Positions 1-64,000 of a DNA stretch of 64,000 nucleotides are shown piece after piece. The position numbers and the translations under genes were made by a program. The stretch's first letter is position 1, and the number at the start of each line of letters is the position of its first letter. The notes under the pieces were generated by a model that saw only the letters and a program-made list of their open reading frames with translations, did not search any database and was not told where the DNA came from. Origin of the DNA: Oscillospiraceae bacterium (GTDB lineage: Bacteria; Bacillota; Clostridia; Oscillospirales; Oscillospiraceae). The stretch is from NCBI GenBank assembly GCA_015068035.1, contig SVLI01000001.1, positions 124,001 to 188,000 of the forward strand, in the 5' to 3' direction.

Positions 1-1389
<1,389 letters not shown>

Positions 1390-1400
1390 TTGCTGATATT

Positions 1401-1434
1401 AAAATGCCACCCTCCCTGGGTGGCATTTTATAAA
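1401..1434 (+). terminator. Rho-independent terminator of ppdK
   Basis: Arms AAAATGCCACC and GGTGGCATTTT enclose a short loop 12 bases after the ppdK stop; the T-run is built into the right arm. Confidence 0.85.
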
Positions 1435-1482
1435 GCCTCTCTTGTGCAAAAAAGGGGTGCGGTTTGCGCTGTAAAATACAGA

Positions 1483-1514
1483 CGGGCTTGTCCCGCCGAC
1501 ACCAAACAAGCCCG
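1483..1514. repeat. 9-bp inverted repeat in leader region
   Basis: CGGGCTTGT (1483-1491) and ACAAGCCCG (1506-1514) form a perfect inverted repeat with a 14-base loop, about 30 bp upstream of the next promoter. It could be an operator or a weak second terminator; no T-run follows. Confidence 0.35.
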
Positions 1515-1545
1515 CCAAGACCTTGTGTGCGGGGGCTTTCGCGGC

Positions 1546-1573
1546 TTGACTTTGTTTTTCTGATTGATATACT
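1546..1573 (+). promoter_or_regulatory. Sigma-A promoter for surface protein gene
   Basis: TTGACT (1546-1551), 16-base spacer, TATACT (1568-1573), about 40 bases before the start codon at 1614. Confidence 0.7.
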
Positions 1574-1613
1574 AAATATATCCCAGCGAAAATGACGGAA
1601 AGGGTACACGTAT

Positions 1614-3878
1614 ATGAAAAAACGACTTTTTTGCTTGCTAATTTGTATGCTGCTGTGTGTTTCCCTGTTGCCGGTTACCGCCTCTGCGGATTTTCAGGTA
1701 TCCTACTACAATGAGGAGATCTATGCCGGTGGCATTCTGGATGCGTTCGCCTTTGTTGACGAGGAAAATCTCAGCGGCTATACCTTCCAATGGCAGGCCG
1801 ATGCCGGCATGGGGGATGACCACTGGTACGATCTGGAAGACAATGCCGCCTACAAGGGCACCGACACCAACCATTTGCAGCTGCACACCACTTACAATGG
1901 GGACTATACGGATTTTGATCAGATCCCGTTCCGCTGCGTAATCACCAAAAACGGCGTAACCAAGCACACCCCGAACCTGTATATGCACATCCGTTCTTCC
2001 GGCGACATTGTGAAGGTCTTAAAAAACAAAGGAATGGGCCTGTATGAGCCGAGCCTGAGCAATGTGACGGGCTTTTCGTCCAAAGACGATCTGACATATA
2101 CCGCCAACGCCTTTGCAGGCAGCAATATCGGGATTATCTGCGGCGGTTCTACGGAAAGCCAGATCAGCACGCTGCAAAATTCCGAAGTGCAGCTCAAGCG
2201 GGAGATCAAGATTACCGAAAACGGAAAATATACCGTAAGCGGCGACAATACCAGCTATATTCCCTACACCGTTGGCAACAATGCCGTGAAGATCGAGCTC
2301 AATATGCGCATCATCATGGCCGGGGTGGACAGAGGCGTCTATCAAACCAAAACCGTCTACATAAACACGCAAAAACCGGCTGCCACGGCGATGGGAAAAG
2401 CAAAATCTGCCTGCTCTCTGCTTCGTTACACCTACAACGAATCGGAAAAGCTTGCCTCTATCGCCAAGGGAACGAACCTTGAAGTGATCGGCAAGGAAGG
2501 CAGTTATTATCAGGTATATTATAACGGCTATGTGGGCTATGTCGGCGCGTCTCTGCTGGACGTGCAGAGCGGTGATCCGCTCATGATCGAGCATGTCGAG
2601 CTGACCATGGCCGAACCGGCGGCGGGCAACATCTGGCCCAGCTCGATCACGGTCAAGCCCAACAGCTGCTTTGCCACCTCTGTGGAGTGGCTTGACAAGA
2701 CGACCAACAAATTCATGGAGTCCGGAGAGCGATTCATAAAGGGGCATAACTATCAGCTGGTCGTTTGGGTCAGCGCCAAGGAGGGCTACCGATTCAAGCT
2801 GAGCAGCAGCGACGAAATGCTGACCACGGCGGTTCTCAACGGCAAGTATCCCTGCTATACCTCCCGCGCCTATGAGCAGGTCATCGGCAAGGTGATCGAC
2901 ATCCGCTATGATTTCAACAATGTGCAGGAGGCGGTGGCGTCCACCACGCAGCCGACACAGACGCCTACCCAGCCTACACAAACACCAACGCAGCCGACAC
3001 AGACACCTGACCAGCCGCAGCACACCCACAGCCCCTCCGCCTGGCGCACCACGGGGGCGTACCATTACAAGGTCTGCACCACCTGCGGTGATTTTTTGGA
3101 GCAGGAAGACCACAAGGGCGGCAAGGCAAGCTGCACGCAGAAAGGCACCTGCAGCATTTGCGGCTATGCCTATCTGGATGTAAACGAAGAACACAGTCCC
3201 GACACCTCGAAGTGGGTCATCCGCGGCGATATGTACCATTACCATGCCTGCAAGCTTTGCGGCGCCCATTGCGACATCGGTGATCATGTGGAAGGCCCGA
3301 CCGGCACACCGGACGCTGCGGTAGTCTGCAGGGATTGCGGTTATATCATCACACCGGCCAAGGATCACAAACACAAGCTAACTCAGGTTGCCGAGGTGGC
3401 GCCCACCTGCATCAAGCCGGGCAATGTGGAATATTACGCCTGCGACGGCTGCTCGGATCTTTTCGCTGACGGTGAAGGCACAAACAAGATCTCCGACACG
3501 GTCATCGCTCCCTTGGGCCACAAGATTTCCGACGATTGGAAGTATGACGAAAACAACCATTGGCGCACCTGCGCTGTGTGTAACGAGGTTCTCCCGGAAA
3601 CACAAATGGGACACGAGATGAGCGGCGAAAAATGCACCACATGCAATTATGAGGTCACAACTTCCGAAACCGCCCCCGGCGCTGACTCCGATACTGACCC
3701 CGCCACTACCCTGGGCACAAACAATCCGGAAACCGATATTCCCCACCAATCCGACGACGGCGAGACCGGTAAGGATCTGACATGGCTGTGGATTGTGCTC
3801 GTCGTCATTGCAGCTGTTGGCGTCGGCGCCGCAATCCCCCTGTTTGTGTTTAAAAAGAAAGCGAAGGACAAACAATAA
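1614..3878 (+). CDS. Secreted, membrane-anchored surface protein with SH3 domain and Cys-pair modules
   Basis: 754 residues. A signal peptide (basic MKKR, hydrophobic core, cleavage near VTASA) is followed by a ~230-residue beta-rich N-terminal region. A bacterial SH3-like domain lies about 260-318 (SLLRY...GYVGYVGASLL). A Thr/Pro/Gln linker of PTQTPTQP repeats covers about 443-470. Several CxxC-containing modules follow (HYKVCTTCGDFLE, CSICGYAYLD, HACKLCGAHC, ACDGCSDLF, RTCAVCNEVL), then one C-terminal membrane helix with a KKKAKDKQ tail. The modules resemble the repeated CxxC segments of many clostridial surface proteins and may bind metal or carry disulfides. No LPXTG motif abuts the helix, so anchoring is by the helix. 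It is monocistronic, with its own promoter and terminator. Confidence 0.8.
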   Translation: MKKRLFCLLICMLLCVSLLPVTASADFQVSYYNEEIYAGGILDAFAFVDEENLSGYTFQWQADAGMGDDHWYDLEDNAAYKGTDTNHLQLHTTYNGDYTDFDQIPFRCVITKNGVTKHTPNLYMHIRSSGDIVKVLKNKGMGLYEPSLSNVTGFSSKDDLTYTANAFAGSNIGIICGGSTESQISTLQNSEVQLKREIKITENGKYTVSGDNTSYIPYTVGNNAVKIELNMRIIMAGVDRGVYQTKTVYINTQKPAATAMGKAKSACSLLRYTYNESEKLASIAKGTNLEVIGKEGSYYQVYYNGYVGYVGASLLDVQSGDPLMIEHVELTMAEPAAGNIWPSSITVKPNSCFATSVEWLDKTTNKFMESGERFIKGHNYQLVVWVSAKEGYRFKLSSSDEMLTTAVLNGKYPCYTSRAYEQVIGKVIDIRYDFNNVQEAVASTTQPTQTPTQPTQTPTQPTQTPDQPQHTHSPSAWRTTGAYHYKVCTTCGDFLEQEDHKGGKASCTQKGTCSICGYAYLDVNEEHSPDTSKWVIRGDMYHYHACKLCGAHCDIGDHVEGPTGTPDAAVVCRDCGYIITPAKDHKHKLTQVAEVAPTCIKPGNVEYYACDGCSDLFADGEGTNKISDTVIAPLGHKISDDWKYDENNHWRTCAVCNEVLPETQMGHEMSGEKCTTCNYEVTTSETAPGADSDTDPATTLGTNNPETDIPHQSDDGETGKDLTWLWIVLVVIAAVGVGAAIPLFVFKKKAKDKQ

Positions 3879-3930
3879 GCTGACATCTCGCGGCCAAAAC
3901 AGGGCGAAAGAGCTCCCGCTTTTGCGTATA

Positions 3931-3963
3931 GCCGCGCAGGCGTCGATTAAAGAAAACAAATAA
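3931..3963 (+). repeat. Degenerate copy B of the ppdK 3' end
   Basis: Bases 3931-3954 are identical to 1360-1383, the last codons of ppdK, and reading on in that frame gives AAQASIKENK then stop. Just upstream, 3911-3929 resembles ppdK 1324-1341 with a deletion between. It lies in the 3' untranslated region of the surface protein gene, ahead of its terminator. Confidence 0.8.
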
Positions 3964-3983
3964 GCAGACTTATAACGCAAATC

Positions 3984-4020
3984 AATCCGCCCGAGGAAAC
4001 CCGGGCGGATTTTCCTTTTT
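3984..4020 (+). terminator. Terminator after surface protein gene
   Basis: AATCCGCCCG (3984-3993) pairs with CGGGCGGATT (4002-4011), followed by a T-rich run. Confidence 0.85.
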
Positions 4021-4041
4021 GTTTGTTGCGCCTTGCAAATC

Positions 4042-4080
4042 GCACCGCAGGCTGCAATCAAAGAATCCGGCAGTTCGTGA
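4042..4080 (+). repeat. Degenerate copy C of the ppdK 3' end
   Basis: Reads APQAAIKESGSS then stop in frame, matching the ppdK C-terminus AAAQASIKEG at the Q-A-x-I-K-E core. It has diverged more than copy B. Confidence 0.6.
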
Positions 4081-4154
4081 TAAAGCAAAACTTATCGCCC
4101 CGCCACCTGTTTTCTTTATGTTGAAGGATTGAATTGTCCACAAATACGATATAT

Positions 4155-4160
4155 TATAAT
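4155..4160 (+). promoter_or_regulatory. Consensus -10 box upstream of membrane protein gene
   Basis: TATAAT at 4155-4160, with candidate -35 TTGTCC at 4134 (spacer 15) or TTGAAT at 4129 (spacer 20). A transcript from here would begin near 4167, which argues against the TTG at 4134 as start codon. Confidence 0.45.
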
Positions 4161-4196
4161 ATGATGAAATGCCTGTTTTGCGAAAGGGGTTTGACT

Positions 4197-4655
4197 GTGA
4201 ATCACAAGAAACGCGAGGTTAAACTTTATAATGTGCTGTTCCCGTTTTGGATGCTTTTGCTGTTTCCGCAGCTATGGCTGATTGTGCTTCCCGGCAATTT
4301 TATTATTGACAGCATCGTTTTGATCCTCAGCATGATCGTGCTGAAAATTGCGGACAAAAAGCAGTGGTACAAACGGCATATCCTAAAAATCTATCTGTTC
4401 GGCATGATTTCCGATCTGATCGGCGCAGGATATATGCTGCTGCTCATGACGGTTTTTGAAGTCGGGCAAATGGGCGACGAGCTATATTTAACGCTGCCCG
4501 CGCTGATCATCTCCTCCGCTCTGATTTTTATTCTGAACTACCTGGTCACCTTCAAAAAAGCGGACAAATTATTGCGGCTCAAGTTTTCACTCACATTTGC
4601 AATCGTTACGGCGCCATACACGTTTTTGGTTCCGTCAAGTTGGTTATACGGATAA
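4197..4655 (+). CDS. Small polytopic membrane protein, function unknown
   Basis: About 152 residues with four hydrophobic segments: two near the N-terminus (FPFWMLLLFPQLWLIVLP, IDSIVLILSMIVLKIA), one in the middle (YLFGMISDLIGAGYMLLLM) and one late (LTLPALIISSALIFILNYL). GTG at 4197 is preferred because AAAGGGG sits 7 bases upstream and the likely transcription start excludes earlier in-frame starts (4134, 4161). AT content is higher than in the neighbours. I do not recognise the family. It may be cotranscribed with the PHP gene 60 bases downstream. Confidence 0.65.
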   Translation: MNHKKREVKLYNVLFPFWMLLLFPQLWLIVLPGNFIIDSIVLILSMIVLKIADKKQWYKRHILKIYLFGMISDLIGAGYMLLLMTVFEVGQMGDELYLTLPALIISSALIFILNYLVTFKKADKLLRLKFSLTFAIVTAPYTFLVPSSWLYG

Positions 4656-4715
4656 AGCGAAAATCCGTCATTTCCCTTCACGCACAATGTGTTACAACAA
4701 TCCGGGGGCAAGGCC

Positions 4716-5396
4716 ATGTATAAGTATGAAACACATTTACACACGTTTCCTGTGAGCCGCTGCGCACGGGCAGGGATTCAGGAAACCTTGGAATTCTATA
4801 AGAAGCTTGGATATGACGGCGTTTTTATCACGAACCATTTTCTTGACGGCAACATCAACGTCGAAAAAGAAAAATCCTATGAAGAAAAGCTTCAATTCTA
4901 TTTTTCAGACTATGAAAAAGGCCTGGAAATCGGCAAAACGCTTGGCATAAAGGTCTTTTGCGGCGTCGAGCTTTCCTACGGCGGCACGGATTTTCTGATT
5001 TATGGCCTTGACAAGGCGTGGTTTCTTGCTCATCCGGAAATTATGGATATGAAAAAGAGCGCCGAGCTTTCCTTCATGATGGAGCAGGGCGCGCTTGTGA
5101 TTCAGGCGCATCCGTACCGGGAAGCGCCGTACATTGACCACATTCGTCTTTTCCCCAGAAACGTCCACGGGGTCGAGGTGGTGAACGCCTGCCGCACAGA
5201 TCACGAGAACCATTTGGCGGGTCTGTACGCCAAATGCTATGACCTGATCGAGTTTGCGGGTTCGGATAATCACAGCGCCGCAAAACAGAAAAAGCTCGCA
5301 GGCCTTTGCTGCGAAATCCCGATCAGCAGCCTTGAAGATTTCATCCGCCGCGTAAAAAACGGGGAAATGGAAATCTTTACTTTGGAGAATGAATGA
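4716..5396 (+). CDS. PHP-domain metal-dependent phosphoesterase
   Basis: 226 residues with the four PHP-type metal-binding clusters: HLHT at residues 7-10, TNHF about 40, an internal GVELSYGGTDFLIYG, AHPYREA, and C-terminal GSDNHS. The family hydrolyses phosphoesters (histidinol phosphate, nucleotides) with a trinuclear metal site; the substrate here is unknown. ATG 4716 is chosen over GTG 4689 because the N-terminus MYKYETHLHT matches the family and a G-rich Shine-Dalgarno precedes it. It is followed after 80 bases by a nitroreductase gene. Confidence 0.8.
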   Translation: MYKYETHLHTFPVSRCARAGIQETLEFYKKLGYDGVFITNHFLDGNINVEKEKSYEEKLQFYFSDYEKGLEIGKTLGIKVFCGVELSYGGTDFLIYGLDKAWFLAHPEIMDMKKSAELSFMMEQGALVIQAHPYREAPYIDHIRLFPRNVHGVEVVNACRTDHENHLAGLYAKCYDLIEFAGSDNHSAAKQKKLAGLCCEIPISSLEDFIRRVKNGEMEIFTLENE

Positions 5397-5478
5397 CGCC
5401 TCTGCACAAGCAAAGAATGATAAATACAACAAAAACGCCACCTCGGTTTATCGGGTTTCAATTACAAAGGAGAAAATT

Positions 5479-6012
5479 ATGAATTATACCGAAATTGCAG
5501 AGAACAGACAGTCCTGCCGCTCTTACGATTCGTCCAGACCGGTAGAAAACGAAAAATTAGACTGCATTTTAGCGGCCGCAAGGCTTTCCCCGTCTGCATG
5601 CAACGGTCAACCGTATCAAATAACCGTTTGCAAGGGTGAGACGGCGAAAAAAGTGGCGAAAGCAACCCAAGGAATGGGCATGAACAAATTCGCAACGGAC
5701 GCTCCCGTTATGATTGTATTGTCGGAAAAGCCTTACGTGAAAACTGCGGCATTCGGCGCCAAGCTTAAACACAACGATTACCGCTCGATCGACATCGGCA
5801 TCGTGTCGGCGTATATTACCGCCGAAGCAACCGCGCAGGGGCTTGGCACTTGTATCCTTGGTTGGTTCGAGGATGCAAAAATCCGCGAAATTTGCGGTTT
5901 AGACAGTGCAGTGCGGCTTGTTATCACTTTGGGATATGCTTCGGCAGACGATATACTCCGCGCGAAAAAGCGCAAGGACTTCGCCGAGCTTGTGAAAATC
6001 ATCGAAGAATAG
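5479..6012 (+). CDS. Nitroreductase family protein
   Basis: 177 residues of FMN-dependent nitroreductase fold, at the compact end of the family. The N-terminus NRQSCRSYDSSRPVENEKLD is the usual RxSxRxF-like FMN-phosphate-binding strand, followed by ARLSPSACNGQPYQ and, later, AQGLGTCILGWF and ITLGYA. Substrate unknown; members reduce nitroaromatics, quinones or flavins with NAD(P)H. The start is set by AAAGGAG (5467-5472) 6 bases before the ATG. It probably shares a transcript with the PHP gene. Confidence 0.88.
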   Translation: MNYTEIAENRQSCRSYDSSRPVENEKLDCILAAARLSPSACNGQPYQITVCKGETAKKVAKATQGMGMNKFATDAPVMIVLSEKPYVKTAAFGAKLKHNDYRSIDIGIVSAYITAEATAQGLGTCILGWFEDAKIREICGLDSAVRLVITLGYASADDILRAKKRKDFAELVKIIEE

Positions 6013-6114
6013 GGACAGGCAATATCAAAAAGCCTCCCGAAACGGTAATCCAGATCATCATAATTTCCCTCTTTTTCGTACCGCTATGCTATCATTATAA
6101 AAAGGAGGTGCAGT

Positions 6115-6549
6115 ATGGAAAGATTGATATGCAAATCGTTACTATGGAAAACAGGGCTAACCACAGGTAAAGATTATAATAAAAAACTTGATGAAATGTT
6201 CCTTGCAAATTCTGACAATGATATGCTTTTGGAATTAGAAAGTTGCTCTTCCGACTGCGATGCCACCTTTGATGTTTTGCAAAGATTTTGGAAATACGAA
6301 TATAACGATTTTTCTGTCGATACCTTTGGTAAGTGCTTACTTGAAGATTTGAAAGCAATTTATTTTTCAAATATCTTTTCAATCCAAGACTACGCAAAAA
6401 TGTGTTACTCTATATGGCAACAATTACCCAGCGAACTTAACACAGTAGATCCTTTTCATACTTTAAGTTATGCCGATGAGCCTTTGTCTTGGGGCGATAA
6501 AGCGCAAACAAGAAAACTCTACGAAGAACTATTTGATTTCTATAAATAA
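6115..6549 (+). CDS. Low-GC hypothetical protein
   Basis: 144 residues, soluble, acidic, rich in aromatic residues (RFWKYEYNDF, YSIWQQLPSEL, LYEELFDFYK). AAAAGGAGGTG directly precedes the start. Base composition is much more AT-rich than the flanking genes, which suggests recent acquisition. Its size, composition and solitary position resemble small immunity-type proteins of polymorphic toxin systems, but no toxin gene is adjacent and I do not recognise the family. Confidence 0.75.
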   Translation: MERLICKSLLWKTGLTTGKDYNKKLDEMFLANSDNDMLLELESCSSDCDATFDVLQRFWKYEYNDFSVDTFGKCLLEDLKAIYFSNIFSIQDYAKMCYSIWQQLPSELNTVDPFHTLSYADEPLSWGDKAQTRKLYEELFDFYK

Positions 6550-6566
6550 TCCCCCCTTTGCGCACC

Positions 6567-6599
6567 GCACCACAGGCAGCCATCAAAAAATCCGGGTAA
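6567..6599 (+). repeat. Degenerate copy D of the ppdK 3' end
   Basis: In frame it reads APQAAIKKSG then stop, preceded by LRT, matching ppdK ARLAAAQASIKEG at the R..A.QA.IK core. It lies in the 3' region of the low-GC gene. Confidence 0.6.
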
Positions 6600-6612
6600 C
6601 TGGATTTTTTCT
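6585..6612 (+). terminator. Short terminator overlapping copy D
   Basis: AAAAAATCC (6585-6593) pairs with GGATTTTTT (6602-6610) around an 8-base loop, followed by CTTG. Confidence 0.6.
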
Positions 6613-6644
6613 TGCAAAGGCCTTTTGTTGCACACAAGCTGTGT

Positions 6645-6650
6645 TATAAT
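6645..6650 (+). promoter_or_regulatory. -10 box for nitroreductase gene
   Basis: TATAAT at 6645-6650. The -35 position holds only a weak CTTTTG at 17-base spacing. The leader to the ATG at 6740 is about 85 bases. Confidence 0.45.
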
Positions 6651-6739
6651 GAAGCAAAAGCTTGAAGACATACTCTTTTTTGAAATCATGAGACAGGCGT
6701 TATATTAAATCATCCTATGATCGGTGAGGAGAAGACTAT

Positions 6740-7468
6740 ATGAACAGCGTCATTGAGCAGCTCAAAGAGAGAAAATCCGTGCGCGTTTTTACAGACAGGC
6801 CCATCACGCCCGAGGAGACCGCGGTGATTCTTGAATCCGCGGTAAACGCCCCCACAGCGGGAAATCAGCAGCTTTACACGATCATTCACGTGACCGATGC
6901 GCAGCTCAAAGCGGAGCTTGCGGAAAGCTGCGACCATCAGCCCTTTATTGCAAAGGCGCCGCTGGTGCTTGTGTTTTGCGCGGACTGCCGCAAGTGGTAT
7001 CAGGCTTTTCTGGAGTCCGGCTGCGAGCCGAGACTGCCCGGCGTGGGCGATTTAATGCTCGCCGTCAGCGATGCGAACATCGCCGCGCAGAACGCAGTTG
7101 TGGCGGCGCAAAGTCTTGGCATCGGCTCCTGCTACATTGGCGACATCATGGAAAACGCAGAAAAGCAGCGGGAGCTGCTCAGCCTGCCGCCTTACGTTTT
7201 CCCGGCAGCGATGCTCGTTTTCGGCTATCCCACCGAACAGCAGATCAGCCGCCCAAAGCCGCCCCGCTCAGATATGCGCCACATCGTGCACGAAAACGGC
7301 TATCGGGATATGGATGCCGATGAGCTTAAGCAGATGCTTTCCGTAAAAGCTGGCACGCAGGACTATGACGAATGGATCCGCGCCTTCTGCAACCGGAAAT
7401 ACAATTCCGATTTCTCCCGGGAAATGACCCGCTCCGTCGGGGTGTTTTTAGACGATTTTCAGAAATAA
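6740..7468 (+). CDS. NADPH-dependent nitroreductase/FMN reductase, NfsA-like
   Basis: 242 residues. The N-terminus ERKSVRVFTDRPITPEE and PTAGNQQLYTIIHV form the FMN site of the nitroreductase fold. LVLVFCADCRKWYQAF and SLGIGSCYIGDIMEN are typical of the larger NfsA/FRP subgroup, as is the ~60-residue C-terminal extension (RPKPPRSDMRH...). Predicted to reduce nitro or quinone compounds or flavins. GGTGAGGAG precedes the ATG. It has its own promoter and a strong terminator, so it is monocistronic. Confidence 0.88.
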   Translation: MNSVIEQLKERKSVRVFTDRPITPEETAVILESAVNAPTAGNQQLYTIIHVTDAQLKAELAESCDHQPFIAKAPLVLVFCADCRKWYQAFLESGCEPRLPGVGDLMLAVSDANIAAQNAVVAAQSLGIGSCYIGDIMENAEKQRELLSLPPYVFPAAMLVFGYPTEQQISRPKPPRSDMRHIVHENGYRDMDADELKQMLSVKAGTQDYDEWIRAFCNRKYNSDFSREMTRSVGVFLDDFQK

Positions 7469-7540
7469 TCTCCCTCTTTTCCCTCCCGCCGCCCCAGCCG
7501 CGACCTTAAGATCCCCGCGTCCGGATTTCATAGAGCAGTC

Positions 7541-7576
7541 AAAATCCCCACCTATACATAGGTGGGGATTTTTTGC
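7541..7576 (+). terminator. Terminator after nitroreductase gene
   Basis: AAAATCCCCACCTA and TAGGTGGGGATTTT with a 4-base loop, followed by TT. Confidence 0.9.
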
Positions 7577-7620
7577 AAACAATTCATGTTTTATTAAACT
7601 ATTTCAAAGGTTAAGCTTCT

Positions 7621-7626
7621 TATAAT
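7621..7626 (+). promoter_or_regulatory. -10 box for lipoprotein gene
   Basis: TATAAT 32 bases before the ATG at 7658. No good -35 hexamer at the usual distance. Confidence 0.4.
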
Positions 7627-7657
7627 CAAAATCAAATTCAGTTTATAGGGGTGCAAA

Positions 7658-9244
7658 ATGAAAAGACTTCTTATCTGTTTGGCTGTGTTCGTCCTTTTGC
7701 TTTCCGGCTGCGGTCACACCGGGCAAAGCGCGGAGGGCACACACATCCGGCTTTCCGACAACAGCATTACGGTTGACGGCAAAGAAATTACAAATGACAG
7801 CACGCAGGCAGTTTACAGCGCCAGAGACATTGTGTTTTATCTCGCGGATCAAGGCTTCACTTACGGCGAGGGCGAAAAGGCCGATGAGCATACGCAGAGC
7901 GAGGCAGACGCACACACGGTTGTGCATATCACGAAACCGGGCAGATATGTTTTAAGCGGTGAATTATCACTCGGGCAAATTGCAGTTGACCTCGGTGAGG
8001 AGGCCGAAACGGATCCCGATGCGGTTGTCACGCTGGTTCTCAGCGGCGTGAACATCACCTGTGAAGTTGCGCCCGCCATCATCTTCTATAATGTATATGA
8101 ATGCTGCAGCAGCGACGCGGAAACCGCCACAAAAGATGTGGACACATCAAAAGCCGGCGCAAATGTTGTCATCGCGGACGGAACGGAAAACAACATCAGC
8201 GGTTCTTATGTCGCGAAGATTTATAAGTCATACGAACTGAGCGAAGACGGCACCGAAATTGCAGACAGCAAAAAGCTTCACAAGTACGACGGCGCTTTCT
8301 ATTCAAAGAAAACCATGAACATAAACGGTGGGGAGAGCGGAACGGGCATACTGAATATCAAGGCCGAAAACGAAGGTCTTGACTCAGAGCTCCACCTTAC
8401 AATCAATGGCGGCATCATCAACATCACATCGGGCAACGACGGCATCAACACCAACGAGGACAACGTATCCGTTACCACGGTAAACGGCGGCGAGCTGCAT
8501 ATTCTTTGTGACGGCAGCTCCGGCGAAGGGGACGGAATCGACTCAAACGGATGGCTCGTGATCAATGGCGGCACCCTTACGGCGCAGGCGTGTGCCACAA
8601 GCGGCGATGCCGGCATCGATTCGGACAAGGGCATTTATATTAACGGCGGCAGCGTGATGGCTTCCGGAAGCATGCTTGACCGCATTGCAGGCGGCGATCA
8701 GACCTATGCCGTGTTTGGTTTTGCAAGCCGACAGAACGGCGGCAGCACATACACCCTTAAAAACGCCGCGGGCGAAGCCGTTGCTGCGTATACGCCCACA
8801 AATTCGTTCTCATACCTCATTGTTGCCGGTGACGAACTCGCTCCGGGTGATTACACGTTCTGGCAGGACGAAACCCAGTTGGCCGGAAGTCAGGCAAACG
8901 CCATGCAGGGCGGAATGCCCGCCATGCCAAATGGCGAAATGCCGGAAATCCCGGACGGCGAACAAAACGGGCAAAACATCCCACCCGAAATCCCGGAAGG
9001 AATGGAACGGCCCGAGAAGCCAGACGGTGAATTTCCGCAGGGCGAGCTGCCCGTAATGCCGGAAGGTGAGATGCCCGAAATGCCCACCGGAGAACCCCCC
9101 GCCATGCCCGACGGCATGACGCCTCCCGATCGCGGCGGCGGAATGATGGGCGGAAACAGGATGCCGGGCGGTGAAACCTCCACCACATTCACAATCGTAA
9201 AGGGCGGAAACCAGTTTTCCGGCATTCTCCCCGCGGCTTCGTAA
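7658..9244 (+). CDS. Carbohydrate-binding-domain lipoprotein (Cthe_2159-like)
   Basis: 528 residues. The N-terminus has a lipobox (LLLSGCG), so it should be lipidated and attached to the outer face of the membrane. Residues ~90-350 form a repeating beta-helix with NINGGESGTGILNIKAENEG, LTINGGIINITSGNDGINT and LVINGGTLTAQA, the signature of the Cthe_2159/DUF4353 polysaccharide-binding fold. The C-terminal ~110 residues are low-complexity, rich in Met, Pro, Glu and Gly (MPAMPNGEMPEIPDGE), probably an extended surface stalk. AGGGGTG precedes the ATG. Ligand unknown; acidic plant polysaccharide is plausible from the family. Confidence 0.85.
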   Translation: MKRLLICLAVFVLLLSGCGHTGQSAEGTHIRLSDNSITVDGKEITNDSTQAVYSARDIVFYLADQGFTYGEGEKADEHTQSEADAHTVVHITKPGRYVLSGELSLGQIAVDLGEEAETDPDAVVTLVLSGVNITCEVAPAIIFYNVYECCSSDAETATKDVDTSKAGANVVIADGTENNISGSYVAKIYKSYELSEDGTEIADSKKLHKYDGAFYSKKTMNINGGESGTGILNIKAENEGLDSELHLTINGGIINITSGNDGINTNEDNVSVTTVNGGELHILCDGSSGEGDGIDSNGWLVINGGTLTAQACATSGDAGIDSDKGIYINGGSVMASGSMLDRIAGGDQTYAVFGFASRQNGGSTYTLKNAAGEAVAAYTPTNSFSYLIVAGDELAPGDYTFWQDETQLAGSQANAMQGGMPAMPNGEMPEIPDGEQNGQNIPPEIPEGMERPEKPDGEFPQGELPVMPEGEMPEMPTGEPPAMPDGMTPPDRGGGMMGGNRMPGGETSTTFTIVKGGNQFSGILPAAS

Positions 9245-9310
9245 AGCTTTTATCCCTTTATGACGGTGCCCTCTTTTGCAGACACCTCCCGTCCGCATCA
9301 AACTTCGCAA

Positions 9311-9339
9311 TTGATTAAATCGGACATTTATGGTAGAGT
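9311..9339 (+). promoter_or_regulatory. Possible promoter for zinc-ribbon protein gene
   Basis: TTGATT (9311-9316), 17-base spacer, TAGAGT (9334-9339). The surrounding bases resemble the better SUF promoter at 37499. Confidence 0.4.
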
Positions 9340-9369
9340 AAAAAAAAGAAAAGCTTGGGAGGAATCACC

Positions 9370-9777
9370 ATGTCGGCAAAAATCAGAATCAAGTGCGCGC
9401 ATTGCGGCGAAGCGAGCAACGTCCACTCCGTATACGAGCCTTGCCCCAATTGCAAACAGCCGCTGGGCATACAGGAAGAGGGCAGCATTTATATCTACCG
9501 CCAGGGCTCTGCCTATGGAATCGCAGGCGGTTTCGGCCTGTATATCAACGACCAGCCCTATGGCCATATCGGCAACAAGGAATTGCTCCGCATCCCTGTG
9601 AAATACGGCACATATAACATCCATTCCGCCGTCGGAATGAGCAGAAAATGCCGCGATCTGCAGGTTACCATCACGCCCGAAAACCCCGTTGCTTATACAA
9701 AGGTGTATATCAAACCCGGATTCTGGACGAATTCCTTTGTCGTGGAATACGTCGACCCCAATTTGCTGGATTTATAA
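9370..9777 (+). CDS. Zinc-ribbon hypothetical protein
   Basis: 135 residues. The N-terminus carries a zinc ribbon with two CxxC pairs (CAHCGE and CPNCKQ, about residues 8-30). A beta-rich domain of ~100 residues follows (YIYRQGSAYGIAGGFGLYINDQPYGHIG...), resembling the small beta-sandwich domains that follow zinc ribbons in clostridial proteins. GGGAGGA lies 6 bases before ATG 9370. No signal peptide. Function not recognised. Confidence 0.75.
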   Translation: MSAKIRIKCAHCGEASNVHSVYEPCPNCKQPLGIQEEGSIYIYRQGSAYGIAGGFGLYINDQPYGHIGNKELLRIPVKYGTYNIHSAVGMSRKCRDLQVTITPENPVAYTKVYIKPGFWTNSFVVEYVDPNLLDL

Positions 9778-9786
9778 AACACACAT

Positions 9787-9816
9787 CCCCTCGGAGCAAT
9801 CCGAGGGGAGTTTTCT
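9787..9816 (+). terminator. Terminator after zinc-ribbon gene
   Basis: CCCCTCGGA and TCCGAGGGG with a 4-base loop, followed by AGTTTTCT. Confidence 0.85.
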
Positions 9817-9881
9817 CGTATACGGGAAACCATCCGGGCGCTGCTCCAAGGCGAACGCCGCCGGAAATCTCCACATTTCGC

Positions 9882-9910
9882 TTGCAAACAGCGTTATAAC
9901 GCTGTATAAT
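9882..9910 (+). promoter_or_regulatory. Near-consensus promoter of the regulator gene
   Basis: TTGCAA (9882-9887), 17-base spacer, TATAAT (9905-9910). The spacer is almost entirely filled by a perfect palindrome, so binding there should block RNA polymerase. Confidence 0.8.
9889..9904. promoter_or_regulatory. Palindromic operator 1
   Basis: CAGCGTTATAACGCTG is a perfect 16-bp palindrome between the -35 and -10 boxes. Confidence 0.75.
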
Positions 9911-9927
9911 GCGAATCGGCATAAATT

Positions 9928-9939
9928 GCGTTATAACGC
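9928..9939. promoter_or_regulatory. Palindromic operator 2
   Basis: GCGTTATAACGC repeats the 12-bp core of operator 1, centred 37 bp downstream in the early transcribed leader and 23 bases before the likely start codon. Confidence 0.75.
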
Positions 9940-9961
9940 TGAAAGCGAGGCGTTGATCTGC

Positions 9962-11209
9962 GTGGTCTATCTGAAAGTATCGGAAGTCGCAGAAAGATGG
10001 AATATGTCCAAACGGCGGGTTCAGGACCTGTGCCGGCTTAAGCTGATCCCCGGAGCGCAGCGCTGGGGCCGGGATTGGATGATTCCGGAAAATGCAGTCC
10101 GACCCCCGGACGGCCGGAGCAAGGCGGGCAAAGCCGCCAAAGAAGCCGCGGCGGCTCATGTTCCGCTGCTGCGCAAAAGCCCCATTCTGTCCATGACGAA
10201 TCTGTATACAGAGCCCGGCACGGCGGACAAATGCATTGAGGCGCTGTCGGAGCATCCGGAAACCCAGTCGCTTTTCATGGCGGAGATTGCTTACAGCCGG
10301 GGACAGATCGACGAGGTCTACCGCCACGCCCGGGAGTTTCTGATGGACCGCAGCGGCTTTTATGCGGTTATGGCGGGCGGCATACTGCTGGGTCTGGTCG
10401 CCATGTGGGAGGGCGACATCAAGCTCTGGAACGAAGCCCACAGGCACTTCTTTGACGCGCCCTGCAAAACCGATGTGGACCGGGACATTATTGACTTGGC
10501 CATAGCTTCCACGGACATCGCCATCCGGGACACCAACAAATTCCCCGACTGGTTCGCCCGGGGCTGTTTTGATAATCTTCCCCCGGATTCCCACCCCGCC
10601 GCCAGAGTCTACTACATCAAGCACCTGCTGATTCTTGCTCAGGAGTGTGCCTTGGGCAACGCGGAAATGAAGGACCTGGGCCGCATGGGGCCCATGAGAG
10701 TTCTCCCCTATATTCTGGAACCCATGATTTCCCAGATGGTGGCAGACAAGATCATCATGGCAGAGATCTATCTGCGGCTGATGGCCGCCGTGGCCTACCA
10801 TCAGATCGGCGATGACACGCTGGGCAGCATCCATCTGGACAAGGCCATCCGCCTGTGTCTTGCAGATGGCCTGTACGGCCCTTTGGTGGAGCATCGGCGG
10901 CAGTTGGGTCTGTTTTTGGACGATCACCTTGCCCTGATTGATCCCCAGGCGCTGAAAAAAGTCAAGACTCTGCACAAACAGCTTCATGCCGGCTGGACAA
11001 AGCTGCACAATGCGGTTCTGGACCGCTCGGTGCAGGAATCCCTCACCGTCAGAGAGCTGGAGGTGGCCCGGCTTGCTGCCTTTGGCCTGACGAATCAGGA
11101 GATTGCAACGCAGCTTTCTTTGTCCGTCCATACCGTGCGCTCTCTTCTGGACTCCGCCCGGGACAAAATCGGCGTGGACCGCCGCATCGACCTTTCGCTG
11201 TATATATAA
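9962..11209 (+). CDS. Two-domain transcriptional regulator: N-terminal helix-turn-helix, C-terminal LuxR-type HTH
   Basis: 415 residues. Residues ~1-45 (YLKVSEVAERWNMSKRRVQD...IPGAQRWGRDWMIPENAVRP) are the excisionase/MerR-like HTH common in clostridia. A ~300-residue all-helical, TPR-like middle region follows. The C-terminal ~60 residues (LTVRELEVARLAAFGLTNQE...LSVHTVRSLL) are a LuxR/GerE HTH. GTG 9962 is preferred because GAGG lies 11 bases upstream and the YLKVSEVAERW motif starts here. Two identical palindromes in its promoter suggest autoregulation. It precedes the sortase/adhesin genes and may control them, though those promoters lack the palindrome. Confidence 0.8.
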   Translation: MVYLKVSEVAERWNMSKRRVQDLCRLKLIPGAQRWGRDWMIPENAVRPPDGRSKAGKAAKEAAAAHVPLLRKSPILSMTNLYTEPGTADKCIEALSEHPETQSLFMAEIAYSRGQIDEVYRHAREFLMDRSGFYAVMAGGILLGLVAMWEGDIKLWNEAHRHFFDAPCKTDVDRDIIDLAIASTDIAIRDTNKFPDWFARGCFDNLPPDSHPAARVYYIKHLLILAQECALGNAEMKDLGRMGPMRVLPYILEPMISQMVADKIIMAEIYLRLMAAVAYHQIGDDTLGSIHLDKAIRLCLADGLYGPLVEHRRQLGLFLDDHLALIDPQALKKVKTLHKQLHAGWTKLHNAVLDRSVQESLTVRELEVARLAAFGLTNQEIATQLSLSVHTVRSLLDSARDKIGVDRRIDLSLYI

Positions 11210-11256
11210 TATCCCCATTTTTTATCCTCAGCACAAGGGATGTTTTCTCAAAAATT

Positions 11257-11306
11257 ATCCTCTATACTATCTTCAGAAGGAACGAGATAGTATAGAGGAT
11301 TTTTTG
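11257..11306 (+). terminator. Strong terminator after regulator gene
   Basis: ATCCTCTATACTATCT (11257-11272) pairs perfectly with AGATAGTATAGAGGAT (11285-11300), 12-base loop, T-run. Confidence 0.9.
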
Positions 11307-11322
11307 TTAAGGGGGTCTGGCC

Positions 11323-11649
11323 ATGAAGCGAGATGCCACAGTTCCCAGCGAGGGCGACCTCTACAGGGTTTATACCGTGGATAACCTCTCCTTTGAGATC
11401 CGGTATGGATATCACGCGGAAAACGAGCGGGGACGGATAGAGCCCCTGCCCATCTTTCCGGACATGGTTGCCACCCCGGTTTACACCAGCCGCGGAATCC
11501 CGGTAACAGCCTATGTCCAGGCGCCCTGCACGCATTACATCCCCCGACAGCACACGCACCCGGAAGAATGGTGCGGCGACTGTCTGCATTACGGCGGATA
11601 TCGGGAGAAAATGGGACACTGCCTTTGTCCTGAACGAAGAAAGGAATAG
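11323..11649 (+). CDS. Small Cys/His-rich protein preceding the sortase gene
   Basis: 108 residues. The first ~70 are beta-rich and contain EPLPIFPDMVATPVY. The last ~40 hold CTHYIPRQHTHPEEW, CGDCLHY and GHCLCPERRKE, five Cys plus several His, a probable zinc-binding module. AAGGGGGT precedes the ATG. It lies 54 bases upstream of the sortase gene with no terminator between, so it is probably the first gene of the sortase-adhesin operon. Family not recognised; cytoplasmic by lack of a signal. Confidence 0.7.
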   Translation: MKRDATVPSEGDLYRVYTVDNLSFEIRYGYHAENERGRIEPLPIFPDMVATPVYTSRGIPVTAYVQAPCTHYIPRQHTHPEEWCGDCLHYGGYREKMGHCLCPERRKE

Positions 11650-11703
11650 AAAAATGCGCAGGATTCCGGGGAACCGGAAAACGAGCAGGACAGGAGGTGT
11701 CGG

Positions 11704-12513
11704 ATGAAACGTAAAATACCACTGGTTATCCTGTGTGTTCTCTTTGCCGGCATAGCGGTCTACTTTGGCCTCGGGCTCTGTCGGCAGTGGCGGGAAAACA
11801 AAGCCGGGGAAGATGCCTACGAAGTTCTGATGCAGTATGTTGCCCCGCAGACGCCCTCTGCTTCCGCGGAGTCGGAAAAGGCAGAGTCTTCCCCCCTCCG
11901 TCCGGAAGCTTCACAGCCCGGGACGGCTGTCTCCGCAGAAGAAGCGGACGGCACAGTCTGGCCCCTTGTGGATTTCGATTCCCTGCAGGAAATCAATCCC
12001 GATGTGACCGGCTGGATTTGTATTGAAGGCACGAACATCAACTACCCCGTGGTTCAGGGCCCGGACAACAGCTATTACCTGTACCGTCTCTTTGACGGAA
12101 ACAGCAACAGCGCAGGCAGCATCTTCATGGATTACCGGAACGAGCGGGATCTGTCCGACCGAAACACCATCCTGTACGGCCATCATATGCAAAACGGCAT
12201 CATGTTCAACCAGATCACCAAATACAAGGACCAGGCCTTTTACGATCAGCACCCCACCGGCCTGCTTATGACGCCCGACGGAAATTACAAAATGGAATTT
12301 GTGGCCGGATATGTGACCGATATGAATGACGACGCCTGGAAAATGGAATTTGCATCCGACGAGGAGTTCTTCCTCTGGCTGCAGGACGCATTTTCCAAAT
12401 CCACCTTCACCGGCGCCGCCGAGCCCACCCCGCAGGATCGGGTGGTCACGCTCTCCACCTGCACCTATGAATATAATGATGCCCGGTATGTATTGGTGGG
12501 CATCCTGAAATAG
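11704..12513 (+). CDS. srtB: Class B sortase
   Basis: 269 residues. One N-terminal membrane anchor (IPLVILCVLFAGIAVYFGLGL), a Ser/Pro/Glu linker, then the sortase beta-barrel with WPLVDFDSLQEINPDVTGWI and INYPVVQGPDNSYYL, class B hallmarks. The catalytic His is in LYGHHMQNG (~159), the Cys in TLSTCTYEY (~252), and the Arg in DARYVLVGI (~261). Transpeptidase that attaches sorted proteins to cell-wall peptidoglycan. The adhesin gene, with a NPKTGD signal, begins 29 bases downstream and is the obvious substrate. Confidence 0.93.
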   Translation: MKRKIPLVILCVLFAGIAVYFGLGLCRQWRENKAGEDAYEVLMQYVAPQTPSASAESEKAESSPLRPEASQPGTAVSAEEADGTVWPLVDFDSLQEINPDVTGWICIEGTNINYPVVQGPDNSYYLYRLFDGNSNSAGSIFMDYRNERDLSDRNTILYGHHMQNGIMFNQITKYKDQAFYDQHPTGLLMTPDGNYKMEFVAGYVTDMNDDAWKMEFASDEEFFLWLQDAFSKSTFTGAAEPTPQDRVVTLSTCTYEYNDARYVLVGILK

Positions 12514-12542
12514 AACGCCGCCCCTAAAGGAGGAAACAGATT

Positions 12543-15500
12543 ATGAAGAAAAAACTTTTAAGCATCCTGATTGTGCTTGTCATGGTACTCTCGACGTTTC
12601 CCGCGCAGGTTTTTGCAACGGAAACCGGAAGTGAAAGCACCGATATCCCGGTTGTAACCGGAGACCCCACTCCCTCGGACGTGCCCGTTCCTGCGGAGCC
12701 GGCTCCCACCGGGGAGCCCGACCTTCTGACGGCGGCACCCCCTGCAGAAAGAGTCTGTGAGGAAGGCTGCATCCTGGAGGGAGAGGAAGAGCATCTGGAA
12801 AACGATGGCGAGTGCCTCGTCTGGATCCCCTGCACCGCCACCGAGGGCTGCGAAGGTCCCGACGGCCACGAGGGCGAATGCTATGGCGCCGCCCTGTATG
12901 CGGGTGAGCTGCCCATCCACTTCTTCCTGGCATCTCCCGGCAACATCACCAACCCCAACGGATCCTATATCAACTACTACGGTCCCTCCGGCAGTGCAAA
13001 CAACTGGGACGGCGCCTGGACCATCCCCAACATCAAGCAGAACGCCAGCTGGAGCACCATGTACACCCAGAACGGCATCCGGAACGTCTCCGAGGAATCC
13101 ATCGTAACCCAGTACATCGCGTCCTACCCCAACGGTCACAACGCCGCCTCCTTCAAGGATTTCGGCAGCGTGACCATCAACGGCACCGTTTACCGGGACA
13201 CCGAGTATGAGATCAAGTGGGTTTCCATCATGTGCCGCGACAATAAGCTCAACGACCGGGGCATGAACTGCAACCAGTACAGCTACAAGGATGAGCACAT
13301 CCATGTGGACGGCCTGCTGGTCAAGAAGGTCGAGCCCGGCGAAATGGAAGTCTTCAAAACGATCCCCCAAGCCGCCGTGTCTCAGACCGCTGCCACATCT
13401 TTCCATTTCAAGCTGGAGAAGATGCTGCAGGCCAGCCTGACCACGCCCCCCACCTCTGCCACCGCGGTGGATCCCGGCTTCGCGCCCCTGACGCTGACGG
13501 CCACCATCCCCGCCGGCAGAACGGAAGCCCAGATCATCGGCGGCTCCGAGATCACCTTTGGCTACTATAAGATGACGGAGATCAGTAATCAGAACTGGCA
13601 GATGGCCAGCATCGCGCTGACCGACGAAAGAGGCCGAACCCAAACCAGCGAAGCCGATGCCCTCTATATCTGCATCGCGCCCAACGGTACCGTTCAGTAC
13701 AGCACCGCGCCCTCCGGGCCCTATACCGTTATGCGCCGCGTTGCGATTGAGAACGAGCGCAAGCCCGTCACCGTGACTTACGAATGGAAGGTCTACAACA
13801 CAAACGGCACTTATACCAACCTGCCGGCCGGCGCGCCGGACGCGCCCGCTCCCGTAACGAACGTAAAGATCGGTTCCCAGTATGTCTATGATACCGAGTA
13901 TGTGACCGGCACCTCTTTCTACGACTACGATAACGGACTTCTGTATACCTTCCACGGCTGGGACACCTACAGCCACTCCGGCACCTATAACCCCAATCCC
14001 GGCGCAGGCTACTACGCGCTGGATGACGGGGACACCAACGCCGCCAACAATCCCACCATCGAAATCACCGCCGGCACCTATATCTACGGCAACTGGACCG
14101 TCACCGAGCTGGAGCCCTCCGCCGCTCATATTGCCATTGAAAAGGTCTTCATCGTGGACGGCGTGGAGATGACGCCCGCGGAAGCCGAAGGCCTTTGGTT
14201 CCTGGTGGACACCGGCATTGACCGGGATGGCGACGGCGACAGCCTCATTGATGTGACCTATTCCATGCTCCGCGCCACCGGCGAATACAAAATCCCTGTT
14301 TACCAGTATGACACGCCCTTTGTGTTCACGGAATACCATGCGGATGTTCCCGGTTACACAAGAACCACCACGATCGCCGTCAATGGGGATCGCATTGAGG
14401 ACTATGCCATCAACGGCGATTCCGTCACCGTGCGCATGAATCCGGTTTATCAGGGCGAAAATATCCATCTGGGCACCGTCACCTATACCAACAGCTACAC
14501 GAAGAATGTCGGCACGCCTGTTTCCGAATACCCGGTGCTGACCGTGCTGAAAACCGCCGCGGACACCCAGCTTGCGCAGGACGGCGTTGAATTCACCCTG
14601 TATAGTGACGAAGCCTGCACCAACGCGGTGGCCGTCATCACCACGGATGACGGCGGCCTGGCCTACCTCAATTTTGCTGACATTGAAAACGCAGCATCCG
14701 GCACCTATTATCTGAAAGAAACCGCGCCCTTGGCCGGATACCATGCAGATCCTTATGTGTATGCCATCCGCCTGACTTCCCGGAGCACAGAGGAGCTGAG
14801 AAACGATCAGTATGTGCAGATCACCTCTTACACGCTGTCGGTAACGCTGCCTGACGGATCTTCCGCAACCTATACAGAAGGCAGCAACAGCCTGCACATC
14901 TACAACGAACCTGTTTTGGGCAGTCTGAATCTGAGCAAGACCATCACCGGCATGGCGGACGCCCACAAGCCCAGCCTGAACGCAGTGGTCATTGTGCACG
15001 GCCCCATCACCCGTGACAGCCAGAACAGCATCACCGCCATCGGCTCCACCTGGCATTTGGAGCTCAACAGCGAAAACAGCTGGGCCGCTTCTCTGGAAAA
15101 CCTGCCCCTTGGCGAGTATCTCATCCACGAGAGTTTCGCCTCTGTCCATGGCTACACCTGGAGCGGCGTGACCTACGGCGATCTGGAAACCACCGTATAT
15201 AACCAAATCACCTCCGGCATCTTCCGGGTTGTGGATGACACCCCCATTGACCTGTCCCTGACCAACACCTATGAGGAATGGACAGCCGCCGACTTCTACA
15301 TCAAGAAGCTGAGCGAAAACGGCACCGCGCTTGCCGGCGCAGTCTTCACCCTCTCCTCTGACGAAGCAGGCGCAAACGTAGTCATGACCAAAACCACCGG
15401 CGCTGACGGTTACGCGCATTTTGATGGCTTCACCGTGCCGGATGGTCAAACTTCTGTGACCTACTACCTCCGGGAAACCAAGGCACCCGCAGGATACTAT

Positions 15501-18236
15501 TTGAGCAATCAGCTGTACAAGGTCGTAATTGCCGCGGTCACAGCCAACGGCAAAACCACCTATGAGCCGGAAATCACGTTGGTTGCCGGCAGAAGCACCG
15601 GCTTCGATATTACCACCGACTTGCTGACCGTTGTCAACTATCCCGTGCTGGGCGAGCTGACCCTTACCAAGGCATTCACGGACGGCCTTGTTCCCAGCGG
15701 TCTGGACTCTGTTTCCGTCGTGATCGGCGGCCCCAACGGCTACAGCAAAACCGTGGAGCTGCACAACGCCAACGGCTGGAGCGTGACGCTGGAAAACCTG
15801 GCTCTGGGTGAATACACCATTTCCGAGCCGGATGCAAATGTTCCCGGCTACACCTGGGATGTCAGCTATAGCAGCACCACCGTCACCCTGGCGGAAGCCA
15901 ATCCCGGTATGACAGCCCCCGGCACCGAAATCTCCGGAATCACCACAGTCACCAACCGGTACACCCGCAATGAAGAAATCTTTGAAGTGCCCACCGCCCT
16001 GACCGTGAAAAAGGTTGGCGAACAGGGCGAGCCTCTGGCCGGCGCAATCTTCACCCTGGATCGGCTGGCCGCTGACGGCGAAACCGTGGCATCTTCCGTT
16101 TCCTTCACCACCGGCGCTGACGGCACCGTACTGTTCGACCTCCTGTACGGCTACGAGCAGAATGACCAGCCCATCGACTGCACCTATATCCTCTCCGAAA
16201 CCAAGGCACCGGAAGGCTATGAAGCCACCTCCGCAACCTGGACCGTGACCGTCACAGAAGACGATGGGGAGATCCGCTGGACCCTCAATGAAAACAAAAA
16301 CATTTTTGAAGGTTTCTGGGATTGGGTTGTCGGCAACGTCAGCGCGGGTAGCTTCGAAAACGGCGTGCTCACCGTGGCCAACGTCCGCAGCAGAGGCAGC
16401 CTGTATATTGCGAAGGAAGTCACCGATCCCAAGGGCTTGTACGCCGATGCGGAGTATAGCTTCACGCTGGACTGCAGCGATGACGCTTTCGACAAGACCT
16501 TCACCCTGAAGGCCGGCGAAAACATCTCCATCGAAGATATCCCCTGGGGCACCACCTACACCCTCACCGAAAACACCGCCGGTGCCGCCTACACCAGTGC
16601 CATCACAGATGAAGCAAACGGCTTAATCTGGGAGTATGAGAATCGGATCATCGTCAGAAATACCTACAAATACACCACCCATAACAACGGACTGAATCTT
16701 CTGAAAGTCGACGCGGACGACAATGCCAAGGTCATCCCCGGCGCGGGCTTCACCCTCTATGCAGATGCGGAGCTGACCTCCAAACTTGGCGAGGAAGTGT
16801 TCAGCGATGAAAACGGCGCGCTGACGCTGCCCATCGAAAAGGCCGGCATCTACTATCTGGCAGAGACCACCACGCCCGCGGGCTACCACATCAGCCCCCT
16901 GGTGCGCATCGTTACCGCAGAGGAGAAGGCCGTGGTCAAGAACGCCGGCACCGCCGATGCCGTCACCGAGCTGCAGATGCACATCCGCGTCGCCGGACTC
17001 ACCGGCACCACGGAAAATCAGATTGACTACACCTACCGCATCGAAAACACCGCAATCAAGGCCCTGACCGTCAACGTGGAAAAGGTTTGGGATGACGGCG
17101 GCTATCACGCAAGACCCGATTCCGTGAAAGTGACCCTGTATCGGGATAACGCAGCCTTTGATACCGTCACCCTCAGCAAAAACAACAACTGGCGTTATTC
17201 CTGGACCAACCTCACCGACGAATACAGCTGGAGTGTGGACGAGGCGGAAATCCCCGCCGAATATGTGAAGTCCGTCACCAACGAGGGCAACGACTGGACC
17301 GTCACCAACACCCGGACCCCCAACCCCGCGGAGATCACCGTCACCAAGGCGTGGCGCCACAACGGCGGCAAGAATCTGCCCGAATCCGTTGCGGTGGTCC
17401 TGTACAGGGATGGCGAAGCGCATGACACCGTCATCCTGAGCGGCGACAACAACTGGACCCACACCTGGGCCGAGCTCACGGACGTGTCTGTGTGGAGCGT
17501 CAACGAAGTGGATGTTCCCGCCGGCTACACCAAGGAGATCATCACCGAAGACGGCCTGAAGTTTACCATCGTCAACACCCGCACCATCAACCCCGTGGAA
17601 GTCAAAGTCACCAAGGTTTGGGTCGCCTCTGAGGGCGTGATCCATCCCGAGGCCGTGGAGGCCGTCCTGTACCGGAACGGCGAAGAATACGACACCGTGG
17701 TTCTGAATGCGGAAAACCAGTGGAATCACATCTGGACCGGCCTCACCGACGAATACACCTGGAACGTGGACGAAAAGACCGTTCCGGAGGGCTACACCAA
17801 GAATGTGACCGGCGAGGGCTATGACTTCACCATCACCAACACCAAAGAGTTTACCTACATCGACATCGGTGTCAGCAAGGTATGGTATGGTGCGGGCGTA
17901 TCCCATCCCGATTCTGTAAATGTGACCCTGTATCGGGACGGCGAGGAATACGACACCGTAACGCTCAGCGCAGCGAACGGCTGGCGCTACACCTGGGAGG
18001 ATCTCACCGACGAGTTCGAGTGGACGGTGGATGAGCCCTCCGTACCCAGCGGCTATAACAAGACCGTCCGGCAGGACGGCTGGAACTTCACGGTGGTCAA
18101 CACCCATGAAGACAATCCTAAAACCGGCGATTTCAGCAATCTGTCCGGAATGGGCTTCCTTGCTGCGATCGGTGTTGTTGGCTTCGCCATCACGGCTCTG
18201 ATGCTCCTTCCCCGCCGCAAGAAAGAAAAAAACTAA
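12543..18236 (+). CDS. Giant CnaB/SpaA-type surface adhesin with NPKTGD sorting signal
   Basis: 1,897 residues. Signal peptide (to about FPAQVFA); Pro-rich stretch with a Cys-rich insert (~70-113); N-terminal adhesin-like region (~120-270); FctA-like beta domain (~268-405); SHIRT/InlB-repeat-like segment (~410-530); then alternating FctA-like and SpaA/CnaB prealbumin domains to ~1500, the latter marked by VLK or VKK strands and YYLKETAPLAGY-type E-boxes that can form isopeptide bonds. Four tandem CnaB repeats span ~1507-1857. The end is NPKTGD, a membrane helix and a RRKKEKN tail. It should be displayed on the cell wall by the adjacent sortase B. AAAGGAGG precedes the ATG; a strong terminator follows. 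Confidence 0.93.
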   Translation: MKKKLLSILIVLVMVLSTFPAQVFATETGSESTDIPVVTGDPTPSDVPVPAEPAPTGEPDLLTAAPPAERVCEEGCILEGEEEHLENDGECLVWIPCTATEGCEGPDGHEGECYGAALYAGELPIHFFLASPGNITNPNGSYINYYGPSGSANNWDGAWTIPNIKQNASWSTMYTQNGIRNVSEESIVTQYIASYPNGHNAASFKDFGSVTINGTVYRDTEYEIKWVSIMCRDNKLNDRGMNCNQYSYKDEHIHVDGLLVKKVEPGEMEVFKTIPQAAVSQTAATSFHFKLEKMLQASLTTPPTSATAVDPGFAPLTLTATIPAGRTEAQIIGGSEITFGYYKMTEISNQNWQMASIALTDERGRTQTSEADALYICIAPNGTVQYSTAPSGPYTVMRRVAIENERKPVTVTYEWKVYNTNGTYTNLPAGAPDAPAPVTNVKIGSQYVYDTEYVTGTSFYDYDNGLLYTFHGWDTYSHSGTYNPNPGAGYYALDDGDTNAANNPTIEITAGTYIYGNWTVTELEPSAAHIAIEKVFIVDGVEMTPAEAEGLWFLVDTGIDRDGDGDSLIDVTYSMLRATGEYKIPVYQYDTPFVFTEYHADVPGYTRTTTIAVNGDRIEDYAINGDSVTVRMNPVYQGENIHLGTVTYTNSYTKNVGTPVSEYPVLTVLKTAADTQLAQDGVEFTLYSDEACTNAVAVITTDDGGLAYLNFADIENAASGTYYLKETAPLAGYHADPYVYAIRLTSRSTEELRNDQYVQITSYTLSVTLPDGSSATYTEGSNSLHIYNEPVLGSLNLSKTITGMADAHKPSLNAVVIVHGPITRDSQNSITAIGSTWHLELNSENSWAASLENLPLGEYLIHESFASVHGYTWSGVTYGDLETTVYNQITSGIFRVVDDTPIDLSLTNTYEEWTAADFYIKKLSENGTALAGAVFTLSSDEAGANVVMTKTTGADGYAHFDGFTVPDGQTSVTYYLRETKAPAGYYLSNQLYKVVIAAVTANGKTTYEPEITLVAGRSTGFDITTDLLTVVNYPVLGELTLTKAFTDGLVPSGLDSVSVVIGGPNGYSKTVELHNANGWSVTLENLALGEYTISEPDANVPGYTWDVSYSSTTVTLAEANPGMTAPGTEISGITTVTNRYTRNEEIFEVPTALTVKKVGEQGEPLAGAIFTLDRLAADGETVASSVSFTTGADGTVLFDLLYGYEQNDQPIDCTYILSETKAPEGYEATSATWTVTVTEDDGEIRWTLNENKNIFEGFWDWVVGNVSAGSFENGVLTVANVRSRGSLYIAKEVTDPKGLYADAEYSFTLDCSDDAFDKTFTLKAGENISIEDIPWGTTYTLTENTAGAAYTSAITDEANGLIWEYENRIIVRNTYKYTTHNNGLNLLKVDADDNAKVIPGAGFTLYADAELTSKLGEEVFSDENGALTLPIEKAGIYYLAETTTPAGYHISPLVRIVTAEEKAVVKNAGTADAVTELQMHIRVAGLTGTTENQIDYTYRIENTAIKALTVNVEKVWDDGGYHARPDSVKVTLYRDNAAFDTVTLSKNNNWRYSWTNLTDEYSWSVDEAEIPAEYVKSVTNEGNDWTVTNTRTPNPAEITVTKAWRHNGGKNLPESVAVVLYRDGEAHDTVILSGDNNWTHTWAELTDVSVWSVNEVDVPAGYTKEIITEDGLKFTIVNTRTINPVEVKVTKVWVASEGVIHPEAVEAVLYRNGEEYDTVVLNAENQWNHIWTGLTDEYTWNVDEKTVPEGYTKNVTGEGYDFTITNTKEFTYIDIGVSKVWYGAGVSHPDSVNVTLYRDGEEYDTVTLSAANGWRYTWEDLTDEFEWTVDEPSVPSGYNKTVRQDGWNFTVVNTHEDNPKTGDFSNLSGMGFLAAIGVVGFAITALMLLPRRKKEKN
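17065..18110 (+). repeat. Four tandem CnaB repeats within the adhesin gene
   Basis: Units of ~87 codons start near 17068, 17335, 17599 and 17860. Each reads VxKVW...P.SV.V.LYRDG...DTV.L...N.W...W..L.D...W.V.E..VP.GY...V......F.V.NT. Sequence identity between units is moderate, not complete, so duplication is not very recent. Confidence 0.85.
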
Positions 18237-18287
18237 GGCTCAGATGTGATCCCCGGATCGCAAACAAAGGCTAAAATTTAACCCAAC

Positions 18288-18328
18288 AAAAAAGATCCGC
18301 CCGAGTTTCCTCGGGCGGATCTTTTTTT
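18288..18328. terminator. Terminator of the adhesin operon (bidirectional)
   Basis: GATCCGCCCGAG (18294-18305) and CTCGGGCGGATC (18310-18321) with A-run before and T-run after. Confidence 0.92.
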
Positions 18329-18347
18329 AGATAGTTTTTTTAATGGT

Positions 18348-18431
18348 TCAGATTCCGTACAGCAGCCACAGGTAGATATACGCGGGGATAATAGTCGCCA
18401 GCGTGAACGGAGTGTTTTGAAGCTTCACTCC
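18348..18431 (-). pseudogene. Possible C-terminal remnant of a membrane transporter gene
   Basis: On the minus strand an in-frame tail reads NTPFTLATIIPAYIYLWLLYGI then stop (shown in two overlapping parts: NTPFTLATIIPAY, AYIYLWLLYGI). It looks like the last membrane helix of a transporter such as a CstA-like protein. Only 27 codons are open, with no start or ribosome binding site. Confidence 0.3.
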
Positions 18432-20107
18432 TCATCCTGCGAACCGACGGGGTTCACAATACTGTAACCTACGTTGACGAGGTGGTCTGCCACACGCTCA
18501 AGACCGGCCACGGCAGAGGAATAATAGGGGCTGACCTCAATGCTGCAGTCGCCATCGGCAAGCCGGATAAAATGACTCGCGGTAAGGTCTTTTTTCATCG
18601 CATCCACTTCTTCTTCGAGCACAGCCAGTTCCGGCAATTTATCTCTGTTCGTGTTATCAAAGGCTTCCTTTGAAATATGCAGCATCCGCATCAGCTTGCT
18701 GCACACTTCTCTGATGTCCTCCTTCGCTTTCGGGGAAAAGGCAATCTTTTTCTCTGCCATTTCCGCCGCGATCTCATAAAAATTCTCTGCGTGGTCACCA
18801 ACACGCTCAAGGTCATTGAGCACATGGAAATACGAGCCGACGATGACTTCATCGCTCTGCTCCACGGTGGGTGAAAGCTTGATGAGGAACTTGGTCAGGG
18901 CACTGTTTGTGAAGTCAATCACCGCTTCGTTTTCATAAACGATTTCGCCCTTTGCTACATCGCCGCTTTCCAGCGCGACAAAGGAAAGCATAATGTTTTC
19001 TTCCACGAGATCGAACATATGGTCCATCTCTTTTTTAACCTGCATCAGCGCAACCGCAGGAATGGTCAAAAGTCTGTCATCAATATATTTAAGTGTATGC
19101 ACCGGCTCCTCGGTTTTCTTATCCCGAATGACTTTGCAGGAATACTTGACCAGCTGAGAGACAAAGGGCAGGAGCACCACCGTTGTTGTCACATTGAAAA
19201 CAACGTGGAAGGCCGACACGCGCATCTGCAGCGACATCGGATCTTCCCCGGGGAACAGGGACACGAGAAGATTGATGATCGGCTCCTTGAAAAGCCACAC
19301 AATCGCCGTGAAAATAACCGTACCGATGACGTTAAAGGTAAAGTGGATCAGCGCCACGCGCTTGGAGTTTGAATTTGCGCCGACCGAGGCGAGCAGCGCC
19401 GTAACGCAGGTGCCGATGTTCGCGCCGAGCACAATGAACAGCGCAAGCTCAAGCGGCATCACGCCGGTGCCAACCATTGTGATCACAACGCCGGTTGCCG
19501 CGGACGAGCTCTGCATAAGCGCGGTAAAAACTATGCCGACCAATATAAGAAGCAGCGGAAAATCAATCACACGGAAAACGCCCTGGAACATGGATTCCAC
19601 CAGCGGGTTTCCAAAGGCCTGCTCGCTGCTCATGACGTTCAATCCCACGAAGATCAAGCCAAGACCACAGCACAAAAGTCCCGCGACTTTGATTTTTTCC
19701 TTCTTGGCAAAGCCCATCATAATGCCGGCAAAGGCGCAAAGGTACATCAGCATATTAAAATAGTCGTTTTTAAGCGCGACCAGAACGCCGGTTATCGTCG
19801 TGCCGATGTTCGCGCCCATGATAATGGGTGTGGCCTGCATCAGCGTCATAACACCCGCATTCACCAAACCGATGACCATGACGCTCGTGGCGGACGAGCT
19901 CTGAATAATGGCCGTTACGCCCGCGCCAATGCAGACACCCGAAAAACGGTTGTTGCTGATGCGGCCGAGCATGCGCTCCATTCCTTCGCCTGCGCTTTTT
20001 TCAAGCGCCTCGCTCATGAAATTCATGCCGACAATAAAAACGCCGACACCCGCGAGAAGCCAGATGAGGCTGCCGATCAACTGCATGATTTCCTGTGGGG
20101 ACAACAT
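18425..20107 (-). CDS. Na/Pi-cotransporter family protein with PhoU-like C-terminal domain
   Basis: 560 residues. The membrane half holds two inverted repeats with the family QSSSA motifs (GAGVTAIIQSSSATSVMVIG and TALMQSSSAATGVVITMVG) and GANIGTTITG / GANIGTCVTA. The cytoplasmic C-terminal ~200 residues are helical and PhoU-like (YFHVLNDLERVGDHAENFYE, YYSSAVAGLERVADHLVNVGYS). Predicted sodium-dependent phosphate transport or a regulator of it, in the membrane. Start ATG at 20107 has AAAGGAG upstream. Monocistronic. Confidence 0.92.
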   Translation of the reverse strand: MLSPQEIMQLIGSLIWLLAGVGVFIVGMNFMSEALEKSAGEGMERMLGRISNNRFSGVCIGAGVTAIIQSSSATSVMVIGLVNAGVMTLMQATPIIMGANIGTTITGVLVALKNDYFNMLMYLCAFAGIMMGFAKKEKIKVAGLLCCGLGLIFVGLNVMSSEQAFGNPLVESMFQGVFRVIDFPLLLILVGIVFTALMQSSSAATGVVITMVGTGVMPLELALFIVLGANIGTCVTALLASVGANSNSKRVALIHFTFNVIGTVIFTAIVWLFKEPIINLLVSLFPGEDPMSLQMRVSAFHVVFNVTTTVVLLPFVSQLVKYSCKVIRDKKTEEPVHTLKYIDDRLLTIPAVALMQVKKEMDHMFDLVEENIMLSFVALESGDVAKGEIVYENEAVIDFTNSALTKFLIKLSPTVEQSDEVIVGSYFHVLNDLERVGDHAENFYEIAAEMAEKKIAFSPKAKEDIREVCSKLMRMLHISKEAFDNTNRDKLPELAVLEEEVDAMKKDLTASHFIRLADGDCSIEVSPYYSSAVAGLERVADHLVNVGYSIVNPVGSQDEE

Positions 20108-20247
20108 AGAGTTTCTCCTTTCGGCACTCCGTGCGGCGTGGATTGCAAAACCTTTGCAACCGAAACCGCGCGCCTTAATAACCCCGTGATTATAAAGCTG
20201 CCTACATGCTCCGCCATCTTTTTTCGAATAACGGCACATGCGTTTGT

Positions 20248-20277
20248 ATTATACCTTAATTTCATGTGTATTGCCAA
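20248..20277 (-). promoter_or_regulatory. Promoter of Na/Pi-cotransporter gene
   Basis: On the minus strand: TTGGCA, 18-base spacer, TATAAT, leaving a ~130-base leader. Confidence 0.7.
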
Positions 20278-20377
20278 CGTAAAAGTCGAAAAATATCGAG
20301 ATTTTTTATCATTTCATGGCGCGATTTGTGTGCATTTTGTGCAGTTGAACCCCGCTCTGTTTCCACTCTTCCTCCCG

Positions 20378-20418
20378 CAAAAACAAAGAGGCATGAACCA
20401 AAAAAGTTCATGCCTCTT
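20378..20418 (-). terminator. Terminator of the lysine ABC transporter operon
   Basis: AAGAGGCATGAAC and GTTCATGCCTCTT with a 7-base loop, then TGTTTTTG on the minus strand. Confidence 0.88.
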
Positions 20419-20439
20419 CTTACGCGATTTGATTTCGTC

Positions 20440-21174
20440 TCAGCTCTGCCGGAAGCGGGCGAGAAAGTCCTTGGTTTCCTGCTTTTGCGGGTTGCCAAAA
20501 AGCTCCGCCGGCGAGCCTTGCTCGCAGATGATGCCCTCATTCATGTAAACCACTTCGGAGCTGACGTCCCGGGCGAAAGCCATCTCATGCGTCACAACGA
20601 GCATGGTCATGCCTTCCTCGGCAAGCTGCTGCATAACCGTCAGCACCTCGCCCACCATCTCCGGATCCAGCGCGGAAGTCGGCTCGTCAAAGAGCAGAAT
20701 TTCCGGATCCATCGCCATCGCGCGGGCGATCGCCACGCGCTGCTTCTGTCCGCCGGAGATCTGCCGGGGCTTTGCGTTGATGTAGGGCAGCATGCCCACC
20801 TTTTCCAGATAGTGCAGCGCGTGCTCCCGCGCCTCTTCCCGGCTGCGTTTGAGCACCTTGATCTGGCCGACCATACAGTTTTTCAGCACCGTCATGTTGT
20901 TGAACAGGTTGAAGGACTGGAAAACCATGCCCACATGGCTACGGTACTCGGCGGCGTTGACGTTTCGGGAGTTGACGTTTTTATCGTGATACAGAATCTC
21001 GCCGGAAGTGGGCATCTCCAGCAGGTTGATGCACCGCAGCAGCGTGGACTTGCCGCTGCCGGACGCGCCGATAATGCTGATCACGTCGCCCTTGTTCACG
21101 GTGAAATCAATGTCCTTAAGCACCACATTGGTGCCGAAGGCCTTGCTCAAATGCTGAATTTTCAGAATTTCCAT
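20440..21174 (-). CDS. Polar amino acid (probably lysine) ABC transporter, ATP-binding protein
   Basis: 244 residues, the usual length of GlnQ-type ATPases. Walker [11 protein letters not shown]-loop VFQSFNLF, signature [14 protein letters not shown], Walker [13 protein letters not shown] and the H-loop His in VTHEMAFA are all present. It drives import through the permease encoded one base upstream. The operon order is binding protein, permease, ATPase on the minus strand, all behind a lysine riboswitch, so the substrate is most likely lysine. Confidence 0.95.
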
Positions 21175-21175
21175 C

Positions 21176-22105
21176 TCAGCGGCCTCCTCTCGGACTTCCG
21201 TTGCGGTGTTTCAGGCTCTCGCGCAGACGATGGCGCGCCTCGTCCGCCTGGGCGGCCTTGGCGGCCTGCTCCAGATGGCTCTTGTACTTTCTGTTCTTCT
21301 CGTCAAAGGGCGTTCCCCGGCCGGGATGGTTGTAAGTTCCCGCCGTCATCGTCAGGGAATCCACCTCCACCAACTCATAGCTGTTGGAGCCGTCCATCAG
21401 CTTCTCAATGAAGCGCAGGATGACGGAGGCCGTCAGCGTCATGATCAGATAGCCGATCATTTCGATCGTGGCAGAGGGGAAATACATGAGGTTGAGGCCG
21501 GTAATATAGCGGTGGAAGGCAAAGAACTCCGTGAAGCTGATGATGAACATGACGGAGGTGTCCTTCACGTTGATAATATAGTTGTTGCCGATCTGCGGCA
21601 TGATGTTGCGCAGCGCCTGCGGCAGAATCACGTTCACCATGGTCTGGAAATGCGTCATGCCGATGGCCTTGGCGCCCTCGGTCTGGCCCGGGTCAATGGA
21701 GATGATGCCGCCGCGGACGGATTCCGCCATATACGCGCCGGTGTTGATGGAGACGATCAGAATTGCCGCGGCCCACACGCTGTCAAAGCGCAGGGTGTTG
21801 TTGCTGAAATAGGGCAGGCCGTAAAAAATAAACACCGCCTGCAGAACCATGGGCGTGCCGCGGAACACTTCCACATACACCCGCACCACGATCCGGATCA
21901 GCTTGAGGATGATCCGCTTCCACAGCGCATCGTTTCTGGAATAGGGGATGGTGTTGAGAATACCGCAGATCAGGCCGATCACGCAGCCGATGATGGTCGC
22001 CACCAGCGCCAGCACAAGGGTGTTTAACGCACCGTTGAGATAGGCGGGCCAATAGTTTACCCAAAGCTTGCCCACATCTTCAATGAGCTTGATAAATCGT
22101 TCCAC
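21176..22105 (-). CDS. Polar amino acid (probably lysine) ABC transporter, permease
   Basis: 309 residues. HisM/GlnP-type permease with membrane spans and the EAA loop ([36 protein letters not shown]). The final ~75 residues ([18 protein letters not shown]... to RNGSPRGGR) are a charged cytoplasmic tail beyond the usual ~220-residue core. A GTG start is preceded by AGGAG. Only one base separates it from the ATPase gene, and a GC-rich hairpin separates it from the binding protein gene. Confidence 0.93.
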
Positions 22106-22125
22106 AGGAGAACTCCTCTCTTAAA

Positions 22126-22158
22126 TATACCCCCAGCCCGGGTGGACTGGGGGATATA
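22126..22158 (-). terminator. Intercistronic hairpin between binding protein and permease genes
   Basis: CCCCCAG (22130-22136) pairs with CTGGGGG (22147-22153), extended by TATA-rich flanks. In ABC operons such hairpins often stabilise the upstream mRNA or partly terminate, giving excess binding protein. Confidence 0.55.
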
Positions 22159-22178
22159 TGCACTTTAAATCAGGCTGC

Positions 22179-23105
22179 TCAGACTTCGGGCTGGATGGAG
22201 ATGGCGTAATCCATCAGAGCGTTGAAGTGGTCAACGGTCAGTGCGGACAGGACCTTGTCCATGGCGTCCTTGAGCTCGGTGTTGCCCTTGAGGACGGAAA
22301 TGCCGATGTTCACGTTCTCGGCGCGCTCGGCCTCGGAGGCGAACTGGAAGTCACCGTCGGTGCCGGAGAAGTCCAGAATCACAAGGTTGTCATCCTTGGC
22401 AGCGGCGCCCATCGCGGTGGGCATATCGGTGCAGACGAAGTCAACGGTACCGGTCTGCAGCGCCATGAGCATGGCGGGCGCGGTGTCGGCCGGAGCATCC
22501 AGCTCGGCATCCGGGATCTGGGGCAGGCAGGAGTCATACCAGATGGTGCCGGACTGGGCCGTGCACTTGCCGCCGGCGAGGTCGGCGATGGACTTGGCGT
22601 CGGCATAGTCGCTGTCCTTGGTGGTGACGCAAACGATGGTGGCATAGTAGTAGGGGCCCGCCATTTCCACTTCCGCCATGCGGTCAGCGGTCATGGACTG
22701 ACCGGCGATGTTGGCGTCCATGGTCTTGGACTGGACGGCCGGAGTCAGGGATTCCCAAGCGCTGGAAACGATCTCCAGCTCCCAGCCGTAAGCCTCGCAG
22801 ATGCGCTTGGCGATCATAACGTCGTAGCCGTTGGCGTAAGCGCCGTCCACGTTGGCGATCGGCACAGCGCCGTTGGCATCGTTCATCTGGGTCCAGTTGT
22901 AGGGCGCGTAGGCGCATTCCATACCGACGGTGAGAACACCGTCTTCCAGGCCGATGATCTTGCTGGTGTCCACGCCGGTCAGATCTTCCACCGCGGGGAT
23001 GTCATCCAGGGAAACCTTCTCGTTTTCGGGGGCGTCGGTGCCGCCGCAGGCGGCCAGGGCAAGCAGCATCATGGCTGCCAGCAGGATTGCGATGATTCTT
23101 CTCAT
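22179..23105 (-). CDS. Polar amino acid (probably lysine) ABC transporter, substrate-binding lipoprotein
   Basis: 308 residues. The N-terminus MRRIIAILLAAMMLLALAACGG carries a lipobox (LAAC), so it is lipid-anchored outside the membrane. The type II periplasmic-binding fold is seen in LTVGMECAYAPYNW, YANGYDVMIAKRICEAYGWELEIV, SWESLTPAVQSKTMDANIAG and SMTADRMAEV. ATG 23105 has GAAAGGAAC upstream; the longer reading frame to 23189 runs into the riboswitch terminator. First gene of the riboswitch-controlled operon. Confidence 0.95.
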   Translation of the reverse strand: MRRIIAILLAAMMLLALAACGGTDAPENEKVSLDDIPAVEDLTGVDTSKIIGLEDGVLTVGMECAYAPYNWTQMNDANGAVPIANVDGAYANGYDVMIAKRICEAYGWELEIVSSAWESLTPAVQSKTMDANIAGQSMTADRMAEVEMAGPYYYATIVCVTTKDSDYADAKSIADLAGGKCTAQSGTIWYDSCLPQIPDAELDAPADTAPAMLMALQTGTVDFVCTDMPTAMGAAAKDDNLVILDFSGTDGDFQFASEAERAENVNIGISVLKGNTELKDAMDKVLSALTVDHFNALMDYAISIQPEV

Positions 23106-23156
23106 GATAGTGTTCCTTTCTTTTCTCCGGCATATTCTTCCCGCCGGCGGGATGAT

Positions 23157-23190
23157 AAAAAAACTGGACCGCTTTGTCAAGCGGTCCATG
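23157..23190 (-). terminator. Riboswitch expression-platform terminator
   Basis: GGACCGCTT and AAGCGGTCC with a 4-base loop, then a run of seven T on the minus strand. It lies between the lysine aptamer and the operon, giving lysine-induced premature termination. Confidence 0.88.
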
Positions 23191-23237
23191 GAAAATACGG
23201 AATATTCCCGGCCATGCCGGAAAAACCGAATACCACT

Positions 23238-23397
23238 GATAGCGCTTCACAAAAACTCTGTGACAGTCCGGCAGATATTCTCTGCCGACCCAGCAACGAA
23301 AGCCCAGGCCGACTTTCGCCCTTCGGCGGTGGCCCCTTTCCCGTCTGACAGCTGCCTTGCTTTATCAAACGGTACTGATGGATACCGCGCCTCTATC
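23238..23397 (-). ncRNA. Lysine riboswitch (L-box) aptamer
   Basis: Read on the minus strand, the conserved L-box blocks occur in order: GATAG-AGGCGCGG (P1 and loop-E region), CAGTA, GGGGCCACCGCCGAAGGG, CTGGGTCGGCAGAGAA and GGACTGTCA. P1 closes with CTATC (plus-strand GATAG 23238-23242 against CTATC 23393-23397), about 160 nt as expected for the class. A promoter lies just upstream and a T-run terminator between it and the ABC transporter genes. Lysine binding should turn the transporter off. Confidence 0.95.
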
Positions 23398-23418
23398 CAA
23401 GCGATTCAATTTTTCCGT

Positions 23419-23447
23419 ATGGTAACACCGGTAAACACATTTGTCAA
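23419..23447 (-). promoter_or_regulatory. Promoter of the lysine riboswitch/ABC operon
   Basis: Minus strand TTGACA, 17-base spacer, TACCAT, ending just before the aptamer. Confidence 0.75.
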
Positions 23448-23583
23448 TAGCAAAAACTAATTTTTATGCAAATTCCCATTCCGGGCAAGGAGACGGCGGC
23501 TGTCCTGTGGTTACATTGCCCCAAAATTCCCCCTGACAGCGCAGGAAAAACATGGCTGCGGCAAAGAAAACCTTTGCGTTTTG

Positions 23584-23612
23584 TTGTGAACTGCCTTGCA
23601 GTATGTTATAAT
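23584..23612 (+). promoter_or_regulatory. Promoter of lipase-like gene
   Basis: TTGTGA (23584-23589), 17-base spacer, TATAAT (23607-23612). Confidence 0.7.
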
Positions 23613-23691
23613 AAAAATACAAAATTATACATAATTTGCATCGCCGCCAAACAGGCGGCCTGAAACCGGCAAAGGGCCGCATCGGAGCAGT

Positions 23692-24528
23692 ATGGAACAA
23701 ATCAAAGAAAAAACGGATTATAAAATCACAAAATACCCCCTGTTTTTCGTGCACGGCATGGGGCTTCGGGATTACAGGCGCATCAATTCCTGGGGCAGAA
23801 TCCCGAAAACGCTGCGGGAAAACGGCTTTACGGTGTTTCACGGCATGCAGGACGGCAACGGTTCCATTGAAGACAACGCCGCCGTGCTGAAAGAATCCAT
23901 TTTGTCCGCCATCGGGGAGACCGGCTGCGAAAAAGTGAATATTATTGCGCACTCTAAGGGCGGGCTCGATTCCAGATATATGATTACGCATCTGGGCCTG
24001 GCGGACAAGGTTGCCTCTCTCACCACCGTGGCCACGCCGCACCACGGCTCCCAAACCGTGGACCGGCTTTTGCGCTTTCCGGCGCCGCTTGTGAAGTTCG
24101 GCTGCGCAATCACAGATCTGTTCATGCGCCTCCTCGGGGATAAAAAGCCCCGGACTTATGCCGTAATCCGGCATTTCAAAACCGATGTGATGAAAGAATT
24201 TAACGCGAAAACGCCGGATGCGCCGCAGGTGTATTACCGAAGCTATGCCTTCACCATGCAGCATTGGTATAGCGACATTCTCCTGTGGCTGCCGCACCTG
24301 GTCGTCCGGCACATCGAGGGCGAGAACGACGGGCTGCTCCCGCCGAAAGCGGTGAAATGGGGCGAATTTATGGGCGTTTACCGCGGCAGCGGCCGCAAAG
24401 GGGTCTCGCATTATGACGAGGTGGATCTGCACCGGCGCAGACTCAGCATCCAAACCGGCAGCCAAACCGCGGATATTCTGCAGTTTTATCTCGACCTCGC
24501 GAAAAGCCTTGCGGGCAAAGGCTTCTGA
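23692..24528 (+). CDS. Alpha/beta-hydrolase, triacylglycerol-lipase-like
   Basis: 278 residues. YPLFFVHGMGLRDYRRINSWGRIP contains the oxyanion-hole HG, IIAHSKGGLDSRY is the nucleophile elbow (AxSxGG with Ser), followed by TTVATPHHGS, a signature of bacterial lipases. IEGENDGLLP supplies the acid and SHYDEVDL the likely catalytic His. No signal peptide, so probably intracellular. The family hydrolyses esters or acylglycerols; exact substrate unknown. It has its own promoter and is followed by two terminators. Confidence 0.85.
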   Translation: MEQIKEKTDYKITKYPLFFVHGMGLRDYRRINSWGRIPKTLRENGFTVFHGMQDGNGSIEDNAAVLKESILSAIGETGCEKVNIIAHSKGGLDSRYMITHLGLADKVASLTTVATPHHGSQTVDRLLRFPAPLVKFGCAITDLFMRLLGDKKPRTYAVIRHFKTDVMKEFNAKTPDAPQVYYRSYAFTMQHWYSDILLWLPHLVVRHIEGENDGLLPPKAVKWGEFMGVYRGSGRKGVSHYDEVDLHRRRLSIQTGSQTADILQFYLDLAKSLAGKGF

Positions 24529-24561
24529 AAAACAAAGCCGGACACCGCAGGCATACAAACA

Positions 24562-24594
24562 CCCCGGCTGGTCGGATGGCAAGCCGGGGCTTTC
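24562..24594 (+). terminator. Terminator after lipase gene (member of a repeated hairpin family)
   Basis: CCCCGGCT (24562-24569) and AGCCGGGG (24582-24589) then CTTTCC. It is similar in sequence to the hairpin at 25632-25667. Confidence 0.7.
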
Positions 24595-24606
24595 CTTGCA
24601 AAAAGA

Positions 24607-24650
24607 CAAAAACCCGAACTTCCTTTTTGAAAGTTCGGGTTCTCTTTTTT
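24607..24650. terminator. Bidirectional terminator between lipase and DUF169 genes
   Basis: AACCCGAACTT (24611-24621) and AAGTTCGGGTT (24631-24641), A-rich before and T-run after. Confidence 0.85.
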
Positions 24651-25425
24651 ATACCTCCGCAGGGGGAATCTCGCCGCCGCTTTGCGCCTGCATTTCCTCC
24701 CATTTTGCCATTCTCGCCGCCATGATGGCCCTGCTCTCCTCGTCGTCCTGCAAGGCGGGCAGCTTCCACGGCATCTCCTTGAGCGCGATGCACACCTCAT
24801 CCAGCTTCTGATAGGGGATGGCGATGATGTGCAGCCCCTTGGGATAGACCTTGCGGCGCGCCATGCCGTGATGCATTCCCGTGACGCAAAAATTCACCTT
24901 TCCCGTCATATAGGGATAAACATAGGTCCATCCGCAGGACATCACGCAGCTGGTCTTGCTCTCCCAGAAATCGCCCGAGATGTAGCTGGTGGCGCGCATG
25001 ACGATGTCCGCCTGCTCCACATCCGCCACCACGATCACGAGATCGGGCTCAAAATCGCAGTTTTCCACCGTGGAGAAAAGCACATAATTCACGCTGCCCT
25101 GCACCATCGTGGGAATCTGACTGTGGATGCGGGCATTGGGCGCGGGCGTGCGGTATACGCCGAAATCCATGCCCGCCTGGCCGCTGGCGGCAAAGGGCTG
25201 CTTGGGAATCATGCCCAGCACCATCTTGCCGAAGCAGTTGTCGTTCTCCTTGCTGATGCAGAAGGTTTTGCCCGTATCCTGACAGAGCTTCACAAACTGG
25301 CAGAAGGACATAACCTCCTCCGCTTTTTCCACGCCCTCCGGCTTTGCATAGCAAAACTTGATGGCCACACTCTGGTATTCACAGCCCAGGCGGGCAAAGG
25401 CATTTTTGGATTCTCTGTCGAGCAT
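24649..25425 (-). CDS. DUF169 family protein
   Basis: 258 residues. SVAIKFCYAKPEGVEKAEEVMSFC-type N-terminus, QGSVNYVLFSTVENCDFEPDLVIVVADVEQADIVMRA and TSCVMSCGWTYVYPYMTGKVNFCVTGMHHGM match the DUF169 family of clostridia and archaea. Many conserved Cys suggest metal or cluster binding. Function is unknown in the family. ATG 25425 (MLDRESKN) is preferred, with AGGAAGGTG upstream. Between terminators, so probably monocistronic. Confidence 0.85.
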   Translation of the reverse strand: MLDRESKNAFARLGCEYQSVAIKFCYAKPEGVEKAEEVMSFCQFVKLCQDTGKTFCISKENDNCFGKMVLGMIPKQPFAASGQAGMDFGVYRTPAPNARIHSQIPTMVQGSVNYVLFSTVENCDFEPDLVIVVADVEQADIVMRATSYISGDFWESKTSCVMSCGWTYVYPYMTGKVNFCVTGMHHGMARRKVYPKGLHIIAIPYQKLDEVCIALKEMPWKLPALQDDEESRAIMAARMAKWEEMQAQSGGEIPPAEV

Positions 25426-25631
25426 ATCAGACACCTTCCTTTCTCTTTGGATAGAGTTTAGCACATCTTTTTCCGCTTGTATAGCTTTGACTTGAAAAGC
25501 AACGGGTTTTCATTTCTGTTTTCAATGCTCCGTCGCCATTCGCCTAAAGCGATATAATCCGCCCCCACGTGGGTGGCCCGCCGCACGAAATCCACCGGAG
25601 AGCCCGAAATGGCCGCACGCCGAGCCAAACA

Positions 25632-25667
25632 AAAGCCCCGGCTTGCCGAATGGCAAGCCGGGGCTTT
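25632..25667 (-). terminator. Terminator after minus-strand nitroreductase
   Basis: Perfect 16-bp stem AAAGCCCCGGCTTGCC / GGCAAGCCGGGGCTTT with a 4-base loop; TTTTG follows on the minus strand. The flanking sequence repeats that of 24540-24597. Confidence 0.85.
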
Positions 25668-25670
25668 GCT

Positions 25671-26297
25671 TTATTTTGTGAACCAGGTGATATCCGCCAC
25701 CGGCGTGGGGCGCGGCGCGGTGCGGGGCTGCACATTTTCGGCAGGCCAGCCGACCGTGAACGCATCAAACTGCCACTCCGTATCCGGGAGTCCGAGAATC
25801 TCACACAGCTCGTCCTTTTTCAGAATGTCAATAACCGTCGAGCGCGGGCAGAAGCCCAGCCCCAGCTCGGTGGCTTTCAGCCACATCTGCGCCATGACAT
25901 AGCCCAGCACATACTGTTCCCGCTTCGGCATACCCTTGCGCTCCGCCGCGATCACAAGCCACTGACAGCCGAAATTCGTCTTCATGCGCGGCGCGCCGTG
26001 CGGGCCGGTGAAGATGCTGCAATAGGCGGGATACTTCTCCACCAGATTCTCCTCCTGCACGCGCTGCGCAAAACACCGGTTAAAATCGTTGCACAGCTCG
26101 GTCACCGCTTCGGCCTGCTCCGTTCCGAGCTCGATGACAAAAAAGCGGCGGAAATCGCTGCGTCCCGCCTGCGCGAGACCGGCGAAAGGCGCCTGTCTTC
26201 CGGCCTCCAGGATCGCTTCAATCAACTCGCGCTCCACGGGGCGGGAAGAAAAGCTGCGGACTACATGTCTGCTGAGAATTGCCTGATCCAGTTCCAT
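25671..26297 (-). CDS. Nitroreductase family protein
   Basis: 208 residues. ILSRHVVRSFSSRPVERELIEAILEAGRQAPFAG is the FMN-binding N-terminus; QMWLKATELGLGFCPRSTVIDIL and LGLPDTEWQFDAFTVGWP complete the fold. Third nitroreductase-like gene of the window and clearly distinct from the two at 5.5 and 6.7 kb. ATG 26297 has AGAAGGAGGA upstream; its promoter lies ~165 bases further up. Substrate unknown. Confidence 0.87.
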   Translation of the reverse strand: MELDQAILSRHVVRSFSSRPVERELIEAILEAGRQAPFAGLAQAGRSDFRRFFVIELGTEQAEAVTELCNDFNRCFAQRVQEENLVEKYPAYCSIFTGPHGAPRMKTNFGCQWLVIAAERKGMPKREQYVLGYVMAQMWLKATELGLGFCPRSTVIDILKKDELCEILGLPDTEWQFDAFTVGWPAENVQPRTAPRPTPVADITWFTK

Positions 26298-26461
26298 ACG
26301 CGTCCTCCTTCTGATTTGCTGCGCAAAACACATTTTTATGTTCCGGCTTCTCGCCCTCTGCGGGCCGGACGAACCGGATGCGCAAAAACTTTTTGCGCCC
26401 GGTCGTTTTTCCTGTTTTTGCCTCGCGCCGGGGCGCATAATGTTTTCTCTGATTACTCTGA

Positions 26462-26491
26462 ATTATATCACAACGGCCGCGCAGGTGGCAA
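26462..26491 (-). promoter_or_regulatory. Promoter of minus-strand nitroreductase
   Basis: Minus strand TTGCCA, 18-base spacer, TATAAT. Confidence 0.65.
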
Positions 26492-26604
26492 GTCATGGCA
26501 GAAACGCGCTCCCATGCGCCCGGCGCGGCGGCAAATGCCGGCTTTTGCTGCGGCACAAGCCCGGGACCCCCGCAAAACAGACCCGGATTATCGCGCCAAG
26601 CCTA

Positions 26605-26633
26605 TTGAAAACCGCGCAAAGCGGGGATATACT
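26605..26633 (+). promoter_or_regulatory. Promoter upstream of two small genes
   Basis: TTGAAA (26605-26610), 17-base spacer, TATACT (26628-26633). Confidence 0.65.
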
Positions 26634-26716
26634 GTATAGGAAAGGTGTAAACGCCCCTTTTGCAGTATTGTGCGCCGACACGAACCGTAATGACGGCTGC
26701 TTTCCGAGAGAATTCT

Positions 26717-26890
26717 ATGAAAATCCGAAACCTGTTGCCTGTGGCGCTTTTGATGGCCCTGACGCTGCCGGACCGCGAGACAGCCGCTTTGCAAATCACA
26801 CCCGATGTTGCCTTCAGCGGATGGAACACCGGCAATTTTCTTCATGCCGGCGGCACAGGCGTTCAAAACCAAACGACGGGAAGACTTTGA
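26717..26890 (+). CDS. Possible small secreted peptide
   Basis: 57 residues. Basic start MKIRN, hydrophobic LLPVALLMALTL, then a polar tail (ITPDVAFSGWNTGNFLHAGG...), which reads like a signal peptide plus ~35-residue peptide. It lies ~85 bases downstream of a good promoter and 36 bases before the next small gene. The Shine-Dalgarno (GAGAG) is weak, so translation is uncertain. Confidence 0.35.
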   Translation: MKIRNLLPVALLMALTLPDRETAALQITPDVAFSGWNTGNFLHAGGTGVQNQTTGRL

Positions 26891-26926
26891 TAATTTCGTT
26901 TTTCAACAAAAGGAGGATATTTGCAC

Positions 26927-27124
26927 ATGGCACTCAGAGACGATTGGAAATCCACCGGCAAGGAACTGGGCGGCTCTTTTAAGCACCTCGGCAAAAGCCT
27001 GATCAAATCGGTCAGAGTCGGCGTTCAAAAGGCAACCGATTGGGCCGATGAAAAGGACGAGCCGCAAGCGCTTGAAGAAGCTGCCGAAGAAAGCGCTGCC
27101 GAAGAGCCCAAAGACGCGGAATAA
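26927..27124 (+). CDS. Small charged hypothetical protein
   Basis: 65 residues: an amphipathic basic helix (ALRDDWKSTGKELGGSFKHL, GKSLIKSVRVGVQKATDW) and an acidic Ala/Glu tail. AAAGGAGG lies 10 bases before ATG 26927. This type of short lysine/glutamate-rich protein is frequent in clostridia but has no assigned function. Probably transcribed from 26605. Confidence 0.7.
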   Translation: MALRDDWKSTGKELGGSFKHLGKSLIKSVRVGVQKATDWADEKDEPQALEEAAEESAAEEPKDAE

Positions 27125-27126
27125 AC

Positions 27127-27165
27127 AAAAAAGCTCCCCGACTTGTGTCGGGGAGCTTTTTATTA
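27127..27165. terminator. Bidirectional terminator
   Basis: AAAAAAGCTCCCCGAC and GTCGGGGAGCTTTTTA with a 4-base loop; serves the small plus-strand gene and the minus-strand SDR. Confidence 0.9.
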
Positions 27166-27182
27166 TCATCGGGTTTTCCGGC

Positions 27183-28184
27183 TTAGTGGACGTTGCCCGG
27201 ATCGGCAAGGCTGGTGTAGCCGCCGAAGAGTCCGCGCGGCGCGGCCTGCTCCAGCTCCTCCTGCGTCCAGAGTTCGGAAGAGAACTTCGTGATCTTGGCA
27301 ATCTCCACCGGCTCGGAGTAGCGGGCGATGCTGTTGCCGACAATGCTGAACACGGAGCCACTCACCTGAGAGGCCTTATCCGTGCACAGATAGGTCAGGA
27401 AAGGCGCAATGGTCTCAGGCGCGGGCGTCTGCTCATAGGTGAAGTTCGGCAGTCCTGCCATGGCCTTCTTGCGGTCGGACTTCACGAGGTTCGAGGCCTC
27501 CAGATCGATGGAAGCGCGCGTCGCCGCGAAGGGGGAGAAAGCGTTGCAGGTGATGTTGTAGGGGAACAGCTCAATCGCCACGGCGCGGGTCAGACCCACG
27601 ACGCCGGCGTTGGCGGTGCAGTATTCCGGATGCAGAATCCAGTCGCCCAGCCACGCGCGGGAGGTGCAGTTGATGATGCGGCCCCACTTTTGCTCCATCA
27701 TGTAAGGCGCGGCAAAGTGGATGACGTTGTAGTAGCCCTTGGGCTTGACTGTCGTAACGCGGTCCCAGGTCTCCTCATCGATATCGCAGATCGAGCCGAA
27801 GCCGAAAGCGCCCGCGACGTTTGCCACGATGTCCACTTTTCCATAGGTCTTCACGGCGAACTCAACAAGCTCCTTCGCCGCCTCATGGTTGCCGATGTCG
27901 CAATAAAACGGCGCGGCCTTGCCGCCCTCGGCGATGATCTGATTGGCCGTGGTCTCCGCGTTGCCCGCGAGCATTGCGTATCTGTCCGCAACCTTCTTGC
28001 GCTCTTCCGGGCTGAGCGTTGCGATCTCCTCCGGCGTGAGCTGCTTGGTCTCCGTCTGTCCCTTGCCGCGGTTGTTGGTGATGACGCAGGCGCCCTCGGA
28101 CGCAAACTTCAGCGCCAGCGCGCGACCGACACCCTGACCGGAACCGGTCACGATGGCAACTTTACCCTCCAAAACTTTTCCCAT
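27183..28184 (-). CDS. SDR-family oxidoreductase with altered catalytic site
   Basis: 333 residues, longer than the ~250-residue classical SDR. The N-terminal NAD(P) motif TGSGQGVG (TGxxxGxG), the NVAGAFG strand and catalytic Ser175 (NCTSRA) and Tyr188 are present, but the YxxxK Lys is replaced by Asn192 (YCTAN). An insert at ~40-75 (KGQTETKQLTPEEIATLSPE) is unusual. It resembles the large SDRs related to peroxisomal MFE-2 dehydrogenases. AGGAGG precedes the ATG. Divergent from a uroporphyrinogen-decarboxylase-like gene with shared promoter motifs. Confidence 0.85.
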   Translation of the reverse strand: MGKVLEGKVAIVTGSGQGVGRALALKFASEGACVITNNRGKGQTETKQLTPEEIATLSPEERKKVADRYAMLAGNAETTANQIIAEGGKAAPFYCDIGNHEAAKELVEFAVKTYGKVDIVANVAGAFGFGSICDIDEETWDRVTTVKPKGYYNVIHFAAPYMMEQKWGRIINCTSRAWLGDWILHPEYCTANAGVVGLTRAVAIELFPYNITCNAFSPFAATRASIDLEASNLVKSDRKKAMAGLPNFTYEQTPAPETIAPFLTYLCTDKASQVSGSVFSIVGNSIARYSEPVEIAKITKFSSELWTQEELEQAAPRGLFGGYTSLADPGNVH

Positions 28185-28228
28185 GGTGAAACCTCCTTGT
28201 TATCAAGCGGATTTTCAGTTCTGCAACT

Positions 28229-28257
28229 ACTGTAGCACAGGACAGATTTGCCGTCAA
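28229..28257 (-). promoter_or_regulatory. Promoter of SDR gene
   Basis: Minus strand TTGACG, 17-base spacer, TACAGT. The spacer contains AAATCTGTC, also present at the divergent promoter. Confidence 0.65.
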
Positions 28258-28289
28258 CCAAAAGCGCGGTGCAGAAGGACGCTTTGCTC

Positions 28290-28318
28290 TTGAAATCTGT
28301 CGACGCTTTTGGTACAAT
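28290..28318 (+). promoter_or_regulatory. Promoter of UroD-like gene, with inverted repeats
   Basis: TTGAAA (28290-28295), 17-base spacer, TACAAT (28313-28318). Nested inverted repeats: ACAGATTT 28242 with AAATCTGT 28293, and CCAAAAGCG 28258 with CGCTTTTGG 28304. Confidence 0.65.
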
Positions 28319-28357
28319 GTCTGCGGAAAATACACTTACAGATTGGAGTGCATACAT

Positions 28358-29407
28358 ATGTTAAGCGCGAAAGAAAATTTCTTTCAGGCCGCAAAGGGTC
28401 TGAATCCCGACCGCTATGTCAACCAGTACGAGGCGCTGCGCCTGACTCTCCACCCCGGAATGTTCCATAACAACTCCCCGAAGCGCGGACAGGAAAACAT
28501 TGTCAACGCCTGGGGCGTCACCAACAGCTTCCCCGCGAATGCGCCCGGCGCTTTCCCCGTGCACACGCCGGACAAGATCGTCATTAAGGATATCGAGCAT
28601 TGGCGCGACTATGTCCACGCCCCGTCCCTGGATGTCGTCACGGACGAGGAATGGGCCATGATCCGCGGCATTCTGGACAACGTGGACGATGATCTCGCTT
28701 ACCGCACCAACTTCGTCGCCCCCGGCATCTTTGAGCAGTGCCACCACCTGGGCGAGATTGCCACCACTCTGATGAACCTGACGCTGTATCCGGACGAGAT
28801 GCACGATCTCATCAAGTACATCACGGATTATGAGCTGCAGCTGGCGGAGCTGATCTGCAAAAACCTCCAGCCCAACGCCATCTTCCATCATGACGACTGG
28901 GGCAGCCGCACCAGCACCTTCATGAGCCCCGCCATGTTTGAGGATTTCTTTGTGGACGCCTATAAGGCCGTCTATGGCTATTACAAGTCCCACGGCGTTG
29001 AGCTCATCGTCCACCACAGCGACAGCTACGGTGCAACCCTCGTTCCCTCCATGATCGAGATGGGCATTGACGTCTGGCAGGGCTGCATGAGCTCCAATGA
29101 CCTGCCGGCACTCTCGAAGAAGTATTGCGGCCAGATCGCCTTCATGGGCGGTTTCGACGGCGCGGACTTCGACTTTGACGGCTGGAATCCGGAAGAGACG
29201 AAGGCAAAGGTCTTCGCGCTGCTCGACGCCTGCACCCCCAAGGCCTTCATCCCCTGCATCGCGCAGGGCGGCCCCGGCAGCATTTACGACGGTGTGTACG
29301 ACTGCATCAGCGATGCCATCGACGAATACAACGCCACCCACTTTGGCATCAACCGCGACGAGATCCGCCGCAGCCCGACGCAGTACGAGAAAAACGGCTA
29401 CATGTAA
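28358..29407 (+). CDS. Uroporphyrinogen decarboxylase-family protein
   Basis: 349 residues, TIM-barrel of the UroD/methylcobamide:CoM methyltransferase superfamily: FVAPGIFEQCHHLGEIATTLMNL, PNAIFHHDDWGSRTSTFMSPAMFEDFF, GVELIVHHSDSYGATLVPSMIEMGIDVWQG and IAFMGGFDGADFDFD. It is not a haem enzyme by context. The position that is HxC in zinc-dependent MtaA methyltransferases is HHSD here (His about 219), so methyl transfer by that mechanism is doubtful. ATG 28358 follows TTGGAG. Divergent from the SDR gene; an FAD oxidoreductase gene follows. Confidence 0.85.
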   Translation: MLSAKENFFQAAKGLNPDRYVNQYEALRLTLHPGMFHNNSPKRGQENIVNAWGVTNSFPANAPGAFPVHTPDKIVIKDIEHWRDYVHAPSLDVVTDEEWAMIRGILDNVDDDLAYRTNFVAPGIFEQCHHLGEIATTLMNLTLYPDEMHDLIKYITDYELQLAELICKNLQPNAIFHHDDWGSRTSTFMSPAMFEDFFVDAYKAVYGYYKSHGVELIVHHSDSYGATLVPSMIEMGIDVWQGCMSSNDLPALSKKYCGQIAFMGGFDGADFDFDGWNPEETKAKVFALLDACTPKAFIPCIAQGGPGSIYDGVYDCISDAIDEYNATHFGINRDEIRRSPTQYEKNGYM

Positions 29408-29470
29408 GCAGCCCCCCCGCTTTGCGCCGGACTCGTCCGGCAGCGAAGCTGAAATCCAAACCCTATGAAA

Positions 29471-29508
29471 ACGTGCGTGAGAATACACATTCTCACGCAC
29501 GTTTTTTT
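29471..29508 (+). terminator. Terminator after UroD-like gene
   Basis: ACGTGCGTGAGAAT and ATTCTCACGCACGT with a 4-base loop, then seven T. Confidence 0.92.
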
Positions 29509-29510
29509 GC

Positions 29511-29539
29511 TTGCCAGAACGGGAAAGGTCTGTTACAAT
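29511..29539 (+). promoter_or_regulatory. Promoter of FAD oxidoreductase gene
   Basis: TTGCCA (29511-29516), 17-base spacer, TACAAT (29534-29539), immediately after the terminator. Confidence 0.7.
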
Positions 29540-29599
29540 ATAGAATTGGAATGATTATGCGAATCCAAAAAGAATTTTTTATAGGAAAGGAAGTAACAT

Positions 29600-31048
29600 A
29601 TGAGCCAGATTTACCTGGAAGAAGCCAACAAGCTGCCCGTATATGACGAGTGCGACATTCTGATCGTCGGCGGCGGCGCGGCGGGTCACAGTGCTGCCGT
29701 TGCAGCGTCCCGCGCCAACCCGGACGCCAAGATCATCCTGATGGAGCGCTACGGCTACTTTGGCGGCAACGTCACCGGCGGCCTCGTGCTGATGGTCCCC
29801 TCCCTGAGCTGGGGCAAGTTCTCCGTCATCCGCGGTCTGCAGGAGGAGTGGTTCTCCCGTCTCGACGCGAAAGCCCCCGGTTCCTACATGTCCCCCAAGC
29901 TTGAGGACATCGGCAAGGACACCCCCGCGCTGGTCGACCGTTGGGGCCTGGTGCACGGCTGCACCACCTTCTCCGAGCCCAAGACCCTCGTGCGCGCGCC
30001 CTACTATGAGCCCAACCACCTGAAGATCGAGTTCGACCTGATGGTGCAGGAGTGCAAGAACGTCAAGATGCTGCTGCACAGCTGGGGCACCAAGCCCATC
30101 ATGGAAGGCAACGTCATCAAGGGCGTCATCTTTGAGAGCAAAGAGGGCCGCAAGGCCGTCTTCGCCAAGATCGTCATCGACGCCACCGGCGACGGCGACA
30201 TCTTTGGTCAGACCGACCCGATCTGCCACGGCAAATCCGGCCTCACCGGCGAGGATCAGCGTGACGATCAGACCGCTCTGGTCTGGCGCTGCGGCGGCGT
30301 GGACTACGAGGCTTATGCCCGCTGGCTGCGCGCCAACCCCGTCGAGGGCAAGAACTTCATCAACGGCCTGTTTGAAGTTGCGGGCTACAAGACCATGTTC
30401 TTCCCCGCCGGCTGCAACGACACCGTCTGGTTCAACAACTGGATCAGCGGCATGAACTGCATCGACCTCGACGACATCCGCGCCACGGAGCTGCTGGTCC
30501 GCAACTCCATCCGCCGCATCCTGGATTACTGCAAGGAGACCATCCCCTTCTGCTTCAAGGATGCCTACATCGTCGACATCGCGCCGCAGCTCGGCACCCG
30601 CGGCTCCCGCAGACTCGACGGCGAGCTCTACATCACCATGGCGGACATCAACGCCAACCCGGCTTACGACGATGTCATCGCCTGGTCCACCACGCACTCC
30701 TGCGGCGGCGCTCCGCTGGAGATCCCCTTCCGCTGCATCGTCTCCAAGGCGACTGAGAACCTGATGGCCCCCGGCCGTCACCTCTCCGCCGACGAGCGCG
30801 CCATCGGCCCGCTGCAGCTCATCCCGCAGTGCGTCCAGACCGGTCAGGCCGCCGGCGTCGCCGCCGCTGTCGCCATCAAGGACGGCACCACGGTCAAGAC
30901 TGTCGACATCAAGAAGGTGCAGTACATCCTCTCCCACGAGCAGGACGTCCCGCTGCCGCGTCAGGACAACACCGATCCCGAGCTGGTCGCCGCGCTTGAG
31001 GCCTTTGATTACGGCCGCAACGCGAAGCCCTTCCGCCCGGGCAACTAA
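29600..31048 (+). CDS. FAD-dependent oxidoreductase
   Basis: 482 residues. N-terminal Rossmann FAD site CDILIVGGGAAGHSAAVAAS (GxGxxG type) with the acidic strand end KIILMERYGYFGGNVTGG, then DATGDGDIFGQ and a C-terminal GRHLSADERAIGPLQLIPQC and TGQAAGVAAAVAI, the layout of the FAD_oxidored (Pfam PF12831-type) family. Substrate unknown. GGAAAGGAAG lies before the ATG. Codon use is strongly biased (almost only GCC, GGC, CTG, ATC), consistent with high expression. It sits between a UroD-like gene and a carboxylesterase. Confidence 0.9.
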   Translation: MSQIYLEEANKLPVYDECDILIVGGGAAGHSAAVAASRANPDAKIILMERYGYFGGNVTGGLVLMVPSLSWGKFSVIRGLQEEWFSRLDAKAPGSYMSPKLEDIGKDTPALVDRWGLVHGCTTFSEPKTLVRAPYYEPNHLKIEFDLMVQECKNVKMLLHSWGTKPIMEGNVIKGVIFESKEGRKAVFAKIVIDATGDGDIFGQTDPICHGKSGLTGEDQRDDQTALVWRCGGVDYEAYARWLRANPVEGKNFINGLFEVAGYKTMFFPAGCNDTVWFNNWISGMNCIDLDDIRATELLVRNSIRRILDYCKETIPFCFKDAYIVDIAPQLGTRGSRRLDGELYITMADINANPAYDDVIAWSTTHSCGGAPLEIPFRCIVSKATENLMAPGRHLSADERAIGPLQLIPQCVQTGQAAGVAAAVAIKDGTTVKTVDIKKVQYILSHEQDVPLPRQDNTDPELVAALEAFDYGRNAKPFRPGN

Positions 31049-31110
31049 TCTCAGCAAAAACATAATCCCCGCCGCTTTGCATCATTTGCAAAGGGCATAA
31101 ACAGCACAAA

Positions 31111-31142
31111 ACAGCCCCGACAGGAAGACTGTCGGGGCTGTT
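31111..31142 (+). terminator. Terminator after FAD oxidoreductase gene
   Basis: ACAGCCCCGACA and TGTCGGGGCTGT, 8-base loop. Confidence 0.8.
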
Positions 31143-31153
31143 CGTATAACAGC

Positions 31154-31192
31154 AAATCCGACCTATGCTACAATCATAGGTCGGATTTTTGT
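31154..31192. terminator. Second, bidirectional terminator
   Basis: AAATCCGACCTATG and CATAGGTCGGATTTTT around a 7-base loop; it also terminates the minus-strand gene ending at 31219. Confidence 0.85.
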
Positions 31193-31218
31193 AATTTGTT
31201 CGACAAATTGGAATTTGT

Positions 31219-31572
31219 TTAACTGTTTTTTGCTTTCTTTGATATCTCTATCAATTCTTCCTTGGTGAATTCTTTGTATCTGCTATCAGCAAACATTGTT
31301 GACGTAGTATCTGGAATGTTCACCATGAGTTGCTGTAAATCAATCTCTTCTGGAAGTTTAAGAATCTTTCCATCAGCATCTTCGGCTTTGGAAACACAGC
31401 AAATAAACTCCCCTCTCTCAAAATTGATATCAAAAGTGCTTGTGACATCTAACAAATCAATATCGAAGAATAATTCTTCATCATCTATAAACTTTTCATA
31501 TATAAATTCGAATAATGCTTCTTTGCTTATTTTAATAACACGAACACTATTCTCATTAAGTTCCTTCTTCAT
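31219..31572 (-). CDS. Low-GC small hypothetical protein
   Basis: 117 residues, strongly acidic and AT-rich compared with both neighbours, no signal or membrane segment. Pattern: basic KKELNENSVRVIKISKEALF, acidic YEKFIDDEELFFDIDLLDV, beta-rich middle (FERGEFICCVSKAEDADGK), C-terminal helix with Lys-rich end. GAGGTGA lies 8 bases before the ATG. Not recognised. Base composition suggests acquisition; similar in size and character to immunity-type proteins, without a partner toxin. Confidence 0.72.
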   Translation of the reverse strand: MKKELNENSVRVIKISKEALFEFIYEKFIDDEELFFDIDLLDVTSTFDINFERGEFICCVSKAEDADGKILKLPEEIDLQQLMVNIPDTTSTMFADSRYKEFTKEELIEISKKAKNS

Positions 31573-31650
31573 AGCAAATCACCTCGCCAAATTCAAGTTT
31601 ATCTAACCGTCTGATCTGTTTTATCATGCAGCTGCAATCCATACAAGAAG

Positions 31651-31675
31651 CGGGAGAGGGGCTCGCCCTCTCCCG
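31651..31675 (-). terminator. Hairpin after carboxylesterase gene
   Basis: CGGGAGAGGG (31651-31660) and CCCTCTCCCG (31666-31675); no T-run follows on the minus strand, so termination is uncertain. Confidence 0.5.
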
Positions 31676-31687
31676 CGGAAAATTTGC

Positions 31688-33211
31688 TCAGCCGTTGTAA
31701 CGCTTGTGGCCCATGCGCAGGAAGAACTTCATCAGCTCGCTCGGATGCTTCACTTCCGGCTCCGCCTTGTCACCGAAGAACATACGCGCATCGTTGTCGA
31801 CCGTGTAGGGCTCCCAGTGCGGCATCGGCTCGCCGTCGGCGTCGAGGCCGTTCGGGTCGCCGTTCTTGATGAAGTTGCACCAGTAGTTGCACATCTGGCG
31901 CGCCAGATCGTAGTGCTTGCCCTTGAAGGGACGCCAGCACTTTGCCAGCGTTTCAAAGAAGAACCACAGATCGGAGGAGTGGAAGGAACCCGGATTGTCC
32001 CAGCCCGGAATCTCGGGATCGAAGACCCAGTAATACATCGGCTGGTCGTTGCCGGTGCGCTTGCGCTCCTGTCCGACCATGCGGATGGAGAACTCCAGAT
32101 GCTGCACAGTGGCCTTGTACATCGTTTCGACGAAGGATTCGTCCTTGGACTTGATCAGCTCGAGGAACTCGGCTGCATCGTCACCGAACTGCGCCTTGGC
32201 ATAGGCCTCCAGCTCTTCAAAGTTCGTTGCCACCGGCTTCATCGGGAACTCGGTGCCGGTGTGGCCGAACATCATCGGAACCTGATTGCCGAAGTTGCTC
32301 AAAAGCAGCTTGTCGCTCGGTCCAACCAGGAAATTGCCGTCCGGCGAAACCGGGAAGTAGATGTGATACTCCTCCGCCTTGTCGCGGATGTAGGTCGCAT
32401 CGAGCGCGCGCGCCTCGGCCAGCGTCTTGACGCCGAGCTTCTCAAAGAAGTCCACGCCCACCTGCTCGCACTCCTCGTGCGTTCTGGGAGGACCGAACAT
32501 GCTGGGATAGTAAGGCGTAATCATCAGGCCGCTGTCCACGATGGCCTTCTGGAACAGGCCCTTGTTGAGCGGAGAGACAACCTGCGCGGTGACGCTGCCG
32601 CCGCCCGCGGACTGGCCGCCGATGGTGATGTTCTCCGGGTCACCGCCAAAGGCGGCGATGTTGCGCTTGACCCACATGGTGCCGTAGCGCTGATCGAGGT
32701 AACCGAAGTTTCCGCGGAACTCGGGGGATTCCGCCGAGATCTCGGGATGGCAGAGGAAGCCGAAAGCGCCGAGGCGGTAGTTCACCGTCACAACAACGAT
32801 GCCGCGACGCGCGATGCGCTCGCCGTCAAACTCCATCTCCGCGGTGTAGCCCTCGCGCAGGCCGCCGCCGAAATACCAGACGAAAACCGGCAGCTTCTCG
32901 TCCGCGCGCTTTGCAGGCGTCCAGACGTTGAGCACCAGGCTGTCCTCACTCATTTCAATCTCGGAATCGACGTGCCACTCGCGGGTGTAGAGGTTGTCCT
33001 TATCCGTACCCGGCACGTGCTGCATGGAGATCGGCCCGAATTTATAGGCCTTGAGCACGCCCTCCCAGTCCTTCGCCGGCTGCGGTGCACGCCAGCGGTT
33101 TTCGCCAACGGGGGGCGCGGCATAGGGGATACCCTTGAACGCTGTGATACGGGGATCGGCGGCAGGCAGTCCCTCGACCACGCCGTTTTCCACGGTAACT
33201 CTTCTGAGCAT
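31688..33211 (-). CDS. Type B carboxylesterase
   Basis: 507 residues, normal for the family. N-terminal FKGIPYAAPPVGENRWRAPQ, EDSLVLNVWTP and VFVWYFGGGLREGY are carboxylesterase/lipase signatures. The nucleophile elbow is TIGGQSAGGGSV, the acidic residue is probably in GHTGTEFPM, and the catalytic His is in GSFHSSDLWF. No signal peptide, so cytoplasmic. Predicted to hydrolyse carboxylic esters, perhaps feeding the neighbouring UroD/FAD/SDR enzymes. AAAGGAGG lies before the ATG. Confidence 0.92.
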   Translation of the reverse strand: MLRRVTVENGVVEGLPAADPRITAFKGIPYAAPPVGENRWRAPQPAKDWEGVLKAYKFGPISMQHVPGTDKDNLYTREWHVDSEIEMSEDSLVLNVWTPAKRADEKLPVFVWYFGGGLREGYTAEMEFDGERIARRGIVVVTVNYRLGAFGFLCHPEISAESPEFRGNFGYLDQRYGTMWVKRNIAAFGGDPENITIGGQSAGGGSVTAQVVSPLNKGLFQKAIVDSGLMITPYYPSMFGPPRTHEECEQVGVDFFEKLGVKTLAEARALDATYIRDKAEEYHIYFPVSPDGNFLVGPSDKLLLSNFGNQVPMMFGHTGTEFPMKPVATNFEELEAYAKAQFGDDAAEFLELIKSKDESFVETMYKATVQHLEFSIRMVGQERKRTGNDQPMYYWVFDPEIPGWDNPGSFHSSDLWFFFETLAKCWRPFKGKHYDLARQMCNYWCNFIKNGDPNGLDADGEPMPHWEPYTVDNDARMFFGDKAEPEVKHPSELMKFFLRMGHKRYNG

Positions 33212-33395
33212 GTGTTTATCCTCCTTTATTCATTCGGCCTCCGGCCGCTTTGCTTATGTTTTCATATTAACAGAAGCGCGGGGAAAAGGAAAGTCCTTTC
33301 CCCGCGTTTTTCATTTTTTGCCGCGGCGCGCAGCAGGCGCGGGAAACAAAGGCCTTTCCTCTCCATCCGAAAGCGCCGTTTCGCCCCGCCGGACA

Positions 33396-33426
33396 AAAAA
33401 ACAGGCGGGCTCTGCCGAGCCCGCCC
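33396..33426 (-). terminator. Terminator of the ACT-hom-lysC operon
   Basis: Minus strand CGGGCGGGCTC and GAGCCCGCCTG with a 4-base loop, then seven T. Confidence 0.9.
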
Positions 33427-33441
33427 GTATCCGGATTGGAT

Positions 33442-34650
33442 TTATTTCCCGAAAAACTTGTTATGGATCGCTTGCACCGCCTGATCGGCATAGCGCTCGT
33501 CGATCAGCACGCTGATTTTGATCTCACTGGTGGAGATCATGCGGATGTTGATCTTCTCATCATAGAGCGCCTCAAACATCAGCGCGGCAACGCCGCTGCC
33601 GGACACCATGCCCGCGCCGACGATGCTGATCTTCGCCACCTTCTCGTCCACGGCAACGCCCTCGGCGCCCATCGTCTCCACAACTTTTTCCATCACGCGC
33701 ATCGCCTCGTCCTTGTCGGCTCTGGCCACGGTAAAGCTGATGTCGTTGGTGTTGTCGTGTCCAACACTCTGCAGGATAAGGTCCACGTTGATCTTGGCCT
33801 GCGCCAGAGCCCGGAAGACCTTGAACGAAACGCCCGGCTCATCCGGAACACCCTTGATTGCGATGCTGACGATTTCGGCGTCCTTTGCAACGCCGCTGAT
33901 TCTCATTTGCTCCACTTGCTTGACTACCTCCTTAACTTTGGTGCCCGGTGCGCGGACATAGCTGGAAAGCACTTCCAGATTCACGCCGTAGCGCTTTGCC
34001 ATCTCCACAGACCGGTTATGCAGCACCTTTGCGCCGAGGCTGGCAAGCTCCAGCATCTCGTCGTAGGTGATCTCGTCGAGTTTCTTTGCGCTGGGAACCT
34101 TGCGGGGGTCGGTGGTGTAAACGCCTTCCACGTCCGTATAGATCTGGCACAAATCGGCACGCAGCACCGCTGCAAGCGCCACCGCAGAGGTGTCCGATCC
34201 GCCGCGGCCCAGCGTTGTGATGTCGTCATAGCGGTTGATGCCCTGGAAACCCGTGAACAGCACGATGCGGCGCTTATCCAGCTCACGGCGCAGACGCTCG
34301 CCGGAGATCTTCCGGATGCGCGCGTTGCCGTAATTGGAATCCGTCGACAGCCCGACCTGCCATGCGTTGAGCGAAACAACAGGCAGCCCCATCTTTTCCA
34401 GCGCCATCGCCATGAGCGCAACGGACACCTGCTCGCCCGTGGACAAGAGCATGTCCAGCTCCCGCTTTGACGGTTTTTCATTGATCTCCGCTGCCTTTTC
34501 CAGCAGCTCGTCCGTTGTATCCCCCTGCGCGGAGAGCACGACGACAACGTCATGTCCCTCGCAATAAGTGTCAGCAATGATGCCCGCGACGCGGCGGACT
34601 TTCTCCGCATCCGCCACGGAGCTTCCGCCGAATTTTTGTACGATCAGCAT
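33442..34650 (-). CDS. lysC: Aspartate kinase
   Basis: 402 residues. N-terminal VQKFGGSSVADAEKVRRVA, then GRGGSDTSAVALAA in the catalytic domain and two C-terminal ACT domains (AEIVSIAIKGVPDEPGVSFKVF and KISIVGAGMVSGSGVAALMF) for end-product feedback. Phosphorylates aspartate as the first step to lysine, threonine and methionine. ATG 34650 has GGAGGAG upstream. Last gene of a minus-strand operon with homoserine dehydrogenase and an ACT protein, which points to the threonine branch. Confidence 0.96.
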   Translation of the reverse strand: MLIVQKFGGSSVADAEKVRRVAGIIADTYCEGHDVVVVLSAQGDTTDELLEKAAEINEKPSKRELDMLLSTGEQVSVALMAMALEKMGLPVVSLNAWQVGLSTDSNYGNARIRKISGERLRRELDKRRIVLFTGFQGINRYDDITTLGRGGSDTSAVALAAVLRADLCQIYTDVEGVYTTDPRKVPSAKKLDEITYDEMLELASLGAKVLHNRSVEMAKRYGVNLEVLSSYVRAPGTKVKEVVKQVEQMRISGVAKDAEIVSIAIKGVPDEPGVSFKVFRALAQAKINVDLILQSVGHDNTNDISFTVARADKDEAMRVMEKVVETMGAEGVAVDEKVAKISIVGAGMVSGSGVAALMFEALYDEKINIRMISTSEIKISVLIDERYADQAVQAIHNKFFGK

Positions 34651-34774
34651 AGGAACTCCTCCGATTGACCGGCGCACGGTTCCTCCCCACGCCGGCATGG
34701 TCTTTCGCGGCAAAAACGCCGCGTATCCGGGCAAAGCCCATCCGTATTATTATAATCCAACAAGCCCGCCGAGG

Positions 34775-35980
34775 TCAATCCATAATTCGCATCGCGGCGA
34801 AAACGGTCAGCTTTTCGGCTTTCTCCTGCTGCAGCTTACCCGAGATGGGCGCGGTGATGACCGCGCATTCGCCCTCTGCCGCGCCTTCAAGAACGGTCAC
34901 ATCCCCGTAAAGCGCCTTCAGCTCCGCTTCCGTTGCCTGCGCGCGGATATACCAGCGGCTCACAAGCTCCTCCGTCGGCGCAACGTAATCCTCCTCCGCC
35001 TCGTCCCAGCCGAGGGGCTTGCGCGCGTTGAGATGCTTGGCAGCATCAATCACATCCGCCACCACGGCGCTCGCGGTCGGGAACTTGCCTGCACCCGCGC
35101 CGTAGAACATCGCCTCGCCAAGGGCGTTTCCGTTGACGACGATTCCGTTCATCACGCCGTCCACGCCCGCAAGCAGGCTGCTTTCAGAGAGCAGATGCGG
35201 CGCAACGTAAGCATGGATGCGCCCGTCCTCACGGCGCAGGGCACGGCCGAGCAGCTTGATGACATAGCCGCCCTTGCCGGCAAGCACCACATCCTCCGAG
35301 TGGATGCCGGTGATGCCCTCAGTGCTGACGCACGCGGGATCGACGTTTTTGCCGAAGCACAGGTCGGAAAGAATGCAGATTTTGCGGCAGGCGTCGTGCC
35401 CCTCAATGTCCGCAGCGGGGTTCAGCTCAGCATAGCCCTTGCTCTGCGCGGAGCGCAGCGCGTCCTCGAAAGAGCTGCCGTTTCGGATCATCTGGGTGAG
35501 GATATAGTTGGTGGTGCCGTTGAGGATGCCGTAAATCTGCGTGATCTCATTGGCGGCCAGGCACTGCGTGATGGGGCGGATGATCGGAATGCCGCCGCCG
35601 ACGCTGGCCTCGAACAGATAGTTGACGTTTTTGCTCTGCGCGATGGACAGCAGCTCCTGTCCGCGCGTTGCAACCAGCTCCTTGTTGGAAGTGACAACGC
35701 TCTTACCGGCGGCCAGGCAGCGCCGTGTGAACTCATAGGCTGCGCCCACGCCGCCCATCGCCTCCACGACCACCTGCACCTCCGCATCGTTTTCGATGTC
35801 GGAAAAATCGTGCGTGAGCATGTGCTGATAAGGGCTGTCCGGGAAATCCCGGGTGTCCAGAATATATTTGACCTCGATGCCGCTGCCGGCATTGCGCGCG
35901 ATGTGTTCCGCGTTCCCCGCAAGAACCTCCACAACGCCGCTGCCAACCGTGCCGAAGCCCATAACCGCAATCTTTATCAT
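34775..35980 (-). CDS. hom: Homoserine dehydrogenase
   Basis: 401 residues. NAD(P)-binding MGFGTVGSGVVEVL, then EAMGG, TSNKELVATRG, FEASVGGGIPIIRP, YGILNGTTNYILTQM, AELNPAADIEGHDACRKICIL, and a short C-terminal ACT-like domain. Reduces aspartate semialdehyde to homoserine. Operon partner of the ACT protein upstream (37-base gap) and aspartate kinase downstream (124-base gap). Length and motif set are complete. Confidence 0.96.
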   Translation of the reverse strand: MIKIAVMGFGTVGSGVVEVLAGNAEHIARNAGSGIEVKYILDTRDFPDSPYQHMLTHDFSDIENDAEVQVVVEAMGGVGAAYEFTRRCLAAGKSVVTSNKELVATRGQELLSIAQSKNVNYLFEASVGGGIPIIRPITQCLAANEITQIYGILNGTTNYILTQMIRNGSSFEDALRSAQSKGYAELNPAADIEGHDACRKICILSDLCFGKNVDPACVSTEGITGIHSEDVVLAGKGGYVIKLLGRALRREDGRIHAYVAPHLLSESSLLAGVDGVMNGIVVNGNALGEAMFYGAGAGKFPTASAVVADVIDAAKHLNARKPLGWDEAEEDYVAPTEELVSRWYIRAQATEAELKALYGDVTVLEGAAEGECAVITAPISGKLQQEKAEKLTVFAAMRIMD

Positions 35981-36017
35981 AATCGGAACATCTCCTTCAA
36001 TCTTTCCTGTTCGTTTC

Positions 36018-36458
36018 TCAGCCGGCCAGAATCTCTGCCCAGATCACGCCCTGCATTTCCCGGATGCGCAGCAGCAGATCCCCGCTGCCGGTCGGCGCGT
36101 TTTCCACATCCACGGATATCACGACCAGCGCCGCGCCGTTGGACGGCAAACTCTGGTTAATCGTGAGAATATTTGCGCCGCTCTCGGCAAAAATATTCAG
36201 CAGCGTACTGAGCCGTCCCGCACCGTCGCGCAGCTGCACGTGGAAGGTGACGATCCGCTCCTGCCGCCGGTCACGGAAATCGCTGATCGCATCGCGATAT
36301 TTGTAAAACGCGCTGCGGCTGATGCCCACGCGGGCAGTCGCCTCCGCGATCGTGCGGCACTCTCCGGTTTCCGTCAGTTCCTTAACCTGCATCACCTTCA
36401 GGAAAATCTCCGGCAGCATCTCCGCATCCACAAGATAATATCTTTTTCCCGTTGCCAT
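36018..36458 (-). CDS. ACT-domain protein, PheB/UPF0735 type
   Basis: 146 residues. N-terminal YYLVDAEMLPEIFLKVMQVKEL, then a helix-turn-helix-like segment (TIAEATARVGISRSAFYKYRDAI) and a C-terminal ACT domain (IVTFHVQLRDGAGRLSTLLNIFAESGANILTINQ). The family is commonly found with hom and aspartate kinase genes and probably senses an amino acid to regulate the branch. ATG 36458 gives the usual length. First gene of the operon. Confidence 0.9.
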   Translation of the reverse strand: MATGKRYYLVDAEMLPEIFLKVMQVKELTETGECRTIAEATARVGISRSAFYKYRDAISDFRDRRQERIVTFHVQLRDGAGRLSTLLNIFAESGANILTINQSLPSNGAALVVISVDVENAPTGSGDLLLRIREMQGVIWAEILAG

Positions 36459-36508
36459 TTTGTCCGCCTTTCGTGGCCATTTGTCTTTGAGCAGTGCATT
36501 TTCAACAC

Positions 36509-36538
36509 ATCTTAACACAAAATCACAACCAATTTCAA
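36509..36538 (-). promoter_or_regulatory. Promoter of the ACT-hom-lysC operon
   Basis: Minus strand TTGAAA, 18-base spacer, TAAGAT. Confidence 0.55.
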
Positions 36539-36609
36539 TCCTCTCTTTCCATAAAAATCAAGCACATTTTACCCCTTGCATATCCCGTTTGCACAAGGAG
36601 GCATGTTCC

Positions 36610-36984
36610 TTGCATAAAAATTCGGCATCCCGGCTGCGCTGCGCGCTCAGCGGCGCGGCAGCCGGCCTGATCAACGGCTTCTTCGGTGGGGGCGGCGGAC
36701 AGCTCCTCGTTCCGCTCCTGCGCCGCTGGTGCGCTCTGGAGGAAAAGCAGGCTTTCGCCACCTGCGTTGCCGTCATTGCGCCGCTGTGCGCCTTCGGCGG
36801 CGGCGCTGCGCTGCTGCGCGGCACGGTCTCGATACCGGAGGTCTGGCCCTATCTGCTCGGCGGCGCACTTGGCGGTGTGATCGCCGGAAAGACCTTCAAA
36901 AAGCTCTCGGGCAATGTTCTGCGCCGGCTGCTCGCCGCGCTGATTCTTTACGGAGGGGTGAAAAGCCTGTTTTGGAGCGCCTGA
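36610..36984 (+). CDS. TauE/SafE (TSUP) family transporter, first half
   Basis: 124 residues, about half of a normal ~250-residue TauE/SafE protein. GAAAGLINGFFGGGGGQLLVPLL is the family's glycine-rich first helix, followed by three more hydrophobic segments. A TTG start at 36610 is chosen because AAGGAGG lies 8 bases upstream and no ATG/GTG fits. Overlaps the next gene by 13 bases, so the halves are translationally coupled. The family exports sulfite or organosulfonates or imports sulfur compounds. Confidence 0.8.
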   Translation: MHKNSASRLRCALSGAAAGLINGFFGGGGGQLLVPLLRRWCALEEKQAFATCVAVIAPLCAFGGGAALLRGTVSIPEVWPYLLGGALGGVIAGKTFKKLSGNVLRRLLAALILYGGVKSLFWSA

Positions 36985-37340
36985 TTGCCATCCTCGTCGG
37001 CACGGCAGCGGGCGTACTCTCCGGCTGGGGCGTGGGCGGCGGGACGCTTCTGCTGCTCTACCTCAGCGTTTTCACGGATACGGAGCTCTCCGCCGCGCAG
37101 GGGATCAATTTGCTGTATTTCCTGCCCTGCAGCGCAGCCGCGCTGATCTCTCATTTCAAAAACAAACAGGTGGCGCTGCGCGCGGCGATCCCGGCCGCAG
37201 CGGCAGGCACAGTGTGCGCGCTGCTCGCCTCCCGGCTCTCAACCGCGCTGGACGCCGCGCTGCTCAAAAAGATTTTCGGTGCCTTTCTGATCGCCGTCGG
37301 CCTTCTTGAGCTCTTCGGCAAAAAGAAGGCGGAGAAATGA
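36972..37340 (+). CDS. TauE/SafE (TSUP) family transporter, second half
   Basis: 122 residues with four hydrophobic segments, starting LERLIAILVGTAAGVLSGWGVGGGTLLLLYL, again the glycine-rich repeat motif. TTG 36972 lies within the end of the first-half gene; GGAGGGGTG is 11 bases upstream. Together the two halves equal a full TSUP transporter, whose two-fold internal repeat is here split into separate chains that presumably dimerise. Confidence 0.78.
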   Translation: MERLIAILVGTAAGVLSGWGVGGGTLLLLYLSVFTDTELSAAQGINLLYFLPCSAAALISHFKNKQVALRAAIPAAAAGTVCALLASRLSTALDAALLKKIFGAFLIAVGLLELFGKKKAEK

Positions 37341-37498
37341 ACGCGCAGACACCGGCTATCCCTCCGGCGCACAGCAGAAAGGCTCTGCGGCACGGTAGGA
37401 CAGGCCGCCTGGCCGCAGCGCAGAAGCCTCCCCGACGCCGACGGAAAAGTCGCTCCTGCGCGCGGCAAAAAGCGCAGCGCCTACAGGCGCGAGAACTC

Positions 37499-37527
37499 TT
37501 GCCAATGGCGGACATTTATGGTATAGT
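37499..37527 (+). promoter_or_regulatory. Promoter of the SUF genes
   Basis: TTGCCA (37499-37504), 17-base spacer, TATAGT (37522-37527). Confidence 0.72.
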
Positions 37528-37616
37528 GGTTTGTAATTCTGACATTTTTAATGCAATTACCGTCCGCGCCGGGCTTTCCCGCGCGGCACTTCAACAGGAA
37601 AAGAGAGAAACCGTCT

Positions 37617-38330
37617 ATGCTTGAACTGCAGAACATCTGTTTTTCCGCCCCGTCGGACGAGGGCCGCAGACTTATTCTGGATAACGTAAGCCTTCAGATC
37701 GACGAGGGCTTCACCGCCATCACCGGCCCGAACGGCAGCGGCAAGTCCACGCTTGCGCGCATCATCATGGGCATGATCACGCCCGACAGCGGCCGCATCC
37801 TCTTTAACGGAGAGGACGTCACCGACATGAGCATCACGGAGCGTGCGCAGCGGGGCATCGCCTTTGCCTTCCAGCAGCCCGTCCGCTTCAAGGGGCTGAC
37901 CGTGCGCGACCTCATCTCCCTCGCCGCGGGGCGCAATATGAGTGTTTCCGAAACCTGCGAGAGTCTGAGTGAGGTTGGTCTCTGCGCGCGCGATTACGTG
38001 GACAGAGAGGTGGACGCCACGCTCTCCGGCGGCGAGCTCAAGCGCATCGAGATCGCCATGACCATCGCCCGCGGTGCGGCGCTCACCCTTTTTGACGAGC
38101 CGGAGGCCGGCATCGACCTGTGGAGCTTCAGCAGCCTCATCAAGGTATTCGAGCGCATGCGCGAGCGCTGCGGCGGCAAGCTCATCGTCATCTCCCACCA
38201 GGAGCGCATTCTGGATATTGCCGATCGCATCATCGTCATCGCGGACGGCAAGGTCTCGCGGGACGGCTCCGCGCAGGCGCTTTTGCCCGAGCTGCTCTCC
38301 GGCGCCATAGCCTGCGAAAAGCTGCAATAA
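37617..38330 (+). CDS. sufC: SufC-like Fe-S assembly ATPase
   Basis: 237 residues. Walker A GPNGSGKST, SufC-type Q-loop FAFQQPVRFKGL, signature LSGGELKRIEIAMT, Walker B LTLFDEPEAGID and H-loop ISHQ. ELKRIEI is typical of SufC as opposed to import ATPases. Works with SufB/D in iron-sulfur cluster assembly. The SufB/D gene starts 14 bases downstream; no sufS, sufU or second sufB/D is visible. Confidence 0.92.
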   Translation: MLELQNICFSAPSDEGRRLILDNVSLQIDEGFTAITGPNGSGKSTLARIIMGMITPDSGRILFNGEDVTDMSITERAQRGIAFAFQQPVRFKGLTVRDLISLAAGRNMSVSETCESLSEVGLCARDYVDREVDATLSGGELKRIEIAMTIARGAALTLFDEPEAGIDLWSFSSLIKVFERMRERCGGKLIVISHQERILDIADRIIVIADGKVSRDGSAQALLPELLSGAIACEKLQ

Positions 38331-38344
38331 GGGAGGGACGCGCC

Positions 38345-39265
38345 ATGCTGAACGAAATTCAAAAGCAGATCCTCAAAGAGGTCGCCGACCTGCACGGCGT
38401 CCCCGCCGGGGCATACAACATCCGCGCCAACGGCGAGAGCGCCGGGCGCAACACCACCGCGAACATTGACATCGTCACCAAGGAAGACGGGTCGGGCATC
38501 GACATCAACATCCGTCCCGGCACGAAGAACGAGAGCGTACACATCCCCGTCGTGCTCAGCGAGAGCGGCCTGAGCGAGGTTGTCTATAACGACTTCTATG
38601 TGGGAGAGGACAGCGACGTGGTCATCGTCGCCGGCTGCGGCATCCACAACACCGGCAGTGAGGACAGCCGGCATGACGGCGTGCACACCTTCCACATCGG
38701 CAAAAACGCCCGCATCAAGTATGTCGAGAAGCATTACGGCGAGGGCGACGGCATGGGCAAGCGCATCCTCAACCCCGTGACGGAGATCTATCTGGAAGAG
38801 GGCGCCTATGCCGAGATGGAGATGGTACAGATCAAGGGCGTGGACTCCACCGTGCGCACGACGAAGGCCGTGCTTGCCGCGGGGGCAACGCTGCTCGTGC
38901 ACGAACGCCTGATGACGCACGGCGAGCAGACCGCTGTGAGCGACTATGTCACCGAGCTCAACGGCGACGGTGCGAGCACAGACATTGTCTCCCGTTCCGT
39001 TGCGCGCGACCGCTCCGTGCAGCACTTCAACTCCCGCATCGTGGGCAACGCCGCCTGCAGCGGCCACACCGCCTGCGACGCGATCATCATGGACGAGGCC
39101 AAAGTGATTGCCGTGCCCGCGCTGGACGCCAATAACGTTAACGCCGCGCTCATTCATGAGGCGGCCATCGGCAAGATCGCCGGCGAGCAGCTCATCAAGC
39201 TGATGACGCTCGGCCTGACCGAGCAGGAAGCCGAGGAGAAGATCGTTGCGGGATTTTTGAAATAA
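38345..39265 (+). CDS. SufB/SufD-family scaffold protein, short form
   Basis: 306 residues, much shorter than SufB (~470) or SufD (~400). The right-handed beta-helix core is seen in IVAGCGIHNTGSEDSRHDGVHTFHIG and VTEIYLEEGAYAEMEMVQIKGV; the C-terminus ALIHEAAIGKIAGEQLIKLMTLGLTEQEAEEKIVAGFL is the typical SufB/D helical end. The pair with SufC is the two-gene 'minimal SUF' (SMS-type) arrangement. AAGGGAGGGA precedes the ATG. A terminator follows. Confidence 0.9.
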   Translation: MLNEIQKQILKEVADLHGVPAGAYNIRANGESAGRNTTANIDIVTKEDGSGIDINIRPGTKNESVHIPVVLSESGLSEVVYNDFYVGEDSDVVIVAGCGIHNTGSEDSRHDGVHTFHIGKNARIKYVEKHYGEGDGMGKRILNPVTEIYLEEGAYAEMEMVQIKGVDSTVRTTKAVLAAGATLLVHERLMTHGEQTAVSDYVTELNGDGASTDIVSRSVARDRSVQHFNSRIVGNAACSGHTACDAIIMDEAKVIAVPALDANNVNAALIHEAAIGKIAGEQLIKLMTLGLTEQEAEEKIVAGFLK

Positions 39266-39279
39266 ACATACGCAAAATC

Positions 39280-39312
39280 AAACGGGCGGCAGGTAGGCCG
39301 CCCGTTTCTCTT
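39280..39312 (+). terminator. Terminator after minimal SUF operon
   Basis: AAACGGGCGGC and GCCGCCCGTTT with a 6-base loop, then CTCTTT. Confidence 0.85.
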
Positions 39313-39319
39313 TGAAATT

Positions 39320-39361
39320 TTAACAGAAAATTCACCACGCCTGTCCGCTTCGGTTTATAAT
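39320..39361 (+). promoter_or_regulatory. Pho-box-like repeats and -10 box of the two-component operon
   Basis: TTAACA (39320-39325) and TTCACC (39331-39336) are direct repeats 11 bp apart; TATAAT (39356-39361) follows 20 bp later. No normal -35 box, as in activator-dependent promoters bound by OmpR/PhoB-family regulators. Confidence 0.6.
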
Positions 39362-39421
39362 GAAAGATGGTATCCCGCGGACATCGCACCGCGCGGGACA
39401 AACGCAAGGGGGTTTCAAGTC

Positions 39422-40126
39422 ATGGCAGAGAGCACAAAGACTGCGCTGATTATCGAGGACGACGGCAACATCGCCGAGCTGCTGCGCCTGTATCTGGAAA
39501 AGGACGGCTTCGCCGTCACGATCGCTTCCGACGGCGGCACGGGCGTTGAAAACGCGCGCGCACTCTCCCCCGACCTGATTTTGCTTGACATCATGCTGCC
39601 CGTCAAGGACGGCTGGCAGGTCTGCCGCGAGGTGCGCGCGTTCTCCAAAACGCCCATCATCATGCTCACCGCCAAAAGCGAAACGGAGGACAAGGTCTCC
39701 GGCCTGGAAATGGGCGCGGACGACTACATCACCAAGCCCTTTGAGATCAAGGAGCTGCTCGCGCGCGTGCACGCCGTCTGCCGCCGCACGGAGACGGAAA
39801 CGCCCGCCCAGCCGCCGAAGAAGCGGCTGCAATTTGACGAGCTGATCGTGGATCTTGACTCCTATGAGCTGACTGTCCGCGGCGAGCGCGTGGACGCGCC
39901 GCCCAAGGAGATGGAGCTGCTGTATCATCTTGCCGCCTCACCCAACCGCGTCTACACCCGCAATCAGCTGCTGGATGAAGTCTGGGGCTTTGACTATTTC
40001 GGCGATTCCCGCACCGTGGATGTGCACATCAAGCGGCTGCGCGAAAAGCTGGAGGGTGTGAGCACGCAATGGTCGCTCAAGACCGTGTGGGGCGTCGGCT
40101 ATAAGTTCGAGGTGCTGAACCATTAA
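39422..40126 (+). CDS. OmpR/PhoB-family response regulator
   Basis: 234 residues. Receiver domain with IIEDDGNIAELL (acidic pocket), phospho-acceptor Asp in LILLDIMLPVKDGW, Thr in MLTAKSE and Lys in DDYITKPF. The C-terminal winged helix is LVDLDS...PPKEMELLYHLAASPNRVYTR and RTVDVHIKRLREKL. It is overlapped by the kinase gene. The repeats in its own promoter suggest autoregulation. Ligand signal unknown; the boxes resemble PhoP/PhoB sites. Confidence 0.94.
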   Translation: MAESTKTALIIEDDGNIAELLRLYLEKDGFAVTIASDGGTGVENARALSPDLILLDIMLPVKDGWQVCREVRAFSKTPIIMLTAKSETEDKVSGLEMGADDYITKPFEIKELLARVHAVCRRTETETPAQPPKKRLQFDELIVDLDSYELTVRGERVDAPPKEMELLYHLAASPNRVYTRNQLLDEVWGFDYFGDSRTVDVHIKRLREKLEGVSTQWSLKTVWGVGYKFEVLNH

Positions 40127-41582
40127 CAGTATTTACTTCAAAAACTTCATCTTCATGGCCTCTCTCGTGCTGGTGAGCTTCATGGTGCTGGGCGTGGCGT
40201 TCCTGTTTCTTGACCGGAACATCCTCGGCAGCGAGCGCCGCGAGACGATGGCCGAAACCGCGCAGGAGCTCGCCGGGACCATTGCGGTCTACGCCGACCT
40301 TGATGTGCCGGACAGCGAGGCCGCCGCAAGCTGGCCCCGCATGGATCTGCGCATTCTGCTCAGCAACGTCTCGCGCACGAGCGGATTTCGCATCCTGCTG
40401 ACGGATGCCGGCGGCAGCATTGTGTCCTGCTCCGATCCGCCCAATACGTGTACGCACGTCGGCCACGCCATCCGGCAGGAGTCGCTGCAAGGCATCCTGA
40501 TGGCGGGAAACCGCGGCATGGTGTTGAATTTCGACGAGCTTTTCGATTCGGCCATGCTGGTCATCGCCGCGCCCATCGTCAGCGAGGGGCAGGATGAGGT
40601 CTCCGGCTGCGTGCTGGTGTTGGCCGAGGAAAAATACATCTCCGGCGCATGGCATTCGTTCCGGCAGCTTTTCTTCTTTATGGCGCTGATCGTGATGCTC
40701 ATCGCGTTTGTCATGTCCTTCATCGCCTCCAAACGCATGGCCAAGCCGCTCAACGAAATGGCCGCCGCCTCCCGCCGCTTCGCCCACGGCGATTTCTCCG
40801 CGCGCGTGGAGATTGAAAGCCGGGACGACGAGCTCGGCGCGCTGACGATGTCCTTTAACGCGATGGCCGAGTCGCTGGAAAAGAGCGAGGAGCGCCGCCG
40901 CGAATTTCTCGGCAACGTCTCGCACGAGCTGCGCACACCGATGACGACCATCGCGGGCTTTGCCGACGGCATCCTCGACGGCACCATCCCGCCCGAAAAC
41001 CAGCAGAAATATCTGCAGGTGATTTCCACGGAGACCAAGCGTCTGAGCCGACTCGTGCGGCGGATGCTGGATCTGGCAAGGCTGCAGGATGCAGATAAAA
41101 TGGTGCTGCTCAGTCGGGAGTTTGACGCGCGCGAGATGCTCACGCGCACGCTTCTGAGCTTTGAGGACAAGATCACCGCGCGTTCTCTGGACGCCGATGT
41201 GCGCATTCCGGAGGAAAACGTCCCCGTGCGCGGCGACGTGGACGCCATCGAACAGGTTGTCTACAACCTGCTGGAAAACGCCGTCAAGTTCTCCGAGCCC
41301 GGCAGCACGCTGGGCATCGCGCTCTGGAAACAGGGCGACAAGGCCTGCATCTCCGTGAAAAACCACGGCGAGACGATTGATGCGCGCGAGCTCAGCCGCG
41401 TTTTTGACCGCTTCCATAAAACGGATCATTCCCGCTCGCGTGACCGTGACGGCGTGGGATTGGGTTTATACATCGTCAAATCCATCCTCAACAACCACGA
41501 CGAGGACATCTTCGTAACCAGCCGCGACGGGGTGACGGAATTCGTCTTCACACTCTCGCTCAAGGAAAAAGCGCGCAGCTAA
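40122..41582 (+). CDS. Sensor histidine kinase
   Basis: About 486 residues: membrane helix, ~150-residue extracellular sensor, second helix (LFFFMALIVMLIAFVMSFIAS), HAMP, H-box (NVSHELRTPMTTIAGFADGI), N-box (VVYNLLENAVKFS) and G-box (GVGLGLYIVKSI). The reading frame is open upstream of ATG 40155, and that ATG has no ribosome binding site. Starting at ATT 40122 adds NSIYFKNFIF, a normal kinase N-terminus, with GAGGTG 7 bases upstream and overlap with the regulator stop. I prefer the ATT start but it is an inference. Phosphorylates the upstream regulator. Confidence 0.88.
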   Translation: MNSIYFKNFIFMASLVLVSFMVLGVAFLFLDRNILGSERRETMAETAQELAGTIAVYADLDVPDSEAAASWPRMDLRILLSNVSRTSGFRILLTDAGGSIVSCSDPPNTCTHVGHAIRQESLQGILMAGNRGMVLNFDELFDSAMLVIAAPIVSEGQDEVSGCVLVLAEEKYISGAWHSFRQLFFFMALIVMLIAFVMSFIASKRMAKPLNEMAAASRRFAHGDFSARVEIESRDDELGALTMSFNAMAESLEKSEERRREFLGNVSHELRTPMTTIAGFADGILDGTIPPENQQKYLQVISTETKRLSRLVRRMLDLARLQDADKMVLLSREFDAREMLTRTLLSFEDKITARSLDADVRIPEENVPVRGDVDAIEQVVYNLLENAVKFSEPGSTLGIALWKQGDKACISVKNHGETIDARELSRVFDRFHKTDHSRSRDRDGVGLGLYIVKSILNNHDEDIFVTSRDGVTEFVFTLSLKEKARS

Positions 41583-41609
41583 GCAAAAAAGCCGCTCCGC
41601 CGCCCAATG

Positions 41610-41668
41610 TTCACAAAACATTCACAAACCATTCATATCCTGTACAAAGCATCGCGGTATAGTACAAT
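41610..41668 (+). promoter_or_regulatory. Pho-box-like triple repeat and -10 box with no gene downstream
   Basis: TTCACA (41610), TTCACA (41621), TTCATA (41632) are spaced exactly 11 bp. TATAGT (41658) or TACAAT (41663) follows at the same distance as in the regulator promoter. The stretch to 41828 contains no convincing plus-strand gene. Confidence 0.6.
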
Positions 41669-41750
41669 TGTCCCAAGAGAAAAGCAAACCACTTTTGCGA
41701 TTCTTCACTTTTTTCCTCTCTCTCTTCTCTTTTTACAAGCATTGGAAAAT

Positions 41751-41785
41751 GCGGAAGCCCCGGCCATCTGGCCGGGGCTTTCCGC
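41751..41785. terminator. Long hairpin between kinase and YwaF-like genes
   Basis: GCGGAAGCCCCGGCC and GGCCGGGGCTTTCCGC with a 4-base loop; preceded by AAAAT, so best as terminator of the minus-strand gene ending at 41829, but it would also stop a transcript from 41670. Confidence 0.7.
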
Positions 41786-41828
41786 ATCCATGGGCAGGCA
41801 AAATTCTGCCATTATTTCCGCTTCCCAC

Positions 41829-42584
41829 TCATAAAGGCTCTGCTTCGTCCGGGGCTTTCCGCTTTCGTCTTTTCCGCATCCATGGAAGGTATAGAATCAG
41901 CCACACCGCTGACAGGATCGGCAGAAAGCCCAGAATATAGCCCGGATTGCCGAGAAAACGCGCAAACCATTCCAGCGGCGAGCCGGGCGCGGGGCTGTTG
42001 AGAAAGAAATAGTTTGCGCCCGTGAGCTTATTGAAAACATACATCACCACCGCCGCGGCAAACAAACAAGCGAAACACCGCGGCAGCCGCCGTGCCTCGG
42101 GCCGGATCAGTCCGCACGCCGTGCTCATCGCGGGATAGGCCACGAGCAGAATATGCCCCAAAAACGTGCCGATGCTCAGCAGATTGAGCGCCGGATAGTC
42201 CAACCAGTCCGGAAAGACCAGCGCGAAGGCCGCGCCGGGCATGGTGAGGCAGTAGAGCAGCTCGCCGGAAAGCTTACCGCCGCGCAGACAGTTCCAAAGC
42301 ACCACGAAAACGCTCATGCTGCACAGGTGCAGCGGCAACGTATAAACGCCCCACACGCCCGCCGAGAGCAGGCAGAGCTGGCGGTTGGCCTCGCAGAGCA
42401 GAATGAGCACGCAAACCGCGCAGCGAATCCTGCGCCTTCCGCGTTCGGAAGCGCGTGCGCAGGCAATGCACAGCAGCAGCGTGATGGCCGCGGCAATCAG
42501 TAGCCACAGAATATGCTCTTTTCCCAGCCAGCGAATGCCCACACCGGCGGGCAAATCGAGGTCAAACACAAAAAAGTTCTCCAT
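41829..42584 (-). CDS. YwaF-like integral membrane protein (TIGR02206 type)
   Basis: 251 residues with about seven membrane segments. WLGKEHILWLLIAAAITLLLC near the N-terminus, LCSMSVFVVLW, YCLTMPGAAFALVFPDWLDYP (a P-rich loop typical of the YwaF family) and ANYFFLNSPAPGSPLEWF before the last helix. Function unknown. ATG 42584 (MENFFVFD) gives the normal length, though its ribosome binding site is weak; the frame is open further upstream. Confidence 0.8.
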   Translation of the reverse strand: MENFFVFDLDLPAGVGIRWLGKEHILWLLIAAAITLLLCIACARASERGRRRIRCAVCVLILLCEANRQLCLLSAGVWGVYTLPLHLCSMSVFVVLWNCLRGGKLSGELLYCLTMPGAAFALVFPDWLDYPALNLLSIGTFLGHILLVAYPAMSTACGLIRPEARRLPRCFACLFAAAVVMYVFNKLTGANYFFLNSPAPGSPLEWFARFLGNPGYILGFLPILSAVWLILYLPWMRKRRKRKAPDEAEPL

Positions 42585-42761
42585 ACGCCCAACATACCAT
42601 GAAAAAAGTGTTTTTTCCAGAATCCCCTGTCGAAAAATGCCGGACGGCCGGAAAAAACGCTGCTGCATACCGTACAATTCATGCGCCGGATCCAGCGTCG
42701 CAGCCGGCAGGTGCGCGCCGCCGCAGGGGAGGTCTCCGCTTCTTTTTCCCCGCAGGAGGTC

Positions 42762-42789
42762 TTGTTTTTTTTCGTTCGTATGCTATAAT
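42762..42789 (+). promoter_or_regulatory. Promoter of the CobW/His-rich operon
   Basis: TTGTTT (42762-42767), 16-base spacer, TATAAT (42784-42789). Confidence 0.65.
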
Positions 42790-42822
42790 AGAGGAAACAA
42801 ACTTGCAAGGAAGTGTGTCATT

Positions 42823-43425
42823 ATGAAAATCTTACTGCTGGGCGGCTTTCTCGGCTCCGGCAAAACCAGTGTTTTGCTGCCGCTGGCAAAATACATGACC
42901 GAACACAGCACATACACGGGCACGCGCGTGGCAATCATTGAAAATGAGATCGGCGACGTGAGCATCGACGGCATCACCCTGCGCAACGCGGGCCTCTCCG
43001 TGCAGGAACTGTTCTCCGGCTGCATCTGCTGCACCATCGGCACCGAGCTGATCGAGGGACTCAAGCGTCTGGAAAAGGACGCCAACCCCGAATGGGTCAT
43101 CATCGAGGCAACGGGTGTTGCCTGCCCCGGCGCTGTGGCGGAAACGATCATGGAGTTCATCCCGGAAATGGAAGAAATCCGCACCGCTGTTCTCTGTGAT
43201 GCGGAGCGGCTTCACCGTCTGCTGCGCGCCATCACGGTGATTGCGCCCCAGCAGGTGAAGGATGCCCAGGTGCTGCTGCTCAACAAGATTGATCTGGTGG
43301 ACGAGGAGCGCCTCGTGCAGACCGAGCAGATCCTGCGCGAATTCAACACCGAAGCGCCCATCTATCGCATCTGCGCGAAAGAGGGCATTGACGACGCGGT
43401 GCTTGCCGCGATCATAGGAGGCTAA
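42823..43425 (+). CDS. CobW/HypB/UreG-family metallochaperone GTPase, short form
   Basis: 200 residues. Walker A GGFLGSGKTS (7-16), metal-binding GCICC (Cys 67, 69, 70; the COG0523 CxCC motif), ENEIGDVSIDG and the guanine motif LLNKIDLVDE. The ~100-residue CobW C-terminal domain and any His-rich segment are missing, but a protein rich in His is encoded 4 bases downstream. Members use GTP to insert Zn, Ni or Co. AGGAAG precedes the ATG. Confidence 0.9.
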   Translation: MKILLLGGFLGSGKTSVLLPLAKYMTEHSTYTGTRVAIIENEIGDVSIDGITLRNAGLSVQELFSGCICCTIGTELIEGLKRLEKDANPEWVIIEATGVACPGAVAETIMEFIPEMEEIRTAVLCDAERLHRLLRAITVIAPQQVKDAQVLLLNKIDLVDEERLVQTEQILREFNTEAPIYRICAKEGIDDAVLAAIIGG

Positions 43426-43429
43426 GAAA

Positions 43430-44071
43430 ATGCACGAGCATGAGCATTGCCACGACGAGAACTGCAGCTGCCACGAGCACGAGCATCATCACCACGAACA
43501 CCATCACGACGAGCATTGCCACGATGAGAACTGCTCCTGCCACGAGCATGAGCATCACCACCACGGACACCATCACGACGAGCACTGCCACGATGAAAAC
43601 TGCTCCTGCCACGAGCACGAGCATCATCACCACGAACACCATCACGACGAGCATTGCCACGATGAGAACTGCTCCTGCCATGAGCATGAGCATCATCATC
43701 ACGAGGCGGGCTGCACCTGCGAGGAATGCGCGACCTCGGCTTTCCGCTTCACGCGCGTGGAAGGCGCGACCGCCGCGGCGGCACACTTCCGCATGGCCGG
43801 TGAGCAGGACGCAATCGTTTCTGAGGTTTCTTCCCGCGTCCAGGCCCTGTGCGGGGATATTGACGCGCTCGGCGGCTTCGTCGGCCACGTCAAGGGCGCT
43901 GTGCAAAACGAAGGCGATCTGACCACCTTCTCCTGCACCGGCGGCGCCGTCACACTCGCAACCAAGGCGGCCGAGGGCTGCCAGATCGATCTGGTCGCCA
44001 TCGTCGTCGGCCTTGGGGACGAGGATCTGGAAAAGGCCATTCGGGGCCGTTTCCCGGAGATCGGCGCTTAA
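43430..44071 (+). CDS. His-rich metal-binding protein
   Basis: 213 residues. Residues 1-~93 are four tandem copies of a 23-residue unit, DEHCHDENCSCHEHEHHHHE plus HHH, giving over 40 His and a dozen Cys: a high-capacity Zn/Ni/Co site. Then CTCEECATSAF and a ~110-residue soluble alpha/beta domain (FRFTRVEGATAAAAHF... to RGRFPEIGA) that I do not recognise; it may replace the missing C-terminal domain of the GTPase. Coupled to the GTPase gene by a 4-base gap; a terminator follows. Confidence 0.88.
   Translation: MHEHEHCHDENCSCHEHEHHHHEHHHDEHCHDENCSCHEHEHHHHGHHHDEHCHDENCSCHEHEHHHHEHHHDEHCHDENCSCHEHEHHHHEAGCTCEECATSAFRFTRVEGATAAAAHFRMAGEQDAIVSEVSSRVQALCGDIDALGGFVGHVKGAVQNEGDLTTFSCTGGAVTLATKAAEGCQIDLVAIVVGLGDEDLEKAIRGRFPEIGA
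43439..43705 (+). repeat. 69-bp tandem repeat encoding the His-rich units
   Basis: About four copies of a 69-bp unit (23 codons) with near-identical DNA. Such an array can expand or contract by slippage or recombination without frame loss. Confidence 0.9.
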
Positions 44072-44086
44072 TAAGTTCCAACACAC

Positions 44087-44119
44087 AAAAAGGGCGGATG
44101 CAGCTGCATCCGCCCTTTT
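44087..44119. terminator. Bidirectional terminator
   Basis: AAAAGGGCGGATGCAG followed directly by its complement to TTTT, a perfect palindrome; serves the His-rich gene and the convergent PASTA gene. Confidence 0.9.
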
Positions 44120-44138
44120 ATTCTTTCCGTTTCCGGGT

Positions 44139-45149
44139 CTATTCCTCCGGCTCCGGAGTTTCGTCCTCCGTGGGCTGATCTTCCGGCGCAACGTCCTCCG
44201 GTGTTTCTGCGTCCGGCGTTTCCTCTGCCGGATCGTCCTCCGGCGGCTTCTCCTCTACCTCCGGCGCCGCGCGGAACACCGCATAGAGCGTGTGGTCCGC
44301 CCGCACGTTCGGAAATTCATATTCCTCGGGCGCACCGACGCTCACGCCGTCCACCTTCAGCTCCGCAAGGACATAGCCCTTGTCCGGCGTGATGGTAAAG
44401 CGCGCCGTATCGCCTCTTTTGAACGTTACCCGTCCGTCGGGCGAGACGGAACCGCCTTTGCCGCAGGTCACCGTGATTGTGAAGGTCTCCGCCGGGCCCT
44501 TGGAAACGATACAATGGATCGCCTCGCGGGGACGCATTCCGGTTCCGGACTCCGGTTCCTGCCAGATCACCGTGCCCGCCGGCTCATCGCTGACTTGCTC
44601 GCCATCCTTGATAATGTTAAGCCCCACGCTCTCGGCCATGGACCTTGCTTCCTCATAATTCTGCCCCAGAAGTTTGGGGGCATACACCTCCAGCTCCTCC
44701 ACCGGCTTTTCCGGCACACGCACCGCGTCGCTGCCGTTGGAGACCGTAAGCGTAACCGTCTGGTTGCTGCGCAGCGCCTTTCCCTCCGGGATGCTCTGGT
44801 CGATGACCACGCCCGCGGCCTCTTCGCTCGATGCCGACTGTATGGAAATATTCAGTCCAAGCGCTTCGAGCATCTGCCGCGCGTTGTCCTCCGTCTGGCC
44901 GATCACGTCGGGCATGGTCTCTGCATCCCGGGCGACAAAATCAAACACGCCGCCCAGAACGCACAGCACCAGCGTCAGCGCCGCGAGCAGCGCCGCGATT
45001 GCCACGGCAAAACTCCAGCGGCGCGCCGGGTTTGCGCCGGTTTTTCCGCCGCGCGCCGCAGCCGGACGCTGCCGCTTGCCGCAAACCGGACAGCGCTCCA
45101 TATTCCCCTGTATCTCCGCCCCGCAGTGGGTGCAGATGCTTCGTTTCAT
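44139..45149 (-). CDS. Zinc-ribbon, PASTA-domain membrane protein
   Basis: 336 residues. Cytoplasmic zinc ribbon (CTHCGAEI...CPVCGKRQ), one membrane helix (FAVAIAALLAALTLVLCVLGG), then two extracellular PASTA domains (MPDVIGQTEDNARQMLEALGLNI, APKLLGQNYEEARSMAESVGLNI), an InlB-repeat-like beta domain (VTCGKGGSVSPDGRVTFKRG) and an acidic Pro/Glu tail. PASTA domains bind peptidoglycan or beta-lactam-like ligands. No kinase domain is present, so it may sense or tether the wall. GGAGG precedes ATG 45149. Confidence 0.85.
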   Translation of the reverse strand: MKRSICTHCGAEIQGNMERCPVCGKRQRPAAARGGKTGANPARRWSFAVAIAALLAALTLVLCVLGGVFDFVARDAETMPDVIGQTEDNARQMLEALGLNISIQSASSEEAAGVVIDQSIPEGKALRSNQTVTLTVSNGSDAVRVPEKPVEELEVYAPKLLGQNYEEARSMAESVGLNIIKDGEQVSDEPAGTVIWQEPESGTGMRPREAIHCIVSKGPAETFTITVTCGKGGSVSPDGRVTFKRGDTARFTITPDKGYVLAELKVDGVSVGAPEEYEFPNVRADHTLYAVFRAAPEVEEKPPEDDPAEETPDAETPEDVAPEDQPTEDETPEPEE

Positions 45150-45230
45150 TGCGCTTCCTCCGAAAATTCTTTCAATACGTTTAATATAGCACACTCGTGC
45201 CGTCATTGCAATTTCGGATTCATGCTATAC

Positions 45231-45276
45231 GCACTTTGCATCCTATGTGTTTCTGCGGCAAATTATCAATGCCCGT
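45231..45276 (+). repeat. Degenerate upstream copy of the SDR promoter region
   Basis: CACTTTGCATC, then GTGTTTCTGCGGCAAATTA, parallels 45354-45387 (CACTTTGCATC ... GTGCTTTTGTGGTAAACT) at the same internal spacing. It keeps a TTGCAT -35 but has a poor -10 (CAAATT). Confidence 0.5.
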
Positions 45277-45358
45277 CCGGAAAACTGCGCAGAGTCTCCG
45301 GAAACGGGGCATCCGCGGCGTCAGTTTTTTGAAAGATATAAGGTTTCATCTGCACACT

Positions 45359-45387
45359 TTGCATCTTCCGTGCTTTTGTGGTAAACT
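45359..45387 (+). promoter_or_regulatory. Promoter of SDR/purine phosphorylase operon
   Basis: TTGCAT (45359-45364), 17-base spacer, TAAACT (45382-45387). Confidence 0.6.
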
Positions 45388-45420
45388 GTTTTTATTATCT
45401 TCGATTATGAGGTGATGGCC

Positions 45421-46125
45421 TTGAAGACCGCATTGATTACCGGCGGCAGCCGCGGCATCGGCGCGGGCGTCGCGCGCGCGCTGGCGCGTGACGGCTGGCG
45501 CGTTGTGCTCTCCGGGCGCGCGGACAGCGAAAAAGGGCGCGAAACGGCGTCCGCGATCGGCGCTACCTTTCTGCCCGCCGATCTGCGCGAGGAAGCGCAG
45601 GTGCAGCAGCTTTTTGCCGCAGCGGGGGAGATTGACGCGCTCATCTGCTGCGCGGGCGTTGCGCACTACGGGCTGCTGCAGGATATGACGGATGCGCAGT
45701 GGCAGGATGTTTTCTCCGTGAACACGGAGGGCGTGTTCCGCTGCTGCCGCGCCGCGATTCCCGGCATGGTGCGCAAAAAAAGCGGCTGCATCGTCACAGT
45801 CAGCTCCGTCTGGGGTGAGCACGGTGCCTCCTGCGAGGCTGCCTATTCCGCTTCCAAGGCGGCCGTGATCGGGCTGACGAAGGCGCTGGCCAAGGAGCTC
45901 GGCCCCTCCGGCATCCGCGTCAACTGCGTGGCGCCGGGCGTCATCGACACGGATATGCTCCTGCCGCTCACGGCGCAGGATAAGGCCGAGCTCGCGGAAA
46001 GCACGCCGCTCGGGCGGCTCGGCACGCCGGCGGACGTTGCAGAGGCGGTGGCCTTCCTCGTCTCGGAGCGCGCGGCGTTCATCACCGGACAAACACTCGG
46101 CATTGATGGAGGTTTTGCATTATGA
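45421..46125 (+). CDS. SDR-family oxidoreductase, FabG-like
   Basis: 234 residues. TGGSRGIG cofactor site, CAGVAHYG, catalytic Ser in TVSSVWGEHGASCE, and intact YSASK with Tyr and Lys, plus C-terminal ITGQTLGIDGG, all as in 3-oxoacyl-ACP reductases. A TTG at 45421 gives the standard MKTALITGG start with GAGGTG 6 bases upstream; ATG 45415 is an alternative. The stop overlaps the next start (ATGA), so the genes are coupled. Substrate not certain; general FabG-type NAD(P)H reductase. Confidence 0.88.
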   Translation: MKTALITGGSRGIGAGVARALARDGWRVVLSGRADSEKGRETASAIGATFLPADLREEAQVQQLFAAAGEIDALICCAGVAHYGLLQDMTDAQWQDVFSVNTEGVFRCCRAAIPGMVRKKSGCIVTVSSVWGEHGASCEAAYSASKAAVIGLTKALAKELGPSGIRVNCVAPGVIDTDMLLPLTAQDKAELAESTPLGRLGTPADVAEAVAFLVSERAAFITGQTLGIDGGFAL

Positions 46126-46955
46126 CAGGCTATGAAAAATTACTCGATTGTCTCCGGCAGATACGGGAAAAAACGGATTTTGTTCCCCGCGTCGCGCTGG
46201 TGCTTGGCAGCGGTCTGGGCGGCTATGCCGCGCAGATTGATCTGCGCACCGCCGTGCCCTATTCGGAGATCGACGGTTTCCCCGTTTCCACCGTGCCGGG
46301 GCATACGGGACGCTTTGTGTTCGGCTACGTCTCCGGCGTGCCGATCGTTGCGATGGAAGGGCGCGTGCACGCCTATGAGGGCTACGACAGTGCAGACGTC
46401 GTGCTGCCCATCCGGCTGATGGGGCTGCTGGGCGCAAAGGCGCTGCTGCTCACCAACGCCGCAGGCGGCGTAAATTTCGCTTTCCGGCCCGGCGATCTCA
46501 TGCTCATCACGGATCATATCTCCACTTTCCTGCCCTCGCCGCTGCGCGGGGCAAATATAGACGAGCTCGGCCCCCGCTTCCCGGACATGAGCGCGGTGTA
46601 TGACCGGGAGCTGGGCGACGCCGTGCGCCGCGTGGCGCAAACGCAGGATCTCCCGCTGCGCGAGGGCGTGTATATCCAGTTCCCCGGCCCCGCTTACGAG
46701 ACGCCCGCTGAAATCCGCATGGCGCGCACGCTCGGCGCGGATGCCGTCGGCATGTCCACCGCCATTGAAGCGATGGCCGCCCGCCACATGGGGCTGCGCG
46801 TTTGCGGCATCTCCTGCATCTCCAACCTCGCCAGCGGCATGAGCGAAAAGCCGCTCTCGCACGAGGAGGTACAGGAAACGGCAAACCTCGTCGCCGCGCG
46901 CTTCACCGCGCTCGTCACCGGGGCCATAGGTGAATTTGACATCATACTCCGATAA
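46122..46955 (+). CDS. punA: Purine-nucleoside phosphorylase
   Basis: 277 residues, trimeric PNP family. ALVLGSGLGGYA near the N-terminus, VPGHTGRFVFGYVSGVPIVAMEGRVHAYEGY, LLLTNAAGGVN, GVYIQFPGPAYETPAEIRM, ADAVGMSTAIEAMAARHMG and GISCISNLASG cover phosphate and nucleoside binding. It splits (deoxy)inosine or guanosine with phosphate for purine salvage. Translationally coupled to the SDR gene by ATGA overlap. Confidence 0.95.
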   Translation: MTGYEKLLDCLRQIREKTDFVPRVALVLGSGLGGYAAQIDLRTAVPYSEIDGFPVSTVPGHTGRFVFGYVSGVPIVAMEGRVHAYEGYDSADVVLPIRLMGLLGAKALLLTNAAGGVNFAFRPGDLMLITDHISTFLPSPLRGANIDELGPRFPDMSAVYDRELGDAVRRVAQTQDLPLREGVYIQFPGPAYETPAEIRMARTLGADAVGMSTAIEAMAARHMGLRVCGISCISNLASGMSEKPLSHEEVQETANLVAARFTALVTGAIGEFDIILR

Positions 46956-46986
46956 ATAAAGGTATATTTTGTGCGGAATGTAGGGC

Positions 46987-47015
46987 TTGCGTCGAAATTC
47001 AGAATGTAGTATAAT
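46987..47015 (+). promoter_or_regulatory. Promoter of MATE exporter gene
   Basis: TTGCGT (46987-46992), 17-base spacer, TATAAT (47010-47015). Confidence 0.72.
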
Positions 47016-47072
47016 GATTCTCTGTGAATAAAATAATCGGGCGATGCTCCGCCCGGACAAGGAGGCCTATTC

Positions 47073-48479
47073 ATGGCAAGAACCGCGCACAGAGACATGA
47101 CTAAAGGCGCGATCTGGAAAAACATTCTGTTTTTCGCGCTGCCGGCCATGTGCAGCAGTCTGTTCCAGCAACTCTACAACACCGTTGACGGTATCGTCGT
47201 CGGCAACCACGTCAGCCAGAACGCGCTTTCGGCTGTCAGCGGCTGCGCCCCGGCTACATCCCTTTTGTTGTCCATCGCCATCGGTCTGAGCACCGGCGGC
47301 GGCGTCGTTGTGGCGCAGTACTTCGGTGGTAAGCGCACAAACGAAATGCGCCGCACCGTTTCCACGCTCGCCATCACGCTGTTCGTCCTCGGCCTGTGCC
47401 TCTCTCTCTTCGGCGTCTGCTTTTCGGGCTTTTTGGTCAGCACGCTTCTGGGCGTAAAGGATCCCGAAGTTCTGGAGCTCTCGGTCCTGTATTTCCGCAT
47501 TTTCTCGTGCGGCATGGTCTTTTCGTTCCTGTACAACGTCATCAACGCCTCCCTGCGTGCGCTTGGTGACTCCAAGTCCCTGCTGCTCCTGCAGGTTTTC
47601 TCCTCGCTCCTGCACATCTGCCTCGACCTGCTGTTTGTTCTCAAGTTCAACTGGGGCGTCGCCGGCGTTGCAACCGCAAGCTGCATTGCCCAGTTCTGCT
47701 GCCTGTGCTTCAGCGTTGTCTATGCGCTCAAGCGCTACCCGGTTTTCCGCTTCAAGCGCGAGGAATTTGTCTTTGACAAGACCATCTTTAAGTTCATTCT
47801 CCGCCTCGGCATCCCCAGCGCCATCGAGCACAGCGTGGTCTCCCTCGGCCAGCTCTTCGTGCAGCGTCTGGTCAACAGCTTCGGCCCCAACACGATGGCT
47901 TCTTTCGGTGTCGGCCACCGTATCGAGAACTACACCATGCTCCCGCTCTTCGCCTTCAACAGCGGTCTTTCCACCTTTGTCGGCCAGAACATCGGCGCCG
48001 GTCAGCTTGACCGTGCGAAGAAGGGCATCAAGGTTACGGTTCCCATGACCGTCATCTTCACGCTCGTCATGATGCCCGTGCTCTACTTCCTCGGGCCGTC
48101 TATCTCTGCGCTCTTCGGCATCGAGGGCGAGGCGCTGCGGCAGTGCATCACGCAGCTGCGCTACATGGCCTTCGTGCTGGTTGTCTTCGCCATCTACAAC
48201 CCGACCATCGGCTTCCTTAACGGTTCCGGTGACGCGATGTGGGCCACCGCCGCGTCCTTCACTTCGCTGGGCGTGCGCGTGATCACCGCTTACGTTGCGG
48301 TGTACCTCCTCGGCGGTGACTATCGCTTTGTCTGGGCAACGCAGCCCATCGGCTGGTTCTTTGCCGCAACGGTTGGTTACTCGCGCTTCTTCACCGGCGG
48401 ATGGAAGAAAAAAGCCCTTGTTAAGTACGAGGAAAAGGCTGCCAAAGCACAGGCTGCCGAGACTCCCTCCGAGGCTTGA
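47073..48479 (+). CDS. MATE-family efflux transporter
   Basis: 468 residues with about 12 membrane helices in two halves. ILFFALPAMCSSLFQQLYNTVDGIVVG is the family's first helix signature with the conserved Asp, and IPSAIEHSVVSLGQLFVQRLVN begins the second half. Predicted Na+ or H+ antiporter exporting cationic drugs or metabolites. AAGGAGG precedes the ATG. Codon use is biased toward preferred codons. A short Ala/Glu-rich tail is cytoplasmic. Confidence 0.93.
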   Translation: MARTAHRDMTKGAIWKNILFFALPAMCSSLFQQLYNTVDGIVVGNHVSQNALSAVSGCAPATSLLLSIAIGLSTGGGVVVAQYFGGKRTNEMRRTVSTLAITLFVLGLCLSLFGVCFSGFLVSTLLGVKDPEVLELSVLYFRIFSCGMVFSFLYNVINASLRALGDSKSLLLLQVFSSLLHICLDLLFVLKFNWGVAGVATASCIAQFCCLCFSVVYALKRYPVFRFKREEFVFDKTIFKFILRLGIPSAIEHSVVSLGQLFVQRLVNSFGPNTMASFGVGHRIENYTMLPLFAFNSGLSTFVGQNIGAGQLDRAKKGIKVTVPMTVIFTLVMMPVLYFLGPSISALFGIEGEALRQCITQLRYMAFVLVVFAIYNPTIGFLNGSGDAMWATAASFTSLGVRVITAYVAVYLLGGDYRFVWATQPIGWFFAATVGYSRFFTGGWKKKALVKYEEKAAKAQAAETPSEA

Positions 48480-48505
48480 CGAGTGCCCACTGATTTTGCT
48501 ATAAT
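48476..48505 (+). promoter_or_regulatory. Promoter overlapping the MATE stop codon
   Basis: TTGACG (48476-48481), 18-base spacer, TATAAT (48500-48505), upstream of the HD/ACT/PFL operon. A terminator-like hairpin follows at once. Confidence 0.6.
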
Positions 48506-48517
48506 CGTCATAACATC

Positions 48518-48546
48518 AAAACGGCGGCGCACAGCCGCCGTTTTTT
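48518..48546 (+). terminator. Hairpin/terminator between promoter and HD-domain gene
   Basis: AAAACGGCGGC and GCCGCCGTTTT with a 5-base loop, then TTG. It can end MATE transcripts, but it also lies at the 5' end of transcripts from the promoter at 48476. Confidence 0.85.
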
Positions 48547-48574
48547 GTCCGCAGAAGGAAAGGAGAAAGAGCCA

Positions 48575-49150
48575 ATGAAGCACAGTTTTTTCGCCTACAT
48601 CTTCCGGATGCGCTACATTGCCCGCTGGGCACTGATGCGCAACACCCGTGTGGAAAATGTGGAGGAGCATTCCTATGAAGTCGCCGTGCTCGCGCACGCG
48701 CTGGCCGTCATCGGCCGCGACCTGTTCGGCAAGGATGTCTCGCCGGACCGCGCCGCTGCCGCCGCGCTCTTTCACGATGCGCCGGAGATCATCACCGGCG
48801 ACCTGCCCACGCCCATCAAATACAACAATCCCGAGCTGAAAAGCGCCTATGGGCACGTGGAGACCGTTGCGCAGGAAAAGCTGCTCTCGCAGCTTCCCGA
48901 ATCGCTGCGCGGCAGCTACGCGCCGCTGATTACGCAGGCGGACGAGGCCGTGCACCGCTACGTTAAAGCCGCGGACAAGCTTGCCGCCTGGCTGAAATGT
49001 CAGGAAGAGCTCAAAGCGGGCAACCGGGAGTTCTCCCGCGCCGCGGATGAGACGCTCGCCTCCCTACACGCCATGCATTTGGAGGAAGCGGATTACTTTT
49101 TGGAGCACTTTGGGGAGGCCTTCCGCCTCACCCTGGACGATCTTGGATAA
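48575..49150 (+). CDS. HD-domain phosphohydrolase, YfbR-like
   Basis: 191 residues. FAYIFRMRYIARWALMRNTRVENVEEHSYEVAVLAHAL, FHDAPEIITGDLPTPIKY and ADEAVHRYVKAADKLAAWLKC match the YfbR 5'-deoxynucleotidase group (H...HD...D metal ligands: His in EEHSYE, HD in FHDAPE). Predicted to dephosphorylate deoxynucleoside monophosphates. AAGGAGAAAG precedes ATG 48575. First gene of the operon with the ACT, PFL and DUF896 genes. Confidence 0.9.
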   Translation: MKHSFFAYIFRMRYIARWALMRNTRVENVEEHSYEVAVLAHALAVIGRDLFGKDVSPDRAAAAALFHDAPEIITGDLPTPIKYNNPELKSAYGHVETVAQEKLLSQLPESLRGSYAPLITQADEAVHRYVKAADKLAAWLKCQEELKAGNREFSRAADETLASLHAMHLEEADYFLEHFGEAFRLTLDDLG

Positions 49151-49168
49151 AGAGAGGTTTGAAGTATC

Positions 49169-49438
49169 ATGAGAGCCATTGTAACCGTGATTGCAAAAGA
49201 CCGCGTCGGCATCATTGCAGAGGTCTGCACGATGCTTGTTGCGCATCAGGTCAACATTCTTGACCTCAATCAGACCATACTGCAGGAATTCTTCACCATG
49301 ACCATGCTGGTGGACACCACCCTGAGCACCACGCCTTTCGCAGAGCTTGTGCAGACGCTCGCGGACTCGGGCAAGCGCGCCGGGCTGGAGATCCGCATGC
49401 AGCGTGAGGACATCTTCAACGCGATGCACCGCATCTGA
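49169..49438 (+). CDS. ACT-domain protein (UPF0237 type)
   Basis: 89 residues, a single ACT domain: [45 protein letters not shown]. The family is nearly always encoded next to a PFL-family (UPF0210) gene, as here with a 20-base gap, and is thought to bind an amino acid for regulation. AGAGAGG lies before the ATG. Confidence 0.93.
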
Positions 49439-49458
49439 GCGCAGAGGGGACAAAGCGC

Positions 49459-50817
49459 ATGATCAACACCAACGAGATTCTTGAGACCATTCAGATGATC
49501 GACCAGCAGCATCTGGACGTTCGCACCATCACGATGGGCATCTCCCTGCTTGACTGCTGCGACGCGGACGCCAAGCGCGCCTGCGAAAAGATTTATGACA
49601 AAATCACCTTCTCCGCGCGGGACCTTGTGCGCACGGGCGAGGCGATCGAGGCGGAATTCGGCATTCCCATCGTCAACAAGCGCATCGCCGTCACGCCCAT
49701 CGCCCTCGTTGCCGGCGCCTCCGACGCGGAGGATTATGTGCCCTTCGCCAAGGCGCTTGACCGGGCGCGCGCGGAAACCGGCGTCAATTTCGTCGGCGGC
49801 TTTTCCGCCCTGGTACATAAGGGCATGACGCCCGCCGACCGCCGCCTGATCGCCTCCATTCCGCAGGCACTCGCGGAGACGGAGCTGGTCTGCTCCAGCG
49901 TTAACATCGGCTCCACCAAGGCGGGCATCAACATGGACGCCGTCGCGCTCATGGGCCGGATCATCAAGGAAACGGCCGAACTCACCGCAGACCGCGGCGG
50001 CTTCGGCTGCGCAAAGCTCGTTGTGTTCTGCAACGCTGTGGAGGACAACCCTTTCATGGCGGGCGCATTTCATGGCGTGGGCGAGCCCGACCGGGTTATC
50101 AACGTCGGCGTCTCCGGCCCCGGCGTCGTGCATTACGAGCTCAAGCGCGTGAAGGGCGAACCCTTTGACGTGGTGGCGGAAACCATCAAGAAGACCGCCT
50201 TCCGCGTCACGCGCATGGGACAGCTTGTTGCACAGGAAGCCAGCCGCCGCCTCGGCGTGCCCTTTGGCATTGTGGATCTCTCCCTCGCGCCGACGCCCGC
50301 GGTGGGTGACAGTGTCGCGCGCATTCTGGAGGAAATGGGACTGGAAACCTGCGGCACCCACGGCACAACCGCTGCGCTCGCCCTGCTCAACGACGCGGTT
50401 AAAAAAGGCGGCGTGATGGCCTCCTCCAGCGTGGGCGGCCTGTCCGGCGCTTTCATCCCCGTCAGCGAGGACGAGGGTATGATCGCCGCGGCGCAAAGCG
50501 GCGTTCTGACGCTTGACAAGCTGGAAGCCATGACCTGCGTGTGCTCCGTGGGTCTGGACATGATCGCCATTCCCGGCGACACGACGGCGGAAACCATTTC
50601 CGCGATCATCGCGGACGAGGCCGCCATCGGCATGATCAACAACAAGACGACCGCCGCGCGCCTCATCCCCGCGCCGGGGAAAACCGTGGGCGACACGGTG
50701 GAATTCGGCGGCCTGCTCGGCAGCGCGCCCGTCATGCCGGTCCATCCGGAATCGAGCGAGACCTTCATCGCTCGCGGCGGACGCATCCCCGCGCCGATGC
50801 ACTCTTTGAAAAACTGA
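49459..50817 (+). CDS. PFL family protein (UPF0210/DUF711)
   Basis: 452 residues, full family length. [75 protein letters not shown] and [44 protein letters not shown] are UPF0210 signatures. Structures in the family resemble pyruvate formate-lyase but lack the radical chemistry; function unknown, linked to the ACT protein upstream. Confidence 0.93.
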
Positions 50818-50828
50818 GGTAAAGCAGC

Positions 50829-51038
50829 ATGAAACCAAAGGAACTGGACCGGATCAACGAGCTGGCAAGGCTCAAAAAGACCCGCCCGCTCACGCCGGAG
50901 GAAACCGCGGAGCAGGAGACGCTGCGCCGCGCCTACATCGCCGAGTGGCGCAAGGGCGCCATTGAGATTCTGGAGGGCGTTCGCATCCAGCGCCCGGACG
51001 GCTCCATTGTCCCGCTGAAAAAGAAAACGGACAAGTAA
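50829..51038 (+). CDS. DUF896 family protein
   Basis: 69 residues. ELDRINELARLKKTRPLTPEETAEQETLRRAYIAEWR is the helical core of the DUF896/YnzC family (UPF0291) of small cytosolic proteins. Role unknown, linked in Bacillus to the SOS response through yneA operon members. AAAGCAGC precedes the ATG; last gene of the operon before a strong terminator. Confidence 0.93.
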   Translation: MKPKELDRINELARLKKTRPLTPEETAEQETLRRAYIAEWRKGAIEILEGVRIQRPDGSIVPLKKKTDK

Positions 51039-51070
51039 AGCGTCTGACCGCGGGAATTCACAAAAGAGTT

Positions 51071-51106
51071 AACCCGACCTGTGAAGAACAGGTCGGGTTT
51101 TCGTTT
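51071..51106 (+). terminator. Terminator of HD/ACT/PFL/DUF896 operon
   Basis: AACCCGACCTGT and ACAGGTCGGGTT with a 5-base loop, then TTCGTTTT. Confidence 0.9.
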
Positions 51107-51225
51107 TGCAGATCGGCATAAGCGCGCAGGGAACGCCCTTGTGTAGCGAGCCGCTTGGGGTGAGCGTGGAATGGTATCTGCACTTTTTCAATCCTTCCCT
51201 CACGCCATCGCCGCGCCGCTTCCCT

Positions 51226-51253
51226 TTGCCCGGGGCGGAAAACGTGTTATAAT
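51226..51253 (+). promoter_or_regulatory. Promoter of sigma-factor operon
   Basis: TTGCCC (51226-51231), 16-base spacer, TATAAT (51248-51253), ~70 bases upstream of the ATG. Confidence 0.6.
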
Positions 51254-51322
51254 CATTTCAAAAAATTCTTTGTCGCATTCGGCGCATTTCATTCGTCTTA
51301 CATACAGAAGGAGGTGAGAGCC

Positions 51323-51766
51323 ATGGATCAAACGCTCATATACAGCTGGTATGAGCAATATAAAAACGGCATCTTCCGCTATGTGCTGTCCATCACAAGG
51401 GATCCCTACCTTGCAGAAGACATCCTGCATGACACCTTTGTGAAAGTATTGTCCGGCGGAATCCAATGCAGCCCCGGCAAAGAGCAGGCATGGCTCTATC
51501 GGGTGGCGCGCAACCTCTGCTATGACCGGCTGCGCCGGAAAAAGCGGGAGCGGGAACACGTGCCCGTGCCCACCGCGCCGGACAACCGATACGAATACAT
51601 AGAGCTGATCTCCTCGCTTTCCCCAAAGGATCGGGAGATCGTCACGCTCAGGATTGCGCTCGGCCTGACGCATGCGGAGATCGCCGCCATTCTGGGCATC
51701 TCGCCGAAGGCTTCGCAGAAGCGATATGAGCGCGCCATCGCCGAATTGCGCAAAAAGGAGGATTGA
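51323..51766 (+). CDS. ECF-type RNA polymerase sigma factor
   Basis: 147 residues with only regions 2 and 4. Region 2: IYSWYEQYKNGIFRYVLSITRDPYLAEDILHDTFVKVL and AWLYRVARNLCYDRLRRKKRE. Region 4: LSPKDREIVTLRIALGLTHAEIAAILGISPKASQKRYERAIAEL. ATG 51323 has AAGGAGGTG upstream. The next gene begins 1 base after the stop and encodes a membrane protein with an N-terminal cytoplasmic stretch, the typical partner position for an anti-sigma factor. Confidence 0.92.
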   Translation: MDQTLIYSWYEQYKNGIFRYVLSITRDPYLAEDILHDTFVKVLSGGIQCSPGKEQAWLYRVARNLCYDRLRRKKREREHVPVPTAPDNRYEYIELISSLSPKDREIVTLRIALGLTHAEIAAILGISPKASQKRYERAIAELRKKED

Positions 51767-51767
51767 A

Positions 51768-53267
51768 ATGGAGCAGAAACTGCGGGACGCTGCGTCCCGT
51801 CTCCCGGAAGCGGCGCTGGAATTTGACGCCATCTGCGCATCCGTGCCGGAAAAGCAGGCAAACGCCCGCCCAAAATCCCGGCGAACCGCCGCGGCCATCG
51901 CCGCCGGTTTTCTCCTGCTGATTTCCGTATCTCTCGGAACATACGTCTATGCAGCGGAAGCAAAAGAATACGACGCTGCCGTGCAGTTTTTTGACGAATA
52001 CAAGCTCTCTGCCGAGGGGCTCTCCCGCGGGGAGATCAAATCCGTTTACCGCGACATCTCCACAAACGCTTTCACATATTCCGGCACGGCAGACGTGCTG
52101 GAGCGTTCCCTCACGACCCACGGCGTAGACGGCTATGAAATTCTGCAGGAAAACCCGTCTCCCGCGGACATGGAGCAGCTTTGGATCGCCATGAACTCCG
52201 TCTCTCCGCCTTGGGCCGCCACGCAGACGCAGCCCGAGGGGATTCACTATCAGTACCGTTACGATTACAAAGAAGATCCCGATCTCGGCTTTGAGATCCA
52301 CGACCGAAGCTATCTGGAAAAATACGACGGTGAAAGCCTGCTTTGGAGCGTTTCCCTGACGGAGTTTCAGATTTTCGGATACAGCACCGTTTCCGACGGC
52401 GTGATCGCCTACGGGGAGACCCCCACATGGTCCAGCACGCAGCCTTCTCCTGCGTGGATGGCAAAAATTGACGCAAACGGCAAGCTGCTTTGGATGCGCA
52501 AACTCGATCACGGCTTTTCGGACGAATACATCGCCGCCATTCTGGAAAATGCGGACGGAAGCTATGCCGTTATCAGCCGCGGCGAGCTGGAATACTTTTG
52601 CCTGAGCCAATATACGGCAAGGGGAAAGGAGACACATTTCCAAAAAACCGAAGTGGGCAATTACGGAATCTGGGACGCCGCGCGCTTTGGAGACGGGTAC
52701 ATCGTGCAGCTTGGAAGCTATCTCTCCGGCGAGCACGCCAGAATCGTGAAAGTGGATTACGAGGGCAACATCACGGATTCCTTCTCTTACAGCGGCGAAG
52801 ACGCTTATTATTTCATCACGGATATGATCGAATACGACGGGCGCATATACCTTTCCGCCTACGCCGTGCCGAAGCCCGAGTTGGAGGATCCCGGCTTTGC
52901 CGGCCGGCGGGAAATTGCCGGCATCCTTGATTATCTCTTCGCGCATGACATATGGGAAATTTCCTCCGAAGAGCTCACGCCCATGGTAAGAGCGAATTAC
53001 ACGGCAATTCTGATGGTGTGCGATCCGTCAGCGGGTGTGCCGCAGGAATTCTACTCCGTAAAGGGCTCTCTTGGGGGCGCGCTGGCGCTGAGTGAAACAG
53101 GAAGCTTGCTGTGGGATGTGGAGAGCATTGCCGACACGGTCTATTCCCCCATGACCAGCGCCTATACCATCCGCGGAAGCTGCTCCGTTTTCCGTTATAC
53201 CTTTGACCGCTCCGGCGCGCTGCTCAGTCAGGAAAAGACGGGTGAAACCGCTGAATTCAGCCGCTAA
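51768..53267 (+). CDS. Membrane-anchored probable anti-sigma/sensor protein
   Basis: 499 residues. A ~40-residue cytoplasmic N-terminus (EQKLRDAASRLPEAALEFDAICASV), one membrane helix (TAAAIAAGFLLLISVSLGTYVYA) and a ~430-residue extracellular part of repeated beta-sheet blades (KLLWMRKLDHGFSDEYIAAI, ...GYIVQLGSYLSGEHARIVKVDYEGNI), propeller-like. By position it should hold the sigma factor at the membrane until an external signal releases it. No zinc-anti-sigma HxxxCxxC motif is seen, so binding is inferred. AAAGGAGG precedes the ATG. Confidence 0.8.
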   Translation: MEQKLRDAASRLPEAALEFDAICASVPEKQANARPKSRRTAAAIAAGFLLLISVSLGTYVYAAEAKEYDAAVQFFDEYKLSAEGLSRGEIKSVYRDISTNAFTYSGTADVLERSLTTHGVDGYEILQENPSPADMEQLWIAMNSVSPPWAATQTQPEGIHYQYRYDYKEDPDLGFEIHDRSYLEKYDGESLLWSVSLTEFQIFGYSTVSDGVIAYGETPTWSSTQPSPAWMAKIDANGKLLWMRKLDHGFSDEYIAAILENADGSYAVISRGELEYFCLSQYTARGKETHFQKTEVGNYGIWDAARFGDGYIVQLGSYLSGEHARIVKVDYEGNITDSFSYSGEDAYYFITDMIEYDGRIYLSAYAVPKPELEDPGFAGRREIAGILDYLFAHDIWEISSEELTPMVRANYTAILMVCDPSAGVPQEFYSVKGSLGGALALSETGSLLWDVESIADTVYSPMTSAYTIRGSCSVFRYTFDRSGALLSQEKTGETAEFSR

Positions 53268-53292
53268 AGACTATTGCGCTGTTTCCCAATCA

Positions 53293-53338
53293 AAACCGCA
53301 GCCCCTGACCGAACGGTCAGGGGCTGCGGTTTATCTTT
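53293..53338. terminator. Terminator between sigma operon and convergent ligase gene
   Basis: AAACCGCAGCCCCTGACC and GGTCAGGGGCTGCGGTTT with a 4-base loop, then ATCTTTTT; an 18-bp stem. Confidence 0.92.
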
Positions 53339-53353
53339 TTGGTCGTGTGTTTT

Positions 53354-55111
53354 TTACAGCTTTCCGGCGGGCACTTTTTCTTCCTCTGCCGTCACGGGCT
53401 GTGCATTTTCTATTTTCGCCAGTTCCTCTTCCTCCAGCTTGCGGTAAGCCACCTTGCCGACCAGCGTTTGCGGAAGCGCATCGCGAAACTCCATGTCATA
53501 GGGCATCGCGTATTTGGCGATATACTTCTTGCAATGCGCAAGAATCTCCTGCTTGGTCTCCTCTGTTGCGGGCACGCCGGGCTTGAGCATCACAAAGGCC
53601 TTAACCTTCTTCATCCGGTAAGGATCCGGCACGCCGATCACGCAGCTCATGTGCACCTGTTCACAGGCGTCGATCACATTTTCCAGCTGCGCGGGATAGA
53701 TGTTATAGCCCGAGGAGATAATCATGCGCTTGCTGCGTCCGCGGAAATAGATGAAGCCGTCGTCATCCATCACGCCGAGGTCACCGGTGCGCACCCAGGT
53801 GAGGCCGTCGTCATGCGTGACCAGCGTATCGGCCGTCTCTTCAGGGTTATCCAGATATTCCTTCATGACGGTCGGGCCGGCGAGCAGGATCTCGCCCTCC
53901 TCACCGTAGGGCATTTCCTCCGCCGTGCCGGGGCTCGTGATCTTGATGTAAGTATCCGGGAAGGCGATGCCGATGCTGCCCTCCTTATAGCTGCGCACCG
54001 GCGTCAGGCAGCAGGCGGTGACCGTTTCGGTCGTACCGTAGCCCTCGCGCACCTGCACAGTGGCGTGGTGGTCATACAGGAACTTGTTAAACTTCTTTTT
54101 CAGCTCGATGGAAAGGCTGTCGCCGCCGGAGAACACGCCTTTCAGGCAGCTGAGATCGGCCTTTTCCATGCTCTTGATGCGCAGCAGCGCCTCATAAAGC
54201 GTCGGCACGCCGGCAATGAAGTTGCAGCGGTAGCGGGTGATGAGCTTTCCGTAGCTCTGCGCGGTAAAGCGCGGCACCAGCACGCAGCGGCCGCCCTGCG
54301 AGAGCATCGAGTGGATGCAAACGCCCAGGCCAAAACCGTGGAACAGCGGCATGGCAGAGAGCATCTTGTCGCCCGGGCGGAACATCGGGTTCGTGGCGAT
54401 AATCTGCTGTCCCAGCGCGTTGAAGTTGAAGTTTGTCAGCACGATGCCCTTGGTTTTGCCGGTTGTGCCGCCGGAATAGAGAATCGCCGCGGGCGCTTCG
54501 GCATCGCGCTTGACGCGGTAATTCCAAAAACAGGCTTTGCCGAGGCGGATAAAATCGCCCCACATGATGACGGGCGCATCCTCGGGGATTTTTTTGATCT
54601 TGCGCCCCTCGGTGAGCATATAGCCCGCGCGGATAGGGCGGGAGAGCTCGTCCTTGATCTGGGCGATGATGATGTTGACCACTTCCGTGTTCTCGCGGAT
54701 GCGCTCAAACTTATCGTAAAACTGGTCGAGCGTCAAAAGCGTCACGCTGTGCGACATGTTGAGATACTGCTCCATCTCTTTCTCGCTCGAGAGCGGATGC
54801 ACCATGTTGGCCACGCCGCCAACCAGATTGACCGCATAGAACATATAGATGGCCTGCGGACTGTTCGGCATGGCGATGGTGACGCGGTCACCCTCCCGGA
54901 TGCCGATGGTTTTCAGCGAACGGGCGCACTCCTCAATGCCCTGCCAGAGCTTCTTATAGCTTGTCGGCTTCCCCATGAAGTCGAACGCGACATTGTCGGG
55001 ATATTGCTTTGCGGTGCGCTCCACAGCCTCCGCCATAGAGCCTCTGAAATAATCCAGATGCGCGGGCACGCCGTCCAAAAAATCGTACCACGGCGTTTTT
55101 ACTGTACTCAT
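53354..55111 (-). CDS. AMP-dependent acyl-CoA synthetase/ligase
   Basis: 585 residues. AAILYSGGTTGKTKGIVLTN is the ATP-binding motif, GYGTTETVTACC the A5 core, WVRTGDLGVMDDDGFIYFRGRSKRMIISSGYNIYP the hinge and CoA-end signature, and GKVAYRKLEEEE carries the catalytic Lys. Long-chain fatty-acid-CoA-ligase type, but the acyl substrate is unknown. Paired with the acyltransferase-like gene 72 bases upstream on the same strand. Confidence 0.92.
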   Translation of the reverse strand: MSTVKTPWYDFLDGVPAHLDYFRGSMAEAVERTAKQYPDNVAFDFMGKPTSYKKLWQGIEECARSLKTIGIREGDRVTIAMPNSPQAIYMFYAVNLVGGVANMVHPLSSEKEMEQYLNMSHSVTLLTLDQFYDKFERIRENTEVVNIIIAQIKDELSRPIRAGYMLTEGRKIKKIPEDAPVIMWGDFIRLGKACFWNYRVKRDAEAPAAILYSGGTTGKTKGIVLTNFNFNALGQQIIATNPMFRPGDKMLSAMPLFHGFGLGVCIHSMLSQGGRCVLVPRFTAQSYGKLITRYRCNFIAGVPTLYEALLRIKSMEKADLSCLKGVFSGGDSLSIELKKKFNKFLYDHHATVQVREGYGTTETVTACCLTPVRSYKEGSIGIAFPDTYIKITSPGTAEEMPYGEEGEILLAGPTVMKEYLDNPEETADTLVTHDDGLTWVRTGDLGVMDDDGFIYFRGRSKRMIISSGYNIYPAQLENVIDACEQVHMSCVIGVPDPYRMKKVKAFVMLKPGVPATEETKQEILAHCKKYIAKYAMPYDMEFRDALPQTLVGKVAYRKLEEEELAKIENAQPVTAEEEKVPAGKL

Positions 55112-55183
55112 AAAAGAATCTCTCCTACTTTAGCAGATTATCCGCCTCTGCGGGAAACGGGGGCATCCCCTGTCGTTACAGGT

Positions 55184-56062
55184 TTAGAATTCGATCTTTT
55201 CGCCGAAGGGCTTTTCCAGCAGCTCCGGCTCCTGCAGGAGCTTTTTGAGCAGACGCACACTCTTGGAATAATAATAGCCGTCCGCCAGCCGCTCATCAAT
55301 CGTCAGGCCGAGATCAAGCGTCTCGCGCATTTCAACCGCGCCGTTTTCATCATGGATGGGGCGCAGCTTCTTCTCGCCGATGACGCAAAACAGAGAGCAG
55401 GTACCCCAGTTTGTCAGATGGTGATAGCCGCACTTGAGCTTGATCGAGCCGAGGTTGGAAATCACGCAGGAGGTATAATACGGGTCGGTTTCGATGAGCG
55501 AGGCGGGCACCCAGCCGTGCTTGTCCAGCCAGCAGATAAACTTCACCGCGGTTTTGCTGACGAACCTCGGCAGCTTGTTGAACAGATCCATGCTCTCGGT
55601 GCTGCTGTCCGTCTTATCGCTGCGGCAGAAGGTCACCTGCTCGCGGATGTAGTCGTGCACCGTCTGCAGCGTGTCGCCCTCCTTGGCGTTGAGCACCGCC
55701 AGGGCCTCCGCAGCAGAGTCGGAAAACTGCTTTTTCACAACGAAGGACAATCGCACATCGTTGCGCTGATAGAAATTGCAGTTGGCGACAAAACGGTTGA
55801 GCTTGGGGCGGAGGATAATGGTCTTCGCCAGCGCCGCCACAATGCAGTGGAACAGCGTGTAGCGAAAATCTGTCTCCGTCTCGTTCTTTTTTGCGATATA
55901 GGCGTTGAGCGCGGTCAGGTCGACCGTCTCGGATATGTACGCCTCATTGTCGCAGCGGTTGGGGTAGAGGATTCCGGTAATGAAATGCAGGGAGTCCAGG
56001 TTCCGCAGGAGCTTTCCATCCTTGCGGTCGCCGGGGGCACGCTTTGTTTTTTTCATTTTCAT
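55184..56062 (-). CDS. E2/CAT-fold acyltransferase-like protein
   Basis: 292 residues, the size of one chloramphenicol-acetyltransferase/dihydrolipoyl-acyltransferase domain without lipoyl or peripheral-binding domains. FRYTLFHCIVAALAKTIILRPKLNRF, YTSCVISNLGSIKLKCGYHHLTNWGTCSLFCVIG and LDLGLTIDERLADGYYYSKSV match the E2 catalytic fold. The catalytic His of the usual HRxxDG motif is replaced by Asp256-Glu (DERLADG). With the ligase gene downstream, it may accept acyl-CoA; activity uncertain. Confidence 0.8.
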   Translation of the reverse strand: MKMKKTKRAPGDRKDGKLLRNLDSLHFITGILYPNRCDNEAYISETVDLTALNAYIAKKNETETDFRYTLFHCIVAALAKTIILRPKLNRFVANCNFYQRNDVRLSFVVKKQFSDSAAEALAVLNAKEGDTLQTVHDYIREQVTFCRSDKTDSSTESMDLFNKLPRFVSKTAVKFICWLDKHGWVPASLIETDPYYTSCVISNLGSIKLKCGYHHLTNWGTCSLFCVIGEKKLRPIHDENGAVEMRETLDLGLTIDERLADGYYYSKSVRLLKKLLQEPELLEKPFGEKIEF

Positions 56063-56110
56063 GGCCTCTCTTTTTTCTCTTTCGCCCGCTTATTTTGATG
56101 CAGTCTGTAT

Positions 56111-56139
56111 ATTATAGTCCCTTTTATCCAAAAACGCAA
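56111..56139 (-). promoter_or_regulatory. Promoter of acyltransferase-like/ligase operon
   Basis: Minus strand TTGCGT, 17-base spacer, TATAAT. Confidence 0.72.
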
Positions 56140-56208
56140 TAGTGACACGCTTCGCGCAAAAACCCCACAAAAATCCTTTTCCGCCGCGCCCGATGCCTCG
56201 CTTTCCTG

Positions 56209-56237
56209 TGGACAGTGGCGGTGTGATGGTGTATAAT
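56209..56237 (+). promoter_or_regulatory. Promoter of PMT-family gene
   Basis: TGGACA (56209-56214), 17-base spacer, TATAAT (56232-56237). Confidence 0.6.
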
Positions 56238-56330
56238 TACTCTGTGCCGCAGCTTTTCGCGCGGCAAGACAGGGCACGGAAACGGCATCCCCTGCCGAAT
56301 CGGATTCCGGCGTCCGGAAATTGGAGCCAC

Positions 56331-58295
56331 ATGTCCAAAATCATCGTTCTTGTTTTCCCGGCAGCCCTGATTGCGGGCCTGCTGCTGTTTTTTGTGAAAT
56401 GGTTTATCCGTGTGCGCAAGGCGATCTCCGTCCCGGAAGGCGGATTCGCCGTGCCGGACGGCGAACTCCCCGCTCCCGGGGAGGATTTACCCGTCTCCGA
56501 AGACGAAGCCCCGGATCCGGCAAGGAAGCTTCCCGTCCGCCGGAGCTTGCCCGAAGCGCCAGACACGGACAGGCGCCTCACCCGGCGGGATGCGCTGCTT
56601 GCCTCGATTTTAACGGTGCTGTACGCCATCAGCGCCTTCATTGGTCTGGGCGACACGGTCGCGCCGAAGAGTTGCTGCGATTTCAGCGACTGGGGCAGCT
56701 ATGTCGACATCGCCTTCAACGAGCCGGTCTCGGTCGGCCAATTGATGTATTACTCCGGCCTTTACACCGGCACATATTATCTTCAGTTCTCTCAGGACGG
56801 GGAAGAATACGTTGACGTCGGCACGATGGAGCAGAGCTACACCGAGCTCTTCAAATGGAACCTCTTCACGCCCGACACGCTTGGCTATCCGATCACGCGG
56901 CTGCGCATCGTTGCCAACGCGCACCTGGAACTTGGCGAGCTTGCCATCTATGACACGGACGGCGTGTTGGTCTCCCCGGGCAATATCAGCTGCAGCGAGG
57001 GCGCAGCCCCGCTCTTTGACGAGCAGGAGCTCGTCCCGGAGGACGGCTATTCCCTGCACAACAGCAGCTATTTTGACGAGATTTATCATCCCCGCACGGC
57101 ATATGAGCACATTCGGGACGTAAAGCCTTACGAAGTCTCCCATCCCCCGCTCGGCAAGCTGATCCTTTCGCTGGGCATCCGCCTCTTCGGCATGACGCCT
57201 TTCGGTTGGCGCTTTATGGGCACGCTTTTCGGCGCGCTGATGCTGCCCATCCTCTATATTTTTCTGAAAAAGCTATTCGGCAGCACGCCCATCGCCTTTG
57301 CGGGCACAGCGATCATGGCAACGGATTTCATGCACTATGTGCAAACGCGGCTGGCCACGATTGACACCTATGCCGTGTTCTTCATCCTGCTGATGTACCT
57401 GTTCCTGTATCTGTTTTTCCGGGACGACCCGGACGCACCGGGCTTCCGCCGGAGCGTGCAGACGCGCAATCTGTTTTTCAGCGGACTCTTTTTCGGCCTC
57501 GGCGCGGCGAGCAAATGGACCTGCATTTATGCCGGCGCGGGTCTGGCCGTGATCTGGCTGCTTTTCTGGATTTTCCGCGCGAAAAAGCTGCTCGGAGAAA
57601 AGCGCGGGCGTGAATTTGTCCTCGAATTTGGCCGGAGCATCCTGCTGTGCCTTGCGTTTTTCGTGCTCATCCCCGCTGTTATCTATTATCTCAGCTACAC
57701 GCCCTACGGCCGGGCGGAGGGGATGCACGGCATTGGCATGTACTTCCGGCGCGATTATCTGCAGCTTGTGCTGGACAATCAGGACTTCATGCTGCACTAC
57801 CACGTGAACGTCGCCGGCGAGCATCCTTATTCCTCCCGCTGGTACGAGTGGATTTTGAACCTGCGCCCGATTCTTTATTATCAGCAGTTCCCCACGGAGC
57901 AGAGCAAGGCCGCCATCGCCGCTTTCGTAAATCCCCTGCTGTGCTGGGGCGGTCTGCTGGCGCTGATCGCAACGGCGTGGCTCGGCATCCGCACGCGGGA
58001 CAAAAAGGCGCTGTTTCTGCTCATTGGCTATCTGGCGCAGCTTCTGCCGTGGGTGTTCATCTCGCGCCTGACCTTCGCGTATCACTACTTCACCTGCGTT
58101 CCCTTCCTCCTCTTTGCGCTGTGCTATTGTTTTGACGCGCTGCGTCGGCTGGATCTGGAATGGCGGCAGCCGCTGCTGCTCACGGTGCTGATCTCTCTTT
58201 TGATCTTCGTCCTGTTTTTCCCGGCACTGCACGGCATCACGATGCCCCGCTGGTATTTCAAACTGCTCCGCTGGCTGCCGCGCTGGCCGCTTTAA
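56331..58295 (+). CDS. PMT-family (GT39) glycosyltransferase with discoidin-like insert
   Basis: 654 residues. N-terminal helix, acidic Pro/Glu linker, second helix (LASILTVLYAISAFIGLG), then an extracytoplasmic ~110-residue discoidin-like domain (~115-230, YVDIAFNEPVSVGQLMYYSGLYTGTYYLQFS). From ~240 follows the membrane core: DEIYHPRTAYEHIRDVKPYEVSHPPLGKLIL with the D-E motif, HYVQTRLATIDTYAVFFILL and GLGAASKWTCIYAGAGL, as in protein O-mannosyltransferases. Moves sugar from a lipid carrier to a surface acceptor. ATG 56331 has GGAG 5 bases upstream. Confidence 0.9.
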   Translation: MSKIIVLVFPAALIAGLLLFFVKWFIRVRKAISVPEGGFAVPDGELPAPGEDLPVSEDEAPDPARKLPVRRSLPEAPDTDRRLTRRDALLASILTVLYAISAFIGLGDTVAPKSCCDFSDWGSYVDIAFNEPVSVGQLMYYSGLYTGTYYLQFSQDGEEYVDVGTMEQSYTELFKWNLFTPDTLGYPITRLRIVANAHLELGELAIYDTDGVLVSPGNISCSEGAAPLFDEQELVPEDGYSLHNSSYFDEIYHPRTAYEHIRDVKPYEVSHPPLGKLILSLGIRLFGMTPFGWRFMGTLFGALMLPILYIFLKKLFGSTPIAFAGTAIMATDFMHYVQTRLATIDTYAVFFILLMYLFLYLFFRDDPDAPGFRRSVQTRNLFFSGLFFGLGAASKWTCIYAGAGLAVIWLLFWIFRAKKLLGEKRGREFVLEFGRSILLCLAFFVLIPAVIYYLSYTPYGRAEGMHGIGMYFRRDYLQLVLDNQDFMLHYHVNVAGEHPYSSRWYEWILNLRPILYYQQFPTEQSKAAIAAFVNPLLCWGGLLALIATAWLGIRTRDKKALFLLIGYLAQLLPWVFISRLTFAYHYFTCVPFLLFALCYCFDALRRLDLEWRQPLLLTVLISLLIFVLFFPALHGITMPRWYFKLLRWLPRWPL

Positions 58296-58328
58296 GGGCA
58301 TATTTTTTCATAAAGGAAGCGCTTTCCC

Positions 58329-59156
58329 ATGCTTTACACCGACCATCATATTCACTCCAACTGTTCCTCGGATGCGGAGGACTATATGCTCGACATGGCC
58401 ATGGCCTGCGGTGAGCTTGGCGTGAACCGCATTTGCTTCACCGACCACTGCGACATGGACGACTATATCACCGGAAACCCGATGCCGGAAGCTGAAGAAC
58501 TCTGGCGCGCGAGCATTGACGCCTGGCGCGAAACAGTGGCCCATGTCCCCGCGGGGCTGGACGTCTGCCTCGGCGTAGAGCTTGGCGAAATGAACCACGA
58601 CCTTGCCCGCGCCCGCGCGCTGATCGAAAGCGTGCCGGAGCTGGACTTCGTGCTCGCCTCCATCCACAATCTGCGCGCAACGCCGGACTTCTATGCCCTG
58701 CGCTATGAGAGCGAGGCGCATTGCCGCGCGCTGCTGGACAGATATCTGGACGAGCTGACCGAGGTGGCCGCGCTGCCGGATTATGACATTCTCAGCCACA
58801 TCGGCTACACCAAGCGCTATATGCTCCGCGCCGGCTATCCCGTCTTTGTGGAGGATGCGCAGTATGAGGACAAGGTCCGGCTGCTGCTGCGCACCGTGAT
58901 CGAAAACGGCAAGGGCATCGAGGTAAACACCTCCGGCCTGCGCCACCCCGCCATTCTGGAGACCATTCCTTCCGTGAAAATTCTGCGCATCTACAAGGAA
59001 CTCGGCGGGGAAAAGATCACCGTTGGAAGTGACGCGCACCGCACCATCGACGCGGGCCGCGGCATACATCAGAGCTTTGAGCTGCTGCGCAGCCTCGGCT
59101 TCCGCTACGTCTGCGCCTACCGGAAGCGGGAAGCGGAATTCATCCCCTTGGATTAA
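58329..59156 (+). CDS. Histidinol-phosphatase (PHP) family protein
   Basis: 275 residues. PHP motifs DHHIHSNCSSD, FTDHCDMDDY, GVELGEM, SIHNLR, LSHIGYTKRY and GSDAHRTID, matching the HisJ/HisK-type histidinol-phosphatase group. It hydrolyses histidinol phosphate to histidinol if genuine, with three metals. No other his gene is nearby, so function is inferred from family alone. AAAGGAAG precedes the ATG. It may be cotranscribed with the PMT gene 33 bases upstream. Confidence 0.85.
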   Translation: MLYTDHHIHSNCSSDAEDYMLDMAMACGELGVNRICFTDHCDMDDYITGNPMPEAEELWRASIDAWRETVAHVPAGLDVCLGVELGEMNHDLARARALIESVPELDFVLASIHNLRATPDFYALRYESEAHCRALLDRYLDELTEVAALPDYDILSHIGYTKRYMLRAGYPVFVEDAQYEDKVRLLLRTVIENGKGIEVNTSGLRHPAILETIPSVKILRIYKELGGEKITVGSDAHRTIDAGRGIHQSFELLRSLGFRYVCAYRKREAEFIPLD

Positions 59157-59230
59157 GCCGCAGGAAATCAGTTCCGTGCGGATTTATACACGAAAACAAA
59201 AATCATCATAACATCAGGAGGAAAACACAA

Positions 59231-59668
59231 ATGCTTGCAATCGGTTCGGATCACGGCGGTTTTGCGCTGAAACAGGAGATCATGGAGCATCTCCGCGAAA
59301 AGGGTATTGCCTACAAGGACTTCGGCACAGATTCTGCCGACAGCTGTGACTATCCCATTTACGGCGAGGCGGTTGCCCGCGCAGTCGCCGCCGGCGAATG
59401 TGAGCGCGGCATCTGCATCTGCGGCACCGGCATCGGCATTTCCATCGCCGCAAACAAGGTCAAGGGCATTCGCGCCGCGCTTTGCGGGGACTGCTTCAGC
59501 GCCGACATGGCACGCCGCCACAACGATGCAAACATCCTTGCCCTCGGCGCACGCACGCTCGGCAGCGGACTGGCGCTGCGCATCGTGGACACTTTTTTGG
59601 AGACCGAGTTTGAAGGCGGCCGTCACGCGCGCCGCGTCGGCCTCATCCACGAGATCGAAACCCGCTAA
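59231..59668 (+). CDS. rpiB: Ribose-5-phosphate isomerase B
   Basis: 145 residues, normal length. MLAIGSDHGGFALKQEI, FGTDSADSCDYPIYGEAVARAV, CICGTGIGISIAANKVKGIRAALCGD, ARRHNDANILALGAR and FEGGRHARRV are RpiB signatures, including the catalytic CGTGIG Cys. Interconverts ribose and ribulose 5-phosphate. TCAGGAGG precedes the ATG. Confidence 0.97.
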   Translation: MLAIGSDHGGFALKQEIMEHLREKGIAYKDFGTDSADSCDYPIYGEAVARAVAAGECERGICICGTGIGISIAANKVKGIRAALCGDCFSADMARRHNDANILALGARTLGSGLALRIVDTFLETEFEGGRHARRVGLIHEIETR

Positions 59669-59736
59669 ATTGCGCAAGCTTATCCCCGCGCGGCGGAGCT
59701 TTTCCCCGCCGCAGTCTGAAAGTTGGAGGTGAGAAT

Positions 59737-60864
59737 ATGTCTCGGAAACGACGGGACGTCTATCGCGGTAAGCACACAGTCCGTTTCCCGGTCACGCTGG
59801 TGGTCTCCGGACTGCTGATTCTGCTCGCCGTCGCTGTGGGGCTGTTCTTTTACCTGCAAAAATTTGCAATCTACAGCAAGGATGGCGTGACGCTCGCCAT
59901 CCCCGGCCTTACGGAGGTTGAGGACCCCGCTGCAGCGGAAACACCCTCCGGCCCGCGGCAGCCCACCCCCGTACACACGGTGAACGCGGAGCTGGTCATC
60001 GCACCGCCCGACTACAGCAGCGTGGACCTGCATCCGGGCGAGGAACTGCAGGCCGTTCGCGGACGTTATATTTCCGCAAAACAGCTTCTCTCCGGCGCGA
60101 CGGGCACACTTCGCGCCGCCTCGGCAGATAACTCCGCGCTGATTCTGGAAATGTCCACGGTGGAGGGTGAGCTCTCCTGGGCATCGGACAACGAAACCGC
60201 ACAGGGCTACGGTCTCAGTGGTCAGGCGGATCTGAAAGCGCTTGTGAGCGCGCTCAAGGACAAGGGCTACTATCTGATTGCGGAGGTCAACTGCTGCCGC
60301 AACACGCTGCTCGGAAAGCGCAATCCTCTGACCTCGCTGAAAAACGCCGCCGGTGAGCCTTATACGGACGCACTGGGCGGCTGGCTTGACCCCTACGCAC
60401 TGCGCACGCGCAGCTATCTGCTTGAGCTGACGGAAGAGCTCGACGAGGCGGGCTTCGACGAGATCCTGTTCTCCGGCCTGAGTTTTCCGGAAAACAGCGC
60501 TGTGGTCTCCTATGCGGAAACGCGCACCGGCGCTTCCACGCCACGCGCCGCCGTTTCCGGCCTTGCCGTCTGGCTTGCCCGGAATGTGCCGGAAACCATA
60601 ACATGCAGCGTTATGCTTGAGCGCAGCGCGCTCTACGGCATGACGGATCCGGAGAAGGAGAGTCCGCAGGATGCGGATCTTTTCGCGCGCCTGTTTGACC
60701 GGCTCTACCTGCGCACAAGCGAATATGACCACACATATGACGCGGAGAAATTTCGCAGCATCACGGGCTGTGAGCCGGGTCTGCGCTTCGTGCCGATCAC
60801 CGCTACGGACGTCGCCCTGGATTGCTGCTTTTCCGACGCGGCAGCAGCGCCCACCGAAGACTGA
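59737..60864 (+). CDS. Membrane-anchored glycoside-hydrolase-like protein (DUF4015 type)
   Basis: 375 residues. Basic N-terminus and one membrane helix (FPVTLVVSGLLILLAVAVGLFFYL) anchor an extracellular domain. LKALVSALKDKGYYLIAEVNCCRNTLLGKRNPLTSL and GGWLDPYALRTRSYLLELTEELDEAGFDEILFSGLSFPE resemble the putative TIM-barrel glycosidase DUF4015. Likely surface polysaccharide-active, though catalytic residues were not established. TTGGAGGTG precedes the ATG. In a run of closely spaced plus-strand genes. Confidence 0.75.
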   Translation: MSRKRRDVYRGKHTVRFPVTLVVSGLLILLAVAVGLFFYLQKFAIYSKDGVTLAIPGLTEVEDPAAAETPSGPRQPTPVHTVNAELVIAPPDYSSVDLHPGEELQAVRGRYISAKQLLSGATGTLRAASADNSALILEMSTVEGELSWASDNETAQGYGLSGQADLKALVSALKDKGYYLIAEVNCCRNTLLGKRNPLTSLKNAAGEPYTDALGGWLDPYALRTRSYLLELTEELDEAGFDEILFSGLSFPENSAVVSYAETRTGASTPRAAVSGLAVWLARNVPETITCSVMLERSALYGMTDPEKESPQDADLFARLFDRLYLRTSEYDHTYDAEKFRSITGCEPGLRFVPITATDVALDCCFSDAAAAPTED

Positions 60865-60887
60865 GAGACAAAAGAGAGGCTGAGTCC

Positions 60888-62114
60888 ATGAAATACATTC
60901 TCGTCATTGGTGACGGGATGGCGGATAATCCCGTTGCCGAACTCGGCGACCGCACCCCGCTTGAAGTCGCTGAAAAACCGCATATTGACGCCATGGCGCG
61001 CGCGGGAACGCTCGGCAGCGTTCAAAACGTGCCAGAGGGCTTCCCGCCCGGCAGCGATACCGCGATTATGAGCATCTTCGGCTGCGCGCCGCAGAAATAT
61101 TATGCCGGACGCGCGCCTCTGGAGGCCGCCGCGCAGGGCATCGCGCTGCAAAGCGGCGATGCCGCTTTCCGCTGCAACAACATCGCCCTCTCGGACGAAG
61201 CGGATTTTGACGCGCGGCGCATCCTTTCCCATTGCGCCGGCGGGCTGGAGGACGGCCAGGGCCGCATGCTGGTCGAGTGGCTGTTCCGTCAGCCGGAATT
61301 TGCCGCGCTCGTGCAGGAGGCCAAAATGTCGCTGAGCCCGACCGAGTCCTATCGCCACATTTTCGTCCAGCGCAATGCGGACATCCGGGGGCTTCACCTC
61401 TACCCGCCGCACGACAATCTGGGCAAAACCGTGCGCGAGACAGCGCCCGAGGGCTGCGCGGAGGCCGAAACGCTCTACCGTCTGCTGAAAAAAGCAAACG
61501 AGCTTTTGGAGGCGCATCCCTTCAATCAGGCCCGCCGCAGCGAGGGCAAGCTGCCCGCCAACGCCATCTGGTTCTGGGCGGAGGGCACCGCCGCGAAAAT
61601 GCCGAACTTTGCCGAGGCCTACGGACACGACGGCGCCGTGATCACCGCAGTACCGCTTTGCCACGGCATCGCCGCGCTCTGCGGCCTGGAAATGGTCACG
61701 GTACCCGGCGCGACCGGCGAAGTGATCACGAACTATGAGGGCAAGGTTGAGGCCACGCTGCGCGCGCTGGAGAAATATGACTTCGCCGCCGTCCACCTTG
61801 AGGGGCCGGACGAGTGCAGCCACGCCGGGGACGTTCCCGGCAAGGTGCAGGCCATCGAGTGGCTCGATTCGCGTGTCGTCGCGCCCATTGCGCGCTCGCT
61901 TCGCGAGCGGGGCGAGGATTTCCGTATGCTCATCCTCTCCGACCATAAGACCTTTTTGACGGGCGGCGCCCACGGCGGCGACAGCGTGCCCTTCCTTCTT
62001 TACGACAGCCGCAGAGACAGCGGTTCCGGCCTCGGTTACACCGAGGAAAACGGCGCGAAGGGTCCCTTCCTGCCGGACGGCACCATGCTGATGCCTCTGC
62101 TTTTTGAAACATGA
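60888..62114 (+). CDS. apgM: Cofactor-independent phosphoglycerate mutase, ApgM type
   Basis: 408 residues. ILVIGDGMADNPVAELGDRTPLEVAEKPHIDAMARAGTLG, GSDTAIMSIFGC with the catalytic Ser/Thr, YEGKVEATLRALEKYDFAAVHLEGPDECSHAGD, LILSDHKTFLTGGAHGGDSVPFLLY, the ApgM/archaeal-type alkaline-phosphatase fold distinct from GpmI. Interconverts 3- and 2-phosphoglycerate. ATG 60888 has GAGAGG upstream. Its stop overlaps the ispE start. Confidence 0.95.
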   Translation: MKYILVIGDGMADNPVAELGDRTPLEVAEKPHIDAMARAGTLGSVQNVPEGFPPGSDTAIMSIFGCAPQKYYAGRAPLEAAAQGIALQSGDAAFRCNNIALSDEADFDARRILSHCAGGLEDGQGRMLVEWLFRQPEFAALVQEAKMSLSPTESYRHIFVQRNADIRGLHLYPPHDNLGKTVRETAPEGCAEAETLYRLLKKANELLEAHPFNQARRSEGKLPANAIWFWAEGTAAKMPNFAEAYGHDGAVITAVPLCHGIAALCGLEMVTVPGATGEVITNYEGKVEATLRALEKYDFAAVHLEGPDECSHAGDVPGKVQAIEWLDSRVVAPIARSLRERGEDFRMLILSDHKTFLTGGAHGGDSVPFLLYDSRRDSGSGLGYTEENGAKGPFLPDGTMLMPLLFET

Positions 62115-62998
62115 TGGACGCACAGACTTTTTTGGCCCCCGCCAAGCTCAACCTTTCCCTGGATGTGACGGGTCTGCTTCCGGACGGCTACCATGAAATG
62201 AAAATGATTCTGACCTCCGTGACGCTCTGCGACGAAGTCAGTTTGAAGCTCGGCGCAAGCGGCATCCGCCTTGCGGGCGGGCCACCCTATCTTCCAACGG
62301 ATGAGCGCAACCTCGCCTACCGCGCAGCGAAGCTCTTTTTCGAAGCCGCCGGCATGCCGGAAGCGGGCGTGGAGATCCACTTGAAAAAGCGCATTCCCGT
62401 CGGCGCAGGCATGGCTGGCGGCAGCACGGACGCCGCCGCCGTCCTGCGCGGGCTCAACGAGCTGACCGATGCTGGGCTGCCGATGGACACGCTCTGTGCG
62501 CTCGGCGGGCAGCTTGGCAGCGACGTGCCCTATTGCCTGTACGGTGAGACGATGCTCGGGCTTGGGCGCGGCGATGTTCTTTCGCCCCTACCTCCAATGC
62601 CGGACTGTCACATCGTGATCTGCAAGCCGCGTTTCCCCGTGAGCACACCGATGCTTTTCTCGCGGCTTGATGGGCACAAAATCCGCTGCCGTCCGGATCT
62701 GGACGCGCTCATCGACGCGCTCCGCTGCGGAGATCTGCAGCGTATCGCGCAGCGGATGTATAACATCTTTGAGGATGTGCTCCCGCCGCAGCAGCGCCGG
62801 GAAATCCTCCAGATCAAATCCCGCCTGCTCCAGCTCGGCGCGCTGGGCGCCATGATGACCGGCACAGGCAGCGCTGTTTTCAGCCTCTTTGCCTCGGAAG
62901 ACGCCGCCCGAAACGCATGGAGCAGCCTCTCCGCGGAATACCGGGACTGCTTCCTTGCCGCACCCATGCGGCAAAACCCCGATTCGGCAGCGGAATAA
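62111..62998 (+). CDS. ispE: 4-diphosphocytidyl-2-C-methyl-D-erythritol kinase
   Basis: 295 residues, GHMP kinase. APAKLNLSLDVTGLLPDGYHEMKMILTSV, VGAGMAGGSTDAAAVLRGLNEL (ATP-binding motif) and MMTGTGSAVFSLF are IspE signatures. Step four of the MEP isoprenoid pathway. The start overlaps the apgM stop (ATGA); ATG 62114 is an equally close alternative. Confidence 0.96.
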   Translation: MMDAQTFLAPAKLNLSLDVTGLLPDGYHEMKMILTSVTLCDEVSLKLGASGIRLAGGPPYLPTDERNLAYRAAKLFFEAAGMPEAGVEIHLKKRIPVGAGMAGGSTDAAAVLRGLNELTDAGLPMDTLCALGGQLGSDVPYCLYGETMLGLGRGDVLSPLPPMPDCHIVICKPRFPVSTPMLFSRLDGHKIRCRPDLDALIDALRCGDLQRIAQRMYNIFEDVLPPQQRREILQIKSRLLQLGALGAMMTGTGSAVFSLFASEDAARNAWSSLSAEYRDCFLAAPMRQNPDSAAE

Positions 62999-63039
62999 CG
63001 GTATCACAGAGAAAAAATCGAAAGGACGGTTTCACACAT

Positions 63040-63588
63040 ATGCAGTATCAGATTGAAAATCGCAGCATCATCACGGATAACCTCATCCTGCGCCCCTTTG
63101 TGGCAGCGGATCTCCCCATCATTGTGGAGTTGCTCAACGATGAGCAGGTAACGTGCTCCACCCACGCTTTCACCGTGCCCTTCACCGAGGACTATGCCGC
63201 CCGCTGGATCGCCGGCGATCCCCGGTATGTCGAGGCCGAGGGCCGCGACATCTTTGCCATCACCGACCGCGCAAGCGGCGAGCTTTACGGCTTCATCTGC
63301 CTGCTCGGCGAGCTTGCCGACAACCGCGCCGAGTTCGGCTATGCCCTCGGCCGCCGCTACTGGGGCCGCGGCATCGCCACCGAAGCCACCAAAGCGCTGA
63401 TCGACTTCGGCTTCCAGGTGCGGAAATATCACAAGGTCTATGCGCGGCATTTCGTCACCAACCCCGCCTCCGGCCGCGTGATGCAAAAGTGCGGCATGCA
63501 GTTTGAGGGCACGCAGCTTTCCCACGATTACAAGGACGGCCACTATGAGGATGTCTCCTCTTACGGCATCCTGAACCCCGCGGAATAA
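63040..63588 (+). CDS. GNAT-family N-acetyltransferase, RimJ-like
   Basis: 182 residues. TDNLILRPFVAADLPIIVELLNDEQVTC, EFGYALGRRYWGRGIATEATKALIDFGF (motif A, acetyl-CoA binding) and RHFVTNPASGRVMQKCGMQFEGTQL (motif B) are those of Ala/Ser-type ribosomal acetyltransferases such as RimJ/RimL. Substrate unknown. AAAGGACGG precedes ATG 63040. Confidence 0.93.
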   Translation: MQYQIENRSIITDNLILRPFVAADLPIIVELLNDEQVTCSTHAFTVPFTEDYAARWIAGDPRYVEAEGRDIFAITDRASGELYGFICLLGELADNRAEFGYALGRRYWGRGIATEATKALIDFGFQVRKYHKVYARHFVTNPASGRVMQKCGMQFEGTQLSHDYKDGHYEDVSSYGILNPAE

Positions 63589-63595
63589 CGCAGCA

Positions 63596-63633
63596 AACAG
63601 GCACATCAGAAGCTTCTGTTGTGCCTGTTCTTG
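63596..63633 (+). terminator. Terminator after acetyltransferase gene
   Basis: AACAGGCACA (63596-63605) and TGTGCCTGTT (63620-63629) around an inner palindrome CAGAAGCTTCTG. Confidence 0.85.
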
Positions 63634-63740
63634 TATCCCCGGAAAAAGCTCGGCAGAATGCAAATGATAATTTGCAGGTGTAAAATGGAACGCAAAAGGG
63701 CTGTTCGCACCACAGAGTGCCTCCTGATATATCTTCATAA

Positions 63741-63777
63741 AAACGGAGCGTAACGTCACGGATACGCTCCGTTTTCT
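63741..63777. terminator. Hairpin terminator in intergenic region
   Basis: AAAACGGAGCGTA and TACGCTCCGTTTT with a 10-base loop, then CTGTTT. The 100 bp before it hold no convincing gene. Confidence 0.75.
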
Positions 63778-63826
63778 GTTTGAAATCCGTCTTTTGCAGC
63801 CATACTAAGAGCAGAATACATAAAGC

Positions 63827-63897
63827 GCTGCTGCGGATCAGGAAACGCAGAGCTTCACAGGGCGCTTTCGCACCCTTGTTTTCCGATCCGCAGCAGC
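63827..63897 (+). ncRNA. Structured leader RNA, class unknown
   Basis: GCTGCTGCGGATC (63827-63839) then GGAAA pairs with TTTCC GATCCGCAGCAGC (63880-63897): an ~18-bp, nearly perfect outer stem with one bulge, enclosing ~35 bases with a further small hairpin. The stem ends 4 bases before the ribosome binding site of the next gene. Confidence 0.45.
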
Positions 63898-63916
63898 CGA
63901 AAGGACGGTACTTAAT

Positions 63917-64000
63917 ATGTCAAACCGCTTTGCCATCGCGGCGGAGAAAAAGCCTTTTCTCCGCGCGTGGGAAACCGCGCTGCTGCTCGCTTTGTGCGTA
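63917..64000 (+). CDS. 5' end of a gene encoding a probable membrane protein
   Basis: 28 codons (MSNRFAIAAEKKPFLRAWET, then ALLLALCV) running off the window. GAAAGGACGG lies 7 bases before the ATG. The start of a hydrophobic helix is visible at the end. Product cannot be identified. Confidence 0.7.
   Translation, partial: MSNRFAIAAEKKPFLRAWETALLLALCV

Follow-up and report, generated by a model that had tools for sequence, protein, structure and literature searches.

We asked how a CobW-type GTPase that stops short of its C-terminal domain and the His-rich protein encoded next to it belong together, and which metalloprotein the two might serve. The locus lies in an Oscillospiraceae bacterium (assembly GCA_015068035.1, contig SVLI01000001.1), within a stretch of 64,000 nucleotides that was analysed as a whole and is called the window hereafter. 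Both open reading frames were located where the original prediction had placed them, on the same strand and 4 bp apart, with the GTPase (200 aa) running from an ATG at 42823 to a stop at 43423-43425, and its partner from an ATG at 43430 to a stop at 44069-44071. A promoter-like site precedes the first gene and a strong terminator-like stem closes the second (Table 1), and the two genes therefore look like one transcription unit. No riboswitch control of the pair was seen; the only riboswitch in the window, of the lysine type (23232-23403, minus strand, 106 bits), was located elsewhere.

Table 1. Features of the two-gene locus, in window coordinates.
Feature	Position	Strand	Basis
Putative promoter, TTGTTT - 16 nt - TATAAT, with preceding TGC (extended -10)	42762..42789	+	Sequence reading; missed by the -35 rule of the promoter scan
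Short COG0523 (CobW-type) G3E GTPase without C-terminal domain	42823..43425	+	Pfam cobW, motifs, tree
GCICC, predicted CxCC metal-binding motif	43018..43032	+	GC-x-CC invariant across a 15-row alignment of split GTPases
Partner protein, 213 aa, His/Cys-rich arm and CobW_C-like domain	43430..44071	+	ORF
His/Cys-rich arm, 97 aa, four 23-aa units	43430..43720	+	Residue counts, tandem repeat
CobW_C-like ferredoxin-type domain (about 107 aa)	43748..44068	+	AlphaFold2, YjiA fold match, profile-profile match
GHVK, the invariant GHxK of the partner family, aligning with the RAKG region of CobW_C	43883..43894	+	38-sequence alignment
Terminator-like stem-loop closing the two-gene unit, 14 pairs, loop of 4	44088..44119	.	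Pairing and loop length

The assignment of the GTPase was straightforward. In the Pfam scan the cobW model spanned nearly all of the protein (E=1.6e-38), and the chain carried the motifs GFLGSGKT, NEIG, GCICC, IIEATG and NKID. The features that define COG0523 were all found, namely the Walker A sequence GFLGSGKT, a Walker B of the hhhExxG type, NKxD, and the GCxCC motif. The CobW_C domain in cis, which is usual though not universal for COG0523, was absent; the chain ended at residue 200, exactly the truncation originally proposed, and a Pfam search of the source genome gave no CobW_C match anywhere.

The coupling of the GTPase gene with the gene for the His-rich protein proved to be real and was conserved in relatives. 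A search with the partner domain gave matches in 17 of 200 genomes of the bacterial family, and a search with the partner alignment gave matches in 15 of 398 genomes of the phylum. A short GTPase lay directly upstream at 35 of 35 loci with a partner-domain match; in the reverse direction, the NF041053 model yielded 13 additional short GTPases, each of which adjoined an ORF for a GHxK partner (13/13). The two-gene form, with the partner directly downstream on the same strand, was present at 48 of 48 loci, of which an automatic count recovered 46, the other two exceeding the ORF length limit of the script and being seen by search. Pairing of the short GTPase with the partner is essentially universal. 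In an unrooted tree of 84 GTPase domains, all fused CobW_C proteins fell into one clade (support 96/92), and the window GTPase was placed inside a clade of 38 split-GTPase rows (support 100/96). A frameshift artefact in a normal COG0523 gene was rejected as the source of the two frames, since all 48 loci had the same form and the split and fused GTPases were separate on the tree.

The genes surrounding the pair were assigned to families using iterated profiles over 46 pair loci, and the families were confirmed on examples. URO-D-family genes were found at 33 loci, corrinoid proteins at 26, pterin methyltransferases at 19, GntR regulators at 15 and DUF1638 at 12, and in many cases the URO-D gene was immediately upstream of the pair on the same strand. 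Corrinoid-dependent methyltransferase genes co-localised with the pair at 36 of the 46 related loci but not at the window locus, where the pair adjoined neither a URO-D nor a corrinoid gene; at 10 of the 46, the stretch examined around the pair contained no URO-D, corrinoid or pterin gene. The HxCG motif, which we take to be the mark of an MtaA-like zinc site, was present in 19 of 37 URO-D neighbours, and those in DUF1638-type clusters were without it. When the 200 family genomes were compared, URO-D was present in all 17 pair-bearing genomes versus 76 of the 183 remaining ones (p=9e-7). At least six URO-D matches occurred in 14 of 17 versus 26 of 183 (p=9e-9; per-genome counts stop at nine). 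These p-values overstate independence because the genomes are related. The two-gene form recurs across anaerobic bacteria beside, or in the same genomes as, methyl-transfer enzymes that are probably zinc-dependent. Zinc dependence has been described for MtaA, with zinc ligands equal to those of MetE, in PMC2770081 and PMC539065. The client metalloprotein had been given as unknown in the original prediction; on the neighbour and co-occurrence data, URO-D-family methyltransferases are now a specific candidate. A link to CODH and nickel was also considered and was dropped, being seen at one locus only.

The source genome itself had 14 URO-D matches, at least five of them with HxCG, and one detected corrinoid protein. 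A URO-D-family ORF without HxCG was located in the window at 28190-29404 (plus strand). On contig C16 of the same genome, five URO-D-family genes stood in tandem (L149:14837-19900), some 9 kb away from the only corrinoid protein detected, and at least four of the five carried MHCCGK.

The same neighbourhoods could place the pair on the corrinoid side of methyl transfer, where it would load, protect or repair the corrinoid cofactor of methyltransferase corrinoid proteins (compare MeaB/MMAA for mutases), or deliver cobalt. The presence of corrinoid proteins and pterin methyltransferases (26/46 and 19/46 loci) is what this explanation would expect, MeaB/MMAA structures were among the fold matches of the GTPase, and COG0523 subfamily 13 was linked with corrinoid-dependent methyltransferases by Haas et al. 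2009 (PMC2770081). We nevertheless consider it unlikely. At Oscillospiraceae-type loci URO-D was the commonest neighbour, mostly without a corrinoid gene, and the CxCC motif argues for a free metal ion. Moreover, corrinoid proteins did not track the pair while URO-D did, because they were widespread across the family (157 of 200 genomes) and were not detected in two of the pair-bearing genomes.

We further examined the His/Cys-rich arm of the partner. The description of about four His/Cys-rich units in a 213-residue protein was borne out: residues 1-97 contained 43 His and 14 Cys, and the units formed a true tandem repeat at 43442-43704 (69 bp or 23 aa, 3.8 copies, 91% matches, TRF score 449). 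The extreme capacity attributed to the arm was not supported, in that the linkers of one-chain COG0523 proteins in the same bacterial family carried 24-48 His and many relatives of the pair were without any arm; the His content of the window arm is ordinary for same-family COG0523 relatives. By simple counting rules, the arm was N-terminal in 13 of 32 parsed partners, C-terminal in six, and at neither end in 13, and what stays constant in the partner is therefore the folded domain rather than the array. The pair was also present in a sister species (same genus; sheep-gut Oscillospiraceae assembly), with a GTPase about 100% identical and a C-terminal domain 96% identical; since its arm was longer, with about five units, the length of the His array changes quickly. 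At another locus, a partner poor in His was immediately followed by a small ORF with the His/Cys-rich stretch HHHEGKDCSCHEKGHTH (L065:8006-8317, minus strand), as though a third gene there encoded the arm. Very similar His/Cys linker units, such as ECDDPNCSCHHHH, were observed in one-chain COG0523 proteins of the bacterial family at L116-L133, which suggests that these arms expand by repeat duplication in split and fused forms alike.

An arm so rich in His could also be the store of a general zinc (or nickel) buffer and homeostasis module of the ZigA/ZagA kind, serving many clients. Among the NCBIfam models, ZigA did give the GTPase its highest score, one that fell far short of the cut-off, and the pair stands alone in the window. 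This explanation is quite improbable, in that the pair was kept in the 13 of 32 parsed partners lacking the arm, the URO-D link was strong and specific, and no Zur-type box was matched in the window with up to three mismatches to one consensus, which may not be that of the host.

Comparison with ordinary COG0523 proteins from the same bacterial family clarified how the two chains relate. These proteins read GTPase, His-rich linker and CobW_C in one chain, with similar repeats, and the pair is therefore most likely the usual COG0523 architecture cut just before the linker. If the partner is the His-rich linker plus a CobW_C-like domain, the part missing from the GTPase is encoded next door. The His-rich region was correctly assigned to a separate chain, yet it is not a free His-rich protein, being joined to that domain. 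A linker-free pair (G170), modelled as a read-through product with TGA read as Trp, gave two confident domains (pLDDT 86.6) and showed no YjiA-like two-domain docking; the list of its matches was taken up by GTPase-only structures, and the absence of YjiA from the matches listed proves nothing. A second COG0523-like protein of the source genome is made as one chain (L039:7652-9109, minus strand; contig C7 near 106152), with NCICY replacing GCxCC and PHMK towards the C-terminus. Its gene has a URO-D gene with HxCG nearby (L039:5104-6120), and a similar protein was found near the pair in L037. The relation between the partner domain and the C-terminus of this second protein was not significant.

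The identity of the partner's C-terminal domain was addressed by profile and fold. Calling it unrecognised was justified at the level of simple family searches, as the Pfam and NCBIfam scans gave the partner no accepted family and no CobW_C (PF07683) match above cut-off; profile and fold make a diverged CobW_C domain its most likely identity. The G, H and K of GHxK were the only invariant positions, in 38 of 38 aligned partners. When these 38 partners were compared with 19 CobW_C domains by hhalign, the score was 27.0 (E 2.9e-4) with GHxK placed on RAKG, versus 11.9 for the reversed profile and 17.4 for the best of 200 column shuffles; a narrower partner profile (A1) gave no significant match to CobW_C. 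The AlphaFold2 model adopted a beta-alpha-beta-beta-beta-alpha fold (pLDDT 78), which VIA-align matched to the C-terminal domain of YjiA (residues 174-317) with Z 6.9 over 94 residues at 18% identity. Fold support is only moderate, because unrelated ferredoxin-like folds rivalled YjiA in Z (8.2 for a de novo design and 6.9 for alkyldihydroxyacetonephosphate synthase). Foldseek used alone on the model was uninformative, and a sequence search of the domain against solved structures gave nothing convincing. Profile similarity and shared fold together provide moderate to good evidence for the relationship with CobW_C. Ferredoxin-like folds are common, and with unrelated ones scoring as well and the narrower profile weak, the domain might instead be some other adaptor of that fold, recruited by a short UreG/HypB-like GTPase and only convergently like the fused proteins; this is very unlikely, as the wider profile was clearly above shuffles and in the right register, YjiA gave the longest alignment and the highest identity among the matches listed, and the two genes follow each other as the domains do in the fused proteins, with the His-linker placed alike.

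Taken together, we consider the pair to be one COG0523-type metallochaperone divided over two genes, most likely supplying Zn(II) to MtaA-type URO-D methyltransferases, with a probability of about 0.6. In the mechanism that we infer, the two proteins would interact physically and deliver their metal to URO-D clients. The GTPase subunit would bind the metal, most likely Zn(II), at CxCC in its GTP-bound state. The CobW_C-like domain with its GHxK motif would rest against the GTPase and contact the client, the His/Cys-rich arm would gather and buffer metal, and the ion would pass into the client once GTP is hydrolysed. The clients would most likely be MtaA-type URO-D-family methyltransferases, which have the HxCG...C zinc site and move methyl groups from corrinoid proteins. 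Binding of Zn via CxCC in the GTP state has been reported for YjiA and YeiR, both of which, by calculation, favour Zn inside cells (PMC7895991). More tentatively, such pairs may form a widespread two-subunit COG0523 subfamily, in which the GHxK subunit could dock specifically on its clients, the URO-D-type zinc methyltransferases, and hand metal over to them, the His and Lys of GHxK could help to transfer metal or to sense GTP, and the His arm could have been gained and lost independently because it is carried on an interchangeable subunit.

To our knowledge, most COG0523 proteins have no known client, and the present subfamily, with its strict two-gene arrangement, points to one enzyme family. 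The split form lets the GTPase, the His arm and the C-terminal domain be examined separately, and a likely identity is given to an unannotated domain that adjoins many methyltransferase clusters in anaerobes, among them gut bacteria.

Several known systems resemble the pair. Within the accessible text of open-licence papers we found no mention of the two-gene form or of the partner domain. COG0523 subfamily 13, as it appears in the accessible portion of PMC2770081, likewise co-localises with corrinoid-dependent methyltransferase genes, as relatives of the pair do; it is described there without a split protein, a partner or a GHxK domain, and the window copy lies outside such a cluster. The CobW-related selenoprotein NF041053 is a stand-alone CobW-type GTPase of about 195 aa (PMC13188914), which the window GTPase matched over nearly its full length with 71.9 bits, below the 180-bit cut-off; unlike the selenoprotein gene, the window gene has no in-frame stop, and no match exceeded the curated cut-off among the 398 phylum genomes. 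UreG and HypB are likewise small G3E GTPases that work with separate metal-binding partners, but their clients and partners are different, and the window GTPase has the CxCC of COG0523 and matches HypB weakly. The two-domain COG0523/CobW_C GTPases (YjiA, YeiR, ZigA and CobW) share with the pair the GTPase motifs, the CxCC, the placement of the His-linker and a C-terminal ferredoxin-like domain, whereas the window system is split over two genes and its partner domain is beyond Pfam detection, with GHxK in place of RxKG.
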